From positions 1,736,001 to 1,800,000 of the forward strand of contig NZ_CP073066.1 of NCBI RefSeq assembly GCF_018314255.1: 64,000 nt of DNA. Reading direction: 5' to 3'. Source of the DNA: Lentilactobacillus buchneri. Its GTDB lineage: Bacteria > Bacillota > Bacilli > Lactobacillales > Lactobacillaceae. The position numbers and the translations under genes are program-made. Below, piece after piece: positions 1 to 64,000 of this stretch (positions within the stretch are counted from its first letter, which is position 1; every line of letters starts with the position of its first letter). The notes below the pieces were generated by a model, which saw only the letters and a list, made by a program, of their open reading frames with translations, made no database searches and was not told the DNA's origin.

Positions 1-2
1 TC

Positions 3-1709
3 TACAATGTTGAAGGAAATGGTTACACACCAATTGGCGATTTCATCAGGGATGATGGCACTCCAAGCGATCCTAAAGATTACCAGCGGTTCTTAGAAGT
101 CGCTGTCTTAAATAATGAAGCTGAAATTAAACCGGATACCAAGCAAAATTGGCGGCCGTTTGGTAACCCAACCGATGTTTCCTTAGTCGTGCTGGGAGCT
201 AAAGATAACGTCAAACGCGACGTGCTGTTGGAAGATAAGGGTGATCGGGACATCGATATTGTCCGAATCCTCCCATTTGACAGTACGCGGAAGATGATGA
301 CCGTTGTGATTAAAGAAAATGGCCGGTACTACAGTTTGACCAAGGGCGCGCCGGATGTGATCAAGCCATTGACCAAATCGACCATGATTGATGGGCAGCC
401 GGTTCCAATTGCTTCAGTGGCCGCAAATATTGAAAAAACCATGCTGGCATTTGCCAAGGATGCCTTACGGACGATCTCAATTACTCAGCGGGAGATTTCC
501 AAAGAAGATGCCTTGAACGCATCCAGTGCCGAATTGGAACGTGAACTGACCTTTCTTGGGCTGGTGGGGATCATTGATCCGCCGCGTGAGGAAGTCAAAG
601 CGTCTGTTCGCAAATTAACTCAAGCATCGGTCAACGTTGTCATGATCACAGGTGACCACGCGATGACCGCCAAGGCAATTGCCAAACAGCTGGGAATTAT
701 CGAGTCCGATGACGCCCGGGTGATTACCGGCCGTGACTTGGAAGACATGGATGACCAACAGCTGGCAGACGTGGTGTTGGACACGCGGGTATACGCCAGG
801 GTAACGCCAGAACACAAGCAGCGGATTATTAAACAACTGCAGGCCCATGAGCAGGTTGTTGGGATGACCGGTGACGGCATTAACGATGCTCCGGCACTGA
901 AAGCCGCTGATATTGGTATCGCGATGGGAATCAATGGGACGGAAGTGACCAAAGATGCCGCCGATTTGATCTTGCTGGATGATAAATTTACCACCATTGA
1001 GAAGTCGGTTGAGTCGGGCAGAACGATTTTTGCCAACATTTTGAATTTTATGAGACATGAACTGACGACCAATGTTGCTGAAGTGCTGTCATTATTGCTG
1101 GGAGTCTTCTTGATTACTTCTTCCATTGGAAATATCACCGAAGTGACACCAACTCTGACAGCGTTGATGGTTCTGTGGGTCAATATGATCAGTGATTCAC
1201 TGCCATCGTTTGCACTGGGCTATGATGAAGCCGAATCAGATGTGATGCAGCAGCGTCCCCGTGATACCAAACAATCTATTTTGGCAAATGGGATGCTGCG
1301 GCGGGTTCTGTTCCGTGGTGGCGTGATGGGCGCAATGGTCTTTCTGGCTTTCATTTGGGCAGCATCACAGGGCTATACGGTCGCTCAAAGTCAGACGATT
1401 GCCTTTCTGACATTGGTATTCGGGCAGTTATGGCACGTTTATGATGCCAGAAGTGTGAATACGTTGTTCGATCGAAATCCGTTTTCCAATTCAAGATTAA
1501 CGTTGGCGGTCGGGTTTGCGGCGACATCCTCAATCTTGGTGACGTTGATGCCATTTTTCAATAATGTGATGGGAACCGCGCCATTAACGATGACGATGTA
1601 CGTGTTGATTATCCTGATTTCTGCGGTACCAACTTTTGTGATTTCTGGAATTAAGAAATTCATGGGTCGAAATCGTACCGAATCAGTGGCTGTTACTCAA
1701 GCAAATTAA
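3..1709 (+). CDS. P-type cation-transporting ATPase, C-terminal part (5' end outside window)
   Basis: The frame is open to the left edge, so the gene starts before the window; the Met codon at 189 is internal. What is visible is the nucleotide-binding domain (KGAP at about 346), the phosphorylation-domain motifs TGDH (about 648) and TGDGINDAP (about 867), and then the C-terminal membrane helices. The DKTGT phosphorylation motif would lie upstream and is not seen. NVAEVLSLLLG followed by LWVNMISDSLPSFALG resembles M5/M6 of P2-type (Ca2+/Mn2+ or Na+/K+-like) pumps, so ATP-driven cation transport across the plasma membrane is expected; the ion cannot be fixed. The gene ends at a long hairpin shared with the convergent greA-like gene. 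Confidence 0.93.
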   Translation, partial: YNVEGNGYTPIGDFIRDDGTPSDPKDYQRFLEVAVLNNEAEIKPDTKQNWRPFGNPTDVSLVVLGAKDNVKRDVLLEDKGDRDIDIVRILPFDSTRKMMTVVIKENGRYYSLTKGAPDVIKPLTKSTMIDGQPVPIASVAANIEKTMLAFAKDALRTISITQREISKEDALNASSAELERELTFLGLVGIIDPPREEVKASVRKLTQASVNVVMITGDHAMTAKAIAKQLGIIESDDARVITGRDLEDMDDQQLADVVLDTRVYARVTPEHKQRIIKQLQAHEQVVGMTGDGINDAPALKAADIGIAMGINGTEVTKDAADLILLDDKFTTIEKSVESGRTIFANILNFMRHELTTNVAEVLSLLLGVFLITSSIGNITEVTPTLTALMVLWVNMISDSLPSFALGYDEAESDVMQQRPRDTKQSILANGMLRRVLFRGGVMGAMVFLAFIWAASQGYTVAQSQTIAFLTLVFGQLWHVYDARSVNTLFDRNPFSNSRLTLAVGFAATSSILVTLMPFFNNVMGTAPLTMTMYVLIILISAVPTFVISGIKKFMGRNRTESVAVTQAN

Positions 1710-1722
1710 TATAGAACAAAAA

Positions 1723-1791
1723 CAATCTAAGATTAAGTCTGGTAAGAAAGCTGACAGCCGTCAATTTCTCACTGGAACTAATCTTAGATTG
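1723..1791. terminator. Long bidirectional hairpin between P-type ATPase and greA-like gene
   Basis: CAATCTAAGATTA (1723-1735) pairs perfectly with TAATCTTAGATTG (1779-1791). The pairing continues imperfectly inwards to a stem of about 33 positions. It fills the space between two convergent genes and lies 2 bp from the greA-like stop codon, so it probably ends transcription in both directions. It lacks a long U-run. Confidence 0.7.
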
Positions 1792-1792
1792 T

Positions 1793-2260
1793 TTAGATTG
1801 AGATGGAAATGATTTTAATTTTGTAAGTGACTTGCGGCGCGGAGACAGTGACAATGTCGCCGGAATGGTGGTTCAGTAGTGCCGAACCGATGGGAGAGGC
1901 GATTGAAATTTTACCGTGGTCAATATCAACTTCCGGCGTGCCGACAATTTCATACGTTTCAGTTGAGTGGTCATCCAGAAATTCAAATTTGACCGTCTTA
2001 CCAACTTCCACGGTATCATTGTTCGATGGGGTATAAACCTGGGCGTACTGGAGCTGTTTTCGTAAGAATCGCAATCGGCTCTCCAGGTGGCGAAGATCTC
2101 GCTTAGCGGCACTGTACTCGGCGTTTTCGGAAAGATCACCAAGCGCTCTTGCATCCGCCAAACTTTTGATCTTAGCGGGCCGGGAATTTTCAAGCTCACG
2201 AATTTCAGATTCAATTTGTTCGTAGCCAAACTTGGTAATTTTGTTGAAATGAGGTTCCAT
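1793..2260 (-). CDS. greA: GreA/GreB-family transcript cleavage factor
   Basis: This 155-residue protein has the family's usual length and layout: an N-terminal coiled coil and a C-terminal FKBP-like domain. The tip motif GDLSENAEY (about residues 42-50) carries the conserved acidic residues that reach the RNA polymerase active site and stimulate cleavage of backtracked RNA. The basic stretch following it (AAKRDLRHLESRLRFLRKQL) is typical of the second helix. The start at 2260 has a good upstream GGAGG. Lactobacilli often have more than one Gre protein; whether this is the main GreA or a paralogue cannot be decided here. It is monocistronic and convergent with the P-type ATPase. Confidence 0.9.
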   Translation of the reverse strand: MEPHFNKITKFGYEQIESEIRELENSRPAKIKSLADARALGDLSENAEYSAAKRDLRHLESRLRFLRKQLQYAQVYTPSNNDTVEVGKTVKFEFLDDHSTETYEIVGTPEVDIDHGKISIASPIGSALLNHHSGDIVTVSAPQVTYKIKIISISI

Positions 2261-2474
2261 GAATGTATCCCTCCTGACATTTTTAAGTATACAACATGTC
2301 TAAATTATAGCCAATTAAACTAATTACTTATAAAAATCGGCGAAATTTCCAACATTTTTATTGAAAATAACGGCGATTTAGTCGCAAAATTACCAGACTG
2401 AAACCTTGTTTTATAAGCGTTTGTTGATGATATGTTATGGGAATATTACCAAATCCCTATTTGGTTTAACAAGG

Positions 2475-2503
2475 TTGTAATTTTCTGGACACGTCTCTGT
2501 AAA
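2475..2503 (+). promoter_or_regulatory. Candidate promoter of the secreted wall protein gene
   Basis: TTGTAA (2475-2480), 17 bases, then TGTAAA (2498-2503) lies 56 bp before the start codon. The two overlapping TGTAAT/TGTAAA hexamers, 22 bp apart, resemble WalR half-sites, which in Firmicutes control wall hydrolases, but the usual 11-bp spacing is not met. The 2281-2474 stretch is AT-rich with a small CCAAAT/ATTTGG palindrome near 2449 and no gene. Confidence 0.35.
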
Positions 2504-2558
2504 TAGGTTGGAGTATATTTTTCACTGTTGATTAAACACGAAAGGAAAAATATATTTC

Positions 2559-2909
2559 ATGAGACTTAAAAAGATCATTATCGCATTAATGACTGCATTA
2601 ACTTTCTACGGCACAATGAACGTTGCCGCATCCACTGAAATCGCTGAAGCTAAGGCTACTAAAGTATACAAATCAAACTTATCAAAGGCTAATCAAAAAG
2701 CCAAGAACTGGATCGCCTACCACGAATCACGCGGTTCATACCATGCCAGAAATGGCCGCTACATCGGTCGTTACCAATTAAGCGCTTCATATCTTCACGG
2801 TAACTACTCAAAGAGCAACCAGGAAAAAGTTGCTGACCATTACGTTAGTCAGCGGTACGGCAGCTGGGTCAATGCTAAGAAGCATTGGAAGGCTTATGGC
2901 TGGTACTAA
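2559..2909 (+). CDS. Small secreted APF/transglycosylase-like protein
   Basis: This 116-residue precursor has a signal peptide (MRLKK plus a hydrophobic stretch, cleavage likely near residues 25-33). The mature domain begins AKNWIAYHESRGSY and ends YGSWVNAKKHWKAYGWY. This pattern (WIA..ESRGSY, ARNG.YIGRYQLS, HYV..RYGSW, GWY end) matches the C-terminal domain of lactobacillus aggregation-promoting factor proteins, which resembles a lysozyme-like fold with the Glu of HESRG at the catalytic position. There is no LysM domain, so it is a minimal version. A role in wall turnover or cell shape is inferred. It has its own promoter region and a strong terminator. Confidence 0.82.
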   Translation: MRLKKIIIALMTALTFYGTMNVAASTEIAEAKATKVYKSNLSKANQKAKNWIAYHESRGSYHARNGRYIGRYQLSASYLHGNYSKSNQEKVADHYVSQRYGSWVNAKKHWKAYGWY

Positions 2910-2931
2910 GCTATAATACGAATATGTTAAG

Positions 2932-2979
2932 AGATCAAATGATGAACAACACTTGTTCATTGTTTGGTCTTTCTTTTTG
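2932..2979 (+). terminator. Rho-independent terminator after the secreted wall protein
   Basis: The 18-base arms 2932-2949 and 2953-2970 (with one or two wobble pairs) enclose a 3-base loop and are followed by a T-rich run at 2971-2978. Confidence 0.9.
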
Positions 2980-3031
2980 CTTATTGATTGAATTTGAGCC
3001 TCCTTCAAAATTGTAACCGCTGTAATGAACC

Positions 3032-3110
3032 ATTATTCGGAATCTCCGTTGTGATTCCTCAAAATTCATGTTAATATAAAATTATTGTTTTAAACACGAA
3101 TAAAAAGGAG
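3032..3110 (+). promoter_or_regulatory. Promoter, ribosome binding site and possible PurR boxes of the xanthine permease
   Basis: TTGTGA (3049-3054), 17 bases, TAATAT (3072-3077) and the ribosome site AAGGAG (3105-3110) are well placed. AGATTCCGAATAAT on the minus strand (3032-3045) and TAAACACGAATAAA (3091-3104) each resemble the PurR box core CCGAAC with mismatches. No purine riboswitch consensus was found. Confidence 0.5.
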
Positions 3111-3116
3111 AACATA

Positions 3117-4421
3117 ATGGAAAATGTTTCTGTTCCAGGCAAGAAATCACCTGTTCGTAATGCAATTTTAGGTTTTCAACACTTACTCGCCATGTATTCT
3201 GGCGATATTTTGGTACCGTTATTAATTGGTGGGGCACTGGGATTCAATGCCGCTCAGATGACCTATTTGGTATCGATGGATATTTTCATGTGTGGCGTGG
3301 CGACATTGCTTCAGATCCGCAGAACGCCGATTACCGGGATTGGGTTGCCGGTTGTTCTAGGGTGTGCGGTCGAGTACGTTGCACCGCTACAGTCGATTGG
3401 GAAGAATTTTGGCTTGGGTTATATGTATGGCGGGATTATCGTCGCTGGGTTATTTATTATCCTCATTGCCAAGCCATTTGCGCACATGCGTAAGTACTTC
3501 CCATTGGTTGTGACCGGCTCTTTGATCACACTGATTGGTTTTACCTTGATGCCGGTGGCTTTTCAAAACATCGGGGGTGGGGATGCCACTGCCAAAGCAT
3601 TTGGTAATCCGACGCACCTATTCCTTGGCTTCTTCACAGCGCTTGTCATTATTGTCTTAAACATTTGGGCTAAGGGATTTTTGAAGCAAATTTCAATTTT
3701 AATTGGTATCTTGGTGGGTTCAATTGTTGCCATCTTGATGGGGACGGTTGATTTCGCCGCCGTTGGCCAAGCTCACTGGGCTCAGTTGCCACAGTTCTTC
3801 TACTTTGGTGTGCCGAAGTTTGAATGGTCGTCGATTGCCACCCTGATTTTGGCCGCTTTCACCTGTATGATCGAATCAACCGGCGTTTACTTTGCCTTAA
3901 GCGACATTACCGGCCGGAAGTTGGAAGACCGCGATCTTGAACACGGTTATCGTTCAGAAGGAATTGCTGCCATTTTGGGTGGGGTCTTTAATACCTTCCC
4001 ATACTCCACTTTCTCTCAGAACGTCGGAATTGTTCAACTTTCAGGAATCAAAAAGTTAACGCCAATTTATTACTCAGCATTCATGCTGATGATTTTGGGA
4101 TTGATCCCCAAGTTTGGCGCCATCGCAACATTAATTCCCGCTTCCGTATTGGGCGGCGCAATGCTGGTCATGTTTGGAATGGTGGGTGCTCAAGGAATCA
4201 AGATGCTCTCACAAGTGAAGCTCAATAACAAGAATCTGCTGATCATTGCCGTTTCGATCGGGCTTGGCTTGGGAGTTACCACGCAACCCAATTTGTTCCA
4301 GTACTTACCAGCAACCGTTCAAGTAATCATGAGTAACGGAATGGTGGTCGGAAGCTTTACCGCTGTGATTTTAAACATCTTATTGAACCACACAGCTTTG
4401 AGCAAAAAAGTTGAAGAATAA
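3117..4421 (+). CDS. pbuX: Xanthine permease (NCS2 nucleobase:cation symporter)
   Basis: This 434-residue polytopic membrane protein belongs to the NCS2 family. GFQHLLAMYSGDILVPLLIG near the N-terminus and the signature NTFPYSTFSQNVGIVQLSG (about residues 299-317) are those of xanthine/urate-type members rather than uracil permeases. It should import xanthine with a proton for purine salvage. It is monocistronic, between its own promoter and a terminator. Purine control would fit with guaC and purA elsewhere in the window, but the PurR boxes are only tentative. Confidence 0.88.
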   Translation: MENVSVPGKKSPVRNAILGFQHLLAMYSGDILVPLLIGGALGFNAAQMTYLVSMDIFMCGVATLLQIRRTPITGIGLPVVLGCAVEYVAPLQSIGKNFGLGYMYGGIIVAGLFIILIAKPFAHMRKYFPLVVTGSLITLIGFTLMPVAFQNIGGGDATAKAFGNPTHLFLGFFTALVIIVLNIWAKGFLKQISILIGILVGSIVAILMGTVDFAAVGQAHWAQLPQFFYFGVPKFEWSSIATLILAAFTCMIESTGVYFALSDITGRKLEDRDLEHGYRSEGIAAILGGVFNTFPYSTFSQNVGIVQLSGIKKLTPIYYSAFMLMILGLIPKFGAIATLIPASVLGGAMLVMFGMVGAQGIKMLSQVKLNNKNLLIIAVSIGLGLGVTTQPNLFQYLPATVQVIMSNGMVVGSFTAVILNILLNHTALSKKVEE

Positions 4422-4443
4422 TTTAATTAAATCAATAATAAAA

Positions 4444-4473
4444 GGCCAGCGAGTTAATCGCTGGTCTTTTTTT
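4444..4473 (+). terminator. Rho-independent terminator of the xanthine permease
   Basis: GGCCAGCG (4444-4451) pairs with CGCTGGTC (4459-4466), followed by seven Ts. Confidence 0.93.
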
Positions 4474-4494
4474 GGTTAACGACTGTCTCAGAAA

Positions 4495-5427
4495 TTATCG
4501 TTTTGGAACGTATTCTTCGACATATTCAGAAATGATATTAAGCAAATCAGTCACTGGTTCTGACGTCTGTTTGTTCTTGATGAATGAAATACCAAAGTTG
4601 GCTGTCAGGACATCCGTTGGAATCTCGATGACGTTGATGTGTTTCTTCTGTTCATCAGTCAAACGACGTGGGTTGGCAAATGGTTCCGGCGTGATGATTG
4701 CTCCGACATGTTCCAATGCGAGATCGGAAGCCAAGTGCAGGTCGGGAACTTCGACGCTGATTTCAGCTGAAACGCCAATGTCGTTCAGGAAGCTGGTGAC
4801 CAATCGTTGGTAGTTATCTTCTTGCGGTGTACCGATGAATTCTTCACCTGAAAGCTTGGTAAGGTCAAGATCTTCATAATTCAAGAAGACTTTATCAGGA
4901 TCATACAGCTTGGAAGTTTCAGGAATAATTAAAACCAATGGTAATTGGGCGATTGGTTTGTATTCGACCTTGTGGCTTTGAAGCGCATGGCCAATGAAAA
5001 AGTCGAGGGTTCCTGACAAGAGCCGTTTTTCGGCGTCTCGACTGGTCATTCTGGTGATTTGCGCATGAATATTAGGGTACTTGTTATAGAACCGGACCAG
5101 AACCGGTTTGTATAAGTCGTTGGTCACAACCTCATTGGAAGCAATGGTTAAATGGCCGTATTTGAACTGTGACAGGTGCGTCATTTCGCGATCCAAGTTG
5201 GCTCGCAGTCGGTTTTCTTCCTGTAAAAAAGCCAGAAGTCGTTCGCCGGCGTACGTCAGCTGGATTGGATGAGATGATCGATCAATCAATTTAACACCAA
5301 AGTTCACTTCGGCATTTTTGATAACCCGACTGATATAAGGCTGGGTAACAAATAATGCCTGGGCAGCTTTGGACATATTTCCTTGTGCCTTGATTTCTTC
5401 AAGAAACGAAAGTAATTTGCTGTTCAT
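4495..5427 (-). CDS. LysR-family transcriptional regulator
   Basis: This 310-residue protein has the LysR layout. The N-terminal winged helix-turn-helix contains MSKAAQALFVTQPYISRVIKNAE, and a linker helix leads to a periplasmic-binding-like effector domain from about residue 90 to the end. It is transcribed away from the GH65 phosphorylase gene, with 346 bp between them, so it could control that gene or itself. The effector is not known. The ribosome site AAAGGAG precedes the start at 5427. Confidence 0.9.
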   Translation of the reverse strand: MNSKLLSFLEEIKAQGNMSKAAQALFVTQPYISRVIKNAEVNFGVKLIDRSSHPIQLTYAGERLLAFLQEENRLRANLDREMTHLSQFKYGHLTIASNEVVTNDLYKPVLVRFYNKYPNIHAQITRMTSRDAEKRLLSGTLDFFIGHALQSHKVEYKPIAQLPLVLIIPETSKLYDPDKVFLNYEDLDLTKLSGEEFIGTPQEDNYQRLVTSFLNDIGVSAEISVEVPDLHLASDLALEHVGAIITPEPFANPRRLTDEQKKHINVIEIPTDVLTANFGISFIKNKQTSEPVTDLLNIISEYVEEYVPKR

Positions 5428-5643
5428 AATGTAATTCTCCTTTGAAGACCTCTCGCCTTTAGTTTATCTTCTAACCAGATTATATGATATTCTAGTAATA
5501 TATGCATGAATAGTGACTTCTAATGTTGGTATTCCACAAAAAAGCTACAATCAAGTATAGCAATTCCCCGTGCGCCAGTAAAGGACATGAACCTTTTAGC
5601 CCGGGTATTATAGTAATCTTAAGATTTCATTATTTATATTACC

Positions 5644-5663
5644 ATTAGGTACTAGTACCTAAT
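5644..5663. promoter_or_regulatory. Perfect 20-bp palindrome in the LysR/GH65 intergenic region
   Basis: ATTAGGTACTAGTACCTAAT is a perfect inverted repeat without spacer, 111 bp before the GH65 start. It has no U-run and lies between divergent genes, so an operator is more likely than a terminator. It is not a cre site and lacks the LysR T-N11-A core. Nothing else gene-like was seen in 5428-5773. Confidence 0.55.
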
Positions 5664-5705
5664 CGTTATCAGTGAAGAAACAAATCATGCTTTTTTCTCG
5701 TTGAA

Positions 5706-5714
5706 TGGTAAAAT
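5706..5714 (+). promoter_or_regulatory. Extended -10 promoter of the GH65 gene
   Basis: TGGTAAAAT is an extended -10 element 60 bp before the start. No clear -35 hexamer is visible. The palindrome at 5644-5663 lies directly upstream. Confidence 0.4.
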
Positions 5715-5773
5715 AGTGTCATAACTTTTATCCCTTAAATGGATACATAGCCTACTAGAAGGGAGTTATCACA

Positions 5774-8089
5774 TTGAGAATTGAACAATCACCTGAATTT
5801 CAAATTCATTTACAAACCTTAAGAAGCAAGGAAGAATTATTTCTCGAAACTATTTATAATGTCGGCAATGGTCACTTTGGCGTCCGCGACTCCAATCCGC
5901 TCCAGGGAAACAACCATGATTATATTGGCTCCCCGGGCTTATTTATTAATGGCTTCTTTGATTACGAAGAAGTCGCCTATGGTGAGAAGTATCGTGGGTA
6001 CCCGGACAATAACCAGGTAATTAACCGGTTATTTGATCCACGCTTTATTCGTATCAAGGTCGGTAACGAAGATTCGTTGACCGATCATTTCAAAGTTGAA
6101 AATATTGATAAGAACTTGGACATGCAGACTGGACTGCTGCACGAGCTTTTCAGCGTCACGACTCCTGGCAACCGGAATTTTAATCTGGTGGTTGAAAGCT
6201 TTGCCAGCCTGAGCAAGCTGAATGTATACGGAGTCCGATATTCTGTGATTCCAACCAACTTTTCCGATGAAATCGAAGTGATCAAAGTTCACGATTACGT
6301 CAACCAAACTGTTCACCAGCAGGATGAAGACGTCCGCGTCAGCACTGATCTGGGGCAAATGCAGCTGGACTTTATTCCTGATAACGGCCAACCCAGTTAC
6401 TTGGTAACCACTTTTCGAAGCCAGCAGGGAGCGATTATCACCTACCAAGCCAGTGAGAATTTTGCCCCGAACCCGCCAATTGAATATTTCAGAGACGATA
6501 ATCATCACTACGGTTATCGGAGTAAATATTACGCCAAATCGGGCAGCGCCAAAGACTTTGAATTTTTGTTTGCGATTGGCGATATCCATCCACTGGTCAA
6601 TGCCAATATGTATTCCGATCAGTACCTGTCATCGCTGAATAATTACATTAATGACACCACGTTCAAATCAGAATTGATGGCTTCGGCACAAGTTTGGCAG
6701 ACTTTTTGGCTCCACAGCGACGTTGAAATCGATGGCGATCCTGCTTTGCAGCTGTGCGTGCGTTTCAATTTGTTTGAGCTTAACCAGTCAGCTGGGCGAG
6801 ATGCCTTAACCAGTATTCCAGCCAAAGGACTGACTGGTAATGGCTATGGCGGTCATTTCTTCTGGGACACCGAGATCTTCATGCTGCCGTTTTTCACTTA
6901 CACCCAACCGGAAGTTGCCAAGGATCTATTGATGTTTCGCTATCACACACTTCAAATTGCCAAGGAGCAGGCCAGCGACTTTGGTCTTGGCAAAGGCGCC
7001 ATGTATCCCTGGCGGACAATCAACGGTTATGAATCCAGTGCTTACTGGCTGGCAGGCCAGGCGCAGTTCCACATTAACGCTGATATTGCCTTTGCCGTCG
7101 AACAATATTATGAGATTACCAGTGACGATGACTTTATCCGTGATTATGGATTTGAAATTATTTTGGAAACTGCCCGATTTTGGATGGAGTACGGCAACTA
7201 TGCCGAACTTGACGGCAAGCGCCAATTTGTCCTCAACCGGGTCACCGGTCCGGATGAATATAGTGCCTTAGTTGACAATAACTACTACACCAACGTATTG
7301 GCCCAGAGTAACCTCCGTTTGGCAGTCAAATATGTTCGCAAGTTCAAGGGCGACGACGGCATTTTGAGTCGACTTCACGTTACTGACGACGAGATCGACG
7401 CTATGGAAAAGGCCGCCAATGCCATGTATCTGCCTTATGACAAGGAGAAGAACGTTAAGCTGCAGTTCCAAAACTTTGAACAGCTTCCGAAAATGGATAT
7501 TTCTGCCATTGATCAAAGCATGTTCCCATTGCTCTTACACTATCATCCATTAATGTTGTACCGTCACCAAGTTAATAAGCAGGCTGATACGATCATGGTT
7601 GATTTTATGTTCCCTGAAGGCAACACCTTGGATCAGCTAAAAGCCGACTATGAATTCTATGAACCAATCACTACCCACGATTCCAGCCTCTCTAAGGCGA
7701 TCTACGCGATTATTGCGGCTCGGATCGGTAAGGATCAGCAAGCCTACAACTTCTTCTCTCAGGCCGTTCAGACGGATCTGATGGATGTTCATCATAATAC
7801 TAAAAATGGCATTCACGCCGGGAGTTTGGGCGCTGCATGGGAAGGGATCATGTACGGCTTCGCAGGAATCGTCAATAATGCGACGAGTTTTAGCCTCGAG
7901 CCCCATTTACCATCTACTTGGAACTGCCTGAAGTTCAAGGTTCATCTCTATGGGAATGAATTTAAATTTACGATTTATCAAGACTCGGTTGAAGTCGAGC
8001 TGCTGAGCGGTGAGGGGACAGATATCACCGTTTATAGCCATCGTAAACACCTCACTCCGGACAATAACCGCGAAACTTGGCAATACTAA
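5774..8089 (+). CDS. Glycoside hydrolase family 65 phosphorylase (maltose phosphorylase type)
   Basis: This 771-residue protein starts at TTG, with AGAAGGGAG eight bases upstream. It has the GH65 layout: an N-terminal beta-sandwich, an alpha6/alpha6 barrel and a small C-terminal beta domain. GHFFWDTEIFMLPFF (about residues 358-372) and GPDEY with Glu495 as the expected general acid are diagnostic. The enzyme should split an alpha-glucobiose with phosphate into beta-glucose 1-phosphate and glucose in the cytoplasm. Maltose is the commonest substrate in lactobacilli, but trehalose and kojibiose enzymes look alike. Unusually, no beta-phosphoglucomutase, mutarotase or sugar transporter gene is adjacent. 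Confidence 0.9.
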   Translation: MRIEQSPEFQIHLQTLRSKEELFLETIYNVGNGHFGVRDSNPLQGNNHDYIGSPGLFINGFFDYEEVAYGEKYRGYPDNNQVINRLFDPRFIRIKVGNEDSLTDHFKVENIDKNLDMQTGLLHELFSVTTPGNRNFNLVVESFASLSKLNVYGVRYSVIPTNFSDEIEVIKVHDYVNQTVHQQDEDVRVSTDLGQMQLDFIPDNGQPSYLVTTFRSQQGAIITYQASENFAPNPPIEYFRDDNHHYGYRSKYYAKSGSAKDFEFLFAIGDIHPLVNANMYSDQYLSSLNNYINDTTFKSELMASAQVWQTFWLHSDVEIDGDPALQLCVRFNLFELNQSAGRDALTSIPAKGLTGNGYGGHFFWDTEIFMLPFFTYTQPEVAKDLLMFRYHTLQIAKEQASDFGLGKGAMYPWRTINGYESSAYWLAGQAQFHINADIAFAVEQYYEITSDDDFIRDYGFEIILETARFWMEYGNYAELDGKRQFVLNRVTGPDEYSALVDNNYYTNVLAQSNLRLAVKYVRKFKGDDGILSRLHVTDDEIDAMEKAANAMYLPYDKEKNVKLQFQNFEQLPKMDISAIDQSMFPLLLHYHPLMLYRHQVNKQADTIMVDFMFPEGNTLDQLKADYEFYEPITTHDSSLSKAIYAIIAARIGKDQQAYNFFSQAVQTDLMDVHHNTKNGIHAGSLGAAWEGIMYGFAGIVNNATSFSLEPHLPSTWNCLKFKVHLYGNEFKFTIYQDSVEVELLSGEGTDITVYSHRKHLTPDNNRETWQY

Positions 8090-8157
8090 ATTTTTTTGAA
8101 GAAAGTCTGAAATATTAACGTCTTTTTTGGAAAACAGGCGAACTTTGGTTTATGATT

Positions 8158-8166
8158 TGTTATGAT
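8158..8166 (+). promoter_or_regulatory. Extended -10 promoter upstream of argR
   Basis: TGTTATGAT is an extended -10 element. TGAATATTTAA follows at about 8195; it shares TGAATATTT with a candidate ARG box before arcA, so autoregulation is possible but unproven. Confidence 0.4.
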
Positions 8167-8266
8167 AGTGTTATGCAAATTCATCGTTGATTGCTGAATA
8201 TTTAAACAAGCCCTTGATCGTTTTGGGCGAGTCAATTTATCTGATGTGAAAGGGATGCACTTTATA

Positions 8267-8755
8267 ATGAAGAAGGAAGCTCGTCAATCCAAAATTGAGC
8301 AGATTATTAATCAATATACCATTACAACACAGGACGAACTGATGGAGAAACTGAAGGTGGCTGGTATTAGCGTCACTCAGGCCACTTTGTCCCGGGATAT
8401 CCGCGAGATGCAGATTGTTAAACAGCCGGATAGTTCAGGCAACTCACGCTACATGATTTTTAAGTCGGGTAACCAAAATGAAATCGAGCGGATGTATCGG
8501 ATGATTAACGGCACGGTAACCGACATTCGCCAGATTCAGTTTGTGAACGTGATTCACACTCAGCCCAGTTATGCCAACCCATTGGCTGCGGTAATCGATG
8601 ATCTCCACATGGAAAATGTTTCCGGAACGTTGGCCGGCTACGATACCATTGTGACTTTCAGCCCGTCCGTAGACTCTGCTCGTGAGATTAATGATTTGTT
8701 TACCAAGCACGCCAATCCAGACTTGCTGGTTTCTTCCATTCAGGATGGGGAATAG
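8267..8755 (+). CDS. argR: ArgR-family arginine regulator
   Basis: The reading frame allows a GTG start at 8246, but ATG 8267 is preferred: it follows GAAAGGGA at good distance and gives MKKEARQ, the normal ArgR beginning (162 residues). The N-terminal winged helix (ISVTQATLSRDIREM) binds DNA; the C-terminal domain forms hexamers and binds arginine. The arginine-binding GDDT motif is here GYDT (in GTLAGYDT), so one of two usual aspartates is a tyrosine. Such departures occur in ADI-linked ArgR paralogues of lactic acid bacteria, which need a partner to sense arginine. It lies 3.7 kb from arcA and ends at a terminator. Confidence 0.88.
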   Translation: MKKEARQSKIEQIINQYTITTQDELMEKLKVAGISVTQATLSRDIREMQIVKQPDSSGNSRYMIFKSGNQNEIERMYRMINGTVTDIRQIQFVNVIHTQPSYANPLAAVIDDLHMENVSGTLAGYDTIVTFSPSVDSAREINDLFTKHANPDLLVSSIQDGE

Positions 8756-8772
8756 GCATTCATAATATAAAA

Positions 8773-8810
8773 AATAAGGCTTTCTCAGCTTTGAGGAAGT
8801 CTTATTTTTT
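8773..8810. terminator. Bidirectional terminator between argR and the YfhO-like gene
   Basis: AATAAGGCTTTCTC pairs with GAGGAAGTCTTATT (two mismatches). A run of Ts follows on the plus strand and the flanking As give a T-run on the minus strand, which suits the convergent genes. Confidence 0.85.
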
Positions 8811-8820
8811 GTGCTGGTAA

Positions 8821-11800
8821 TTATTTTGCGAATCGTCGATAAATGCGTCGACCAATCGCCCCAATCAGAAATGCCAGCCACCAAATGATGCCGACTGCGG
8901 TGACCAGTTTGCCAAGCGCGAGTCCCGGCGTTTGATATTTCAGTGAAACAAAGTGGCGGCCAACCGGAATTCTGGCACCCACAAAGCCGTGATTGACCTT
9001 GAAGATGTCCCCGGCCTGGCCATCGATCTTTAGATGCCAACCGGTGGAGTAGGGAATTGACGTGGTCAATATGCGGGTGCGCTCCGTTGCATCCGTATAG
9101 CCACTCACAGAATTATTGGTGACTTTTTGACTGGTCAAACCAGCTTTTTGAAGTTGTTGAATGCGGGTGTTGTACTGCCGGTTAAATGGTACGGCCATCA
9201 ACTTGACACTCCTGAACTTCAGTTGCTTAACGCCATTAAAGTGAATCGTCATCGACTTTTGCAGATTGTCGGCGTAACCCAGATTCAAAACAATGTGTTG
9301 TCTATCCTCGTAATCGGAGAGGTTGTTTTCCGGTAATTGACGGACGTAAGTGAAGTTGTTGGGGGTTTGAACCGACAATGTGTAAGCACCGAGATCCGGA
9401 TGCTGCAGAGCAGTTCTGATACGATCAATTTTTTGCAGTTTGGAAACCGGGGTGCCATCAATAATCGAATCGGCAGTCAGGCTGTTCAGTCGGTCTGCAG
9501 TGGAATGAGTGGTGTGGGAGATGCCATCGATCACCAGATACAACTCTGAATGACGATATTTTTCTGGCTGGTTAATGTTTAATTGATATGAAAGATGGCG
9601 TCCCTGCGCATCATTATCCATCAGATGAAGGCCGTTGGCATTTGCAGCCTGATTTTCGGCAACGATCCGGTAATTCTTAGCCAGCACACTTTGTAGCGGC
9701 TTGGCATTGGGATTGATGCCAGTGGCTTTCTCCCAGATCCGGACCTTGTTGGCCGGTAAAGTGGTCTTGTATTTCTTCGCGGTATCACGGTAGCGGGCGT
9801 TTGGTGAAATCCGCAGCCGATCCAAGACAGCCTTGACTGGGTTATTGGCGATGTGTTCGTCAAATAATCGTGTCGTATACGGCACATTTTGAATGTTGTT
9901 CTGCGGTTCGGTCATCGAAACGCCATCAACCGGCTTTTCAACCACAGCCCCCGATAACATAGCCTGTTCACGTTGAAGCGGTGACATGTTGCGGTAGTTG
10001 GCAGCTGAAATGACATATTTTTGTGTATAGACTAACGGCAAAGCCAAATTGGATTTTAGCAAAATCGTCCCGGAATGGTTGCTTAACCCGCTCACCGGTT
10101 GTTCCGGGAAGTCGACAATTTTGCCGTTTTTCCCGCGAACATAATGGAACCCATAGGGAATGGCTTGGGGCTTTTTGACAATATCCGTTTTGGCAAACAT
10201 GTATTTAACACCCAGCAGGTTCAGCAGGGTGGTTCTACCATCTGCTTCACCAAGCACGGAGTTGACCACCGCCTGTGAATTATCCAGTGATCTGCTGAAT
10301 TGAAACAGGCTGCCGTTTTGGATGGAGTAATAAGCCCCCAAGTCATGGGTTCCCAAGACCATCGGGATATTGTTGCCGGCGGTTCGGTGGGGATAGTAGT
10401 TGTGAATGGTGGTTGTTCGATAGAAGCCACCGTTTTTTGCCAACCCATTTTGAGCACCATCATAATACTTGTGAAGCCACTGTTCAGCCGACCCGGATGC
10501 CAGGTTGGAATTGATATTCTTACTATTATTGGGGCTGAACCAGCCTTGCCCGGCACTAATGACGTTAATGAAGACGAGTCCGACCAAAATGGTGCCAACG
10601 TGCCTGGGAGATATTTTAAGCGACGTTTGACAGGCAAACAATAGTAGAAAGCTCAGCAATAATCCGTAAGATACCAAATCGTTTTGCGGTAATTTGAGGG
10701 TAAAGCCTTTGGTGATCCACACGAGTACAATCAAGCCGGCACTGGCGCCAATCAACCAGCGCAAATCGTTTTGAGTCAGGTTCTTGAGTTGATCAACCAG
10801 AATCATCGTTGCCAAGCTCATTGGTAACACGATCAGGAACAACCAGCGATTGGACGGTGTTGACATGGCGTTGGCCACTGCACTAAACTGCGGCAGCATC
10901 AACGCAATGATCGTTAACGTGATAATGGTTGCCAGTGATCGGTAGCGTTTGAAATGTCTGAGGACGTACACTGCTCCGAGAAATGTCAATCCGCAGAAAT
11001 TTAGCACCAGCCAGTAATCCTTGGTGGTGGTACTGGTGATCAGTTGATTGGGCATCGCCAGATAGTATTTAAGTGGATAAAGAATCAGTCCGTTGGCAAA
11101 CTTGGCATGATAAGCAATTCGAGTTGATTGAAAAACGGCCAATAAAGTTGGAATCAAGATGACCCCAGCAGTCAGCAGGCCAGTCACGACACCCTGCACC
11201 AAACCGTAGATAATTCTGCCGTTCTTGAGCTGCTCAGGGTGGTTGTGACGGATGTTGAAGTATCTGGTCAATAGATAGACAAACGTCCCGATTGCCAGCA
11301 TATAAGCGAAGTAAAAGTTACTGATGAGGGCCAAGGCAACGGCAACCGCCAACGGCAGCCAGTTCTGCTTGTGGAGAACCTTTTCAATCCCCATTGCCAA
11401 CAGCGGAAACAGAATCATGGGAATTAAGAAAAATGGGTGATGCATCGAGACATAGAAGTTGTAGCCGGAAAATGTATAAATCAACGTCCCGATTAATTTA
11501 CTGTGGGTGCTGAAATCGCGCTCGTTGGCCCAAGCCAGAAATGACAGGCCGACACAGTAAAGACGAAGCAAGATTAAGACTTGAAAGCCGAGCTCCAGCT
11601 TGGCAGCCGGGAAAAGGGCAATCAGGTAGCTGAATGGATCACCAATTATGTAAAAGGCAAAGGTGGTGAGTTGATCGGCCCCAGCTCCAAGGTTCCACGA
11701 CCAGCCGCTCATTGCCTGATGGGCGGTTCCTTGAAGCATTCGCTGAAATTGCGCCATAATTGGAAAATGTTGGGCAATGCCATCGACGTTCCAGATCAAA

Positions 11801-11922
11801 GTTTTGCCGGCCAGCCAGGGAATCGTGTAGGTGGCGAGGCAGACAAGTAGAAAAGCGATGGAATAGATCAAATAAGTTCGAAACTGAAAAGACTTTCTGC
11901 GAGTATCAATTCTCGGTTCCAT
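8821..11922 (-). CDS. YfhO-family polytopic membrane protein (GT-C-like glycosyltransferase)
   Basis: This 1033-residue protein has a short charged N-terminus, about a dozen membrane helices in the first 450 residues, a large soluble extracytoplasmic region, and a last membrane helix before RRIYRRFAK. WNVDGIAQHFPIMAQF and SWNLGAGADQLTTFAFYIIGDP near the N-terminus are typical of YfhO proteins, where acidic loop residues act as in GT-C transferases. In Bacillus and Listeria, members glycosylate lipoteichoic acid on the outer face. That role here is family-based inference. It lies between argR and arcA on the opposite strand and has no evident arginine link. Confidence 0.83.
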   Translation of the reverse strand: MEPRIDTRRKSFQFRTYLIYSIAFLLVCLATYTIPWLAGKTLIWNVDGIAQHFPIMAQFQRMLQGTAHQAMSGWSWNLGAGADQLTTFAFYIIGDPFSYLIALFPAAKLELGFQVLILLRLYCVGLSFLAWANERDFSTHSKLIGTLIYTFSGYNFYVSMHHPFFLIPMILFPLLAMGIEKVLHKQNWLPLAVAVALALISNFYFAYMLAIGTFVYLLTRYFNIRHNHPEQLKNGRIIYGLVQGVVTGLLTAGVILIPTLLAVFQSTRIAYHAKFANGLILYPLKYYLAMPNQLITSTTTKDYWLVLNFCGLTFLGAVYVLRHFKRYRSLATIITLTIIALMLPQFSAVANAMSTPSNRWLFLIVLPMSLATMILVDQLKNLTQNDLRWLIGASAGLIVLVWITKGFTLKLPQNDLVSYGLLLSFLLLFACQTSLKISPRHVGTILVGLVFINVISAGQGWFSPNNSKNINSNLASGSAEQWLHKYYDGAQNGLAKNGGFYRTTTIHNYYPHRTAGNNIPMVLGTHDLGAYYSIQNGSLFQFSRSLDNSQAVVNSVLGEADGRTTLLNLLGVKYMFAKTDIVKKPQAIPYGFHYVRGKNGKIVDFPEQPVSGLSNHSGTILLKSNLALPLVYTQKYVISAANYRNMSPLQREQAMLSGAVVEKPVDGVSMTEPQNNIQNVPYTTRLFDEHIANNPVKAVLDRLRISPNARYRDTAKKYKTTLPANKVRIWEKATGINPNAKPLQSVLAKNYRIVAENQAANANGLHLMDNDAQGRHLSYQLNINQPEKYRHSELYLVIDGISHTTHSTADRLNSLTADSIIDGTPVSKLQKIDRIRTALQHPDLGAYTLSVQTPNNFTYVRQLPENNLSDYEDRQHIVLNLGYADNLQKSMTIHFNGVKQLKFRSVKLMAVPFNRQYNTRIQQLQKAGLTSQKVTNNSVSGYTDATERTRILTTSIPYSTGWHLKIDGQAGDIFKVNHGFVGARIPVGRHFVSLKYQTPGLALGKLVTAVGIIWWLAFLIGAIGRRIYRRFAK

Positions 11923-12067
11923 GAAATTACCTCCAATACATATCCCATTTTGCCTGCATTGAGGCCGATAGACAAGGCTATTGACAGATTTTTAATGTTT
12001 GTAACATTGACGCCCTCAAGTTGAAACAATGTGCATGAACATTCATCGATGAATTTTAGTAAGCTGA

Positions 12068-12081
12068 GTAAAACGCTTACA
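12068..12081. promoter_or_regulatory. cre site (CcpA) upstream of arcA
   Basis: GTAAAACGCTTACA fits the cre consensus TGWAANCGNTNWCA at 12 of 14 positions. It lies in the 542-bp gap between the YfhO-like gene and arcA, about 400 bp before arcA, so either gene could be the target. Catabolite control of the ADI pathway is known in lactic acid bacteria. Confidence 0.65.
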
Positions 12082-12138
12082 TAGCCACTGATTTGTTCAA
12101 ATCCGGTCCCAGCAAAAGTGAATTTTCTTTTACCAAAC

Positions 12139-12155
12139 TGTGAATATTTTATGAA
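12139..12155. promoter_or_regulatory. Candidate ARG box upstream of arcA
   Basis: TGTGAATATTTTATGAA is an imperfect palindrome like ARG boxes (TGAAT-WWWW-ATTCA type). A perfect ATTCATCGATGAAT palindrome also occurs at 12041-12054, with half-sites in the opposite order. Both are weak evidence for ArgR binding. Confidence 0.35.
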
Positions 12156-12367
12156 GTCGAAACATATTTATACCAAACAGATGAGAACAAAGTATGAATG
12201 TTGTGAAGAAAGTGTTATAGTTAGAGCATTCTTAAATCTAATCAAATTCTTATGTTCTAATTTAAACATTTTGTTTTGCATAATTAACCGCTAAAAGCCT
12301 TTTGTGAAAGGAATAATTAGCAGGATAATTTATAAAATGAAACCGCAATCATTTTCGGCCTTAATTG

Positions 12368-12383
12368 TGTGAGTTTTTTCACG
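12368..12383 (+). promoter_or_regulatory. CRP/FNR-type operator (ArcR-like) of the arcA promoter
   Basis: TGTGA-GTTTTT-TCACG matches the CRP/FNR family site and closely resembles the ArcR site known upstream of the Bacillus licheniformis arc operon. A -10-like TATGAT lies at 12427-12432 with no recognisable -35, which suggests activator dependence. The dyad centre is then about 63 bp before the expected transcription start, near the class I activation position. The likely protein is encoded at 16313-17014. Confidence 0.7.
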
Positions 12384-12464
12384 TTCACAATGTCCAAAAA
12401 TGTACGGTAACCTTTTTCAAAGGGGTTATGATGTACTTGTATTAATGGAAGAGGAGGTAACAAA

Positions 12465-13697
12465 ATGACAAGTCCAATTCATGTAACATCGGAAATCGGT
12501 AAGTTGAAAACAGTTTTACTGAAACGTCCGGGTAGAGAAATTGAAAACTTTACACCTGACATGATGCCCCGGTTATTATTCGATGACATTCCATATTTAC
12601 CAATTGCCCAAAAGGAACATGACTACTTTGCCGATACTTTACGCGACAACGGTGTCGAAGTATTGTACCTCGAAAAATTAGCTGCTGAAGCTTTAGACGC
12701 AGCTGGTGACAAAGTTCGTAATGATTTCTTAGAGCAAATGCTGACTGAATCCGGATATGCAACAGGAACCATCCATGATGCATTGAAAGAATATCTCAGC
12801 AGCATGAACAACCAAGACATGGTCAACAAGATCATGGAGGGTATCCGTAAGAATGAAGTAGATTTCGTGCCAACAGACTTAGTAAGTGCTGCTGAAACCG
12901 AGAACTACGAATTCTACATGGATCCAATGCCTAACTTATACTTCACCCGTGACCCTTCGGCATGTATCGGTAAAGGTTTGAGTATCAACCACATGACATT
13001 CCCTGCAAGACAACGTGAGTCACTCTTTAACGAGATTGTCATCAAGTATCATCCACGTTTTGCTGACAAAGGGGTTCATGTATGGCGTGACCGTAACCAC
13101 GATACCCGTATCGAAGGTGGAGACGAATTAGTCTTGAACGATCACGTAATGGCAATCGGTGTTTCTCAACGAACTTCCGCTGACGCCATTCAAGATATTG
13201 CTAAGAGCTTATTTAAAGAAGGTCACTTTGACACAGTTATTGCGATTAAGATTCCGCATAACCATGCAATGATGCATTTGGATACTGTGTTTACAATGAT
13301 TAACTACGATCAATTTACGGTTCATCCAGGAATCCTTGGTGAGGGCGGCCATATCGACACTTGGACAATTACTCCAGGTAAGAACGGCGACTTGAACTTG
13401 GACCACAGAACTGACCTCAAGCAAGTCTTGAAGGATGCGCTTAAGCTGGATGATTTGGACTTGATCCCAACCGGTAATGGCGACCCAATTATCGCCGGCC
13501 GTGAACAATGGAACGATGGTTCAAACACTTTGGCAATTGCTCCAGGCGTTGTGGTAACTTATAACCGGAACTACGTTTCAAATGACTTACTCAGAAAGCA
13601 TGGCTTAAAAGTGCTGGAGGTTATCTCAAGTGAGTTGTCAAGAGGACGTGGGGGTCCACGTTGCATGAGCTGCCCAATTGTTAGAGAGGACATCTGA
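12465..13697 (+). CDS. arcA: Arginine deiminase
   Basis: This 410-residue cytoplasmic enzyme converts arginine to citrulline and ammonia, the first ADI step. Visible motifs are [12 protein letters not shown] (substrate loop), HLDTVFTMI (catalytic His region) and [12 protein letters not shown] near the end, with Cys400 as expected nucleophile. A GAGGAGG ribosome site precedes the ATG. The gene is well expressed by the look of its codons. Its stop codon is directly followed by the first of two structured repeats that separate it from arcB by 399 bp. Control probably combines ArcR, CcpA and ArgR at the long upstream region. Confidence 0.98.
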
Positions 13698-13856
13698 GAG
13701 CGCGACTAGGCCCGGGTTGACCCCGGAGTGTAAGCCGGGAATTTTAATGATGAACGCCTTTAGTTCATCATTGGAATTTTTGGCTTACACAGTTAGGGGT
13801 CAGGGCCGTCGCCAAGTAGGCTAGGCAGGCTTTCAGCCGGCCGTCGGAGCGTGTTT
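13698..13856 (+). repeat. Structured intergenic element, copy A (behind arcA)
   Basis: It starts at the base after the arcA stop. GCGAC pairs with GTCGC (13808-13812), GGCCC (13709-13713) with GGGCC (13803-13807), and TGACCCC (13718-13724) with GGGGTCA (13796-13802). TA and GGGT bulge on the 5' strand only. A long hairpin sits on top: GTGTAAGCC (13728-13736) with GGCTTACAC (13782-13790), then an inner stem ending GATGAAC/GTTCATC. It ends GTCGGAGCGTGTTTAC. There is no U-run. Same architecture as copies at 13862, 20158, 25236, 61551, 63421 and 63541. Confidence 0.85.
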
Positions 13857-13861
13857 ACATC

Positions 13862-13980
13862 AGAGCGCGACGAGCAACGGGTGAGGCGGTTTCTAAGGGT
13901 ACTTTGCTTGAAGTCCCTGGGTTTGGGACTTTAAGCAAAGTGCACTTAGAAGTTAGCCTCAGTTGCGTCGAAGCGTGATT
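13862..13980 (+). repeat. Structured intergenic element, copy C (tandem, before arcB)
   Basis: AGAGCGCGAC is followed by the outer stem: CGAC/GTCG, a 2-base bulge, GCAAC/GTTGC, a GGG bulge, and TGAGGC/GCCTCA (13956-13961). The top hairpin contains CTAAGGGTACTTTGCTTGAAGTCCC and its partner, written in parts: CTAAG/CTTAG, CTTTGCTT/AAGCAAAG, AAGTCCC/GGGACTT. It closes with GTCGAAGCGTGATTAC. The sequence of every stem differs from copy A while the layout is kept. Beyond it, 13981-14090 shows only the arcB ribosome site AAGGAG. Confidence 0.83.
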
Positions 13981-14096
13981 ACGAGGCTTCCTCATCCAGG
14001 CAGCTGACAAAAAACCACCAACTCAACTCTACTCTACAAACAATTAAAGCAAGTGTACCGTACCCAAAAACAATCATCATCAAGGAGAATTCGATT

Positions 14097-15128
14097 ATGA
14101 CAAAAGATTTCAAGCAAAACGTATTTCAAGGACGCAGCGTATTAGCCGAAAAAGACTTCACAGCAGCCGAACTCGAATATTTGATCGATTTTGGTCTCCA
14201 TTTGAAGGCACTTAAAAAGGCTGGCGTTCCGCACCACTATTTGGAAGGTAAAAACATTGCCTTACTCTTCGAAAAGTCATCAACTCGTACTCGTTCAGCA
14301 TTTACCACTGCTGCGATTGACCTTGGTGCCCACCCAGAATACTTGGGATCAGGCGACATTCAATTAGGTAAGAAGGAATCAACTTCAGACACTGCCAAAG
14401 TTCTTGGCAGCATGTTCGATGGCATTGAATTCCGTGGTTTCAAACAAAGCGATGCTGAAATTCTTGCCAGAGACAGTGGCGTTCCAGTATGGAATGGTTT
14501 GACCGATGAATGGCACCCAACTCAAATGTTGGCTGACTTCATGACTGTGAAGGAAAACTTTGGCAAACTTCAAGGTTTAACTTTGACATTTATGGGTGAC
14601 GGCCGTAACAACGTTGCCAACTCATTGTTGGTAACCGGTGCCATCTTGGGGGTTAACATCCACATCGTTTCACCTAAAGAGTTATTCCCAACTGACGAAA
14701 TTCAAAGCATCGCTAAGGGCTTTGCTGAAAAATCTGGTGCCAAACTGTTGATTATCGACGACCTTGATGAAGGTATGAAGGGCTCAAACATTGTTTATAC
14801 CGACGTTTGGGTATCAATGGGCGAAAGCAACTGGGAAGAACGCGTTAAGTTGTTAACACCATATCAAGTTAACATGGAAGCCCTGAAGAAGACCGGCACA
14901 CCTGACGATCAATTAATCTTCATGCACTGCCTGCCAGCATTCCACAATACTGAAACCGAATACGGCAAGGATATTGAAAAGAAATATGGCATTACTGAAA
15001 TGGAAGTTACTGATGAAGTGTTCACCAGCAAGTATGCTCGTCAATTTGAAGAAGCAGAAAACAGAATGCACTCAATCAAGGCTATGATGGCCGCAACACT
15101 TGGGAATTTGTTTATTCCACGTGTATAG
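14097..15128 (+). CDS. arcB: Ornithine carbamoyltransferase (catabolic)
   Basis: This 343-residue cytoplasmic enzyme carries out phosphorolysis of citrulline to ornithine and carbamoyl phosphate. SSTRTRSAF (about residues 58-66) binds carbamoyl phosphate and HCLPAFHN (about 281-288) binds the amino acid. The location between arcA and arcC points to the catabolic form. AAGGAG precedes the ATG. A strong terminator directly follows, so arcC may be transcribed by read-through at a lower level. Confidence 0.97.
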
Positions 15129-15181
15129 GACAAAGTAAAATTTCAGCCTAGTACCCACCTTGAAAAATAGCTCAACAATAC

Positions 15182-15222
15182 AAGGGACTGGCAACAAAAC
15201 ATTTGTTTTGTCCCAGTCCCTT
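15182..15222 (+). terminator. Terminator between arcB and arcC
   Basis: AAGGGACTGG (15182-15191) pairs with CCCAGTCCCTT (15212-15222), with an inner AAAACA/TGTTTT stem. The T-run after it is interrupted (ATTATTTT), so partial read-through into arcC is plausible. Confidence 0.85.
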
Positions 15223-15251
15223 ATTATTTTCTAAGACGGAGGAGAATTATT

Positions 15252-16193
15252 ATGGGACGTAAAATTGTGGTTGCCCTCGGAGGCAACGCCATCCTATCAA
15301 AAGATGCTTCAGCTGCCGCGCAACAACAAGCGTTGCGCGATACCGCTGAGCACCTGGTTAAATTCATTGAAAATGGTGACCAACTGATCATTTCTCACGG
15401 AAATGGTCCTCAAGTTGGTAACCTGTTATTACAACAAGCTGGTGGCAGCACCAGTGATAACCCGGAAATGCCGCTCGATTCTTGTGTTGCCATGACCCAA
15501 GGCAGCATTGGCTATTGGATGCAAAACGCCATGGACCAAGTGATTAAAGAAAAAGGCTTGGACAAGACTGTTGCGACAGTTGTTACCCAAGTTGAGGTCA
15601 GTGCTGACGATCCGGCATTTGCCAACCCAACCAAGCCAATTGGGCCATTCATGAGCGAAGAAGATGCTGATCTCGCTAAGAAACAGAACCCGGACTTCAG
15701 CTTCGTGGAAGACGCCGGCCGTGGCTATCGGCGGGTTGTTCCTTCACCAAAGCCAATTGGGGTTGTTGAGACGAAAGCGGTCAACGCCTTGGTTGATGCC
15801 GGCATCGTGCCGATTTCAGTTGGTGGCGGCGGTGTTCCTGTTGTCAGTGATGGTAGTCGACTGGCTGGTAAGGAAGCAGTTATCGATAAGGATTTCGCCA
15901 GTGAAAAACTTGCCGAGTTGGTTGGTGCTGACGCATTGATTATCTTGACCGCGGTTCCAAATATCTTTGTCAACTTCAACAAGCCTGATCAAAAGAAATT
16001 GGAGCATGTATCAGTCGCTGATTTGCATCAATACATCGGTGAAAAGCAATTTGCTCCGGGAAGTATGCTGCCTAAGGTTCAAGCAGCGATTGACTTTGTT
16101 GAAGCAACTGGCAACGAGGCGGTTGTAACCGCTTTGGATAACATCGAAGGATTTATTAATGATGGGTCGGGGACAATTATTTCGGCAAAATAA
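15252..16193 (+). CDS. arcC: Carbamate kinase
   Basis: This 313-residue amino acid kinase family enzyme transfers phosphate from carbamoyl phosphate to ADP, the ATP-yielding last step of the ADI pathway. It begins [15 protein letters not shown] (nucleotide loop) and has [15 protein letters not shown] (about residues 49-63) and GGGGVPV (about 194-200). GACGGAGGAG precedes the ATG. No clear promoter lies between the arcB terminator and this gene. Confidence 0.97.
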
Positions 16194-16242
16194 CACATAA
16201 TTCCGATTTTGTCCTTAAAATCATCTTAGACTTTGTTTAATG

Positions 16243-16248
16243 TACAAT
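16243..16248 (+). promoter_or_regulatory. Possible -10 element upstream of arcR
   Basis: TACAAT 64 bp before the arcR start is the only promoter-like signal in the 119-bp gap. No good -35 is present and no second TGTGA-N6-TCACA site was found here. Confidence 0.25.
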
Positions 16249-16312
16249 CTGGTTATTTGAGGTACACTTCTAATGAGAACACAATTATGTAACCGTTTTT
16301 GGGAGTGTATTT

Positions 16313-17014
16313 ATGATTTTAAAGAATAAGAGTGATTATGAGTATTATGCTAAAAAACTGCGCCGCCATCCTGAATTTAGTCCGCTGAGTGATAAGTATA
16401 TCAATCAGTTGATTGATGAGATGACTGTTAAAACCTATCATCGCGGTCAAATCTTGTTTGACCAGGGAGATACCCGTGATCGGTTCTATTATTTGATCGA
16501 TGGGGTTTGTAAATCTTTTCACTGGGACAAAGACGGCGGCGAACAGCTGTATCTGTATATTCGACCCGAAAAGGCATTCCCATATATTGGTTTGTTTGAA
16601 GACGATCGCTATGCATACACGGTCCAGACAATGTCCGAGGTCAAATTAGCCGAGTTCCCGATGCCGATTTATGAGGAAATTTTGCGTGAGAACCCTGAGT
16701 TGATGGTCAATGCTGTCAAAGAAATGAGTCAAATTATCAACACCTCTGAGACTCAGCTTCAACGCATGGTGACCACCAGTGCAAAATGCCGGGTTTGGAA
16801 CGCAATTCTCTTCATTGGTCAACAAATTGGTGATTATCAAGAAGATGAGACAATCCTTGTTCCGTATCCAATTACATTGGTTGAACTGTCCAAGGTGAGT
16901 GGAACAACGAGGGAAACGACCAGCCAGATGGTTCAGCAGTTGGTTGCCGAGAACAAGGTTCAATATAATCGCAAATATTTCAAAATTTTAGAGATTGACG
17001 ATGATTCATATTAA
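16313..17014 (+). CDS. arcR: CRP/FNR-family regulator of the arc locus
   Basis: This 233-residue protein has an N-terminal cyclic-nucleotide-binding-like beta-roll (GQILFDQGDTRDRFYYLIDG, about residues 44-63) and a C-terminal helix-turn-helix (LVELSKVSGTTRETTSQMVQQL, about 189-210). The N-terminal region has no cysteine cluster for an iron-sulfur centre, so oxygen sensing as in FNR is unlikely. Its place between arcC and arcD and the CRP-type operator before arcA identify it as the likely ADI activator. The effector is unknown. The gene is followed 28 bp later by arcD. Confidence 0.9.
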   Translation: MILKNKSDYEYYAKKLRRHPEFSPLSDKYINQLIDEMTVKTYHRGQILFDQGDTRDRFYYLIDGVCKSFHWDKDGGEQLYLYIRPEKAFPYIGLFEDDRYAYTVQTMSEVKLAEFPMPIYEEILRENPELMVNAVKEMSQIINTSETQLQRMVTTSAKCRVWNAILFIGQQIGDYQEDETILVPYPITLVELSKVSGTTRETTSQMVQQLVAENKVQYNRKYFKILEIDDDSY

Positions 17015-17042
17015 TTGAATATTATTCAAGGGAGTGAGCTAA

Positions 17043-18470
17043 ATGAAAGAGCATGATGGTAAATTAGGGCTGCTCGAACTGATCGGATTGGTTGTTGGAT
17101 CAATCATCGGTGGTGGTGTGTTCAACCTGATGCACGACATGGCCGTAGGAGCCGGAGCCGGTGCGATCATCATTGGTTGGGTTATTACCGCCATTGGAAT
17201 GGTGATGTTAGCCTTGACGTTCCAGAATTTGACCATGAAGCGTCCAGATCTGGATGCCGGTGTCTATAGCTACGCTGAAGCTGGCTTTGGTAAGTACATG
17301 GGATTTAATTCTGCATGGGGCTACTGGTTGTCCGCTTGGCTTGGAAACGTTGGTTATGCGACACTGTTAATGAGTGCCGTTGCCTACTTCCTACCGGTAT
17401 TTGGGGATGGCCAAAACATCTGGTCAATCATTGCAGCATCGTTTATTTTATGGGCCTGCCATTTTATGATTTTACGCGGGGTTGAATCTGCATCGTTTGT
17501 TAACACAATTATTACCATTGCCAAATTGATTCCAATCTTCCTATTCATCATTATCGTATTGTTTGCGTTTAAGATGAATATGTTTACCAGTGATTTCTGG
17601 TTTACACCAAGTGGGAAATTTGAATTTGGTAGTGTTATGGCACAAGCCAAGAGTACGATGTTAGTAACTGTTTGGGTCTTCATCGGAATCGAAGGGGCGG
17701 TCGTCTTCTCTGGCCGTGCCCGGAAACGTTCTGACGTTGGTAAGGCAACAGTTCTTGGAATTATCACCGTTATTTTGATTTATATGTTAATCACATTGCT
17801 ATCATTTGGTGTTATGAGTCGTGCAGGGTTGGCACACTTAACTCAACCTGCGATGGCCGAACTGCTTCAAAGCCTGGTTGGTAAATGGGGCGCCATGGTT
17901 GTTAACGGCGGGTTAATCATTTCCGTTGTGGGTGCCTGGCTGTCATGGACCATGTTCGCCGGTCAATTGCCATACGAAGCTGCCAAAGAAGGATCCTTCC
18001 CGAAGATGTTTGCCAAGGAAAATAAGAATGGGGCACCAATTACCTCATTGACCGTTACCAACATCTGTGTGGAAATCTTCATGTTCTCGTACCTGATTAC
18101 GGCTTCTGCTTATAACTTCTTCTATTCAATTGCCAGTGCCGCAATTTTGATTCCTTACGCATTTTCAGCATTCTATCAATTGAAGTATTCATTCCTGGAA
18201 GATCATGGCAAAGGACGAACCGGCAACATCATTGTTGGAATTATTTCCAGTCTGTATGCCTGCTGGCTGTTGTTTGCCGCTGGAGCCAACTTCCTTCTCT
18301 TGATGTCACTGCTCTTTGCTGCCGGAATTCCAGTGTTCTGGATCTTACAGAAGAAGGATAACCACGCCGAGAAGGTCTTTGGACCGATTGAAATGTTGCT
18401 GGCAATCTTCATTGTGCTGGCCGCAATCTATGCGATTTATGGATTGATTGTTGGACAAATTACTTTCTAA
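17043..18470 (+). CDS. arcD: Arginine/ornithine antiporter
   Basis: This 475-residue APC-superfamily transporter has about 12 membrane helices. LIGLVVGSIIGGGVFNLMHDMAVGAGAGAIIIGW near the N-terminus (given here only as its well-known start, LIGLVVGSIIGGGVF) matches the basic amino acid antiporter group. It should exchange external arginine for ornithine without energy cost, completing the pathway. GGGAG lies before the ATG. It is the last gene of the locus and ends at a terminator. Confidence 0.95.
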   Translation: MKEHDGKLGLLELIGLVVGSIIGGGVFNLMHDMAVGAGAGAIIIGWVITAIGMVMLALTFQNLTMKRPDLDAGVYSYAEAGFGKYMGFNSAWGYWLSAWLGNVGYATLLMSAVAYFLPVFGDGQNIWSIIAASFILWACHFMILRGVESASFVNTIITIAKLIPIFLFIIIVLFAFKMNMFTSDFWFTPSGKFEFGSVMAQAKSTMLVTVWVFIGIEGAVVFSGRARKRSDVGKATVLGIITVILIYMLITLLSFGVMSRAGLAHLTQPAMAELLQSLVGKWGAMVVNGGLIISVVGAWLSWTMFAGQLPYEAAKEGSFPKMFAKENKNGAPITSLTVTNICVEIFMFSYLITASAYNFFYSIASAAILIPYAFSAFYQLKYSFLEDHGKGRTGNIIVGIISSLYACWLLFAAGANFLLLMSLLFAAGIPVFWILQKKDNHAEKVFGPIEMLLAIFIVLAAIYAIYGLIVGQITF

Positions 18471-18515
18471 TTGTAATTCGTGACGGAGAATGAATTTGAA
18501 CAGCCGTATATTTGT

Positions 18516-18553
18516 AACTAAGGGAGCAGCTCAAATGAGCCGCTCCCTTAGTT
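18516..18553. terminator. Bidirectional terminator between arcD and the TSUP gene
   Basis: AACTAAGGGAGC pairs with GCTCCCTTAGTT, with an inner GCTCA/TGAGC stem. It lies between convergent genes. Confidence 0.88.
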
Positions 18554-18563
18554 ATTGATTCTT

Positions 18564-19343
18564 TTAAAAATAAGCAGTCACAAACAAATACCCAGCCAAA
18601 CCAAATGCAGCTAATGAAATCAAAATCCGCAGCAAATGGATATTTGAGTGACGGACAATGATCGGTCCGGTGTAGCCGCCAATTAGCAAGCCAAATCCAA
18701 GCGGGATCACCAATAGCCAGTCAATTTTTGACTTGAAAATAAAAATAACGGTTGCAATCAAGTTGCCACCAAAGGCAATCACATTCTTCATGGCGTTGAC
18801 CACGGTAAAACGATCATCAGTGATGATTGATAAAATTGCGAGGAAGATAACGCCGCCCGCAGCACCAAAGTACCCAGTGTAAGCTCCGACTAGGACAATT
18901 CCGGTCAGGCTGATCAGTGACACCCAGAAGCGCTTGGTTGGCGTTTGGTGTGCCTGCTTCAATTTGGCAGTGGAAACGTCCTTTTTTCGACCGGACATGA
19001 ATAACAGAATGCCGGCGAAGAGGATGAAGAAAGGAACCACTTTTTCAAACGACGAAGCCGGTGCAATCAGCAACAGCACACTACCACCGATGCTTCCGAT
19101 AAGTGAAAGTATGACGTACAGGGTCAATTTTTTCCAATGCCCTCGGAGTTCCTTTAGCGAAGAAGCCGTCGCACCGATTCCTGAGAAGATCAGGGCAGTG
19201 GTATTGGTAACATTGGCAATAACTGGCGGAAGCCCCACCGCTAACAAGGCTGGATAGGAGACAAGTGAAGCCAGCCCGGCGACTGAGGCGAGCAATCCCG
19301 CTGCGAAGCCGGCAATGATTAGGAAAATAAATGTAAGCACCAT
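18564..19343 (-). CDS. TSUP (TauE/SafE) family membrane exporter
   Basis: This 259-residue protein has about eight membrane helices and the two-repeat TSUP layout: GFAAGLLASVAGLASLVSYPALL in the first half and GAYTGYFGAAGGVIFLAIL in the second. Family members move sulfite, sulfonates or other small anions; the substrate here is not known. It is a single gene, convergent with arcD and divergent from the HAD phosphatase gene. Confidence 0.85.
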   Translation of the reverse strand: MVLTFIFLIIAGFAAGLLASVAGLASLVSYPALLAVGLPPVIANVTNTTALIFSGIGATASSLKELRGHWKKLTLYVILSLIGSIGGSVLLLIAPASSFEKVVPFFILFAGILLFMSGRKKDVSTAKLKQAHQTPTKRFWVSLISLTGIVLVGAYTGYFGAAGGVIFLAILSIITDDRFTVVNAMKNVIAFGGNLIATVIFIFKSKIDWLLVIPLGFGLLIGGYTGPIIVRHSNIHLLRILISLAAFGLAGYLFVTAYF

Positions 19344-19492
19344 GAGTTGGGCTGACCTCTTTTCAATTTTTTGATACTTCTAATATACTACATTTTACAA
19401 AGTAGTCGAATTCATCTTGTGAGGGGCTTGATTTCTGATGCCCAACCCTTGATAATATTTAACTATCAACACAAGATGAAAGCAGGTTACCC

Positions 19493-20149
19493 ATGACACA
19501 ATTATTTTTTGACTTTGACGGGACGATCGCCGACTCGGAAGCCGGCATTCTCAAATCGCTGAAGTACGCAGTCGACAAAATGAAATTGCCGGAACTGACA
19601 CATGATCAATACTTGAAATTTATTGGCCCGGCACTCAAGACCAGCCTCCAAAAATTTTATCCCCAGCTATCTGAAGCGGATCAGATGCAGGCGTTAAAAT
19701 ACTATGCCGATTATTACCGTAGCGAGGGGATGTTCCAACTCGATCTGTATCCCGGCATTGTCCAGGAGTTGCAGGCCTTGAACGAACAGGGCTACGACGT
19801 CAATATCGCCTCTGCCAAGCCGGAAGATTTGATTCATGAATTGACGGATCAACTAGATTTGACGCAATACTTTACCGGTCGATTTGGTGCGGGGACTGAC
19901 GAGAAAACCCGGATGACCAAGACAGCGGTTCTCAAATATGCCTTGGAACAAACTCATGCCAACGCCAACGACAGCATCATGATCGGCGACCGTGACACCG
20001 ATATGCTTGGCGGCTATCACAATCAGGTTAAGACGCTGGGAGTTACTTATGGATTTGGCGACGTTGCCGAACTGTTGGGCGCCCATGCGAATACGTTGGT
20101 GGATAAGCCCGAGCAGATTCAGGGCGGGGTAGAGAAATTAATCAGCTAA
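19493..20149 (+). CDS. HAD-superfamily phosphatase (phosphoglycolate-phosphatase-like)
   Basis: This 218-residue protein has HAD motif I as FDFDGTIADSE (residues 5-15), motif II near INIASAKPE, and motif IV as MIGDRDTDMLGG (about 163-174), with a helical cap between motifs I and II. It should be a cytoplasmic small-molecule phosphatase of the Gph/PpaX type; substrate unknown. It is followed, nine bases after the stop, by a structured intergenic element and then by an ISL3 copy. Confidence 0.87.
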   Translation: MTQLFFDFDGTIADSEAGILKSLKYAVDKMKLPELTHDQYLKFIGPALKTSLQKFYPQLSEADQMQALKYYADYYRSEGMFQLDLYPGIVQELQALNEQGYDVNIASAKPEDLIHELTDQLDLTQYFTGRFGAGTDEKTRMTKTAVLKYALEQTHANANDSIMIGDRDTDMLGGYHNQVKTLGVTYGFGDVAELLGAHANTLVDKPEQIQGGVEKLIS

Positions 20150-20157
20150 AGACGCCA

Positions 20158-20280
20158 AGAGCGTGGGCCAATAAGCGGTTAGCTTTCAGAGTATAAGGGG
20201 ATTACCCGAATATCCAGAACTTGGATATTTGGGTAATTCCCTTATACGGCCGGAAGCTGCTTATTGGCCCACAGTTCTGC
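20158..20280 (+). repeat. Structured intergenic element, copy D (behind the HAD gene)
   Basis: AGAGCG leads into GTGGGCCAATAAGC (20163-20176), which pairs perfectly with GCTTATTGGCCCAC (20259-20272). GGTT (20177-20180) bulges on the 5' strand, then AGCTT pairs with AAGCT (20254-20258). The top hairpin joins GTATAAGGGGATTACC with GGTAATTCCCTTATAC and closes around 20217-20221. Layout and orientation match copy A. Confidence 0.85.
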
Positions 20281-20322
20281 TAGATAATATTTAGGCGCAA
20301 AACGAGGCTGGAACAAAATTTT

Positions 20323-21771
20323 GGCTCTACAATATCTGTTGTTGGTAATAGATTTTTATCTATTACTGATGACAGATTTTTTGTTTTTCATTAGAATAAA
20401 AAAAGCGGACATTTCCTGTCCGTTCATCAAAACCAACAACCACGAAGATTTTAGAGAAAGAAGGAAATGCCCTATGTCAAATGATACTACGAAAATGTTG
20501 TTAGGAATAGATGATGAACACTTAAAAATTGAGAATGGCAAAATAGGTGATGATGGGGTAATCAGATTAAATGGATCACTGAACTATTCTCCCAAGGCCT
20601 GCCGCAATTGTGGGGTTATTAATGATCACCAGATCATTGGCTATGGTTGGCGGAAGACCACCATTAGATTCGCTAAAACATTGGGCAGCACGGTTATCCT
20701 ATGCCTCAATCGGCGAAACTTTCACTGTAAGGCTTGTCATACCAACTTCCTGGCGCAGACGAGTGCAGTGCCGAAGCACTGCACGATTTCAAATACAACC
20801 CGGAAACAATGTTTAGAGAAGTTAACGGAACCAGTGAGCCTCAAACACATTGCCAATGAATTGTCCACTTCGGATTCATTCGTTGGTCGGCAGCTCTTGC
20901 GCGCTGAACACGACTTTCAAACCAACTGGCACTACTTACCCAAAGTTCTCCTCATGGACGAAGTTAAAAGTACTAAGAGCGCCGACGCGATGAGCTTTGA
21001 ATTTATGGACGCGGAAACCCACGAATTGATTGACCTGTTGCCCTTTAGAACATCTATCAGCTTCAAAAGTACTTCCAACATTATGACCAAGCCGCGCGAG
21101 AAATGTGAAAATTATCGTTACGATATGAACTATACTATCCCAAATTGGTTGGGCAGATCTTCCGAACGCCATCGTTGTCATCGATCCCTTCCACCTGGTT
21201 AACGCTTTAAACCGGCTTTTAATAAGACGCGAGTGCGTCTCATGAAAACCCTGGCCACTTCTCACGCCAGTATCACGCCTTGAAACGCTATTGGAAACTA
21301 TTATTAACGCCGGCCAATCACCTTAACTACGAGGCTTTCCGTAAGTGGACAAACTTCCTTATCCGGCAACTGCACGGATGTGGTTGATGCTTTACTGGAC
21401 ATTGATCCGAGCTCAAGCAAACTTACGACGTGATGAATCGGTTACGTGAAACCATCAAAAACCGCGACTGGCCAACTATAATCAAGCCTTTCACACTGCA
21501 GGGGTGCTCGGAAGAGATGTTGGCAGCCTCCAAACCTTGGCGGCTCATCATGATGAAATTGGCAACACTTTCACCCACCACACCAACGGGCCATTAGAAG
21601 GTTCAAACAACAAGATTAAAGTCATTAAGCGCACTGGATTTGGTTACCGAAACTTCTTCAGATTCCGGCTAAGAGTGCTGTTCGCTTTTCGAGTTCATAC
21701 AAAAAGAGCCCTAATCACCAAGTGATTAGAACTCCAATATTTTGTTCACCAACAACAGTTGACGAAGAACC
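20323..21771 (+). mobile_element. ISL3-family insertion sequence, copy 1 (1449 bp)
   Basis: It is bounded by imperfect terminal inverted repeats of about 23 bp, left GGCTCTACAATATCTGTTG and right (minus strand) GGTTCTTCGTCAACTGTTG, each followed by TTGG. The 8-bp direct repeats AAAATTTT (20315-20322 and 21772-21779) are the target duplication. A line-by-line comparison with the copy at 50098-51566 shows no substitution; this copy only lacks 20 bases, all between about 20980 and 21590. Confidence 0.92.
20474..21725 (+). pseudogene. ISL3-family transposase, frameshifted copy
   Basis: The frame starts at ATG 20474 (MSNDTTKMLLGIDD) and is intact to about residue 170. It then carries an in-frame 3-bp loss near 20983 and a series of mostly 1-bp losses, ending with a 3-bp loss near 21580, so the reading frame breaks repeatedly. 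The last segment (RVHTKRALITK) is in frame with the stop at 21723-21725. Relative to the intact copy, only deletions occur, mostly of a C or G in a short run. This may be a sequencing or assembly fault, in which case the gene would be functional. Confidence 0.88.
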
Positions 21772-21866
21772 AAAATTTTTAGTTTTGTCCCAGCCTCTTG
21801 TTAGTGACTAAAATTTCTATTAAAAAAGCGTGCTCCCAGATAACGACTATGATCGTTTGGTTCACT

Positions 21867-22208
21867 TTAAGGCTTGATATAGGCAAAACCCTGTTCCTGC
21901 AGTGAAACCAAATCAGCGACACCGGCAGCGACGATTTCAACGTTTGCCGGTAACTGATTTTCCTTAATCGAATGGCTATTCATCGAATTATTGCAGGCGT
22001 GGAATCTAACCCCTTCTCGGCTGAATTGCTCAACGGCATTTCGCAGATGCTCGTCCAAATAGCCTTTGATGGCATCGCCGTTGACTAAGACGACAATGTG
22101 GTATTCTTCCTTATTCACCCGTCCATAATCCAGCAGGTTACTAATATTGCTCAGTGTGTGATCCCACTTATCCAATTCATCAATGTGAAAGACAACTTTA
22201 TGCATCAT
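21867..22208 (-). CDS. DsrE/DsrF-family small protein
   Basis: This 113-residue protein matches the DsrE-like fold: KVVFHIDELDKWDHTLSNISNLL at the start, VVLVNGDAIKGYL in the middle, VRFHACNNSM with one cysteine at the usual position, and VEIVAAGVADLVSLQEQGFAYIKP at the end. Some family members carry sulfur on that cysteine; others have no known activity. Its start codon overlaps the stop of the DUF2252 gene as TAATG, so the two are probably translated together. Confidence 0.8.
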   Translation of the reverse strand: MMHKVVFHIDELDKWDHTLSNISNLLDYGRVNKEEYHIVVLVNGDAIKGYLDEHLRNAVEQFSREGVRFHACNNSMNSHSIKENQLPANVEIVAAGVADLVSLQEQGFAYIKP

Positions 22209-23626
22209 TATTCCCTCGTTTCATCCGCGTCCAACGAATCCAAAAATTCCTGGTAATCCTCGTGGACCTGTTTTGAATATTCATTTGCCCAGTTAATTAA
22301 AGCGGAGACTAGTTTTTTCTTGGTGCCGACATATCCGTGAACAATCGCGGCGGTCGGACTTTGGGCGTGGCCCCGTGCCAGCAGGAGCCCACAGATTTTA
22401 GCGTAGGTGGCAAAATCATCGGCGTCTAATTTGTCCAAGTTAATCGATTCTTTCATGTCCCAGAACTGACGGACATAGAAGCTGCGGCCGGTATCATCGT
22501 TGTGATAGAAGCCCAGCAGTGGATCAGACGCCCGCTGTAAAATTTGCTGGCAGGTGACGATTCGCTCACCATTATCCGGCTTGCTCTGGCTAAATGGGGT
22601 CGTCACATCAAAACCTCTAAAACGCCGAGTCTGCAAGGCCTCCTTGATTTGGAGAACCAGGTGGCTGCCGTCAATCGCGGTTAACAAGACCAGGTAGCAC
22701 CGGGTGCCAAAACTACCAACACCGACGCTATGGCGGACAATATCACTGATATGAAATTGTGAAAGGAGGACGGTGACGTCCGGGCTGACCGAGCGGGTGT
22801 AACTCCGCAAGTGCTCGCGAATTTCGTTGAAGCGGCGATCACTGACATGGACGGTTCGTGGAGCGTTTTCTTTAAAGACAAGATGTCCCCGGGAATCCAA
22901 TGTCGTGAATTTTTTGACCACTTTATCAGAGTTCCGTTGTTCGGCACTATCTCGAATTTTGCGCCAAACTTTTGGTAGTTTGTGATCGGAGTCCTCCGAC
23001 TGCAGGAAGGATTCAACTTCTGTGGAGAAGTAGTAGCGTTCCATTGCCGAGTGGTCATCAAAACATTGGCTGAGAATCTGCTGGTAGGTTTCAACCGCTC
23101 CCTGCATAATCTCGTTAATTTGGTCGCTGGCTAGTCCCAGCTGCTCTCCTTGGAGGACAATGCTGACAAGCAGGCGCCGGAGGTCCCAGTCCCATGAGCC
23201 AATGGTGGATTCATCGAAGTCGTTGAGGTCGAACAGAAGTTTTCGCTCAGGAGACGCATAAAAACCAAAGTTCCCCAAATGAGCGTCACCGGAAATGACC
23301 ACCGGAATATTGGTGGAGGTCTGTTTCGACAGGTCGAAAGCCATCAATTCATCCGTGCCGCGGAAAAATGCGAAGGCCGAGGCTGCCAGACGCTTGTGGC
23401 GCAGCGGCATTAAATCTCCGATCATCTTTTCTTCAACGTGAGAAATTCCTTCAACCACGTTACGCTTAACCGGGACAAATTTTCCCAGCTGGTCAAATGA
23501 GATCCGGTCACGAATCTTTTTTCCGTCATCAATCAGTTCGTGAATCGATTTATTAATATTAATTTTACTTAAGTCGTAGTGCAAGCCCGTGGTTGTTCGG
23601 GTAAAAGTCTTGCTGGTGTCTGCCAT
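22208..23626 (-). CDS. DUF2252-family protein
   Basis: This 472-residue cytoplasmic protein has the family signatures: VPVKRNVVEGISHVEEKMIGDLMPLRHKRLAASAFAFFRG region at about residues 50-90 (only the motif AFFRG is decisive), VISGDAHLGNFGFY (about 109-122) and LFDLNDFDESTIGSWDWDLRRL (about 129-150). GDAHLxNFG and DxNDFD recall the active-site loops of aminoglycoside-phosphotransferase-like kinases. Function is unknown. It forms a two-gene unit with the DsrE-like gene downstream. Confidence 0.8.
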   Translation of the reverse strand: MADTSKTFTRTTTGLHYDLSKININKSIHELIDDGKKIRDRISFDQLGKFVPVKRNVVEGISHVEEKMIGDLMPLRHKRLAASAFAFFRGTDELMAFDLSKQTSTNIPVVISGDAHLGNFGFYASPERKLLFDLNDFDESTIGSWDWDLRRLLVSIVLQGEQLGLASDQINEIMQGAVETYQQILSQCFDDHSAMERYYFSTEVESFLQSEDSDHKLPKVWRKIRDSAEQRNSDKVVKKFTTLDSRGHLVFKENAPRTVHVSDRRFNEIREHLRSYTRSVSPDVTVLLSQFHISDIVRHSVGVGSFGTRCYLVLLTAIDGSHLVLQIKEALQTRRFRGFDVTTPFSQSKPDNGERIVTCQQILQRASDPLLGFYHNDDTGRSFYVRQFWDMKESINLDKLDADDFATYAKICGLLLARGHAQSPTAAIVHGYVGTKKKLVSALINWANEYSKQVHEDYQEFLDSLDADETRE

Positions 23627-23771
23627 TTAAGTCGGCTCCTTTATTTTGACAATCTATAATATCATTGTGGCAATTCCCGGTCCGTGAGTCAAGCGAAGCC
23701 AACTCATCCGCCGGCTTGATATGTTACAATAATGGAAATAGACGATTTGTAGGTAATGGAGAATTACATTT

Positions 23772-24347
23772 ATGAAAAAATTGTATTGGGAAAGCATCGA
23801 AGTGAATAATCAAAAATTCTTCTTCACAGTCACTGAAAAAGGGTTGAACTTTGTTTCCAGCCCCGGTAAGTACTTGTCTGAACTTTTTGATTTTTACCCC
23901 GATCGTTATGATGACCAATTTATGTACGACGATTCGGTGACCGCTGATTATTTATCTGAATTTACCGATTACTTTGATCAAAAGCGTCAAGACTTTGATT
24001 TGCCGCTGGATTTGGAGAATATCGGCACCGATTTGCAGCACCAGGTCTGGGCAGAAATTCAAAAGATCCCATATGGGCAGACAGTCACATACAAGCAGTT
24101 GGCTGAAAATATTGGTAAACCCAAGGCAATCCGGCCGGTGGCTCACGCCGTGGCTATGAATCCGGATTTGATCGTGATTCCGTGTCATCGGGTGGTACGC
24201 AGCAGCGGCGACATCGGCGAGTACCGTGGCGGTAAAGAAACTAAAAAAGCCCTTCTCGAGTTGGAGAAGAAGCCGATTGAAAAGCATGCTTTGATTAGCA
24301 AGTTACCGTTGCCTAAGCTTAGTCAACTAGGTAAATCTGATCTTTAA
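23772..24347 (+). CDS. ogt: Methylated-DNA-[protein]-cysteine S-methyltransferase
   Basis: This 191-residue protein repairs O6-alkylguanine by moving the alkyl group to its own cysteine. The C-terminal domain carries IPYGQTVTYKQLAENIGKP (about residues 98-116) and the active-site motif VIPCHRVV (about 136-143), followed by GEYRGGKETKKALLELE. The N-terminal domain is the usual less conserved one. A GGAG-containing site precedes the ATG. Its last 29 bp overlap the end of the convergent methyltransferase-like gene. Confidence 0.93.
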   Translation: MKKLYWESIEVNNQKFFFTVTEKGLNFVSSPGKYLSELFDFYPDRYDDQFMYDDSVTADYLSEFTDYFDQKRQDFDLPLDLENIGTDLQHQVWAEIQKIPYGQTVTYKQLAENIGKPKAIRPVAHAVAMNPDLIVIPCHRVVRSSGDIGEYRGGKETKKALLELEKKPIEKHALISKLPLPKLSQLGKSDL

Positions 24348-25170
24348 TTAAATCAAATGGTTGGTGATGTCGGTTCAGCTGTTTGGCAGTCTCGGGCTTG
24401 ATGAAATGGGCTTGTTGCCAGAAAGCTTTGGAGTCGGTAGCACCATTTTTTTCGCCGACAACGATTAATTCCAAATCGTTGTCGGCTTTTCTAATGGCAT
24501 TGAGGACGTCGACATCAATCGTTTGTTTGTCCGGTGACCAGCTCATGATAACGTATTTCACCTGGCTCTGATATTTGGCGATTGCAGCCAGCGCATCCAG
24601 TTTTTCAACGGGAATCAGCTGATGCTTACCCGTTTGATTTTCGTCAACCCATTCAAGACTGTCGGTTGGGAAGACTTTTACGCCAAGATCATTCAGTCCT
24701 TTGGAAATATATCCGTTGCCGGCCATCACTTCCAGCACCGGTGAGTCACCAATGGAGTCGGCGAGATCCTTGATAAACGGGGCAGAGATATAGGCCCACA
24801 TCCCGTATTGACTCTCTAAGTAATCCCGGAATGAACGCAATTGTTTATCAAGTTTGGGCAGCGCATCCGACAGCTCGTTCCAAAGCTGGTCGCCTTTGGG
24901 ATCACCGGGTTTGAATCGACCGTTGATATCTTTGAAAATTTGATCTTGGATATCATCGGGGAGAATTAATTCCGGCAAGTCTTGCGGTAGGAGTCCTTGT
25001 TTGATTAAATGGTCACTTTCAATGACATTATTGATGAGAAATTTAACCTGTGGATAGGCAGCAAATTGATCGCGGTATTTTAGCATCTGGGCGATATAGT
25101 TGGATTCAGCCGGTTGGGTAGTGGGGTGCTTTTTCTTGAGCAACTTTTTCTTTTGTTTATTGGTTAGCAT
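24319..25170 (-). CDS. SAM-dependent methyltransferase-like protein
   Basis: This 283-residue protein begins with a lysine-rich tail (LTNKQKKKLLKKKHP). A helical region follows, then a Rossmann-like half with PVLEVMAGNGYISKGLNDLG (about residues 142-161), which looks like methyltransferase motif I, and VKYVIMSWSPD as a possible motif IV. No specific family is recognised, so substrate is open. The start is supported by GGAG. The 3' end overlaps ogt on the other strand. Downstream of the XRE regulator and its structured repeat, it is probably a separate unit. Confidence 0.6.
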   Translation of the reverse strand: MLTNKQKKKLLKKKHPTTQPAESNYIAQMLKYRDQFAAYPQVKFLINNVIESDHLIKQGLLPQDLPELILPDDIQDQIFKDINGRFKPGDPKGDQLWNELSDALPKLDKQLRSFRDYLESQYGMWAYISAPFIKDLADSIGDSPVLEVMAGNGYISKGLNDLGVKVFPTDSLEWVDENQTGKHQLIPVEKLDALAAIAKYQSQVKYVIMSWSPDKQTIDVDVLNAIRKADNDLELIVVGEKNGATDSKAFWQQAHFIKPETAKQLNRHHQPFDLIKDQIYLVD

Positions 25171-25235
25171 ACTGGACTCCTTTTGAGATAAGCGTTTGAG
25201 TTTCTTTTTTGGTTAGCACTGAATGTGACGGTACG

Positions 25236-25353
25236 TAAATACGCTCACCAAGCCAACTTCGACCGCATTATCCAATAACGAGGCTCGATGCGCGAAAACG
25301 CATCAAACCTCGTTATTGAATAAATGCTCAGAAGTTAAACAGCTTGCTTGAGA
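25236..25353 (-). repeat. Structured intergenic element, copy E (behind the XRE gene)
   Basis: On the minus strand, just after the XRE stop: CAAGCT pairs with GGCTTG, GTTT bulges on the 5' strand, AACTTC pairs with GAAGTT, and a long top hairpin contains AATAACGAGG/CCTCGTTATT and GATGCG/CGCATC. The end TGAGCGTATTTAC matches the GGAGCGTGTTTAC end of copy A. Orientation again follows the upstream gene. GAGCG is missing on the 5' side. Confidence 0.75.
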
Positions 25354-25355
25354 CA

Positions 25356-25763
25356 TTAAAGATCTAATTCTCCTTGTTCCGTCCGCGGTCCTTGATCGTG
25401 CGGGGCATTGCTTCTTCCGTGGACGTAACCTGAGATTAACTGATAGATTTCATATCGGTCCTTGGAACTCAAATCTTGACCATTAAATTGCAAGGTTTTA
25501 TCTGAAATAAATAGTCGCGCCAAGTCATAGGTATTATTTTCAGATAACCCTGTCAAATAATCCATGGTGACGTCGAAGAACTTGGCGAGGCGCTGGATTT
25601 CGATGTAGTTGGGCGTTCTGATGCCACGTTCCCAGTTACCGATTTGAGAGCCGGTACTTTCATGCTCCTTATCAGTCGGGGAATCTTTGTTGATCGCGCG
25701 GGCTAGTTCTTCCAAAGTTAATTGTTGGCCTTTTCTTAATGCTCGTAATCTTTCTGGAAACAT
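25356..25763 (-). CDS. XRE-family helix-turn-helix regulator
   Basis: This 135-residue protein has an N-terminal HTH (LRALRKGQQLTLEELARAIN, then the recognition region TGSQIGNWERGIRTPNYIEIQRLAKFF in residues about 36-62). The remaining 70 residues match no known sensor domain. DYLTGLSEN after the HTH is common in phage-repressor-like XRE proteins. Target is unknown. It is divergent from the alpha/beta-hydrolase gene, with 123 bp between them. Confidence 0.88.
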   Translation of the reverse strand: MFPERLRALRKGQQLTLEELARAINKDSPTDKEHESTGSQIGNWERGIRTPNYIEIQRLAKFFDVTMDYLTGLSENNTYDLARLFISDKTLQFNGQDLSSKDRYEIYQLISGYVHGRSNAPHDQGPRTEQGELDL

Positions 25764-25886
25764 GTGATCACCGTCCTGTTCGTTACTTATATTATACGAC
25801 TTTTTTGCTAATCACCAAATTTCGGCGTTAAAATTCAGAATGTGGTATATTTATCACGAGAAAAATTGAATTGGTGGGATGGATGA

Positions 25887-26831
25887 ATGAAACGAAAAAC
25901 AAAAGTTTTTATTGGATTGGCTTCTGCAGTTGTGATCATCTGTGGTGGTCTATTTGGTGCCGGGATGTATTTTTACAATGTTGCCGTGGTACCGGCTCCC
26001 AAATCATTTTTAAGCAAGACTGAGCCAATCAAGCCCGGCAACTCGCGCTATCCGGCCTACAAATGGTATCAGGGTGCTGACAAGCAGCATTGGTTTGAAA
26101 TGTCTGCTACTCGGCACCTTAAATTAGATGCCAATTACATATCAGCTGACAAGGCCACCAAGAAGACCATCATTATTGCTCATGGCTTCATGTCCAACAA
26201 GAACCGCATGTTCGACTATGCCTACCTGTTCCACAACCTGGGCTACAACGTCTTATTACCGGACGCCCGCGGTCACGGCGACAGTCAAGGAAACTATATC
26301 GGCTATGGCTGGCCGGATCGCTTGGACTACGTTAAATGGGTCAAAAAGGTCATCCACCACACCGGTCAAAAGTCTGAAATTGCGATTTTTGGAACCAGCA
26401 TGGGTGGTGCGACGACGATGATGGTCAGTGGAGTCAAAGGCCTGCCCACTCAAGTTAAAGCGTTTATTGAAGACTGTGGCTACACGGATGTCTATTCCGA
26501 GATTGCCTACCAGGCCAAGGAAATGTATCATCTACCCAAATTCCCGTTGGTCGACATTGTGAGCGGGATTAATCACATGAAAAATGGTTATTCGTTCAAA
26601 AAAGCCAGCGCTTTGAATCAAGTTGCGAAGAACAAACGGCTGATGTTGTTTATTCATGGTGCCAAAGACCAATTTGTCCCGACCAAAATGGTTTACCCAC
26701 TGTATCGGGCTGACAAGGGGCCAAAGCAGCTGCTGATCGTTCCGGGAGCCGCTCATTCACGTTCATTTAGTACCCACCCGAAACTCTATACGGATACCGT
26801 CAAAAAGTTTTTGAATCGCTATTTGAACTAA
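25887..26831 (+). CDS. Membrane-anchored alpha/beta hydrolase
   Basis: This 314-residue protein has one N-terminal membrane helix (about residues 7-31), so the hydrolase domain should face outward. IIIAHGFMSNKNRM (about 95-108) forms the oxyanion region, FGTSMGGATT (about 170-179) holds the nucleophile serine, HGAKDQFVP the acid and AAHSRSF the histidine. It resembles YqkD/FrsA-like hydrolases; substrate unknown. It lies just upstream of rny but 76 bp away. Confidence 0.88.
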   Translation: MKRKTKVFIGLASAVVIICGGLFGAGMYFYNVAVVPAPKSFLSKTEPIKPGNSRYPAYKWYQGADKQHWFEMSATRHLKLDANYISADKATKKTIIIAHGFMSNKNRMFDYAYLFHNLGYNVLLPDARGHGDSQGNYIGYGWPDRLDYVKWVKKVIHHTGQKSEIAIFGTSMGGATTMMVSGVKGLPTQVKAFIEDCGYTDVYSEIAYQAKEMYHLPKFPLVDIVSGINHMKNGYSFKKASALNQVAKNKRLMLFIHGAKDQFVPTKMVYPLYRADKGPKQLLIVPGAAHSRSFSTHPKLYTDTVKKFLNRYLN

Positions 26832-26907
26832 CTATAAACTTTGGCGACTTCAATCAGTGAGTATGTTAAACTACTATTAGGACTGTTTTTAGAAAGGAGG
26901 TCCGCAC

Positions 26908-28506
26908 TTGTTACTAATCATAATTCTAGGAATTTTGGCGGCCATCGTGGGTGTTGCATGCGGCATGCAGCTGCAAAAGCGTCACTTCCAGCAGGAGATT
27001 CAAAATGCGAAAGCCACTGCTGAAAAGCTGTTGAACAACGCCAATGAAGACGCCAAGAAACAATCTGCCAAGATTATTGCCGATGGCAAGCAACAAACCA
27101 TTGACTACCAGGATTCAATTGAAGAAGAACTTGACAGCTACCAAGCCGATAACGTCACCCGACAGACCAGAATCCAACAACGGGAAACCGGTTTGAAGCA
27201 AACCGAATCTCGTCTGGATCAGCTGCATTCAAAGCTGGCTGACGAAAGTCATGAAATTAATCAGCAAAAAGCTGAAATTGAACAGCTTCACCACACCGCA
27301 AATGATTTGTCCCAGGAACGATTAAAAACGTTGCAGGAGCGCGGTTCAATCAGTTTAGCCGAGGCTAAACAACAAATTCTCGATGAATTGAAGACGGCGT
27401 TGAAGCGTGAAAAAGATATTGAATTGAAATATCAAGATGACGAAGCACAGGTCAACGCGCCAAAGATGGCCAAAATTTTGGCTGACGACGCCATCCAACG
27501 CGGACCCGTCGACATGCCGCGTGAACACATTGAGCATTCAGTGCAAATTAACGACAACAATACTAAGCAGAAGTTAATTGGTCGCGAGGCCTCTAATATT
27601 CGCTACATCGAAAGTTTGACGGGTACCGATTTGGTGTTTGATCCAGATGATCCGCATTTGTTACACGTGGTCACCCAGGATCCACTGAGAAGAGAAGTTG
27701 CCAAGACGGTGATTACCAACTTGGCGGTCACTAAGCAGATTAATCCGCAATCAATTGAGCACCAGGTTGAGAGCGCTCAATTGGATTTGATGAACGAGCT
27801 CCGGCGCACCGGTGAAAAAGTGGTTGGTTCGCTTCACATCGGCTGGATGCACCCGGATCTGTTAAAGATTGTTGGTCGACTGAAGTATCGGACCAGTTAT
27901 GGTCAAAACGTTTTGAATCACTCGATTGAAGTCGCTGATATTTCAGGGATGCTGGCTGCCGAATTGGGCTTGAACGTCAAGATTGCCAAGCGGGCCGGCT
28001 TACTCCATGATATTGGTAAGGCAATTGATAGAGAAGTGGACGGCACTCACGTTGAGTTGGGTGTTAAGATTGCCGAAACCTATGGTGAGGACCCACAAGT
28101 CATCAATTCCATCGCCTCTCACCATGGGGATGTTGAAGTAACAACGCCAATCGCTCATCTGGTTGCGGCTGGAGATTCAATTTCCGGTGGGCGCCCAGGT
28201 GCTCGAAGCGAGTCTGTTGAAGAGTATGTCAACCGACTCAAAAATCTGGAACGCATTGCCAGCTCCAAGCAGGGTGTCAAAGAAAGTTATGCCATCCAAG
28301 CGGGCCGGGAAATCCGGATTGTGGTTGATCCAAAGAAACTGGACGATCAACAGAACCAACAGTTGGCTAATGAAGTTAAGGATGAGATTGAAAATGAGTT
28401 AACTTATCCAGGTAAGATCAAAGTTACCTCGATCCGTGACTTTAAAGCGGTGGCTTATGTTGGCGCTGAGAAGAAAAAAGTGCATAAACGATTGAAGAAA
28501 GCATAA
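26908..28506 (+). CDS. rny: Ribonuclease Y
   Basis: This 532-residue endoribonuclease starts mRNA decay at the membrane. It begins at TTG behind GAAAGGAGG. The order is an N-terminal membrane helix (LLIIILGILAAIVGVACG), a long coiled coil (about residues 25-200), a KH domain containing LIGREASNIRYIESLTGTDL (about 223-242), an HD domain with HSIEVADIS and LLHDIGKAID, and a C-terminal domain. The length matches the family (about 520). A long hairpin follows. Confidence 0.96.
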   Translation: MLLIIILGILAAIVGVACGMQLQKRHFQQEIQNAKATAEKLLNNANEDAKKQSAKIIADGKQQTIDYQDSIEEELDSYQADNVTRQTRIQQRETGLKQTESRLDQLHSKLADESHEINQQKAEIEQLHHTANDLSQERLKTLQERGSISLAEAKQQILDELKTALKREKDIELKYQDDEAQVNAPKMAKILADDAIQRGPVDMPREHIEHSVQINDNNTKQKLIGREASNIRYIESLTGTDLVFDPDDPHLLHVVTQDPLRREVAKTVITNLAVTKQINPQSIEHQVESAQLDLMNELRRTGEKVVGSLHIGWMHPDLLKIVGRLKYRTSYGQNVLNHSIEVADISGMLAAELGLNVKIAKRAGLLHDIGKAIDREVDGTHVELGVKIAETYGEDPQVINSIASHHGDVEVTTPIAHLVAAGDSISGGRPGARSESVEEYVNRLKNLERIASSKQGVKESYAIQAGREIRIVVDPKKLDDQQNQQLANEVKDEIENELTYPGKIKVTSIRDFKAVAYVGAEKKKVHKRLKKA

Positions 28507-28520
28507 TTAAAAAAAGACGG

Positions 28521-28627
28521 GGACAAGGGACCTTTTGATTCCTACCATTTAACACAAAAGTGCAATCATTCTAAAACCAAGAATGATTGCACTTTTATGT
28601 TAAATGGCAGGAATTGGCCTATTGTTC
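28521..28627. repeat. Very long hairpin between rny and a convergent membrane protein gene
   Basis: The arms 28538-28571 and 28580-28614 pair almost without fault over about 34 bp: ATTCCT/AGGAAT, CCATTTAACA/TGTTAAATGG and AAAAGTGCAATCATTCT/AGAATGATTGCACTTTT, around an 8-base loop. A lower GGACAA/TTGTTCC helix encloses it. It lacks the GAGCG flanks of the structured element family. Termination in both directions or an mRNA end is likely. Confidence 0.75.
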
Positions 28628-28664
28628 CAGTTTCTTTTAGGGTGCGATGGAACAGTTTCTAATT

Positions 28665-28961
28665 TCATTTAATAAAGTTTGTCGCTAAGGCATAAACCAA
28701 GAAAAGCAGAACACCGACAATACTGATATTCCTGACCAAACGCGGGATTTTGTATGCCGGAACATTCCTGTACGGTGGCATTATTTCGCTTGCCCATAGA
28801 TAAAGGCCAATGATAGCAAGAAAGCAAAATGAGAGTTGATATGAAAAACTTAGGCCAATCCGGACGAGCGGCATGAGGACGAATATCAAACCGCAAAACA
28901 CCAGATATAATCTAATTTGGATTTTAAATGATCGATTGATAATTACAGACCCTTTCTTCAT
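28665..28961 (-). CDS. Small membrane protein of unknown function
   Basis: The predicted 98-residue protein has three hydrophobic stretches (about residues 16-34, 37-56 and 78-97). No family was recognised. The start at 28961 has a poor ribosome binding site, which lowers confidence. It lies between the rny hairpin and the nucleotidase-like gene, from which it could be expressed by read-through. Confidence 0.5.
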   Translation of the reverse strand: MKKGSVIINRSFKIQIRLYLVFCGLIFVLMPLVRIGLSFSYQLSFCFLAIIGLYLWASEIMPPYRNVPAYKIPRLVRNISIVGVLLFLVYALATNFIK

Positions 28962-29022
28962 TTAGTTGGGGTTATAAGAGCATTTTAAAAATAACAGGAG
29001 CCTTTTGATCTTGCCGAATAAA

Positions 29023-30585
29023 TTAATTGCGCTTCTCAGAATCAGAAATAATTTCAAAATTATGATTGACGGTGGCTTCAATCACCGGATGCTTCTGTAA
29101 GTATTCCATAATCACGTGGCTGATTGTCATATCACTTGATTTGACGATCTTATCGCTGGTATACATGGGATAGTGGCCGCCGCCGCTTGCTCGATAACGG
29201 TTAAGGGCGATGGTCAGGACTTGATCGTCTTGGACATCCTTGCCATGATACTTCAATCGGGTGACTCGATGACCAACCGGTTTGGAAATATTCAGGGTAT
29301 AATCAATCCCTTCATACATATCGTAGTTATAAAAACGTTCCTTTGGAAAAACAAATTTCTCGTTCACCACGACGTCACCGTGCCGGACCGTGAAGTATTG
29401 AGCGGTCACTTCCAAAGCGCCGCGCAAATCGGCGCCGGTAATCTTTGAGGCGACCAGGGTGTTTGGATACACGTAGTTGGTAATGATGTTGCGCATGGTA
29501 ATGGGATCTTCAAATCCGTGGGCCTCATTGTTGTAAAGGGCGGTTGCCGAAAGGTCAGTTCCCATCTTATCCATTTGAATTTTTTGGATTAATTCGATAA
29601 ATGCTGATTCGTGAATTCGGGCTTTGAATGGGTCATCGAAAGTTAAGCTGCCCTTGATTCTTGAAAGCGGCTTGTCCAGCCACGCTTCCAAATGTTTGGA
29701 TAAATCGGTAACCGTTGATTTGATTGTCTGGTCGGGTTCACTGTCTTTAACGTTCAGCAATTCGGCCTCACTTCTTGTGACCGTGTGGTTCTTGGTCTCA
29801 ATCGAAATCTTGGCCACGTATTGTCCGCGAGAACCTGGCTGAACAATTGGCACGTTAAATAACTGGCTGGCAATTTTGCGGTGTTGGTGACCAGAGATGA
29901 GCGCATCGATCCCCGGGATATTCTTCAAGATGTCGTAGCCGCGGTTTTCGCCTGGGTTGATATCGTTCCAGTTACCGGTATGATCACGTTCAAAACCGCC
30001 GTGATACACGACGACGACCACATCGGCCTTCTTGCGCATTTCCGGGACGTAGCGTCTGCACGCGTCCAACTCCGAAATGAGATTAAAATCGTTGAGATCA
30101 TTGACGTTCTTCCATTTTTTAGTAGAAGTGGTGGTCAGGCCCAAGAAACCGACTTTGACGCCGGCGACATCCATAATTGTGTATGGGTCGGCCAACAGCG
30201 GTTCGTTATTGTTATCAACGATATTGGCGCACACAAAATGGCGGTCTGAATTCTTCATCATGTAGTTGAGATAATCCAGTCCGTAATCAAATTCATGGTT
30301 GCCGATGGTGCCGAGTTGGTAGCCGACTTGGTTATAAGCAGTAAAAAATGCCTCTTGGTCCTGCTTATCTGCTCGCTTGGCCACGTAATAAGCCATCGGT
30401 GATCCCTCAAGGAAATCGCCGTTATCTAACACGATGATCTTTTCATCGGGATGGGTCTTTTGATAATTTTTAATCGTCGAACACGCCTTCTCAATACCGA
30501 AGGGTTTATCAAGACCTGAATCAACGTAGTTGGTAGGTTCAATAAACCCGTGCGTGTCGCTGGTCGCTAGTAGCGTAATTTTCAT
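29023..30585 (-). CDS. Metallophosphoesterase / 5'-nucleotidase family protein
   Basis: The frame allows a GTG at 30597, but ATG 30585 gives MKITLLATSDTHGF, the normal start (520 residues). The N-terminal dinuclear metal domain has SDTHG, DNGDFLEGSP, GNHEFDYG (about residues 94-101) and SGHQHR. The C-terminal 5'-nucleotidase domain has LYNNEAHG and the stacking region near ALNRYRASGGGHYPM. There is no signal peptide or anchor, so it is a cytoplasmic YunD-like member. Nucleotide or 2',3'-cyclic nucleotide hydrolysis is inferred. Confidence 0.88.
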   Translation of the reverse strand: MKITLLATSDTHGFIEPTNYVDSGLDKPFGIEKACSTIKNYQKTHPDEKIIVLDNGDFLEGSPMAYYVAKRADKQDQEAFFTAYNQVGYQLGTIGNHEFDYGLDYLNYMMKNSDRHFVCANIVDNNNEPLLADPYTIMDVAGVKVGFLGLTTTSTKKWKNVNDLNDFNLISELDACRRYVPEMRKKADVVVVVYHGGFERDHTGNWNDINPGENRGYDILKNIPGIDALISGHQHRKIASQLFNVPIVQPGSRGQYVAKISIETKNHTVTRSEAELLNVKDSEPDQTIKSTVTDLSKHLEAWLDKPLSRIKGSLTFDDPFKARIHESAFIELIQKIQMDKMGTDLSATALYNNEAHGFEDPITMRNIITNYVYPNTLVASKITGADLRGALEVTAQYFTVRHGDVVVNEKFVFPKERFYNYDMYEGIDYTLNISKPVGHRVTRLKYHGKDVQDDQVLTIALNRYRASGGGHYPMYTSDKIVKSSDMTISHVIMEYLQKHPVIEATVNHNFEIISDSEKRN

Positions 30586-30669
30586 ATTTTCACCCACACA
30601 AAATCAAGTATATCGTCAAGTATAGTCAATTATGCCATGATTGTAAATTAGGGTTGGCCAAAGTAGTTA

Positions 30670-31714
30670 AGGTAGATTGCAAATTTAATCCGAATTTTTT
30701 GACAAATTGGTCAGCATGACCTGATAAGGTGTTTGCCAGTCAAGTATTTTAAGTGGTCTCTGATTAATTTCGAGTAAGGTGGTTTTCAAGCCTTGAGCAC
30801 TAATGTGCTCAAAATAAGTCCCCTTAGGATAAAAATAGCGTAAGTTCCGATTAAATCGTTCATTACTGCCGCGCTCAGCTGGCGTATAAGCATGGCAGTA
30901 ATAGGTCTTAATACCATATTGTGATTCAAGTGATACTAGCCCACTAAACTCAGTGCCACGGTCCACAGTAAAGCTGTGCACCGGACCATTAAAAGTGGTT
31001 AGGAACTTAGTTAGTGCTTCATTAACAGTCGCTGTCGTCCGATCTTTTAACCGGTATGCCCAAAGGAACCGTGATTTGCGATCGATTAAAGTTAATAAAA
31101 CTGCCTTACTATGCCCACGAGGACCAACGACTGTATCTAGTTCAAAATCGCCGATGCGATTACGTTGATTAATCATCATGGGACGCTGTTCAATTGATCG
31201 CCCCAAAGATTGATTATATTTGGATCGTTGGTCAACGTTACGCCGTTGGCGTACGCCATGTTCAGGTAGATCATTCAAGGAGAAATCAATTCTCCCCTGA
31301 TTTAGCCAATTATAAATAGATTTAGTAGCTAGTTTAAATTCGTGAGCAATCATTCCTGGTGACCAGCTTAGACGTAAATGGTTGAGAATTTTTTGCTTTA
31401 ACTCATCGCTCAGCTTAGTTTTCCGACCACATCGTGATCGCTTGTATTCGGCATCTGTTTGTGCTAATTCAGCCTGATAAGGTTGACATCGAGATAATTC
31501 ATAAGAAATTGTTGACGGTGATCGGTTCAGCCGAACGCCCATTTGGATATTGGACAGCCCTAGTTCACAAAAGGTTTCGATTTTAATTCGTTCGGAATAG
31601 GTTATACTAGACAAAAGATCAGCTCCTAAAAGATGGGTTTGTGGTAAACACCATTTTAAAGGAAGCTGATCTTTTTTGCCCGAACAGCGTTCGGATTAAT
31701 TTTACAATCTACCT
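30670..31714 (-). mobile_element. IS30-family insertion sequence (1045 bp)
   Basis: The left end (30670-30694) and the right end (31690-31714, minus strand) form imperfect 25-bp inverted repeats beginning AGGTAGATTG and ending TTAATCCGAA. TTAA is present at both outer borders; because it is palindromic, the exact duplication cannot be read. A hairpin at 31615-31677 (AAGATCAGCT/AGCTGATCTT) upstream of the transposase start would block outside transcription. The right end touches the stop codon of the Na+/H+ antiporter gene. Confidence 0.9.
30685..31614 (-). CDS. IS30-family transposase
   Basis: This 309-residue protein has an N-terminal HTH (ERIKIETFCELGLSNIQMGVRLNRSPSTIS region), a second HTH (WSPGMIAHEF) and a DDE core. 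The expected catalytic residues are Asp in FELDTVVG, Asp in TVDRGTEF and Glu in ERGSNERFNR. The frame is intact, so the element may be active. The stop lies inside the left inverted repeat, as is common for this family. Confidence 0.94.
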   Translation of the reverse strand: MSSITYSERIKIETFCELGLSNIQMGVRLNRSPSTISYELSRCQPYQAELAQTDAEYKRSRCGRKTKLSDELKQKILNHLRLSWSPGMIAHEFKLATKSIYNWLNQGRIDFSLNDLPEHGVRQRRNVDQRSKYNQSLGRSIEQRPMMINQRNRIGDFELDTVVGPRGHSKAVLLTLIDRKSRFLWAYRLKDRTTATVNEALTKFLTTFNGPVHSFTVDRGTEFSGLVSLESQYGIKTYYCHAYTPAERGSNERFNRNLRYFYPKGTYFEHISAQGLKTTLLEINQRPLKILDWQTPYQVMLTNLSKNSD

Positions 31715-33705
31715 TAAGCCAACAGGAAATCGGTTCCGGATCCCTGCTCCATGTAAGCCATCTGATCAGTGGAAATACTTTGGCTGAGCTGGTCTGACAG
31801 GCTTTTGGAAATCTTACCGGCTTTGAAGGCATCTGCCACGTAGGCGTATTCATATTGGAATGATTTAATTAACAAGCTATTTCTGTCACTGTCAGTTTGG
31901 GTGTCACCTGCAGAACGGCTCTGGCGGAAGCTGTATGAGCTGCGGACAAAATTAACTGCATTGCTGTTTTGATCGTCTTCAATTTGGTCTAAATAGCTGT
32001 TGGCACTGGTAAACATGGCGTCTTTGATCAATAGATTAGTCTGTTGGCGCTGGTCATGAATCTGCTGGCGGGTTTGCTTGGGAATGGCTGCTTGGATTCG
32101 TTGTTTGATTTGTTTGGTTTTCTTCCGCGATTTAAATCGGCGCAGCTGGTATTTAAAAATATACTTAATCCTTGTCCAAAAGCCCAAGTGGTTGCTGGGC
32201 GCTGTGATCATCCGTCGTGAAAACAAATTGGCAATCTTTTGGTCGATTTTGCCCTCGGCGGCTAAATCGACCACCGCTTGGACGCTGACTTGCTGGGCGC
32301 CGGCCATAATTTCCTGGACCTGTTTGCGGTCGACTTCCGGATTATTTTTCTGGCTGTTCAACATGTCAATGACATAGTTGCGGTCCAAAAGTGCGATCGT
32401 CGAGTCTTGTTTGACCTGGGAAATAGCGTAGTTGACCATTTCACCACGGTATTGATTGAACTGACCCTGATCCTCAACTTGCTTTTTCGGACATAACAGG
32501 GGCAGGGTGATTGTTGGGACAATCAGGCTTAATAAGATGACAATTGTGGCAATGTAGATCAACTGGTCGCGGAATGGAAACGGCTGGCCAAGGGACGTCA
32601 GCGGAATTGACAGTGCCATGGCCAAAGTAATCGTTCCATGAACCCCACCGACAGCGCTGACCAGGGCTTCGCGCGTCGTTGGGACTTTATCTTGGACGCC
32701 AAACAGGTTGGTCCGCATCCAAATATACCGAATGAGTAACATAACCAGATAAATTGCCAGTGCATCAAAGACCAATTTGATAATTAAGGTATTTGAATAG
32801 GGAATCATTCGTTTGATGACTTTCGGCAGGGTAACGCCTAAGAGGACGAACACCACCCCATTTAAGAGGCTGGTGATCACACCCCAGGTCGCATTGGTGA
32901 CCAGCCGCACACTGGTCGAAGTGAGCTTTAAACGGCTTTGATTGATGCCGTAGATGATGCCGGCAGCCACGACTGCCAAAATCCCGGAACATCCCAGTTC
33001 CTCGGAAAATAAGTAAATGGCAATCGGGGTCATGATACTAAATGGCACGATCACACTGGCAGTATCCATTGATTTATTGACCAATAGCGTTTGAATTTTT
33101 ACGAAGATCAAACCGGCGACTGCGCCAACCACCAGGCCGCCGAAGAAGCTGATCAAAAACCGCGTCAGCCCCTGAGCAAATGAGAAATCCCCGGAGATAA
33201 AGGATGCCAGGGCTAAATTGAAGATAACGATTCCGGAAGCATCGTTGAATAAGGATTCATTTTCCAGTGCACCGGAAACGCTTGTCGGCAGTTCAATATC
33301 TTTAGTGATTGATTTGAAGGCCACAGAGTCCGTTGGAGTAACGATTGCGGCCACTGCAAAGCAAAGTGCCAGCGGGATCAGCGGCAGCAGCAAGTGGGCG
33401 ACTAAGCCGATGATGACGGCGGTCACCACCGCCAGGATGACTGCCAGATTCAGAATTTGTCTGATTGAATGTCGAAAATAGCTCGCGCTGGTGTTTTGGC
33501 CGTCATTGAACATCAACGGCGCAATCACCATCAGCATGAAAATTTCCGGCTCCAAAGAATAATTCTGGAAGAATGGCAGTAATGATAATAAGAAGCCGCA
33601 ACCAATTTGATAGAAGGTTAACGGGAGGCTGGGAAAGATTGTGTACAAGATGTTAGCAATGATCGCAGCCACGATTAACAGGGTGAGTGAATAGAAGACT
33701 AGCAT
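31714..33705 (-). CDS. Na+/H+ antiporter (NhaP/CPA1 type) with long cytoplasmic tail
   Basis: This 663-residue protein has about 12 membrane helices in the first 410 residues. Features include ALCFAVAAIVTPTDSVAF (about residues 112-129) and LENESLFNDASGIVIF (about 145-160), whose aspartates are the CPA1 ion-binding region. The last 250 residues are soluble, charged and partly helical, probably regulatory. It should expel Na+ or K+ in exchange for protons. The stop codon TAA (31714-31716) abuts the IS30 end, and an effect of the insertion on the last residues cannot be excluded. Confidence 0.9.
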   Translation of the reverse strand: MLVFYSLTLLIVAAIIANILYTIFPSLPLTFYQIGCGFLLSLLPFFQNYSLEPEIFMLMVIAPLMFNDGQNTSASYFRHSIRQILNLAVILAVVTAVIIGLVAHLLLPLIPLALCFAVAAIVTPTDSVAFKSITKDIELPTSVSGALENESLFNDASGIVIFNLALASFISGDFSFAQGLTRFLISFFGGLVVGAVAGLIFVKIQTLLVNKSMDTASVIVPFSIMTPIAIYLFSEELGCSGILAVVAAGIIYGINQSRLKLTSTSVRLVTNATWGVITSLLNGVVFVLLGVTLPKVIKRMIPYSNTLIIKLVFDALAIYLVMLLIRYIWMRTNLFGVQDKVPTTREALVSAVGGVHGTITLAMALSIPLTSLGQPFPFRDQLIYIATIVILLSLIVPTITLPLLCPKKQVEDQGQFNQYRGEMVNYAISQVKQDSTIALLDRNYVIDMLNSQKNNPEVDRKQVQEIMAGAQQVSVQAVVDLAAEGKIDQKIANLFSRRMITAPSNHLGFWTRIKYIFKYQLRRFKSRKKTKQIKQRIQAAIPKQTRQQIHDQRQQTNLLIKDAMFTSANSYLDQIEDDQNSNAVNFVRSSYSFRQSRSAGDTQTDSDRNSLLIKSFQYEYAYVADAFKAGKISKSLSDQLSQSISTDQMAYMEQGSGTDFLLA

Positions 33706-33744
33706 TTTTTTCTCCTTTAAATGATTTTAATACCAATATTATAG

Positions 33745-33838
33745 TTGATTGAGCAGATAAATGGTGTATAATTAATTTCACAAGTAAGTTACTATAAGTA
33801 AGTAACCGTATTGACAAATATTGTCAGTATGATAATAT
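33745..33838 (+). promoter_or_regulatory. Tandem promoters and operator-like palindrome upstream of the spx-like gene
   Basis: Promoter 1 is TTGATT (33745-33750), 16 bases, TATAAT (33767-33772). Promoter 2 is TTGACA (33811-33816), 16 bases, TAATAT (33833-33838). The -35 of promoter 2 overlaps a perfect palindrome, TGACAAATATTGTCA (33812-33826). Between them lies a direct repeat, AAGTAAGTTAC and AAGTAAGTAAC. Confidence 0.6.
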
Positions 33839-33899
33839 AGTAATCGAAGGATGTTGTTTCTCGTTTGTATTTTTTGTTACTGAGCAGGGGGGAATTGTA

Positions 33900-34295
33900 A
33901 TGCTGAATTTATATGTAGCACAAAGCAGCGCTTCAAGTCGGAAGGCACGTGCATGGTTGAAGAGCCATCACATTGATTTTAAGGAAAGAAATATCAATTC
34001 CAACCCTCTTAACGCTGATGAGGTAAAACAAATTTTACGTTTAACCGAAAACGGCAGTGAAGACATTATTTCTACACGGTCTAACATCTACAAGAAGTTG
34101 AATTTGGACCTGGACAACTTAACTGTTTCACAGTTGGTTGATCTTGTCGTTAAGTACCCCGATTTGATTAAACGTCCGATTATATTTGACGATCATCGTC
34201 TTGAGGTTGGATTTAACGAAGAAGAAATCAGAAGATTCTTGCCACGAAGTGTTCGTGAAGCAGAACTTCGTGAACTGGAATCACAAATTAGTTAA
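33900..34295 (+). CDS. spx: Spx-family protein lacking the CXXC redox switch
   Basis: This 131-residue protein belongs to the Spx/ArsC-like family. Spx binds the RNA polymerase alpha C-terminal domain and redirects transcription under thiol stress. STRSNIYKKL (about residues 58-67), KRPIIFDDHRLEVGFNEEEIRRFLPR (only its start KRPII is needed; about 91-95) and overall length fit Spx. The cysteines expected at 10 and 13 are serines: the motif reads SSASSRK instead of SCTSCRK. It therefore cannot form the usual disulfide. It has its own promoters and terminator. Confidence 0.92.
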   Translation: MLNLYVAQSSASSRKARAWLKSHHIDFKERNINSNPLNADEVKQILRLTENGSEDIISTRSNIYKKLNLDLDNLTVSQLVDLVVKYPDLIKRPIIFDDHRLEVGFNEEEIRRFLPRSVREAELRELESQIS

Positions 34296-34332
34296 TTCAT
34301 AAAAATAACTAATCAGTTATACGGATCAATTG

Positions 34333-34370
34333 AGGAACTTGGGTAATATCTTACTCAAGTTCCTTTTTTA
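34333..34370 (+). terminator. Rho-independent terminator of the spx-like gene
   Basis: AGGAACTTG (34333-34341) pairs with CAAGTTCCT (34356-34364), with inner GTAA/TTAC, followed by Ts. The rest of 34371-34570 is AT-rich with no recognised feature. Confidence 0.92.
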
Positions 34371-34583
34371 GTTTGTGAAATCGGCCCAAATCATTACTCT
34401 CCCACGCGGATAAAATTATCGATAACTTTGGGGCAATTTTAATTTGTACGGAACAACATTAAAAGCAATTAAGGAACTGTTTATGATTCTCACATAATGT
34501 AAGGACGACGGAAAATTCCTAGTGTTGTGTTTCACGTGATTGTTGCTTAAAATCAAATCAGATAAATAAAGGAGACGGACAAG

Positions 34584-35387
34584 TTGATTAAAATGGTCGC
34601 ACTTGATTTAGATGGTACCTTGTTAACCAGTGACAAAACAATTTCCAAAGGCAATGAGCAGGCTTTAAAAGCCATTCATGACGCCGGCGTGAAGGTGGTG
34701 CTCTGCACCGGCCGGCCGATTAATGCCATTTGGCGGTTCATTGAACAGTTAGGATTAACTGAAGACACCGATTATACAATAACTTTCAACGGTGCACTAG
34801 TGGTTCATAACAATGATAAGGCCGAGTTGGCAAAAAGTGGGATTGAGAAGGCCGATTTGGTGCCGCTGCACAATTTTGTCAAAGCCGAGAATGCACCATT
34901 AGACATCTTGGACTTCCAGCAGGTCTATCCAATGACCGATTTAAAGCCGTCGATGTACCAGCAGCAGTTCAAGGGAAATATTGACTTTGTTCCCCGGGCC
35001 TTTTCTGATTTGAGCACGACTGATGAATACTCCAAAGCCATTGTCAGTGACAAGCCTGAGTTACTGGATCAGTATCAGAGCGCCATTGATGACACCTTAC
35101 GCAGCCAATATCACATTGTCCGGTCACAACCGCAGATCATGGAATTTTTGGCCGCCGGTATGGATAAAGTTGTCGGCTTGAAGGCATTGTTGGCCCACTT
35201 TGACATGGACTTCAGCAATTTAATGGCCTTTGGTGATGCTGAAAATGATCTGGGAATGATCAAAAATGCCGAGATCGGCGTGGTCATGGAAAACGGCCAA
35301 GACCCAGTCAAACAAGCGGGGGATGTCATTACCGGCAACAACGACGCTGACGGGGTGGCTCAGTACGTTAATCACTATTTTAAATAA
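34584..35387 (+). CDS. Cof-type HAD phosphatase
   Basis: This 267-residue protein starts at TTG nine bases after GGAG. Motif I is LDLDGTLL (about residues 6-13), motif II VVLCTGRP (about 38-45), and motif IV FGDAENDLGMI (about 213-223). A C2-type cap domain lies between, as in YidA/Cof sugar-phosphate phosphatases. The substrate is unknown. It is a single gene between the spx-like gene and the secreted protease. Confidence 0.9.
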   Translation: MIKMVALDLDGTLLTSDKTISKGNEQALKAIHDAGVKVVLCTGRPINAIWRFIEQLGLTEDTDYTITFNGALVVHNNDKAELAKSGIEKADLVPLHNFVKAENAPLDILDFQQVYPMTDLKPSMYQQQFKGNIDFVPRAFSDLSTTDEYSKAIVSDKPELLDQYQSAIDDTLRSQYHIVRSQPQIMEFLAAGMDKVVGLKALLAHFDMDFSNLMAFGDAENDLGMIKNAEIGVVMENGQDPVKQAGDVITGNNDADGVAQYVNHYFK

Positions 35388-35504
35388 CCCGAACCCCAGC
35401 TCCCGGTAAAATGTTTAAGATTGATCTGACAGTCTTTTTTCGATTTTTCATTTGTATTATGATAAATGTAATTCAAATCAACAATCATGAACGGGGGAAT
35501 CGTT

Positions 35505-36752
35505 ATGAAACAAAGACAAGGCATCATGACATTAATTTTTGCTGCGGTCCTTTCAATCGGGCTGCTCGGCGGTTTTACTTCGACAGCTGACGTGAGTGCC
35601 AAGCAGACCGTCAAAGTGGTCAAAGTTCAGAAGGTTGCGACCAAAGCTTATCGGGCAACCAAGGGTTACATGTATAATTCACCCAAGCTCACCAAGAAAA
35701 TTCATAACTTAAAAAATTATCCGAAGACGACTTTTTATTCTAAAAAGCGGGTCACCATTAAGACCACCAACAACAAGACGGCATACTACACTTACGTTGC
35801 CAATAAGAGCGGCAAAATCAAAGGCTATGTCTACTCGAAATACTTAAAACTGTATCAGCCAACCAAGACGACATCGACCAGTTCATCGAATTCTCAATCA
35901 GATAACTCGATTTCCACTCCCCAAGTCATTTCCAAATCGTCATTGTCGTCCTTAATTGCGGCTTCTCCGGACTTGGATCCGACTGGAGAGTTACTGAGTC
36001 TGACCTCAGCTGATTATAAGACCTATCAATCGGTTTTCAATAAGAATTTCAATGTTGGAAACTATGCCGATGAGGGTGTCTTTACAGATGATCAGGCCTC
36101 AATTTATGTCAAATCACCAACCCTGCAGCCTTACGTGCAAAAGGCAATCGATAAATGGAACACTGCTTTAGGCACCACTGTCTTTACGCTTGGGACGGCA
36201 CAAAACCACAGCTTGACATTGGGATTTGGTAACGGCCAATCAGAAGGCTGGGATGGTGTCTTTGACGGCGACAGTGTCCAGGTCGATTATTACGACTTCC
36301 ACGATCGGACTTATCCATATGGTCCGATGCCATTGCCCTCATCGCAAACCATCCAGATTAAATTGTCGACTGATGATACAGATGTTGACGGGGCCGCTGA
36401 GGGGATGGCAGCAACCCGTGTCAAACAGTCAGCTGCCACTCATCGTGATACTAGCGCTCATTATTTGACCACCACCGTCAGCGGTACGCCAACTGAACTG
36501 CTGGAAAATTACTGGGTCGGCGTGATTACCCATGAATTGGGCCATGCTCTCGGTCTGGATCATACCCCATACTTCCAAGACATCATGGCAGCTCCGGCCA
36601 GCACCGAAGATGGCCAGAGCCAAGAAAATGCCAAGTATGATTGGACGACTTACAAAGATTCCGACAACGTCCAAGGCGGCGCTTTAACCGCGACATTGAG
36701 TCAGCGAGACATTGATCGTGCCAAGCTGACTAAACTCTTGGGTTACTGGTAA
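35505..36752 (+). CDS. Secreted matrixin-like zinc metalloprotease
   Basis: ATG 35505 is chosen because GGGGGAA precedes it and it gives a proper signal peptide (MKQRQG plus a hydrophobic stretch to about residue 30). A basic, Tyr-rich segment (about 35-125) resembles SLAP/SH3-type wall-binding domains of lactobacilli. A Ser/Thr linker follows (TSTSSSNSQSDNS). The C-terminal domain carries HELGHALGLDH (His at 343, 347, 353), the metzincin zinc site, with DIMAA as Met-turn. It should be an exported or wall-attached protease; substrates unknown. Confidence 0.88.
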   Translation: MKQRQGIMTLIFAAVLSIGLLGGFTSTADVSAKQTVKVVKVQKVATKAYRATKGYMYNSPKLTKKIHNLKNYPKTTFYSKKRVTIKTTNNKTAYYTYVANKSGKIKGYVYSKYLKLYQPTKTTSTSSSNSQSDNSISTPQVISKSSLSSLIAASPDLDPTGELLSLTSADYKTYQSVFNKNFNVGNYADEGVFTDDQASIYVKSPTLQPYVQKAIDKWNTALGTTVFTLGTAQNHSLTLGFGNGQSEGWDGVFDGDSVQVDYYDFHDRTYPYGPMPLPSSQTIQIKLSTDDTDVDGAAEGMAATRVKQSAATHRDTSAHYLTTTVSGTPTELLENYWVGVITHELGHALGLDHTPYFQDIMAAPASTEDGQSQENAKYDWTTYKDSDNVQGGALTATLSQRDIDRAKLTKLLGYW

Positions 36753-36787
36753 GACGAAGTTAAACGCATCATCGATTAGATTCATAG

Positions 36788-36838
36788 ACACAAACAAACC
36801 GCTTATTCCTGTCTGGGGAATAGGCGGTTTGTTTGTGT
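36788..36838. terminator. Strong bidirectional terminator
   Basis: ACACAAACAAACCGC pairs with GCGGTTTGTTTGTGT, continued by TTATTCC/GGAATA, between the protease gene and the convergent nucleoside hydrolase gene. Confidence 0.9.
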
Positions 36839-36865
36839 AACTTATAAGGCAACTTCTATTTCGAA

Positions 36866-37822
36866 TTAATGTTTACTGAACAGTCCAGTCAAGTGTGTCA
36901 TGAATGCATTCAGGTAGGCTGGAACATCTGCATTGACAGCCACTTTAACGTTGGTGTTTGGATCATCCAGTCTTGCCGGGTCTCCGGTCGTTCGGCCGTA
37001 ATACTTCTCATCGGTGGTGACATACATGTTCAAATCGATGGTTTGAACGAAACCTGGGTTAATTGCCACGCCAACCGCAAACGGATCGTGAAGGGCACAG
37101 CCGTGAAGGTCTGGGCTGGTGACTTCATAAGCCTTGATGTAGTAATCAACGATGTCGGCGAAGGCTTCACCTGATTTGGTGTGAAGATCACGCCATTGCT
37201 GGGTTTCTTTGTAAGTTAATAGGGTTCTGAGGGTCACGTCCAAGCCAACTTGAGTCAGTGGGGCCTTTCTAAAGACGTGATCAGCGGCGGTTGCATCCTG
37301 TTGAATGTTAGCCTCGGCGACGTTGGTTACATTTCCAGGAACCGTAACAGCGCCACCCATGATGGTAATATTGCCGATTTCCTTGGTAATTTCCGGAGCC
37401 TTCTTAATGGCAGCGTCAAGGTTGGTCAATGGACCAGTTGGAACCAAGATGAGATCCTTACCGTATTGCTTAACGGCGTCAATAAAGAAGTCAATGGCAT
37501 CGCCTTTTTCCGGTTGACGTTTGGGGTCGGGCAATTGAACATCGCCGATGCCGTTTTCACCATGAATCTGGGCACTAACCGGCATTCTGTCGAAGTGATC
37601 GGATTCGGATGAGTGTGACAGTCCTTGATAAACCGGAACGTCCGTTGCGCCCAAGAGTTCCAAAATCTTCAGTGAATTTTGAACCCCGTCTTCAACGTAC
37701 ACATTACCGTAGGAACCGATAATACCAATTAAATCAACATCGGGATCGGCGACCGCATAGGCAATTGCCATTGCGTCATCAATACCGGTGTCCAGGTCGA
37801 GAATCATTTTTTTCTGAGCCAT
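36866..37822 (-). CDS. Inosine-uridine-type nucleoside hydrolase
   Basis: This 318-residue enzyme has the N-terminal calcium-binding motif LDLDTGIDDAMAI (residues 8-20), TGPLTNLDAA (about 127-136) and GCALHDPFAVG (about 245-255), all typical of IunH/RihA-C proteins. It cleaves ribonucleosides to base and ribose in the cytoplasm. Base preference cannot be read from sequence. A good GGAGGT precedes the start. Upstream, TGATAATAC is an extended -10, and TGAAAACCCTTTAC (plus strand, about 37856) is a weak cre-like sequence. Confidence 0.92.
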   Translation of the reverse strand: MAQKKMILDLDTGIDDAMAIAYAVADPDVDLIGIIGSYGNVYVEDGVQNSLKILELLGATDVPVYQGLSHSSESDHFDRMPVSAQIHGENGIGDVQLPDPKRQPEKGDAIDFFIDAVKQYGKDLILVPTGPLTNLDAAIKKAPEITKEIGNITIMGGAVTVPGNVTNVAEANIQQDATAADHVFRKAPLTQVGLDVTLRTLLTYKETQQWRDLHTKSGEAFADIVDYYIKAYEVTSPDLHGCALHDPFAVGVAINPGFVQTIDLNMYVTTDEKYYGRTTGDPARLDDPNTNVKVAVNADVPAYLNAFMTHLTGLFSKH

Positions 37823-37970
37823 TAAGAACTACCTCCGTTTGTGTATTATCAAGGATGAAAACCCTTTACCTAATCATAACCGAATTTTATTGGAAACTCA
37901 ATTCCGCTTCGAACTTGAAACCGATTAATTTGTAAGTTACGCTTAATGGTATCAACCTTAGGAGTAAATT

Positions 37971-39053
37971 ATGAAAAAAAGTGTTAAAACAATTGGTAGT
38001 CATTTTTTCTCTTTGGTGTGGACCGGTGTTCGTCGAAATTATGATAATTTGGATGATAACATCGCCAAACATCTGGGAGAGTCCGAGCCCAACAGTCCGG
38101 TTGAGATTCATTTATCACGGATGTTTTCGGAAGTCTTTAAACGGCATTCCAGAGACGAAGCCGACCGTTTATTCATCGTCGGCACTAAAACAACGACTCC
38201 CAGCCTGCGGAAAGTATCCAGCCGGCCGGTCACGCCGTGGTTTTTTACCCGCGTCTTTTTAGTTCTGGCAGTCAGCTTCGTCATGCTAATGGCCTTACTG
38301 TTTGTCTTCAAAAGTAACAAGGTCATTCCCGGAATTATTTTTATCGGGTCTTTGGCAGTGCCATTCTCCCTTTTGATGATGTTCTTTGAGATCAACGTCT
38401 ATCAAAACATTTCTGTGCGACAAACCATGGTGATCTTTTTAGTCGGCGGGATTCTGTCGTTAATTGTGACGATGACCTTTTATCTCATCCTGCCGATTCG
38501 AACCGAGGTTAGTATTGAATCTGCTTTGATTGTTGGGATTGTTGAAGAACTGGCCAAATGTGTCGTGATTATTTTGTTCATTAATACCTATAAAGCCAAC
38601 TACATTTTCAATGGCGTCCTAATCGGCGCGGCCATTGGTGCCGGGTTCTCGGTTTTCGAAAGTTCCGGTTATGTCAGTGAATACGGTCTGGCCACAATTT
38701 TTACCCGGAGTTTTCAAGCCATCGGCACCCATGCGATTTGGGCAGCGATTATCGGTGGGGCCGTGATTCTCGGCAAGACGCGGAAAAAGCAATTTACCGT
38801 GCGGGACTTCTTTACGAAACCCAAATTTTTTATATTCTTTCTCGTGGTCATCTGCCTGCACACATTTTGGGATTGGGATATCCCCAACACCGGAATTGGC
38901 GTATCATTACTGCAGGAATTAATTGATATTGCGATCGGCTGGTTCCTAATCTTTGTCATGATCGATGCCGGGTTAAGAGAAGTCAAGACACTGCAGGGGC
39001 AACAGATTATCATTCATCGAAGTAAACAGAAGAAGTTCGTTAATAAACGCTAG
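37971..39053 (+). CDS. PrsW-family intramembrane protease
   Basis: This 360-residue membrane protein has about 100 soluble N-terminal residues, then about eight membrane helices. VEELAKCVVI (about residues 187-196), FSVFESSGYV, HAIWAAIIGGAVI and HTFWDWD are the PrsW/CPBP-like conserved Glu, His and aromatic motifs. PrsW in Bacillus cleaves an anti-sigma factor; other members have other substrates. No sigma factor gene is nearby. It is followed 10 bp later by the reductase gene, so the two form an operon. Confidence 0.85.
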   Translation: MKKSVKTIGSHFFSLVWTGVRRNYDNLDDNIAKHLGESEPNSPVEIHLSRMFSEVFKRHSRDEADRLFIVGTKTTTPSLRKVSSRPVTPWFFTRVFLVLAVSFVMLMALLFVFKSNKVIPGIIFIGSLAVPFSLLMMFFEINVYQNISVRQTMVIFLVGGILSLIVTMTFYLILPIRTEVSIESALIVGIVEELAKCVVIILFINTYKANYIFNGVLIGAAIGAGFSVFESSGYVSEYGLATIFTRSFQAIGTHAIWAAIIGGAVILGKTRKKQFTVRDFFTKPKFFIFFLVVICLHTFWDWDIPNTGIGVSLLQELIDIAIGWFLIFVMIDAGLREVKTLQGQQIIIHRSKQKKFVNKR

Positions 39054-39063
39054 GAGGATCCTG

Positions 39064-40059
39064 ATGACAGAAGTTGATTCATTTTATGACATTACCATTA
39101 TTGGCGGCGGTCCGGCGGGGATGTTTGCCGGTTTTTACGCCGGTTTGCGGAATGCCAAGACCCAAATTATCGAAAGCTTGGCAGAAATGGGTGGTCAGGT
39201 GACGGCATTGTACCCTGAAAAGACGATATTAGACGTTGGCGGCTATCCAAACATCAAAGCCAGAACATTAGTCGATGAGTTGGAAAAACAGCTCAGCGGC
39301 TCTGATACGGCCGTTAAATTAAATCAGACGGTGATCGATGTCCAACAGATTGACGGCGGCTATCAGGTCACCACTAATCAAGAAGTCACCAAGACGAAAT
39401 CAATTATTATTGCCACCGGGGTCGGGGCCTTTAATCCCCGTAAGCTGGCAGTTGATAACAGTGAAGATTTTGAAGGCAAGAGCCTATTTTATAGTGTCAA
39501 ACATCTGGATCAGTTCCGCGACCAAACCGTCTTAGTTGCCGGCGGTGGTGACTCTGCCATTGATGAGGCACTGCTCCTGCACGGCGTGGCCAAAAAAGTG
39601 TACCTGCTGCATCGCCGTGATAAGTTCCGTGCCTTGGAGCATAACGTTGAACGATTGATCCAGTCGACCATTGAACCGGTGACCCCTTATCTGATTAAAG
39701 GCTTAACTCAATTAGATAATGGTCAAGTGGAAGTCGAAGCAAAGAAAATGAAGACCGAAGAGATCAAGAAGCTGGCCGTTGACAAGATTGTCGTCAATTA
39801 CGGCTTTATTGCTCAAGATGATGCCTTGAACAAATGGGAGGCTCATCCGGAAATCAACCGGGGCACCATTGAAGTTCAACCCAGTGGCAAAACCAATTTA
39901 CAGAACGTTTTTGCGATTGGGGATGTTTCCAAGTACGAAGGCAAACAGCCACTGATCGCCACAGCTTTTGGCGAAGCGCCCATTGCCGTTAATTCGATTA
40001 TGAAAAGCTTGTATCCGGATCGCAGAGGTCCGATTCACAGTACATCCATTAGAAAATAA
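39064..40059 (+). CDS. Ferredoxin/flavodoxin-NADP+ reductase (thioredoxin-reductase-like)
   Basis: This 331-residue flavoprotein binds FAD through IIGGGPAGMFAGFYAG (residues 11-26) and NADPH through VAGGGDSAIDEA (about 158-169). It lacks the CXXC that thioredoxin reductase has in the NADPH domain, which places it with YumC-type ferredoxin-NADP reductases. IGDVSKYEGKQPLIATAFGEA near the end is the second FAD motif. AGGAGG overlaps the end of the upstream gene. The last codons are part of the terminator stem. Confidence 0.92.
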   Translation: MTEVDSFYDITIIGGGPAGMFAGFYAGLRNAKTQIIESLAEMGGQVTALYPEKTILDVGGYPNIKARTLVDELEKQLSGSDTAVKLNQTVIDVQQIDGGYQVTTNQEVTKTKSIIIATGVGAFNPRKLAVDNSEDFEGKSLFYSVKHLDQFRDQTVLVAGGGDSAIDEALLLHGVAKKVYLLHRRDKFRALEHNVERLIQSTIEPVTPYLIKGLTQLDNGQVEVEAKKMKTEEIKKLAVDKIVVNYGFIAQDDALNKWEAHPEINRGTIEVQPSGKTNLQNVFAIGDVSKYEGKQPLIATAFGEAPIAVNSIMKSLYPDRRGPIHSTSIRK

Positions 40060-40120
40060 GACACAAAAAGACGGTTATCCTCAATTTTGCGGATAACCGT
40101 CTTTTTGTGTCTTATTTTCT
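40051..40120. terminator. Perfect 30-bp inverted repeat terminator overlapping two stop codons
   Basis: The arms 40051-40080 and 40091-40120 are perfect complements around a 10-base loop; the core is AAAAAGACGGTTATCC/GGATAACCGTCTTTTT. Each arm contains the last two codons (Arg-Lys) and stop of the convergent gene next to it, so both proteins end RK. Confidence 0.93.
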
Positions 40121-42373
40121 ATCTAAATTATATTGTTTCAAAGCCTGACCAGTCCGAGATTGTGATTCTTGTTGGGAATCTTTTGGCAACCCGGAGAACA
40201 AAATCCGACCACCATAAATCCCGGCATCCGGACCGACGTCAATCAGCCAATCAGCCTTACTGATGACTTCCAGGTTGTGCTCGACGATGATCAGGGTGTT
40301 GCCGGCTGCCACCAGCTCATCAAACAGTTTGATGAGCTTGGCGACATCTTTCATGTGCAGGCCGGCAGTTGGTTCATCCAGTAAGTAAATGGTTCCGGTT
40401 TGGTTCAATTGAACTGCCAGCTTTAATCGCTGCAGTTCACCACCGGACAATGTTGTGAGCGGCTGGCCGAGGGTGAGGTAGTCCAAGCCGACTTTTTGCA
40501 TGTTGATTAGTTTGTCATAAATTTTGGTCATATCTTTGAAGAAGTCAATCGCCGATTCAATTGGCATATTGAGGACTTCACTGATGTTCTTGCCTTGATA
40601 CAGGTAGCTGAGAGCCTCGTTATTGTAACGTTTGCCGTCACACATCTCACATTTTTGGACGACTGGGTCCATGAATGCCATATTGGTGATCGTAACGCCT
40701 TTTCCTTTACAGCGGGGGCAGGCACCTTTGCCGTTATAACTGAACAGACTGGTGGAAGCCCCGGAAACTTTGGCAAAAATTTTTCGAATATCATCCAAAA
40801 TATCGAGGTAGGTGACAGGCGTCGAGCGGATATTCGTTCCAATTGCTCCCTGCGCCAAGTCGATATACGGTTCGTGGAGCTTTGGCCGTAAGGCATCCAC
40901 TAACGAACTTTTTCCTGAACCGGCAACTCCCGAAATGACCGTTTCAACCCCCAGCGGGATGTTGACGCTGACGTCTTTGAGATTATGGGTGGTGACATCC
41001 TTAAGTGAAATGGCTGATTTAAATGGTCTTGGCTTCCGATATGTCAGCGGTTGTTTCAGGTATTCACCGGTCATCGTGTGCCCATTGAGCAGTTGGTCAT
41101 AAGTACCGGTAAAGGTCACCTGACCGCCACCACGGCCAGCTTTGGGGCCAATTTCCACCACATAATCCGCAATTGGCATCAGCTCGGGGTTGTGCTCAAC
41201 GACCATGATTGTGTTGCCTTTGTTCTTCAAATTGATCAAAGCATTCTTAATCAGCTGAATATCATGGGGATGCAAGCCGACGCTGGGCTCATCCAAAATG
41301 TAGACCATATCCACCAGTGAACTGGTCAAAAATTTGGCGATTTTAATCCGTTGCGTCTCGCCACCGGAAAGCGTTTCGGTGCTGCGGTCCAAAGTCAGGT
41401 AGCCCAAGCCAATATCGATCAACGACTGAATTTTGGTTGCGACTTCACGAATGACGTCCGTAACCAATGGCACCTTGATTTCGTGCAGAAACTTTAAGGC
41501 ATGAACCAGGTCCATTGACAAAACGTCGGCAATATTTTTGCCGTTGATTTTGCAAGTGAGCACCTCAGGACGAAGGCGAGTCCCATGACATTCAGGACAA
41601 GGCCTTCTGGTGACAATTTTAGCCAAGGCTTCCTTGTGATGCTGAGCTTCCTTTTTGCCGATAATTGATCGACGAATTCTGGGAATCAAGCCTTCGTAAA
41701 GGGCAGTTCGGTGCCATGCGGCCGGCGCATCCTTCAGCGTTTGTTGAGGTGCATATAACAAAGTATCCATTTCTTTTTTAGTGTAGTCTTTCAAAGGCTT
41801 ATCATTGTCAAATAGGCCGCTGTCCGTGTACCGCCGCCAGCGCCAAGTGTTGGGACCAAAGCTGACAAAAGTGATTGCCCCTTGGTTCAGTGACTTTTCC
41901 GGGTCAATTAACGCGTTGGCATCAATATCATCGACGTAGCCCAATCCCTGACATTTTTGGCACATTCCTTGGGGCAGGTTAAATGAAAAAGTGTCTGAAT
42001 AGCCGACAAAGGGTTGACCAGCCCTTGAAAACAGTAATCTCAACAACGAGTAAATCCCCGTGTAGGTTGAAAGAGTCGAGCGGGCATTTTTACCGATGCG
42101 TTTTTGTTCAATCACAATGGCAACCGGCAGGTGCTCGATATTTTTAACGTGCGGCTGCCCGTATTTTGGCAGATACTGCTGGGTAAAACTGGGAAAAGTT
42201 TCGTTCAATTCCCGCCTTGAGGCTGCGGCAATTGTGTCAAACACCAACGAGGATTTCCCTGATCCAGACAGACCAGCGAAGACTGTAATGGCGTACTTGG
42301 GAATCTTTAGGTCAACGTGCTTTAAGTTGTTTTGATAAGCATCGTGAACTTCAATTGCACCATGTTCGAACAT
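40112..42373 (-). CDS. UvrA-like ABC ATPase (short, non-canonical UvrA)
   Basis: This 753-residue protein has two ABC ATPase halves. Walker A motifs are GLSGSGKSS (about residues 34-42) and GVAGSGKSS (in the second half), with signatures LSGGETQRIKIA and LSGGELQRLKLA and two LLDEPT/LDEPS motifs. Zinc-finger CxxC pairs are present (CQKCQGLG, CPECHG, CPRCKGKG, CEMCDG). It is about 200 residues shorter than housekeeping UvrA and seems to lack the UvrB-binding region, as in UvrA2/DrrC-type paralogues linked to drug or DNA-damage tolerance. It starts 6 bp from the K+ channel gene. Confidence 0.9.
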   Translation of the reverse strand: MFEHGAIEVHDAYQNNLKHVDLKIPKYAITVFAGLSGSGKSSLVFDTIAAASRRELNETFPSFTQQYLPKYGQPHVKNIEHLPVAIVIEQKRIGKNARSTLSTYTGIYSLLRLLFSRAGQPFVGYSDTFSFNLPQGMCQKCQGLGYVDDIDANALIDPEKSLNQGAITFVSFGPNTWRWRRYTDSGLFDNDKPLKDYTKKEMDTLLYAPQQTLKDAPAAWHRTALYEGLIPRIRRSIIGKKEAQHHKEALAKIVTRRPCPECHGTRLRPEVLTCKINGKNIADVLSMDLVHALKFLHEIKVPLVTDVIREVATKIQSLIDIGLGYLTLDRSTETLSGGETQRIKIAKFLTSSLVDMVYILDEPSVGLHPHDIQLIKNALINLKNKGNTIMVVEHNPELMPIADYVVEIGPKAGRGGGQVTFTGTYDQLLNGHTMTGEYLKQPLTYRKPRPFKSAISLKDVTTHNLKDVSVNIPLGVETVISGVAGSGKSSLVDALRPKLHEPYIDLAQGAIGTNIRSTPVTYLDILDDIRKIFAKVSGASTSLFSYNGKGACPRCKGKGVTITNMAFMDPVVQKCEMCDGKRYNNEALSYLYQGKNISEVLNMPIESAIDFFKDMTKIYDKLINMQKVGLDYLTLGQPLTTLSGGELQRLKLAVQLNQTGTIYLLDEPTAGLHMKDVAKLIKLFDELVAAGNTLIIVEHNLEVISKADWLIDVGPDAGIYGGRILFSGLPKDSQQESQSRTGQALKQYNLDRK

Positions 42374-42379
42374 ATAAAT

Positions 42380-43168
42380 TTAGGACCTCCTATTTTTTTG
42401 ATGATTTTTAGCAGTTGGGAGCTTTTTGGGAACGGCTTCTTTCTTAAGTTCTTTTTGCAGCTGATTGACCTGTCTGGACAGCCGGGTGACTTGTTTGGTT
42501 AAATCTTTCAGCACATCGGTTTCGTCATTGTGTTTATCCTGAGAAGTGAAAAAGTCGGTGATGGTGGAAGTTAGTAAACCAATAAAACCGATTCCACCCA
42601 GCATCAGGACGGCCGAAATGATTTTGCCGCCGTCGGTCTTGGGGGTAATGTCACCGTAACCAACGGTGGTCGCGGTCGAAATGGCCCACCAGAGTGAATT
42701 CTGCAGGGAATCATGCTCAAAAGACGCAAAGATCAGCGAGCTGAAGATGAGGATTACCAGACTGATTGATAACAGGTAGATAAAGCCGGTGTCATAGAGA
42801 AATTTGTGAAGGGCGTTGGTTAATTTGCCAGAGAGACCAAATCGCCACAGCAGGTTGTAATAACGGACAATCGAATAAATCCTGGCAATCCGGAAGAAGA
42901 TAAAGATTGGGTGCGAGGGGATCAGCGCAATCAAGTCAAATAGATTGGAGATTAGGAAATCTTTTTTTGACTTGGCCCGTTTGAAACGAATTAAATAATC
43001 GATCAGGAAAAAGAGCCATATGAGTCCAAAGATCACTCGGTATGGCCCTTCATTGAGGGTAATTTTAGTCACGAGGGCAAGAACTGCCAAGACAAAGGAA
43101 ACCAGTGCCAATGAAACGACAAGGATATTGTAAAGCAAGATTGGCATGTTCTTGGTGGCTTGTTTCAT
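42380..43168 (-). CDS. Voltage-gated-type potassium channel
   Basis: This 262-residue protein has six membrane helices and the selectivity filter TTVGYGD (residues 167-173). The fourth helix region (FFRIARIYSIVRYYNLLWRFG) has several arginines as in a voltage sensor. A C-terminal coiled coil (KDLTKQVTRLSRQVNQLQKEL, given in part: KDLTKQVTRLSRQV) probably helps tetramer assembly, and a basic tail follows. It lies between the LTA synthase and UvrA-like genes, all on one strand with short gaps, so probably one operon. Confidence 0.92.
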   Translation of the reverse strand: MKQATKNMPILLYNILVVSLALVSFVLAVLALVTKITLNEGPYRVIFGLIWLFFLIDYLIRFKRAKSKKDFLISNLFDLIALIPSHPIFIFFRIARIYSIVRYYNLLWRFGLSGKLTNALHKFLYDTGFIYLLSISLVILIFSSLIFASFEHDSLQNSLWWAISTATTVGYGDITPKTDGGKIISAVLMLGGIGFIGLLTSTITDFFTSQDKHNDETDVLKDLTKQVTRLSRQVNQLQKELKKEAVPKKLPTAKNHQKNRRS

Positions 43169-43182
43169 CTCAGATTTCCCCC

Positions 43183-45327
43183 TTAGCGACTGCTGTCGTT
43201 GTTATTCGCATCTGGATTGGTAATCTTGATTCGGTTGCTGTCGGTTGTCTTATGGTGAATTTCCGGCGCGTCGGTGAAGTATTCTTTCCAAGTCGACTTG
43301 TCACCGTTCTTGGAATAGATACTGGTGGACTTCTTACCCAAACGTTTCTCAATCCGCTTTTCTTTTTGATAAAGGTCGGCGTAATTGTAATTCCGTGGGT
43401 CAATTGCCTTAAAGCCCTTTGGATGATAGAAGCGCAACAGATTCTTTTCGTTCAACGAATCTGACAGTGAAAGCTCAGTTTGAACCCGCTCCTTATCCTT
43501 CTTGACTTGAGCCTGTTGGCGTTTGGTTAATTTCAACAGTTGGCCGGTCTTATTGGAGTAAATGCCGCCACTCAGTGAAGTGAACGCCGGGCTGACCCAG
43601 TCCTGATTTCGAAAGGCAACGACTTGATCGTGCTGCTTGGATAAAATGTCGGTCCCAAATTGGACGTAGCGCTTGCTGCTGATGCCTAGGAGATGCATCA
43701 AAGTCGGCAGGACGTCAATTTCTCCGGCATATTTTTTAGAAACAAACCCGTTCTTTTGGCCGGGTACATCAATAATTAACGGGACCCGCTGCAGCTGGGC
43801 GTTATCAAAATCGTCCCAGTCGTCAGGATTCTTGCCTAATGCCTTGGCCAAATTGGTGTTTTCCGAATTGGAAATGCCGTAGTGGTCACCATAAAGCAGA
43901 ATCAACGAGTGTTTGAGCAGGCCGGTTTTGCGCAGGTAGTTGTAGAACTCATGGACGGCTTGGTCCAGATAGTGGGCGGTCAAGAAGTAGTTGTCCACCA
44001 CGTCATCGCCGGTATTGGTGGTCTTGAAATTGGTATCTTCTTTATCCAAATCGTATGGGAAATGGTTGGTGACCGTAATGTATTTAACGTAGAACGGCTG
44101 TTGGAGATTCTGGAGGTATTTGACCGAATCCCTGAATAACAATTTATCCTTTAAACCATAGCCCAACGAGCGGTCACCGGTGGTGTTGTAGTAACTGGCA
44201 TCAAAGAAGTATTGATAACCCATGTTCTTGTAAACGTTGTTGCGGTTCCAGAAACTGGCAATGTTTCCATGGAAGACTGCAGAAGTGTAGCCACGGCGCT
44301 GATTTAAGATGGCTGGAGCGGCTTGGAAGGTGTTGTCGCTGCCAAGTTGGGCGAACAGAGATCCCTGCGGCAAACCGTAAGTGCTGGTCTCCAGCATGTT
44401 TTCGGCGTCAGAAGTTTTCCCTTGGCCAACCTGGTGGAAGAAATTCTTGAAAGCGTAAGAGGATTTACTCTTATAGAGTTTGTTTAAAAATGGGGTCACT
44501 TCTTGGCCGTTGATTTTCTTGCCAATCAGGAATTGTTGGAAACTTTCCAAGTGAATCACGATGACGTTTTTACCCTTGGCAATCCCATAGAACTTTTTAT
44601 TCGGTTTGGCATAATGCTTGCGGGTGAACTTCAAGACGTCGTTTAATTCCGATTTGGTAGCGGTGGCCCGTAAATCATTGTTGTGCTGGGATTTTAAGCC
44701 ATCGTAGACTGTAAAGGCATCCAGGCCGAGGTACTTCACTATGTAAGCCCGGTCAAAGGTCCGCGTCAGCAGCTGCGGCCGATCCATTTCGGCCAGTGAC
44801 AGGTTAACAACGAAAAAAAGGACCGAAAACGAGGTCACTGCCAGACCAATTCGGCGATTCAGCGGCCGGGGGTCGATTTTGATTTTGCGAAGAACCAACA
44901 GCAAAATGATGACCACCAGATCAATCCAGTAAAAGATATCGTGGAAATTGGTCAGGGCAAGTGAACTGCCGCTGAGCCCTTGGTTGACCTTGGAGTAGCC
45001 GGTCATTGTGCTGACGGTCATAAAATCGGTGAACTCACGGAAGTAAATCACGTTAAGGTACAGCAAAACGGTGTTTAAAATTGAAATTAAGATCGCCAGC
45101 GGATAAAAGAACCGGCTTTTTTTGAAATAAAGGGCGATACTGAGTAACAAAGTCGTCGTTGCCAACGGGTTAATTAAGACAATCAGGAACTGAAAGGGAT
45201 TGGTAATTCCCAGCCCGAGGTCGACAAAATAGGCCAACATGGTTTTGGCCCAAAAGCAAACAATTAATAAAATGATGAAGCCCTTGCGAGTGCTGCATTT
45301 TTCCAGGACCCAATTAATATATTTCAA
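43183..45327 (-). CDS. ltaS: Lipoteichoic acid synthase-family protein
   Basis: This 714-residue protein has five N-terminal membrane helices (to about residue 180) and an extracellular sulfatase-like domain. HLES (Glu261) and GKTSDAE (Thr305, the expected nucleophile) form the active site, and LLYGDHYGIS provides further metal ligands. It should polymerise glycerol phosphate from phosphatidylglycerol onto a glycolipid. Lactobacilli often have several LtaS-like proteins, so it may be the main synthase or a primase-like paralogue. First gene of a likely three-gene unit with the K+ channel and UvrA-like protein. Confidence 0.9.
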   Translation of the reverse strand: MKYINWVLEKCSTRKGFIILLIVCFWAKTMLAYFVDLGLGITNPFQFLIVLINPLATTTLLLSIALYFKKSRFFYPLAILISILNTVLLYLNVIYFREFTDFMTVSTMTGYSKVNQGLSGSSLALTNFHDIFYWIDLVVIILLLVLRKIKIDPRPLNRRIGLAVTSFSVLFFVVNLSLAEMDRPQLLTRTFDRAYIVKYLGLDAFTVYDGLKSQHNNDLRATATKSELNDVLKFTRKHYAKPNKKFYGIAKGKNVIVIHLESFQQFLIGKKINGQEVTPFLNKLYKSKSSYAFKNFFHQVGQGKTSDAENMLETSTYGLPQGSLFAQLGSDNTFQAAPAILNQRRGYTSAVFHGNIASFWNRNNVYKNMGYQYFFDASYYNTTGDRSLGYGLKDKLLFRDSVKYLQNLQQPFYVKYITVTNHFPYDLDKEDTNFKTTNTGDDVVDNYFLTAHYLDQAVHEFYNYLRKTGLLKHSLILLYGDHYGISNSENTNLAKALGKNPDDWDDFDNAQLQRVPLIIDVPGQKNGFVSKKYAGEIDVLPTLMHLLGISSKRYVQFGTDILSKQHDQVVAFRNQDWVSPAFTSLSGGIYSNKTGQLLKLTKRQQAQVKKDKERVQTELSLSDSLNEKNLLRFYHPKGFKAIDPRNYNYADLYQKEKRIEKRLGKKSTSIYSKNGDKSTWKEYFTDAPEIHHKTTDSNRIKITNPDANNNDSSR

Positions 45328-45450
45328 AACAGTGTGCTCCTTACAATAATTACTTGCTTTATCTTATCAAAAAAACGCGCAGAAATAACCATTGTCAAGA
45401 GATTTTGCAGAAATCTTAAGTTGATTGGTGTGCGCGGATTCTCAAAAAAT

Positions 45451-45459
45451 TGTTATACT
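45451..45459 (+). promoter_or_regulatory. Extended -10 promoter of the phosphoglycerate-mutase-family gene
   Basis: TGTTATACT is an extended -10 element 31 bp before the ATG. No good -35 is visible. It rules out the longer upstream reading frame as coding. Confidence 0.6.
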
Positions 45460-45489
45460 TTAGATATTAAGGGTAAAGGATGTGTCATC

Positions 45490-46149
45490 ATGAGTAAATT
45501 TAATTTGTACATGGTTCGTCACGGTCAAACCTACTTTAACATTTATAACAAACTTCAGGGGTGGAGCAATTCGCCACTGACGGAAAAGGGCATTCAAAAC
45601 GCGGTCGATACCGGTGAGAAATTGAAGGACACCAAGTTTGCGGCTGCATATTGCAGTGATACCACCAGGGCGGAGCAAACTGCTCAAAAAATTTTAGATG
45701 AAAATGACGCCTCGGATATTGATGCGCCAATTACGTCAATGTTTTTCCGTGAGGAGTTTTACGGCTACTTTGAAGGAAATGATATGAGCCAAGCTTGGTA
45801 TTTGGCTGGCGCCCCACACGGATTGCCGACCTTCCGGGATATTGTTGAGAAATATTCCATTGGCAAAGCGAAAGATTATCTAAAAGAAGCCGATCCGTTC
45901 CATCAAGCTGAAAACAATCAGGAATACTGGAAACGTTTGGATCAGGGGTTTGACCTGATTAAACAGAACCCAGAAATCAAAGACGGCGACAACGTCTTAT
46001 TAATCAGTCATGGTAACACATTGCTAAGCGTTGTGGAACGCTATGGCAATGGTCAATTTGATGTGACTGAGCGGCCAGCCAACGGCAGTTTGACCAAATT
46101 GACCGTTGACGGCGATGACATCCATGTGGTGGCCTTTAACCAACAATAA
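45490..46149 (+). CDS. Phosphoglycerate mutase/histidine phosphatase family protein
   Basis: ATG 45490 is chosen over an upstream frame start because AAAGGA precedes it and the protein then begins MSKFNLYMVRHGQT (219 residues). The RHG motif (His of VRHGQT) is the phosphorylated histidine; LTEKGIQNA, SDTTRAEQTA and LISHGNTLL complete the active site. The insert with FREEFYGYFEGND suggests a broad-specificity phosphatase rather than glycolytic mutase. The next gene starts 17 bp downstream. Confidence 0.9.
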   Translation: MSKFNLYMVRHGQTYFNIYNKLQGWSNSPLTEKGIQNAVDTGEKLKDTKFAAAYCSDTTRAEQTAQKILDENDASDIDAPITSMFFREEFYGYFEGNDMSQAWYLAGAPHGLPTFRDIVEKYSIGKAKDYLKEADPFHQAENNQEYWKRLDQGFDLIKQNPEIKDGDNVLLISHGNTLLSVVERYGNGQFDVTERPANGSLTKLTVDGDDIHVVAFNQQ

Positions 46150-46166
46150 TAACAAGTTAGGCGGGT

Positions 46167-46622
46167 ATGAATTTGGAGATTAAATTAACTGATCAATTGG
46201 ATCAAATTTATCAAGACGCAAGAACCATTCGCCATCATGTCTTCGTTGAGGAGCAGGGAATTGCTGAAACCGACGAATTTGACGGTACTGATTCCGACGC
46301 CATTCATTTTGTTGGCTATGTGAATGGGGAACCGGTGGTAACTGCTAGAACGACCGTCACCAAAAAGGGCGTTCATATTCAACGAGTGGCAACTGAAAAA
46401 GCCGCCCGGCATCACGGTTATGCCCAGCAGCTCCTGGAATACCTGCTGGGCCAACCAATGTTTGAAGATGCCCCAATGTTTTATTTGGGGGCCCAGAAAA
46501 CGGCGATCGGCTTTTATCAAACACTGGGATTTGAGGAGTATGGGGAGCCATTTGAAGAAGTCGGCATCCCGCACGTCAATATGCGGCGAACGCACTCAGC
46601 CGCCGATCACCACGATCGATAA
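46167..46622 (+). CDS. GNAT-family N-acetyltransferase
   Basis: This 151-residue protein has a GNAT fold of the ElaA/YjcF kind: IRHHVFVEEQGIAETDEFDG near the N-terminus, then the acetyl-CoA loop IQRVATEKAARHHGYAQQLL (about residues 70-89) and FYQTLGFEEYGEPFEEVGIPHVNM near the end. Substrate unknown. AGGCGG precedes the start. It is the second gene of a small operon and is followed by a strong terminator. Confidence 0.88.
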   Translation: MNLEIKLTDQLDQIYQDARTIRHHVFVEEQGIAETDEFDGTDSDAIHFVGYVNGEPVVTARTTVTKKGVHIQRVATEKAARHHGYAQQLLEYLLGQPMFEDAPMFYLGAQKTAIGFYQTLGFEEYGEPFEEVGIPHVNMRRTHSAADHHDR

Positions 46623-46654
46623 AATGATAGTTGGTTGTATGTAAATATTAACAG

Positions 46655-46697
46655 AGAGATCCAAGCGGAATTCAGGTACCGCTTGGGTCTCTTTTTG
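46655..46697 (+). terminator. Rho-independent terminator after the GNAT gene
   Basis: AGAGATCCAAGCGG pairs with CCGCTTGGGTCTCT, followed by TTTTT. Confidence 0.93.
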
Positions 46698-46747
46698 CTT
46701 TGCGGTCCGTGATCACTCAAGGCCATGACATTAAAGTGACATTTTAC

Positions 46748-46776
46748 TTGACAAAATTGGCAGATAAAACAGAATA
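46748..46776 (+). promoter_or_regulatory. Candidate promoter of the EIIC gene
   Basis: TTGACA (46748-46753), 17 bases, AGAATA (46771-46776). The -35 is perfect and the -10 poor. Confidence 0.45.
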
Positions 46777-46812
46777 AGAGTGATTAAATGAACGATTCCA
46801 GGGGGGATTGGC

Positions 46813-48045
46813 ATGGATCAATTAATGGCCCGTTCAATGAAAGCTTATCAGAGCAAGTTTGCCCGTGTGATTCAGGATACTTTGGCGCTGCTGTTTCCAA
46901 TTATGTTACTGGGAAGTTTTGCCGAGGTCTTGAAATATTCTTTTTTGACGCCCAGTGGGTTTGTTGCCACCGTATTCGGGGTGACCAAGTGGCTGCCCGC
47001 TGCGAGGCAGATTTCACAGCTATTGGGGCTGATTGTCCACTGTACGGTTGACATGATTGCCTTATACGGCGCTTACGGGATTGCCTACTGTACGGTAAAA
47101 GCATACGGGCGCCAAACATCGGCGTTGTCAGGTGCTATCGGCCTGCTGGCGTTCTTGATGGCTGCCTATCAGCCCCATAGCCACGGGCGATTGCTGTTTA
47201 ACAGCACTTTGATGGGGCAGGGACTGTTAATTGCCTTGATAATTGGCTATATCGTTGGGCGGATCATTGTTGCCTTTGAGAAACGCCGGGCGTTACGATC
47301 CTACCAAATCATTTGGCCCTTGCTGCTGGTGGTTGTGTTTTCAATTGTGGTCAATGTTGTTGTCAGCCTCACCAGAAGTCCGGAGGTTCAATCGTTCATC
47401 TCGTCAACTGCCTTGCATGCGGTTCAGGCCAGCGCGCTTTCCTATGTCATCGGCATGGGATTGTTGACGGATCTGCTGTCTTGGATGGCGGTTGGCGGAC
47501 CGTTTTCTGCAAGTCCGACCTTTACCGATCCAGCAGCGTTGACCAATTTGAATCACGCTCTCAAAACAGGGTCAGCCTTCAATGTGCCATTCAAATATAC
47601 CGATGTGACCCTCTTTCACAGCTTTGCCAATTTTGGCGGCAATGGCGCGGTACTGGCGATGATTATTGCAATTTTAGTCTTCTCCAAACGACAGCGTTTT
47701 TTGACTGTCTCGAAGTGGTCAATTTTTCCGGCGCTGTTTAATAATAATTATGCGATGATGTTGGGGATCCCAATCGTTTACAACCCGATTTTTCTGATTC
47801 CGTTTCTGCTGGCACCACTGGTTAACATGCTGGTTGCTGCTTCTTTTCTGGCGCTCAAATGGATTCCGGCAGCCGTTTATCCGGTACCTTCAGGGACGCC
47901 GGGGCCTTTGATTGGTTTCTTGGGCACCAATGGCAATTGGTTGGCGCTCATTCTCGGAGCGGTTCTGATTTTCGTGGATGTGCTGATCTATATGCCATTT
48001 GTCAAACTGTATGATCGGCTTGATCGAAACCGGGGTGAGCAATGA
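46813..48045 (+). CDS. PTS EIIC-type sugar permease (lactose/cellobiose family)
   Basis: This 410-residue membrane protein has about ten helices and resembles CelB-like EIIC: an N-terminal amphipathic stretch, FPIMLLGSFAEVL, and the region FHSFANFGGNGAVLAMIIAIL, TVSKWSIFPALFNNNYAMMLGIPIVYNPIFLIPFLLAP (key part FNNNYAMMLGIPIVYNP, about residues 308-324). No EIIA or EIIB gene is near, so it would need partners from elsewhere or has another role. Its stop overlaps the start of the hydrolase pseudogene as TGATG. Confidence 0.85.
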   Translation: MDQLMARSMKAYQSKFARVIQDTLALLFPIMLLGSFAEVLKYSFLTPSGFVATVFGVTKWLPAARQISQLLGLIVHCTVDMIALYGAYGIAYCTVKAYGRQTSALSGAIGLLAFLMAAYQPHSHGRLLFNSTLMGQGLLIALIIGYIVGRIIVAFEKRRALRSYQIIWPLLLVVVFSIVVNVVVSLTRSPEVQSFISSTALHAVQASALSYVIGMGLLTDLLSWMAVGGPFSASPTFTDPAALTNLNHALKTGSAFNVPFKYTDVTLFHSFANFGGNGAVLAMIIAILVFSKRQRFLTVSKWSIFPALFNNNYAMMLGIPIVYNPIFLIPFLLAPLVNMLVAASFLALKWIPAAVYPVPSGTPGPLIGFLGTNGNWLALILGAVLIFVDVLIYMPFVKLYDRLDRNRGEQ

Positions 48046-48914
48046 TGAAACGGACAGTTAAAATCTGGTTATGGAGTCTTCTTGCGGTGTTGCTGTCAGT
48101 TGGCTTGATTGTCGCTTCACTCTAGTGGTCACACCAAAATGTCAGTGAGTTAACCCGGCACCATAACTCTCAGTTATCGCCAGTCATCATGATTCCGGGG
48201 AGTTCGGCCACCGAAAACCGTTTTGATGGTTTAGTCAGTGAGATCAACCACAACCGCACGAATCCGCATAGTTTATTGAAGGTCAAAATTACCAACGATG
48301 ACAAACTCCACTTCACCGGCCGGCTGAGACCGGGGGACAACGAGCCATTCATTGTGGTTGGCTTTCAAAATAACAAGGACGGTTATAGTAACATCAAGCA
48401 ACAGGCCCGCCAATTTAACGTCATTTTCCATACCTTGGTCAGTCGATTGAATTTTAATAATTTTAAAGCGATAGGACATTCTAATGGTGGCTTAATTTAC
48501 ACCGTATTTTTGGAAAATTATTTTGATCAATATTCTAATGACGTTTGGATGACTAAGTTGATGACGATTGGGTCGCCGTTTAATTTCAATGAGCGGTCAA
48601 TTGATAACAAGACGCAAATGTTATCGGATTTCATCAAGAATCGCAACAAGCTGCCCAATAATTTGAGCGTCTACTCAGTTGCCGGCACTAAGAACTACAC
48701 GTCTGATGGATTAGTGCCGCTGGTAAGTGTTGCTGCCGGCCGGTATGTCTTTCAAGGCGCCGTTCGTCATTTTACAACGATCACAGTGTCTGGTTCCAAC
48801 GCCCAGCACTCTGATTTACCGGAAAACAAGCAGATTGTTGATTTGATTAACCGATACATTCTCCACTCGACCCGGGTTCCAAGAGCAAGGCAAAATGAAC
48901 CGCGACTACATTAA
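48045..48914 (+). pseudogene. DUF915-type alpha/beta hydrolase with in-frame amber codon
   Basis: The frame begins at ATG 48045 (MKRTVKIWLWSLLAVLLSVG, a membrane anchor or signal sequence), overlapping the EIIC stop. A TAG at 48123-48125 stops it at codon 27. The same frame continues without further damage to 48914: SPVIMIPGSSATENRFDGLV, the nucleophile elbow IGHSNGGLIY, and ALKNYTSDG-like C-terminal motifs of DUF915 lipase/esterase-like proteins (about 289 residues if read through). A restart at ATG 48189 would give a cytoplasmic form. Recent mutation, sequencing error or readthrough are all possible. Confidence 0.82.
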
Positions 48915-50009
48915 CCGTCGTCGAAAATGTCTGTTAAGCCACGACCAGCTTTGGTGAATCGTAATCGCTGAGGCAAATGACAGTAGCCAAGTTCCAATGT
49001 AGACGGAGAAAATGCCTAAAACTGGTTGGCGACTCATCAACCCTTGGCCAAATGTTCGCCAAAGCAGTTGATTCCAAAAGACGTTGGACAAAAAGGCTGG
49101 ATAGGCAAAGTTGGCCAAGCGGTGAATCAGATGAGTGACCTGGAGTTTCCGTCTAAGCTGGGAGTCGCCTAAAGCAGCAATCAAACTAATGATGCTGAGG
49201 TCATAAATGGTCATCGATGGTTTGTAGTATGGGGCGTTAGTCAGTTGAACGGGGAACTTGAAGGCAAATAATTCACAGTTAATCCAAACGAACGATCCCA
49301 GAGCAAAAACGGTTATCAACCCGTGTTTTTGGAGCCAGCGATGGGCCACTTGGCGATACTGCCAAGCCAGAGTCCCGACAACTGCATATAATAAGAAACT
49401 GACAAATAGTCTGTCCAGCAGGTACCAATCCTTGGCGTGCGGGCCGTGAAAGACTTGGGTGTCATAGAAGATTAACCAGACCAACTGGACCACCGAAGTC
49501 AGCAGCAGAACCAGCCGGCCACGCTGTTGATTATGGCCACACCAGCTGGCCAGCCACCAGAAAGGCGGCATCAGAATGATGAATTGCAACATCATCGAAT
49601 TGTACCAAAGGTGGGGTGCAGCATTCCCGTTGATGAATTGCCAGGCAAAGTCGCCAATCGTGTGATAATGCTCGACTTGCTGGACATTTGGCATGATTAA
49701 TAAGTAGATCAGGGTCCAAGCAATGGTGGGGATGAATGACGCATGCCACATTTGCTGGAGATAGCCCGGGTAGCTTAAATCGGTGTCGTGAGTGACTCGC
49801 ATGGTCGTATACAGGATTCCGGTAATGAACGCTGGTGCCGTGAATTTGATGAGGTTGTAACAAATGCCAATGCCGATCTGGATATTGACAGTCGGATGAG
49901 TTTGCAGGGCTCGACCTAGAATGATTTGCAGCATGACGGCCGCGCAGGCAAATACCTTGAGGTAATCGCCCATGTCTGGGGTACTGGGAGATTTGATTTT
50001 GCGATCCAT
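48906..50009 (-). CDS. Acyltransferase 3 family membrane protein
   Basis: ATG 50009 is chosen: AAAGGAG precedes it and the frame upstream runs into the ISL3 end, so the longer open frame is artificial. The 367-residue protein begins MDRKIKSPSTPDMGDYLKVFA and has about ten membrane helices. Such proteins acylate sugars or wall polymers at the membrane; the usual catalytic histidine in the first helix (as in YxRxxxxxxHxx) is not obvious here, so it may be a diverged member. The 3' end overlaps the hydrolase pseudogene by 9 bp. Confidence 0.75.
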   Translation of the reverse strand: MDRKIKSPSTPDMGDYLKVFACAAVMLQIILGRALQTHPTVNIQIGIGICYNLIKFTAPAFITGILYTTMRVTHDTDLSYPGYLQQMWHASFIPTIAWTLIYLLIMPNVQQVEHYHTIGDFAWQFINGNAAPHLWYNSMMLQFIILMPPFWWLASWCGHNQQRGRLVLLLTSVVQLVWLIFYDTQVFHGPHAKDWYLLDRLFVSFLLYAVVGTLAWQYRQVAHRWLQKHGLITVFALGSFVWINCELFAFKFPVQLTNAPYYKPSMTIYDLSIISLIAALGDSQLRRKLQVTHLIHRLANFAYPAFLSNVFWNQLLWRTFGQGLMSRQPVLGIFSVYIGTWLLSFASAITIHQSWSWLNRHFRRRLM

Positions 50010-50097
50010 ATCTGTAGCTCCTTTGAAGAATTGTCTACTACCAATATACCAAGTGAAGCCGAAATTACAAAAAGAGGCTGGAAACAAATGAATGTTT

Positions 50098-51566
50098 GGT
50101 TCTTCGTCAACTGTTGTTGGTGAACAAAATATTGGAGTTCTAATCACTTGGTGATTAGGGCTCTTTTTGTATGAACTCGAAAAGCGAACAGCACTCTTAG
50201 CCGGAATCTGAAGAAGTTTCGGTAACCAAATCCAGTGCGCTTAATGACTTTAATCTTGTTGTTTGAACCTTCTAATGGCCCGTTGGTGTAGTGGTGGGTG
50301 AAAGTGTTGCCAATTTCATCATGATGAGCCGCCAAGGTTTGGAGGGCTGCCAACATCTCTTCCGAGCACCCCTGCAGGTGGTGAAAGGCTTGATTATAGT
50401 TGGGCCAGTCGCGGTTTTTGATGGTTTCACGTAACCGATTCATCACGTCGTAAGTTTGCTTGAGCTCGGGATCAATGTCCAGTAAAGCATCAACCACATC
50501 CGTGGCAGTTGCCGGATAAGGGAAGTTTGTCCACTTACGGAAAGCCTCGTAGTTAAGGTGATTGGCCGGCGTTAATAATAGTTTCCAATAGCGTTTCAAG
50601 GCGTGATACTGGCGTGAGGAAGTGGCCAGGGTTTTCATGAGACGCACTCGCGTCTTATTAAAAGCCCGGTTTAAAGCGTTAACCAGGTGGAAGGGATCGA
50701 TGACAACGATGGCGTTCGGGAAGATCTGCCCAACCAATTTGGGATAGGTATAGTTCATATCGGTAACGATAATTTTCACATTTTCTCGCGCGGCTTGGTC
50801 ATAATGTTGGAAGTACTTTTGAAGCTGATAGATGGTTCTAAAGGGCAACAGGTCAATCAATTCGTGGGTTTCCGCGTCCATAAATTCAAAGCTCATCGCG
50901 TCGGTGGCGCTCTTAGTACTTTTAACTTCGTCCATGAGGAGAACTTTGGGTAAGTAGTGCCAGTTGGTTTGAAAGTCGTGTTCAGCGCGCAAGAGCTGCC
51001 GACCAACGAATGAATCCGAAGTGGACAATTCATTGGCAATGTGTTTGAGGCTCACTGGTTCCGTTAACTTCTCTAAACATTGTTTCCGGGTTGTATTTGA
51101 AATCGTGCAGTGCTTCGGCACTGCACTCGTCTGCGCCAGGAAGTTGGTATGACAAGCCTTACAGTGAAAGTTTCGCCGATTGAGGCATAGGATAACCGTG
51201 CTGCCCAATGTTTTAGCGAATCTAATGGTGGTCTTCCGCCAACCATAGCCAATGATCTGGTGATCATTAATAACCCCACAATTGCGGCAGGCCTTGGGAG
51301 AATAGTTCAGTGATCCATTTAATCTGATTACCCCATCATCACCTATTTTGCCATTCTCAATTTTTAAGTGTTCATCATCTATTCCTAACAACATTTTCGT
51401 AGTATCATTTGACATAGGGCATTTCCTTCTTTCTCTAAAATCTTCGTGGTTGTTGGTTTTGATGAACGGACAGGAAATGTCCGCTTTTTTTATTCTAATG
51501 AAAAACAAAAAATCTGTCATCAGTAATAGATAAAAATCTATTACCAACAACAGATATTGTAGAGCC
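50098..51566 (-). mobile_element. ISL3-family insertion sequence, copy 2 (1469 bp, intact)
   Basis: It has the same terminal inverted repeats as copy 1 and 8-bp direct repeats GAATGTTT (50090-50097 and 51567-51574). The transposase frame is intact. It lies in a terminator hairpin between the NlpC/P60 and acyltransferase genes. Apart from 20 extra bases it is identical to copy 1. Confidence 0.95.
50144..51415 (-). CDS. ISL3-family transposase
   Basis: ATG 51415 follows GAAGGAAA and gives a 423-residue protein of usual ISL3 length. An N-terminal zinc-finger-like region has CRNCGV and FHCKACHTNF, followed by a helix-turn-helix (SLKHIANELSTSDSFVGRQLL, key part VGRQLL). The DDE core includes LMDEVKSTKS, VIDPFHLVNAL and the final GPLEGSNNKIKVIKR with the catalytic glutamate. 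The frame upstream of 51415 is open by chance. Confidence 0.95.
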   Translation of the reverse strand: MSNDTTKMLLGIDDEHLKIENGKIGDDGVIRLNGSLNYSPKACRNCGVINDHQIIGYGWRKTTIRFAKTLGSTVILCLNRRNFHCKACHTNFLAQTSAVPKHCTISNTTRKQCLEKLTEPVSLKHIANELSTSDSFVGRQLLRAEHDFQTNWHYLPKVLLMDEVKSTKSATDAMSFEFMDAETHELIDLLPFRTIYQLQKYFQHYDQAARENVKIIVTDMNYTYPKLVGQIFPNAIVVIDPFHLVNALNRAFNKTRVRLMKTLATSSRQYHALKRYWKLLLTPANHLNYEAFRKWTNFPYPATATDVVDALLDIDPELKQTYDVMNRLRETIKNRDWPNYNQAFHHLQGCSEEMLAALQTLAAHHDEIGNTFTHHYTNGPLEGSNNKIKVIKRTGFGYRNFFRFRLRVLFAFRVHTKRALITK

Positions 51567-51633
51567 GAATGTTTCCAGCCTCTTCAGGTGATAGTTGATT
51601 GAATTGTTGTTATGTTGCTATGTGTTAAAAAGA

Positions 51634-52125
51634 TTAATCGTCGGTAGCGTCATCTGAGTCAAAGTTAACGACGTGAGCGGAACCAACGTAATTCCACCAT
51701 GGTGCTTTAACAGTTTCGGTGATGACACCGCGGTTTTGAGCATCGATCATCTTACCGTTGCCGATGTATAAACCAACGTGAGAAATTGATGCTGCGCTCC
51801 AACCGAAGAATACCAAATCACCTTTTTGCAGGTTCTTGTATGATACCTTCTGGCCGGCGTTGTATTGTGCTTGGGCAGTACGAGGAAGGGTGACACTCGC
51901 AGCCTTTTTGTAAACGTAACTGGTAAAGCCTGAGCAATCAAATGCTGAAGGACCAGTGGCACCATAAACATATGGCTTGCCGAGGTTTTGCTTAGCAACT
52001 TTATAAACGGCTGAATATGAAACATCAGTGTCGGCAGCTTTGGATGCTTGAGCATCTTGGAAACCGGCAAATGATAATGTGAAGAATGCTACTAGCGTAA
52101 GTAATATTTTTGTATGTAATTTCAT
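51634..52125 (-). CDS. Secreted NlpC/P60 peptidoglycan endopeptidase
   Basis: This 163-residue protein has a signal peptide (about residues 1-28, ending AQASKA). A single NlpC/P60 domain follows, with Cys in FDCSGFTSYVY (about residue 66), His in SHVGLYIGNG (about 117) and a polar third residue later. It cleaves peptide stems of peptidoglycan. No wall-binding domain is present. The terminator behind it is interrupted by ISL3 copy 2, though the element still supplies part of the stem. Confidence 0.92.
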   Translation of the reverse strand: MKLHTKILLTLVAFFTLSFAGFQDAQASKAADTDVSYSAVYKVAKQNLGKPYVYGATGPSAFDCSGFTSYVYKKAASVTLPRTAQAQYNAGQKVSYKNLQKGDLVFFGWSAASISHVGLYIGNGKMIDAQNRGVITETVKAPWWNYVGSAHVVNFDSDDATDD

Positions 52126-52305
52126 TTTTTATCAACAACTCCCTATCAAATCTACAGTGATAACAATACCAATGAATTGTTGCAAAAGTGTAACAAACAA
52201 TTTGCAATGCAGTTAAATGTCATATGGCAGTTGAAACATTGGTAACCTGGCTTGTGAATAACCGTTTCCACAAGCTGATTTGAGGGTGTTTATAACTGAG
52301 CAATT

Positions 52306-52341
52306 AAAAAAGCCGCCCAATGTGAATTGAGTGACTTTTTT
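52306..52341 (-). terminator. Possible terminator of the MMPL gene
   Basis: AAAAAAG...CAAT pairs with ATTG...CTTTTTT, with mismatches. It lies 75 bp after the MMPL stop on the minus strand. The remaining 52126-52415 stretch shows no gene. Confidence 0.45.
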
Positions 52342-52415
52342 GAAAAATGTCGCCATGATTTGGATTAAATTTGTCTGAAGATGACGTGGCAAAAATAGAA
52401 ATCTTAATAAATTAT

Positions 52416-55127
52416 TTATTTATTCCTCAAAAGATTGTCTTTATTGGGCAAGGTTACGGCCAATTTCCCCATCGAAGTGACAATCATTGGCAAGATCAGG
52501 TAGTAGACGCAGACCGTGTAAATGACGATCAATGCCGTTTCAATCATTGCAAACGATGCACCAAATGTGAGGCCAATTGCCAAGGCAATCACGACTAGCA
52601 GAATGTAGCGGACAATCTTGCCGTAACTGGCCATGGTTGGCCGAATCCATTCCAGCAGTGACAATTCCGTGTATCTGAATGACAAGCCCAACGCAATGAT
52701 CTGCCAGGCGGCAATCGCGGTCAGGATGCTGATTGCAAGAATTGGCACCTGCCAGTCAAATTGATTGGTGCCCGTGACATAATGCATGGTCAGATAGGTT
52801 AATTGAAAGCCGGTGATCGCAGACATTACGAATGCAACGGTCCAATACAGCGGTTGGAGAATCGAACGACTGACAACGAAGACAGTCACCAAAATCCCGA
52901 TAATCACTATTGCCAATAAAGTAATGAAATGATGATTGAGTTTGGACTGGTTAATGGATTGTGTAATCGGCTCGCCAGTGAAGGCAACCTCATCTGACGA
53001 CAGCGGAGTTCCCCGCAGCTGCAAGCCAACTTGAGCTTCGAGCATCTTAACCTGCTTAAGGTTGGTTTTGCTGGATGGGGCGTTGTTCATGACAACTTGA
53101 ATGGTGGTAATCTTCTTGTCCTGGCTGGTGTAGTTAAGCATCGTCTGCAAGAAGTCGGTGTCCGCCAGCTGCGCTTTGGTAATGTAATAGACATTGGCCG
53201 CACCGGACTTTTGGAGACCATTCAAATAATCATAGATGTTGTTTAACTGATCAGTCGAGGAATTAACCTGGGAACTGACCTGTTTTAGTTGCTTCTGGAC
53301 TTGGCTAATTTGTTGACTGTAACTCTCAAGATTATTGGCGCTGTTTTGACCGTAATTTTGAATGACCGATCCCTCCGCGTTCAGTTGGCTGATGCCTGAC
53401 GAAACACTTTGTAAGGACTGATTCAATTCGTTAATCTTCTGCTGATACATGCGGACTCTGCGTGAGGCGCCCCGCTGGACGGCGACACTGGAGTTGGCAG
53501 CAACACTGTTAACCTGTGAGGCTAAGCTGGAGCTGTCTTCCACAATTTGATTACTCTTTTTAACCAGGCTCTGCATGTCCTTGACCTGTTGCTTGAGGCC
53601 GGACAAATTCAGGTTGCTGCCGCTGGTTTCGATGCCATTGGAGGCCTGTGAAAGTTGTCCGGTTGCCTGCTTGGCGTTTAACCCGATGGACTCAAGTTGA
53701 TTGGAAACGTAATACTTTTCGATCGGCATCCCACTTGGCTGCGTTAATGAATAAGCGGCACTAACCCCTTTGGTATGCTGAAGTTTAGTGGTTAGTTGGT
53801 CCAAATGCTGCAGGTATTTTTCGTTATCCAAGGGCTGATCGTTTTTAAGGTAAATCGTGATCGGCGTGGCTTTACCCTGTGAAAAATGTGCCTGGAGAAC
53901 GTGGGCCCCTTTAACGGCTTGATTAGTCTGCGTTAAGTTGGTCATTGGAGAAAAGTTCAGGCTGGTATGGTAGAAGTAAATGAACGGTAGGGTCAGATAT
54001 AGAACGACCAGAAAGGCGGCAATCGGCTGCCAGAGTGAAAAATCGGTTGCCCGGTTCCAGAAGTGGGACTTCATCGCACTCAATGGGGCACTGGACGGCC
54101 AGAAAATACTTTCCCCTAAAGCGGCCAGGAAAACAGCGTTCAGGGTCAAGACGGCCAGCATTAAGACAACGTAGGTGATGCCAAGAACCCACAGTGATTG
54201 TAATTGGTCATAGTTAATGAAGCCACAGCAGGCGAAGATGATGGCCAACGCACTGCCGACAATGGTGATTGGAAAGCGTAGGTCGGCAATTGTCTGCTGG
54301 GTGGCGTAACGCGCTTCTCGTTGGAGTGCCAGCACGCTTCTGAGTTTGCGGTAGATGTAGATGTTCCAAATGGTGCCGATCACCACGGTGGCAATTCCGA
54401 TTTCAAGTGGCGTGTATTGAGTGAAGGCAAAGTGAAAATGTTTGGCCAATGCCGTTGAGATACTAAATGAAGTCGTAAATGCCGCAAATAATGTAATGAA
54501 AGAAATGACCGGTGCAAATAACGACCGGAAGTAAATTCCCACAATCAGCATTGAAACCACAAATAATGTGATCAAAATGATGTTGGTAACTTGCGCGGTT
54601 TTTTCATTATTGACGTCGCGGACAATTTCCGGACTGGTGACGTAGGACTTTAATCCAGACACCTGGACTTCACCAACCAATTCATTGGTCAAAACGCGCA
54701 GGGTACTGCTTTTGGCATCGATATCCAAGCTGGCAATTTGGGTGGAACCATCTTTAGACAACAACTGCTGTTTGCCGGCCACGTTGGTGTTGATGGTAAC
54801 GATCTTCTTGATACTGTAAAATGATTGATGGGCTTTGAGTTTATTCAAGGCATTGTCAATCTTCGTCTGCTGCTTAGCGGTGATCTTGCCGTTTGGGTTC
54901 GTGTAGACCACGTTAATGGTAGACGCTTTTCCCAGATTGTACCCCCAATCATTTCGCAGCTGCTGAGCTTGCGCCGGTTGTGAGTCTTTGGAAAAGGTGG
55001 GCTGGCTGTATGACTGCAGTGTATCGGTCACGTTTGGAGCGGTTATAATTGCAATAAATGTAATAATCAGCCATACTAACAGCGTGAATAAGCGATTTTT
55101 GTGTAATTTTGCGATAGTTTCCTTCAT
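52416..55127 (-). CDS. MMPL/RND-family membrane transporter
   Basis: This 903-residue protein has the MMPL layout: one N-terminal helix, an extracellular domain, five or six helices (about residues 180-380), a second long extracellular domain (about 400-720) and five to six C-terminal helices. The second extracellular domain is rich in Ser/Gln/Asn heptads (QQVKDMQSLVKKSNQI, SQISQVQKQLKQVSSQVN), a long coiled coil as in YhgE/Pip-type proteins. It probably exports lipids or hydrophobic compounds by proton motive force. No TetR gene is adjacent. Confidence 0.85.
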   Translation of the reverse strand: MKETIAKLHKNRLFTLLVWLIITFIAIITAPNVTDTLQSYSQPTFSKDSQPAQAQQLRNDWGYNLGKASTINVVYTNPNGKITAKQQTKIDNALNKLKAHQSFYSIKKIVTINTNVAGKQQLLSKDGSTQIASLDIDAKSSTLRVLTNELVGEVQVSGLKSYVTSPEIVRDVNNEKTAQVTNIILITLFVVSMLIVGIYFRSLFAPVISFITLFAAFTTSFSISTALAKHFHFAFTQYTPLEIGIATVVIGTIWNIYIYRKLRSVLALQREARYATQQTIADLRFPITIVGSALAIIFACCGFINYDQLQSLWVLGITYVVLMLAVLTLNAVFLAALGESIFWPSSAPLSAMKSHFWNRATDFSLWQPIAAFLVVLYLTLPFIYFYHTSLNFSPMTNLTQTNQAVKGAHVLQAHFSQGKATPITIYLKNDQPLDNEKYLQHLDQLTTKLQHTKGVSAAYSLTQPSGMPIEKYYVSNQLESIGLNAKQATGQLSQASNGIETSGSNLNLSGLKQQVKDMQSLVKKSNQIVEDSSSLASQVNSVAANSSVAVQRGASRRVRMYQQKINELNQSLQSVSSGISQLNAEGSVIQNYGQNSANNLESYSQQISQVQKQLKQVSSQVNSSTDQLNNIYDYLNGLQKSGAANVYYITKAQLADTDFLQTMLNYTSQDKKITTIQVVMNNAPSSKTNLKQVKMLEAQVGLQLRGTPLSSDEVAFTGEPITQSINQSKLNHHFITLLAIVIIGILVTVFVVSRSILQPLYWTVAFVMSAITGFQLTYLTMHYVTGTNQFDWQVPILAISILTAIAAWQIIALGLSFRYTELSLLEWIRPTMASYGKIVRYILLVVIALAIGLTFGASFAMIETALIVIYTVCVYYLILPMIVTSMGKLAVTLPNKDNLLRNK

Positions 55128-55222
55128 TGATTCGTCCCCTAAATATGTATGTATGAAAAAGGCTCATATATTAAGAGTTTACCATTTTATAAAGGCTAGT
55201 GCGATACGTTTTGGGCGTTTTG

Positions 55223-55231
55223 TGTTATATT
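55223..55231 (+). promoter_or_regulatory. Extended -10 promoter of the choloylglycine hydrolase gene
   Basis: TGTTATATT lies 53 bp before the start. No good -35 is seen. Confidence 0.45.
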
Positions 55232-55283
55232 GGGAAAATTGTTGTGAAATTTAGTCGACCATTTTTGATGGGAGGTTCTTAAC

Positions 55284-56264
55284 GTGTGTACAAGTATTTT
55301 TCAAATTGGCCATGAAGACGGCGCCCATGTGTTGTCACGGACGATGGACTGGCCGCAGCTGGGAGCTCATCCCGTCTTTGTGCCCCGCAACTACGGTTGG
55401 CACTCGGTATATGACGACAAACGTTACGTCACTAAATATGCGACGCTTGGGTCCGGCCACCAGCACGCCAAACGAATTGATATGTCTGACGGGGTTAATG
55501 AATTTGGCCTGGCGGTTCAAAAATTGACCTTTACCAACGGCAGCCAGCTAGTCGAAACGCCGGGTGAGAACAAAATCCATCTGGCACCGTTTGAGCTGTC
55601 GTTCTTTTTGCTGTCCAATTATCGATCAGTTAAAGACATCGAGGACCATATTGAAGAAATTGAACTGATGGCTGACAAGTACAGCTTAATGAAGTATGGC
55701 CACAGTGAATTGCACTTTGCTGCCTGCGATCCAACCGGGCGAATTGTCGTCATCGAACCGGTCACCACCCCAATTGAAATCATTGAAAATCCCTTGGGAG
55801 TCTTGACCAACAGCAACCATTTCGATCGGCAAATTGACAAATTAAACAAGTATTTGGATTTTACCCCGGATTTTGTCAACGGAACCGTCCCTCTCAACAC
55901 ACCGCGGGTGACGACCGGCAACGTGTCCGGCAAGTCAATTCCGCCCGGCTCATATTCACCAGGATCGCGATTTATTCGGGCAGCATACCTGAAGGAAAGA
56001 ATTGACATCCCCCAAAATGAAAATGAGGCCGTGGATAATTGCTGGCACCTGTTGGACTCAGTGAATGTTCCCAAAAGTAAGGAGCACCAGCCGACTTATT
56101 CCGTCTACCGGGCAGCCGTCTGCTGTGAGAGCCGAAATTACTACTATCAGCCATATCACGCTAAATCAGTTGCCAAAATTCAGTTGACGGATGACCTGAT
56201 CAAATCGAATGAAGTAAAGTTTTTTAAAGTAGCTGACCAAATCACCTTCAATGAGTTAAACTAA
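55284..56264 (+). CDS. Choloylglycine hydrolase family protein (bile salt hydrolase/penicillin V acylase)
   Basis: This 326-residue Ntn-hydrolase starts at GTG eight bases after GGAGG, so that Cys2 becomes the N-terminal nucleophile after Met removal. Residues matching the family active site are Cys2, Arg19 and Asp22 (SRTMDW), Asn176 (LTNSNHF) and Arg229 (SRFIRA). It hydrolyses an amide bond in conjugated bile salts, penicillin V or acyl-homoserine lactones; which one cannot be told from sequence. The glucosaminidase gene follows 33 bp later. Confidence 0.93.
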   Translation: MCTSIFQIGHEDGAHVLSRTMDWPQLGAHPVFVPRNYGWHSVYDDKRYVTKYATLGSGHQHAKRIDMSDGVNEFGLAVQKLTFTNGSQLVETPGENKIHLAPFELSFFLLSNYRSVKDIEDHIEEIELMADKYSLMKYGHSELHFAACDPTGRIVVIEPVTTPIEIIENPLGVLTNSNHFDRQIDKLNKYLDFTPDFVNGTVPLNTPRVTTGNVSGKSIPPGSYSPGSRFIRAAYLKERIDIPQNENEAVDNCWHLLDSVNVPKSKEHQPTYSVYRAAVCCESRNYYYQPYHAKSVAKIQLTDDLIKSNEVKFFKVADQITFNELN

Positions 56265-56296
56265 TGTATTGAGGATATGAGCGGGGAGAAATCAAG

Positions 56297-56917
56297 TTGC
56301 GAAAACAAAGTTGGCGGGTTATTGTCATATTATTAGTGACGTTTGCGGTGTTGATCGCGGGCGTTTCCCTGCGTGGGAAGTTAAGTCACCATGCACAGCG
56401 AAATTCCGTGCCAACTTTGGTTCAAAAAAGGCCTGATCATTTCTCGACTCGCCAAAAACGAAGCTTTATCAACCGCGTTGGCACGCCGGCCGTCAAGCTG
56501 TACTTGAAGAATCGGCAAGTGTTACCGAGCGTCGTGATCGCTCAAGCCATTTTGGAATCTCAGTTTGGCACTTCTGAACTGACAACCACCGCCAATAATT
56601 TATTTGGCATCAAGGGGACTTACCACGGTCAGTCGGTCCAGTTCTATACCCGAGAGGTCGAGAACGGTAAATCAATCAAAGTCCTGGCTCAGTTCAGAAA
56701 GTATCCGAATTTGGCGGCCTCAATTGCCGATCACAATCAACTGGTCAGCGAGAAGTTTATCAAAGCTAAAAATATTTTGAGTTATCGAAAGTCGACGCGC
56801 TTGCTGCAGGCCAATGGGTACGCAACCGATCCTCATTATGCCGCCAAATTAAACCGCCTAATTGTCAAATATCAGCTGAGCCGTTATGATTTAAAAGCAA
56901 TTAATGAACGTGTATGA
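56297..56917 (+). CDS. Membrane-anchored N-acetylglucosaminidase (GH73-like)
   Basis: This 206-residue protein starts at TTG behind GGGGAG. An N-terminal hydrophobic helix (about residues 7-25) anchors or exports it. The catalytic domain has LPSVVIAQAILESQFGTSELTT (Glu in ILESQFG) followed by ANNLFGIKGTYHGQSV and FRKYPNLAASIADHNQLV, the standard GH73 pattern. It cuts the glycan backbone of peptidoglycan. No LysM or SH3 repeats follow, so it is a short form. Confidence 0.92.
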   Translation: MRKQSWRVIVILLVTFAVLIAGVSLRGKLSHHAQRNSVPTLVQKRPDHFSTRQKRSFINRVGTPAVKLYLKNRQVLPSVVIAQAILESQFGTSELTTTANNLFGIKGTYHGQSVQFYTREVENGKSIKVLAQFRKYPNLAASIADHNQLVSEKFIKAKNILSYRKSTRLLQANGYATDPHYAAKLNRLIVKYQLSRYDLKAINERV

Positions 56918-56974
56918 CTAGCGATTACATTGTTGACCACGTTTAAATGAAAATTTGTTGAGGTGAATGCCACA

Positions 56975-57739
56975 TTGTTGAATTGGGTTTCTAATTTATA
57001 TGGTCCATTTTTTGATCCTCATAATTGGGAAACGGTGATTACCAGCGGAAGTGACTGGCTGATTATTCTGTCGCTAGTCACGATTGAGTGTTTGTTGTCG
57101 GTCGATAATGCGGTGGTTCTCGCTGCCCAGACACAGGCGCTGCCGACTAAAGTTCAGCGGGAAAAGTCCCTGTTCTATGGCTTATGGGGCGCCTACCTGT
57201 TCCGTTTCCTGATCATTGGGGTGGGGACTTACCTGATTCATTTTTGGGAAATTAAGGTTATCGGCTCGCTGTACCTGTTTTATCTGGTTTACCAATTTTT
57301 CCGAAAAACCAAGATTGTTCGAACTAAGAAACTGGCTGGCAGCAAACGCCACGGCATTTCACTATTCTGGTCGGTGGTCGCCCAAATCGAGTTTATGGAT
57401 GTGGTCTTTTCAATCGACTCGGTTCTGGCTTCGTTGGCGATTTCGTCCAACCCGGTGATTGTCCTGCTTGGTGGGATGATCGGAATTCTGGCCATGCGGG
57501 GCGTCGCTGAAGTCATCATGAAGTTGATGGGGATTATCCCTGAGCTTCAGCCGATGGCCTACGTGTTAATTGCCATTATTGCCTTGAAATTATTCCTGTC
57601 GATTCCGGCAATTGACATTGAAATTCCAGCGACGGCTTTTGGCGGGATCGTGATAGCAGCGGTTATCATTACTTTGATTATTCACTATGTAAGAAAAAAG
57701 CGGAGGATTAACGATGAGCACGGAAATAACGCCGAATAA
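56975..57739 (+). CDS. TerC-family integral membrane protein
   Basis: TTG 56975 is preferred to GTG 56963, because AGGTGA (56961-56966) is correctly placed only for the former; the protein is then 254 residues. It has about seven membrane helices. LVTIECLLSVDNAVVLAAQ and QIEFMDVVFSIDSVLASLA contain the paired acidic residues of TerC proteins, thought to bind metal ions. Family members load manganese onto exported proteins or protect from metal stress. Its 3' end overlaps the thioredoxin gene by 26 bp. Confidence 0.9.
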   Translation: MLNWVSNLYGPFFDPHNWETVITSGSDWLIILSLVTIECLLSVDNAVVLAAQTQALPTKVQREKSLFYGLWGAYLFRFLIIGVGTYLIHFWEIKVIGSLYLFYLVYQFFRKTKIVRTKKLAGSKRHGISLFWSVVAQIEFMDVVFSIDSVLASLAISSNPVIVLLGGMIGILAMRGVAEVIMKLMGIIPELQPMAYVLIAIIALKLFLSIPAIDIEIPATAFGGIVIAAVIITLIIHYVRKKRRINDEHGNNAE

Positions 57740-58043
57740 TTTAGCGGCCGAAACCAACAATCCACTCACCGTGATCGATTTCTGGGCGCCTTGGTGCGGT
57801 CCCTGCAAGATTTTGGACCCCATTTTGGCTGACTTGGAAGCTGACTACGGTGATCAAATTCACTTTGGCAGGATGAATGTCGACGGCAACCAGGAAATTG
57901 CTGAGAAGTACCATGTCTTAAGCGTTCCCAGCCTGGTCATTTTCAAAAATGGCAAAGCTGCTGAAAAGGTGAGTGGCATTTACCCCAAAGATAAATTAAG
58001 AAAATATTTCGATCAAAAAATATCAGAAGTTCAATCAATTTGA
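57714..58043 (+). CDS. trxA: Thioredoxin
   Basis: This 109-residue protein has the thioredoxin active site WAPWCGPCKIL (Cys31 and Cys34) and the cis-proline loop VLSVPSLVIFKNG. It reduces disulfides in the cytoplasm. GCGGAGGA lies before the ATG, within the TerC gene, and the 26-bp overlap implies translational coupling. A thioredoxin joined to a TerC protein is suggestive, since TerC proteins act at the membrane on exported metalloproteins, but this one has no signal for export. Confidence 0.93.
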   Translation: MSTEITPNNLAAETNNPLTVIDFWAPWCGPCKILDPILADLEADYGDQIHFGRMNVDGNQEIAEKYHVLSVPSLVIFKNGKAAEKVSGIYPKDKLRKYFDQKISEVQSI

Positions 58044-58051
58044 CGGGCAGT

Positions 58052-58441
58052 CTACCGAAATGGTTTGATGCCCTTTTGTTTTGCCATGGGCGTCAACTTG
58101 GCATTTAGGATGTCCAAGCCTTGAAGCGGAAAGTTAAATATCGGCGCGATAATGGCTCGTTTGGCAGGATCGGGAACCACTTGGCTTTCTTTGAGATTGG
58201 GCAGCATTTTCGCCAAGTCGGTTTGGGTGAGATGAAGTGCCTTGCTGTAATACATGACTCGCTGAAAGACCAGGTTTTTGAACCACAGGTAGTAGATGAT
58301 TCCAGCGGCGGCAATATACCAAAAGATTGTCCAAGTGATGCCAATTTTGGCTGGGGACAGGATATTGGTGAAGAAAGCCAAGATAATAAAGGCACAATAT
58401 GTTAAAATGCTAATTATGGTTAGTTTAGATTTTGTTGACAT
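58052..58441 (-). CDS. Small membrane protein of unknown function
   Basis: ATG 58441 gives a 129-residue protein, beginning MSTKSKLTIIS, with two membrane helices (about residues 8-27 and 33-52) and a cytoplasmic tail of about 75 residues. The open frame extends further upstream, but this overlaps the GNAT gene start region and lacks hydrophobic or conserved sequence. No family recognised. It is convergent with trxA and divergent from the GNAT gene. Confidence 0.6.
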   Translation of the reverse strand: MSTKSKLTIISILTYCAFIILAFFTNILSPAKIGITWTIFWYIAAAGIIYYLWFKNLVFQRVMYYSKALHLTQTDLAKMLPNLKESQVVPDPAKRAIIAPIFNFPLQGLDILNAKLTPMAKQKGIKPFR

Positions 58442-58529
58442 GATTGACCAACTTTCATAACGAAATTTGTGATACCATTTAGATATAATTATAGACAAGT
58501 TGGAAAAATATAGATAGTGAGATGAAATT

Positions 58530-59084
58530 GTGAAATTTTCAGTAGAGACAATTGATCGCAAAGATTATGCGGCTGTACGAGGTATTATCGCAGATAGTTA
58601 TCAAAATGACGGGCCCAACACAGATGGTGACGAGGTTGACATGGTTGATCGTCTGCGCGACAGTGAATCCTATCATGATCAATTTGAAGTGGTGGCCAAA
58701 GATCACGATCATCGAGTGGTTGGCCATGCATTGATGGTCCCGGCCGAAGTTCGTTCTGCGACAGGCAAATTTCCAATTGTTTCCATTGTTGAGATTGGTG
58801 TTTTACACGGCTATCGAAACGACGGGATTGGTCAGGAAATGGTCATCGAATTAGAAACTCGGGCCCGCTTAGCCGGCTATCATGCGGTCAGCGCAATCGA
58901 TCATTCTGATTTCTTCTTTAAAAACAACTATGTGCCTGCTGATAATTTCAATATCCTGCCAACGGTGGCGGTTGATTTCAATGATAATTTGATCAAGCCA
59001 TTGTTCGACGGGGCCCTATATCAAAAGGGCGGCAAGATTTACTATCCCGAAGAATTCTTTGGGATTCGCAGCACCAACTATTAA
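58530..59084 (+). CDS. GNAT-family N-acetyltransferase
   Basis: This 184-residue protein starts at GTG with a weak GTGAGATGA-type site. It has the GNAT pattern: DYAAVRGIIADSY at the start, IVSIVEIGVLHGYRNDGIGQEMV (core VLHGYRNDGIG, about residues 91-101) for acetyl-CoA binding, and YHAVSAIDHSDFFFKNNYVPA near the end, recalling YhbS-like members. Substrate unknown. The T-box leader of the next gene begins just after it. Confidence 0.83.
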   Translation: MKFSVETIDRKDYAAVRGIIADSYQNDGPNTDGDEVDMVDRLRDSESYHDQFEVVAKDHDHRVVGHALMVPAEVRSATGKFPIVSIVEIGVLHGYRNDGIGQEMVIELETRARLAGYHAVSAIDHSDFFFKNNYVPADNFNILPTVAVDFNDNLIKPLFDGALYQKGGKIYYPEEFFGIRSTNY

Positions 59085-59098
59085 TTTAATCATTCAAT

Positions 59099-59310
59099 GC
59101 CACATGAAGTAGTTCATTCATCTGAGGGTCAGAAAGCCGGTGGGAGATGCGAATCGGTCAGGATGGATTAACGAAATACCGTGGCGGAGTTTAACGGATA
59201 ATAACTAGAGCCGATATCATCTAGTGAGTGAGCTGTACATGTGCAGCTAAACTGGGTGGTACCACGCTGAAGCGTCCCTTAGTCTATTTTTGGATTGAGG
59301 GACGCTTTTT
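59099..59310 (+). ncRNA. T-box riboswitch, probably tyrosine-specific
   Basis: Stem I is closed by GCCAC (59099-59103) and GTGGC (59182-59186). AGTA on the 5' side and GAAATACC on the 3' side form the specifier loop; UAC (59178-59180) would read tyrosine. The distal loop sequence AGAAAGCCGG...GATGCGAATCGGT is typical. The T-box itself, AACTGGGTGGTACCACG (59249-59265), has UGGU, pairing with an ACCA tRNA end. The terminator AGCGTCCCT/AGGGACGCT with TTTTT ends at about 59310. An overlapping AUA reading is possible, but UAC fits the downstream NhaC-type gene. Confidence 0.93.
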
Positions 59311-59329
59311 ATATGGAGGAGTATGTGTA

Positions 59330-60727
59330 ATGGAAAATGATGTTAAAGAACCAACGATTAGTTTAACCGAGGGCATTGTCGTTCTACTGATGATGCTATT
59401 GATTATGGGCTTCAGTGTGATCAAGCTGCAAATTTCACCGCAAATTCCAATTTTGTTTGTGATTCTGCTGTTGATTGCCTGGGCTAAAGTTCGCCGCTTT
59501 TCTTGGGACTCTGTCAATCAGGGCATCATCAACGGGATTTCAACCGGGATTATTCCGATGTTTATTTTTATTTTGATCGGGGCTTTGATTAGCTCATGGA
59601 TCGCTGCCGGGGTGATTCCATCACTGATGGTCTATGGTTTTCATTTGATTAGTGCCGAGTGGTTCCTGCCATCGGTCTTTCTGGTTTGTACGATTGTTGG
59701 TACCGCCATTGGGAGTGCCTTTACGGTTGTCTCGACCATCGGGATCGCCTTTCTTGGGATGGGGCTCACCATGGGCATTAATCCGGCCATGATTGCCGGG
59801 GCGGTCATTTCCGGGGCAATCTTTGGCGATAAGACCTCGCCGTTGTCGGATTCAACCAACTTGGCTGCTGCGGTAGTGGGTGCTGATTTATTCAGTCACA
59901 TTCGCAATCTGATGTGGTCAACGATTCCGGCGTTCTTCACATCATTGATTGTCTTCTTTTTGATTGGCCGCACCAATGCGCAACTCAATACCGCTTCAAT
60001 TGACCGAACGATCAACGTTTTGACCGAGCATTTCAGCATTTCCTTGTGGGCATTTGTTCCTATTGTGTTGATGTTCTTATGTGCTTGGCGAAAAATTCCG
60101 GCCATTCCAACACTGTTTATCAATATTTTGGTAGCGGTCGGGATGCTGTACGTTGAGGAACCCAAGACCAAGATTCAAGCAGTCGTCAACACGTTGACCA
60201 ATGGCTATGTGTCCCATACTGGCAATAAAAATGTCGATCAATTATTGACTCGTGGCGGAATTGCCAGCATGATGGCGACCATTGCCTTGATCATTTCAGC
60301 CCTGGCCCTGGGTGGTTTGTTGATGAAATTCGGTGTGATTGATGCTGTGATGGGGCCATTATCACGGAAGCTGCAGTCAAATGGCTCGCTCATTTTGGCC
60401 GTTATCCTCAGTGGCATTGGTGTCAATGTCTTTGTTGGGGAACAGTATTTATCGGTCATTTTACCTGGGAATGCCTTTAAATCAACTTTTGATAAAGCAA
60501 AATTAGCGCCGGTTGCCCTGAGTCGGGCTCTTGAAGATGGCGGCACGGTGATTAATTACTTGATTCCATGGGGCGTGGCAGGTGTTTTTGCCGCCAATAC
60601 GCTTCAAGTTTCCACGATTTCTTACCTGCCATTTGCGATATTTAGTCTTTCTTCACCAATTTTTTCGATCATCAGCGGTTTCACCGGCATCGGTTTGAAA
60701 CATTTGAAAATGCATGAAAACGGTTAG
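59330..60727 (+). CDS. NhaC-family transporter under T-box control (putative tyrosine transporter)
   Basis: ATG 59330 follows GGAGGA by nine bases; the frame upstream runs through the T-box and is not coding. The 465-residue protein has about 11 membrane helices and NhaC features such as GSAFTVVSTIGIAFLGMG and GAIFGDKTSPLSDSTNLAAAVV (core FGDKTSPLSDS). NhaC proteins are usually Na+/H+ antiporters, but those controlled by tyrosine T-boxes in Firmicutes have been proposed to carry tyrosine. The leader here supports that idea; it is inference. Confidence 0.9.
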   Translation: MENDVKEPTISLTEGIVVLLMMLLIMGFSVIKLQISPQIPILFVILLLIAWAKVRRFSWDSVNQGIINGISTGIIPMFIFILIGALISSWIAAGVIPSLMVYGFHLISAEWFLPSVFLVCTIVGTAIGSAFTVVSTIGIAFLGMGLTMGINPAMIAGAVISGAIFGDKTSPLSDSTNLAAAVVGADLFSHIRNLMWSTIPAFFTSLIVFFLIGRTNAQLNTASIDRTINVLTEHFSISLWAFVPIVLMFLCAWRKIPAIPTLFINILVAVGMLYVEEPKTKIQAVVNTLTNGYVSHTGNKNVDQLLTRGGIASMMATIALIISALALGGLLMKFGVIDAVMGPLSRKLQSNGSLILAVILSGIGVNVFVGEQYLSVILPGNAFKSTFDKAKLAPVALSRALEDGGTVINYLIPWGVAGVFAANTLQVSTISYLPFAIFSLSSPIFSIISGFTGIGLKHLKMHENG

Positions 60728-60935
60728 CATTGCTACTTTAACAACGTTTTACCTAAATACTGGTCATTCTTAATTTAACAAACATTACTCACTCGTTACA
60801 TTAGTTACGCGGAGACGGTTTTTCTTAATACGCGTGATATTGGATGGTAACTTCGTAACTATACACTATGTATTGTTGATCGACGAGGTCAACAAAAATT
60901 CTAGACACAGAACACAGATATAGGAGTGTGTAATT

Positions 60936-61550
60936 TTGAAAAAAGTATTATCTATGATCTTCGCTACTTCAGCCGCAGCTATTGGTTTATTCTTCGCAGG
61001 ATCCGCATATGCTTCAGCAAGCACAGTAGTTACAGTTAAGTCAGGCGACACCGTTTGGGGAATCTCACAACAATATAATTCCTCAGTAAAGGCTATCGAG
61101 AGCGCAAACAACCTTCAGGATGCAAACGTCATTCAAGTTGGTCAGCAATTAACAATTCCTTCAGCTGACACCGCATCAAATACTCAAGGTAGTGCACATG
61201 CAGCAACCGCAACGACTCAACAGACTCAGAGTTACAGCCAACCAGCTCAAACTCAAACCAACCAAGCACAGACTAGCCAAGCATCAACTTCAACTAGCAC
61301 TGCTACCAGCGGTTCAGTTGCTGAACAAGCAGCTCAATTGATGGAACAAAAGACTGGTGTTTCAGCATCAACTTGGATGGCCATCAGTTACCGTGAATCA
61401 AGAAACAACCCAACAGCACAAAACCCAAGCTCAACTGCTCACGGTTTGTACCAATCACTTTACACAACAAGTAATGACTGGCGCGAACAAGTAAACGACG
61501 CAGCACGGATTTACCATTCACAAGGAATGGGTGCTTGGGCATTAAATTAA
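60936..61550 (+). CDS. Secreted LysM-domain transglycosylase-like protein
   Basis: This 204-residue protein has a signal peptide (cleavage near AYASA, about residue 28), one LysM domain (VVTVKSGDTVWGISQQYN to QVGQQLTIPS, about 31-74), a Gln/Thr/Ser-rich linker (about 75-125) and a C-terminal SLT-like domain with WMAISYRESRNNPTAQN, where the Glu of YRES is the expected catalytic residue. It is related to lactobacillus APF/Sep proteins and should bind and cut peptidoglycan. TAGGAGTG precedes the start. The stop is immediately followed by a structured intergenic element. Confidence 0.9.
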   Translation: MKKVLSMIFATSAAAIGLFFAGSAYASASTVVTVKSGDTVWGISQQYNSSVKAIESANNLQDANVIQVGQQLTIPSADTASNTQGSAHAATATTQQTQSYSQPAQTQTNQAQTSQASTSTSTATSGSVAEQAAQLMEQKTGVSASTWMAISYRESRNNPTAQNPSSTAHGLYQSLYTTSNDWREQVNDAARIYHSQGMGAWALN

Positions 61551-61653
61551 GAGCGTGAAGAGCCCCGGGTTGATCCCGGAGCACAAGGGAAGGCGGCCAA
61601 TGATGAACTTGTTCATCGTTGGTCGTCTTTTCTTGTGCAGTAGGGATCAGGGG
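61551..61653 (+). repeat. Structured intergenic element, copy B (behind the LysM gene)
   Basis: It begins GAGCGTGAAG directly after the stop. CCCC (61563-61566) pairs with GGGG, GGGT bulges on the 5' strand, and TGATCCC (61571-61577) pairs with GGGATCA (61643-61649). The top hairpin starts CACAAG/CTTGTG and ends GATGAAC/GTTCATC. Compared with copy A, one stem pair changes from C:G to T:A with both partners altered. Confidence 0.83.
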
Positions 61654-61757
61654 GTCGGAGCGCATTTTCCACTAGGTAGCAGTGGTGCTGTCGGAGCGCA
61701 TTTTCCACTAGGTAGCAGTGGTGCTGTCGGAGCGTATTTTAACCAGGTGGCAGCGGT
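61654..61757 (+). repeat. Three tandem 36-bp units following copy B
   Basis: Two identical 36-bp units (61654-61689 and 61690-61725) and a diverged third begin GTCGGAGCG, followed by ATTTT and a small hairpin CCACT/AGTGG. Each repeats the GGAGCG end of the structured element. Confidence 0.85.
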
Positions 61758-61790
61758 ACAAGGTCAAAGATGCCAATTACCAAATAAAAA

Positions 61791-61812
61791 ATATCCGCCT
61801 CACTGCGGATAT
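61791..61812 (-). terminator. Terminator of the small unknown gene
   Basis: On the minus strand GATATCCGC pairs with GCGGATAT, followed by TTTTTTA. Confidence 0.85.
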
Positions 61813-61833
61813 CTTTCCTACATAAAAATTCAA

Positions 61834-62154
61834 TTATCCCCGTACCAACAACTCGATTTGACCTTTTTGAGGCGCGAAATTAATTCCGACAAGTGGTTCG
61901 CGCAAAATCTTTCCATACTCATCCAAAACATCGGATGGCAGTGGGGTGTGGGCCTTGAGGGACGCAACCACATCACCGGCATCGTGAGCTTCAGATAAGT
62001 CGATGAATAAATTGACTTTGTTGACCACGTCACGGAACAGGTCGGTTAAAATCCCGTTAGGTTTCCCCTCAACATCGGTGATAACGACCTGCGAAGAATC
62101 GAATGCTAAATGGTTAAAGCGCACCATTTGTAAAACGTCAAACAGGTTATCCAT
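61834..62154 (-). CDS. Conserved-looking small soluble protein of unknown function
   Basis: ATG 62154 (or TTG 62160) follows AAGGGA and gives a protein of about 106 residues. It is acidic, without signal or membrane segments: MDNLFDVLQMVRFNHLAFDS at the start and VGINFAPQKGQIELLVRG at the end. No family was recognised with confidence. Good ribosome site, codon use like the neighbours and its own terminator support a real gene. Confidence 0.7.
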   Translation of the reverse strand: MDNLFDVLQMVRFNHLAFDSSQVVITDVEGKPNGILTDLFRDVVNKVNLFIDLSEAHDAGDVVASLKAHTPLPSDVLDEYGKILREPLVGINFAPQKGQIELLVRG

Positions 62155-62255
62155 TGACAACAAGTCCCTTCATGATGATTCATTTAATATTAAGTGTAGC
62201 CGTTTGCATATTCAAAAGGCAAGTATTATATCGTTCTGTTGATAAATTCGATCTA

Positions 62256-62299
62256 AAAAGGTGCCGTGACGCAGCCATTCAGCTGTATCACGGCACCTT
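62256..62299 (-). terminator. Rho-independent terminator of guaC
   Basis: On the minus strand AAGGTGCCGTGA pairs with TCACGGCACCTT, with an inner CAGC/GCTG stem, followed by TTTTT. Confidence 0.93.
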
Positions 62300-62317
62300 A
62301 TTACCATCTAAACGGTG

Positions 62318-63289
62318 TTAGTCACCATTCATGATTGAATTTTTAACGATCACGTAATCAACTTTGGTAATATCATTCAACTTGCGGCCACCGGCATATG
62401 AAATCGACGACTGCAGATCTTGTTGCATTTCGTTCAAAGTATCTGAGATGTGACCACGGTAAGGAACCAACATTTGTCGGCCTTCAACGTTGCGGTAGGC
62501 ACCCTTTTGACGCTCGGATGCTGACCCCCAGTATTGCTTGTATTTCTTGCCATCAATACTGATCAGGTTACCAGGAGTTTCTTCATGACCGGCAAATAAT
62601 GAACCGATCATCACCATTGAAGCACCAAACCGCACAGACTTGGCGATATCGCCATTGTAACGAATACCACCGTCGGCGATCATTGGCTTCCGAGCTGCTT
62701 TGGAGCACAAACGCAGTGCAGCTAACTGCCAGCCGCCGGTACCAAACCCGGTCTTGAGCTTGGTGATACATGCTTTACCAGGTCCCACACCAATTTTGGT
62801 AGCGTCAGCGCCGGCATTTTCAATTTCGCGGACAGCTTCAGGTGTTCCCAAGTTTCCGGCAATCAAGAAACTGTCTGGTAATTGTTCCTTGATGTAATGA
62901 ATCATCTGGATAACATAGTCTGAATGACCATGAGCAACGTCAATCGTGATATATTCAGGCTTCTCGTTGTCGGCAACCAACTTGTCGATGAATTCATATT
63001 CTTCTGGCTTGATTCCAACACTGATAGAAGCATAAAGATCCTTTGAATGCATCATTTTGATGAAACCTTCACGCTTTTCAGGTTGAAATCTATGCATGAT
63101 GTAGAAGTAACCGTTTTGTGCCAGCCAAACGGCCAGGTCATCATCGATAACGGTTTCCATATTGGCAGGAACAACGGGGATCTTAAATGTCTTAGGTCCG
63201 AATTTTACTGAAGTGTCAGCTTCACTCCGACTCTTAATAATGTTCTTGTTAGGGATGAGTTGAATATCTTCGTAATCAAATACTTCCAT
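62318..63289 (-). CDS. guaC: GMP reductase
   Basis: This 323-residue enzyme converts GMP to IMP with [25 protein letters not shown] (about residues 166-185) contains the active-site cysteine and has the GMP-reductase rather than IMP-dehydrogenase form; [30 protein letters not shown] is the phosphate-binding part (key [10 protein letters not shown]). There are no CBS domains, as expected. GGAGGT precedes the ATG. It lies behind purA on the same strand, 372 bp away, so both feed the IMP/AMP/GMP balance; four repeat units fill the gap. Confidence 0.96.
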
Positions 63290-63305
63290 GATTTACCTCC
63301 GAGGT

Positions 63306-63415
63306 TTTAGGACAGCTCCGTCAGGTAGACAGTTTATAAGCGCCTGACTCTTCTTGCGACTTTAGGACAGCTCCGTCAGGTAGACAGTTTATAAGCGCCT
63401 GACTCTTCTTGCGAC
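63306..63415 (-). repeat. Perfect 55-bp tandem repeat, shortened form of the structured element
   Basis: Units 63306-63360 and 63361-63415 are identical. On the minus strand each contains GTCAGG pairing with CCTGAC, a short middle, then GGAGCTGTCCTAAA, the same end as the two full copies beside it. Confidence 0.88.
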
Positions 63416-63420
63416 TTTAG

Positions 63421-63534
63421 GACAGCTCCGCAAAGCAGAAGTCTGCGCCTAAGCACCTCTAACAAAATTCCAAGACCCGGAATTCTGTTAGAGGAGACTT
63501 AGGCACTGACTTCTAAGCGCTTTGCTCCGCTCAC
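63421..63534 (-). repeat. Structured intergenic element, copy F1
   Basis: Minus strand: GTGAGCGGAG, then CAAAGC pairing with GCTTTG, a GCTT bulge on the 5' strand, AGAAGTC with GACTTCT, and a top hairpin with CCTAAG/CTTAGG and CCTCTAAC/GTTAGAGG. It ends GGAGCTGTCC. It is a diverged tandem copy of F2. Confidence 0.88.
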
Positions 63535-63540
63535 TGTTTT

Positions 63541-63653
63541 AGGACAGCTCCTCCAAGCAGAAGTCTGCACCTAAGCACCTCTAACAAAATTCCAAGGCCC
63601 GGAATTCCGTTAGAGGAACTTAGGCTCCGACTTCTAACCGCTTGGATCCGCTC
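63541..63653 (-). repeat. Structured intergenic element, copy F2 (behind purA)
   Basis: Minus strand, a few bases after the purA stop: GTGAGCGGAT, CCAAGC pairing with GCTTGG, GGTT bulge, AGAAGTC with GACTTCT, and the same top hairpin as F1. The outer stem differs from F1 by one compensated pair (C:G here, A:T in F1). Confidence 0.9.
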
Positions 63654-63661
63654 ACTGTTTT

Positions 63662-64000
63662 TTACCAAACTTTTTCCACGACGTTCGTCTGTTCTCTGTC
63701 AGGACCGACTGAGAAGGTTGCGTAAGGGACTCCGACTGCTTTTTGGACATGGTTTAAATAATTTTGAGCGTTGGTTGGTAGTTCATCAAATGTCTTGCAC
63801 TTGGTAATGTCTTCGTCCCATCCCGGCAATTCGTCGTAAACAGGCTTGCAGGCATCGAGTTCTTTTAAGGTTGCGGGATAATGGTCAATCTTCTTGCCGT
63901 TTAATTCATAAGCAACGCAGATTTTCAAAGTTTTAATACCGGTTAGGATATCCAAACAGTTCAGTGCCAAATGGGTGTAGCCGCTGACACGCGCCGAGTG
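63662..64000 (-). CDS. purA: Adenylosuccinate synthetase, C-terminal part (5' end outside window)
   Basis: The frame is open through the right edge. The visible 112 residues begin [18 protein letters not shown] and include [30 protein letters not shown] and [10 protein letters not shown] near the end, all characteristic of the PurA C-terminal domain. The enzyme joins IMP and aspartate to adenylosuccinate for AMP synthesis. The stop is followed by structured element F2. Confidence 0.96.

Follow-up and report, generated by a model that had tools for sequence, protein, structure and literature searches.

A large interspersed family of hairpin elements in Lactobacillales, mostly placed at stop codons and exemplified between arcA and arcB of Lentilactobacillus buchneri

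In Escherichia coli, REPs are short repeats of 20 to 40 bp (PMC3733652), and predicted REPs located within 15 nt of a stop codon amount to 446/4,072 (PMC12306157). According to the latter source, which cites earlier work, the effect of REPs on translation is limited to distances of less than 16 nt from the stop codon. In pneumococcus, BOX elements have a modular organization with tandem boxB units, and the repeats of this species are presented as having proliferated and as likely to affect co-transcribed genes (PMC3049150). We analyzed a 64,000-nt stretch of the L. buchneri genome (contig NZ_CP073066.1, positions 1,736,001 to 1,800,000), hereafter the window, in which a sequence-only reading had pointed to a family of structured elements behind stop codons. 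Window numbering is used below unless another locus, labeled L with a number, or the genome is named. A single hairpin family, which is real, large, and interspersed in Lactobacillales, includes the copies found between arcA and arcB and those near 20, 61.5, and 63.5 kb.

The arcA gene, encoding arginine deiminase (12465..13697, plus strand; Pfam PF02274), is followed by arcB, encoding ornithine carbamoyltransferase (14097..15128, plus strand; Pfam PF00185/PF02729), as the downstream cistron. The two tandem elements proposed for the gap between them were recovered. Copy A, of the AG subtype, occupies 13696..13853 on the plus strand when an inserted module is included and is touched by the TGA stop of arcA, and copy C, of the C subtype, follows it in tandem at 13861..13979 on the same strand, its 3′ end lying 118 nt before the start of arcB. 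The segment from 13680 to 13990 folds with a predicted energy of −159.5 kcal/mol (z = −11.65), and none of 100 shuffled sequences was equally stable. Both copies were also matched by covariance model R1 (described below), copy A at 13696-13813 without being a training row (E = 7.6e-18) and copy C as a training row (E = 1.6e-30). Copy A folds into an outer stem, a GGGT bulge present solely on the 5′ strand, a GGA/AGTTA internal loop, and a long top hairpin; its outer stem closes at about 13852, beyond the inserted 35-nt module (GCCAAGTAGGCTAGGCAGG..GGCCGTC, 13811..13845, plus strand), which was delimited by eye and is found in other family copies too. In its varied form, the repeat module CCAAGTAGGCTAGGCAGG..CCGGCCGTC lies in or behind several copies, with an insertion point that differs within the structure, i.e., at window positions 13811-13845, at loci L020 and L021, at L013 near position 12529, and in the purH gaps of L146 and L149. 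An A/C-rich and apparently unstructured linker extends 3′ of the last copy of some arrays, for instance at 13990-14090, and such linkers (A+C of at least 0.65) accompany 11 of 43 arrays compared to 3 of 150 controls.

According to folds and alignments, the elements share a common plan that reads, from 5′ to 3′, outer stem, small G/A internal loop, lower stem, 5′-only bulge, middle stem, internal loop, and long top hairpin. The outer stem mostly pairs GYGY with RYRC, the small internal loop opposes GA or GGA on the 5′ side to GGA on the 3′ side, and the one-sided bulge reads GGG, GGGT, or GGTT. The upper internal loop varies with subtype (GGA/AGTA, GG/GTTA, AGA/GGCC, or GGA/GCA). The 3′ strand has almost no interruptions, and its end mostly reads GGAGCRYRTTT. 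Full model matches are mostly about 112 to 125 nt long.

This plan is supported by covariation in three subtype alignments, a test that the sequence-only reading had proposed. Changes on both sides of a pair were found in 32 of 46 pairs among C copies, 34 of 47 among AG copies, and 17 of 24 among copies of the other subtypes, and the fraction of paired cells reached 96.0%, 96.2%, and 96.3%, respectively, compared to 80.5%, 79.8%, and 74.6% in shuffles. The slid controls gave 31.9 to 45.7% for C, 36.4 to 44.0% for AG, and 32.7 to 44.1% for the other subtypes. In all three alignments, the covariation score and the paired cells exceeded 500 of 500 shuffles and every slid control, and for the other subtypes two of the five measures were equaled by 1 of 500 shuffles. 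Covariation also extends to the outer stem, with UA, CG, AU, and GC all present at one pair of the C alignment. In an alignment of 38 matches from families of the order other than Lactobacillaceae, 23 of 24 pairs showed both-sided changes; this alignment was fitted by the model and is thus biased toward structure.

The sense strand was predicted to be more stable than its complement in all 105 R1 copies considered, namely, 60 from L. buchneri (those of at least 60 bits among the 87 placed copies described below), 24 from the genus, and 21 from other genera (the better scoring of 43 and 28, respectively). This difference arises because G·U pairs, which are frequent on the sense strand, become A·C mismatches on the other one; the number of G·U pairs per copy was 3.1 to 4.6 in sense and 0.2 to 0.3 in antisense (3.87 and 0.33 for the L. 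buchneri copies). The bias was weaker for matches of the second model, R2 (25 of 31 L. buchneri copies and 32 of 34 copies in other families). Although the orientation of each copy was set by models that score G·U pairs, it agrees with gene direction, which is invisible to the models. The sense-strand bias appears to be pointing to selection on the transcribed RNA; no such bias would be expected from a DNA cruciform, and selection on one DNA strand, as for a single-stranded DNA substrate, could also produce it.

The same layout was said to recur elsewhere in the window, and it does so by fold for all seven copies and by model for all but copy E. Copy D, of the D subtype (20155..20284, plus strand), begins some 10 nt after the stop codon of a gene for a HAD hydrolase (Pfam; 19493-20149) and is matched by both R1 (E = 1.4e-9) and R2 (E = 1.7e-20), being a training row of neither. 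Copy G, of the AG subtype (61549..61666, plus strand; R1 training row, E = 9.4e-18), lies at the TAA stop codon of a gene encoding a LysM domain (Pfam; 60936-61550), and 3′ of it the tail GGAGCGCATTTTCCACTAGGTAGCAGTGGTGCTGTC is arranged in tandem repeats (61657..61760, plus strand). Copies F1 (63542..63657) and F2 (63420..63536), both of the F subtype and on the minus strand, lie in tandem behind purA, the adenylosuccinate synthetase gene (Pfam; stop at 63662), with F2 as the follower; both are R2 training rows (E about 5e-27) and, as nontraining rows, were also matched by R1 (E = 1.8e-6 and 2.3e-6, respectively). Two shortened repeats of the F unit that have lost the top hairpin were recognized by eye at 63310..63420 (minus strand), between F2 and the downstream gene with an IMPDH/GMP reductase domain (Pfam; 62318-63289). 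Copy E, of the E subtype (25229..25345, minus strand, downstream of an HTH gene at 25356-25763 on the same strand), has a degenerate outer stem and is the weakest member. Neither R1 nor R2 matched it in the window search, and an unfiltered search of 501 bases gave a partial match of 16.2 bits. Copy E fits the family by fold only as far as its layout is concerned, and its probable membership relies on this fold together with nhmmer similarity to two other copies.

With the arcA-arcB stretch as blastn query, 62 matches, including the query itself, were obtained in the L. buchneri genome. Two covariance models were then used, R1, built from 40 copies of the C and AG subtypes, and R2, built from 27 copies of the remaining subtypes; copies per genome obtained from these whole-genome searches are lower bounds. 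Further copies, expected from a covariance-model search, were abundant in the L. buchneri genome (2.5 Mb), with at least 94 R1 and at least 121 R2 matches that merge into at least 145 distinct places. R1 matched 17 of 24 genomes of the genus (two of the 7 R1-negative genomes have one R2 match each) and 95 of 350 genomes in 19 of 40 genera of the family; in the class sample, it matched 1 of 151 genomes, namely, the source genome itself. R2 matched 103 of 201 genomes in 23 of 40 genera of the family and 61 of 246 sampled genomes in 26 of 64 genera of the order, with 48 of these 61 falling outside Lactobacillaceae. At the gathering score, no Rfam 15 family matched the 64-kb window, and in eight further copy-bearing loci 3 matches were obtained, none of them on an element. 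At a permissive threshold, five matches of up to E = 10 in the arcA region, to miRNA, lncRNA, and snoRNA families, were far below the cutoff and were dismissed as chance. No earlier description of the hairpin family was found in the open literature, as judged by titles or the beginnings of abstracts. At a locus from another family of the order (L228), group II intron matches (RF00029 and RF02004; 2764-2862 and 3348-3513, minus strand) end just upstream of the element. A tRNA end was also suspected from the sequence 5′ of this copy, and no tRNA or tmRNA was found there.

We then examined where the copies lie relative to genes, which were called by a simple longest-ORF script for all placement counts. 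Of the 94 R1 matches, nine that echoed a copy on the opposite strand and one that was partial and on the same strand were removed, leaving 84; five further R1 matches brought the set to 89, and two outside the loci analyzed were set aside, giving 87 placed copies, of which 66 come first in their array and 21 are tandem followers. Among the first copies, 43/66 start no more than 5 nt from a same-strand stop codon (stops located at most 23 nt into the element being included) and 45/66 no more than 25 nt from one, and the remaining 21/66 lie beyond 25 nt of any called one. The chance expectation for 5-nt anchoring is 4.95%, based on 59,842 possible intergenic placements in both orientations drawn from the same genome regions that surround the copies. 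For R2, placement was determined for 31 copies not counted under R1, one being a tandem follower and the remaining R2-only places being left out; 15 of the 30 first copies lie within 5 nt of a stop and 14 are not within 25 nt. Similar anchoring within 5 nt was observed in the same genus (20 of 27, three loci being the arcA site), in other genera (15 of 28), and in other families (12 of 21), with loci taken from the better-scoring matches. TAG serves as the stop in 28 of 45 anchored cases, compared to 83 of 345 genes without an element. In the most frequent arrangement (18 copies), the AG of a TAG stop sits within the element, and in a few cases the stop lies 9 to 23 nt inside, such that the element encodes the end of the protein, as for cydC and a transporter gene at L016. 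Placement relative to gene ends is thus far from random. The proposal that every locus starts behind a stop codon or in tandem describes the window copies; genome-wide, it becomes a strong majority. The orientation along the upstream gene was upheld. An opposite gene has its stop no more than 25 nt from the 3′ end of the element for only 1 of 87 R1 copies (the gene being a called ORF of 80 amino acids) and for none of the 31 R2-only copies.

Some copies depart from this arrangement. At least four begin no more than about 20 nt downstream of an intrinsic terminator hairpin, and a role of these in the upstream mRNA is unlikely. Six others are antisense to the gene that they precede, four in the L. 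buchneri genome, at 871367(−), 1464235(+), 1603556(+), and 1151133(−), and two on plasmids (L225:1508-1625 and L226:1511-1629). Each has its 5′ foot a few nucleotides from the putative ribosome-binding site of the opposite gene, and the L226 copy, at its 3′ end, is in addition adjacent to the stop of a further opposite gene. A role in the upstream message does not account for the post-terminator and antisense copies.

By analogy with stop-proximal E. coli REPs, we lean tentatively, with slightly less than even confidence, toward a cis-acting RNA element. Its transcript would form the start of the 3′ UTR or of the intercistronic RNA, and the foot of this very stable hairpin, being at the stop codon, would fall within the footprint of the terminating ribosome. 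Translation of the last codons or ribosome release would then be slowed, resulting in a lower yield and possibly in tmRNA rescue. The hairpin might also block 3′-to-5′ decay, such that the upstream cistron, here arcA, would be longer lived than the downstream one. The anchoring agrees with the distance limit reported for E. coli REPs; protection from 3′-to-5′ decay and processing by RNase III fit it less specifically.

The content of individual sites was compared by eye between species. ArcA is 98% identical to its counterpart in L. kefiri and 97% identical to that in L. parabuchneri, with arcA relatives within Lentilactobacillus ranging from 95 to 98% identity. The arcA-arcB gap contains AG+C in L. 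buchneri and L. kefiri, C+AG in L. parabuchneri, AG+F in L. kisonensis, C+F in L. rapi, F in L. dabitei, a remnant in L. raoultii, and no element but a short gap in L. diolivorans. Of 18 purH-purD gaps, 11 hold full elements of varied subtype, 3 hold remnants, and 4 hold none, the gaps without an element measuring 10 to 32 nt. At the end of cydC, which in L. buchneri is followed by a gene on the opposite strand, 7 of 18 genomes carry elements (AG, C, D, E, or F), 1 carries a possible remnant, and 10 carry none; in three genomes, the start of the element precedes the ancestral stop by about one codon, and the offset differs slightly by subtype. As seen by eye, the arcA, purH, and cydC spots are kept between species while the subtype changes, and decay occurs too. 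That the element is dispensable is shown by conserved genes at which it is reduced to a remnant or absent. No target-site duplication was recognized by eye between occupied and empty purH and cydC sites.

Two further features of the purH-purD gaps were recorded. In L150, L151, and L154, tandem series of 5′-truncated copies have intact 3′ ends and similar tails, and such series could be the product of replication slippage or primed copying. In most of the gaps of L143 to L152, a second conserved hairpin (AAGGCTG..CAGCCTT, with TACATA) lies between the elements and the start of purD.

Related DNA is also carried by plasmids. A C-like copy was found in 18 plasmid records, 17 of which cover at least 80% of the query, and a similarity listing gave 76 records with F-like DNA, including those of Listeria, Lactiplantibacillus, Pediococcus, Lacticaseibacillus, and Limosilactobacillus; R2 was run on two of the F-like records (L. 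reuteri and L. plantarum) and matched both. A plasmid search with an H-subtype copy and phage searches with copies A and C gave no match. On Pediococcus claussenii plasmid pPECL-8, a C copy is located where an ABC transporter gene (L139:773-2524) ends; the product of this gene shares, over 583 residues, 98.5% identity with that of the L. buchneri transporter gene at L016:2381-4132. The first unit behind the transporter is AG at L016 and C on pPECL-8, and in both the element encodes the last residues and the stop. Because horA is located on pPECL-8 according to PMC3765258, the transporter is taken to be horA. Judging from these sequences, a Lentilactobacillus origin of the brewery-plasmid transporter cassette is possible, and a copy joined to a nearly identical transporter on brewery plasmids suggests that the element may also mark gene flow.

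Site turnover and plasmid copies bear directly on a second reading, possible though on balance doubtful, in which the element is a nonautonomous mobile DNA repeat (MITE- or REP-like) without host function. Its hairpin would be a recombinase substrate formed from one DNA strand, and copies would survive where they are least harmful, behind genes or terminators or beside other functional sites. The differing content and order of units between close species at one spot (AG+C or C+AG at arcA), the various subtypes and slightly different offsets at the cydC end, some of them before the ancestral stop, the remnants and 5′-truncated tandem copies, the similar DNA on plasmids, and the copies behind terminators or antisense beside putative ribosome-binding sites are all consistent with it, and the pneumococcal BOX, RUP, and SPRITE repeats are read likewise in PMC3049150. 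However, mere tolerance predicts both orientations at stops, and a 3′ end near a stop was encountered only once among 87 R1 copies and never among the 31 R2-only ones; nor would tolerance be expected to produce the sharp placement between −2 and +5 nt. An association with RAYT/IS200 was ruled out, since a search of the L. buchneri genome for the Y1 transposase (PF01797) gave no match, with a control that was positive in 5 of 14 genomes, including E. coli. That no target duplication was recognized by eye at purH and cydC, and that the phage searches with copies A and C found none, also counts against this reading. A cis-acting RNA and a mobile repeat may both be true together, the pneumococcal repeats being presented both as proliferated and as likely to affect co-transcribed genes (PMC3049150). 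In the cis-acting reading, units would spread or swap between sites by copying or by ectopic recombination through their similar ends, with tandem gain and loss.

We consider it unlikely that the element mainly serves as a site for RNase III or other processing, which would cut operon mRNA behind the first cistron and separate the fates of the cistrons, or would free a stable small RNA derived from the 3′ UTR. Long and nearly uninterrupted stems would suit such a site, PMC3049150 mentions that transcribed CE repeats are cleaved by RNase III, and 40 of the 66 first R1 copies are followed by a gene of the same strand; the other 26 are followed by one of the opposite strand, however, and contact with the stop codon is left without explanation. 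Putative noncoding RNAs of P. claussenii (PECL_1959, PECL_2059, and PECL_2060) are reported to be strongly raised in beer, two of them without an Rfam match and one encoded on pPECL-8, the plasmid with horA and the C copy (PMC3765258). Such highly expressed RNAs would agree with processing, and they could be transcripts of these elements.

A transcription terminator or attenuator is very improbable. Although a stable hairpin is followed by RYRTTT(T) and no Rho was found in the genome, inspection by eye showed mostly RYRTTT(T/C) and no U-run directly 3′ of the outer stem, in agreement with the view that this is not a plain terminator, and the very long stem is unlike that of an intrinsic terminator. 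Moreover, the script criteria place a terminator in the next 350 nt downstream of 15 of the 45 stop-anchored copies, and other copies lie inside operons, such as arcA-arcB and purH-purD. Of the three roles proposed earlier, i.e., 3′-end formation, mRNA stability, and protein-level adjustment, the first is therefore the least likely, given the missing U-run and these downstream terminators. Rho-dependent termination, brought to mind by the A/C-rich stretches behind some copies, was ruled out, as no Rho gene was found in the L. buchneri genome (two TIGR00767 matches were far below the cutoff). Stop-codon readthrough or recoding is barely credible: the structure directly follows TAG in many cases, but non-TAG stops are common (17/45) and in all 43 cases considered the frame is closed by another stop, at a median distance of 10 codons (range, 1 to 49).

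Returning to the cis-acting RNA, one may extend the proposal and suppose that the exchangeable hairpin units form an order-wide class of stop-anchored regulatory RNA in Lactobacillales, retuning gene output by swap, gain, and loss and acting on the terminating ribosome and on the 3′ end of the upstream message; we hold this extension with considerable reserve. If true, it would represent a REP-like layer of control at the end of translation in food and gut bacteria. The structure is under clear selection, has no Rfam match, and recurs at no fewer than 145 places in one genome and in a quarter of the order sample (61/246), which makes the role of stop-proximal hairpins testable in nonpathogenic species that are easily grown.

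Among known systems, the comparison with integron attC sites went no further than analogy. Intrinsic terminators share with the element a hairpin 3′ of a gene but differ in that the element has a long bulged stem and no U-run and stands before a further terminator (15/45) or inside operons. The BOX, RUP, and SPRITE repeats of Streptococcus are similar by description, being structured intergenic repeats of a Gram-positive bacterium, with a tandem modularity of BOX that resembles the arrays seen here; they differ, by description only, in that the account given in PMC3049150 includes no anchoring at stops in a fixed orientation. E. coli REPs are likewise interspersed extragenic hairpin repeats, some of which lie directly behind stop codons. 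However, they measure 20 to 40 bp, as opposed to about 112 to 125 nt with defined one-sided bulges here, and the number near a stop is 446/4,072, as opposed to the majority of first R1 copies (43/66 within 5 nt). The 15-nt distance used for REPs encompasses this majority, although not all first R1 copies. In contrast to the REP/RAYT system, no Y1 transposase was found in the L. buchneri genome. The family is therefore of a REP/BOX-like kind, apparently undescribed, and set apart by its size, its layout, its anchoring, and a constraint at the RNA level.
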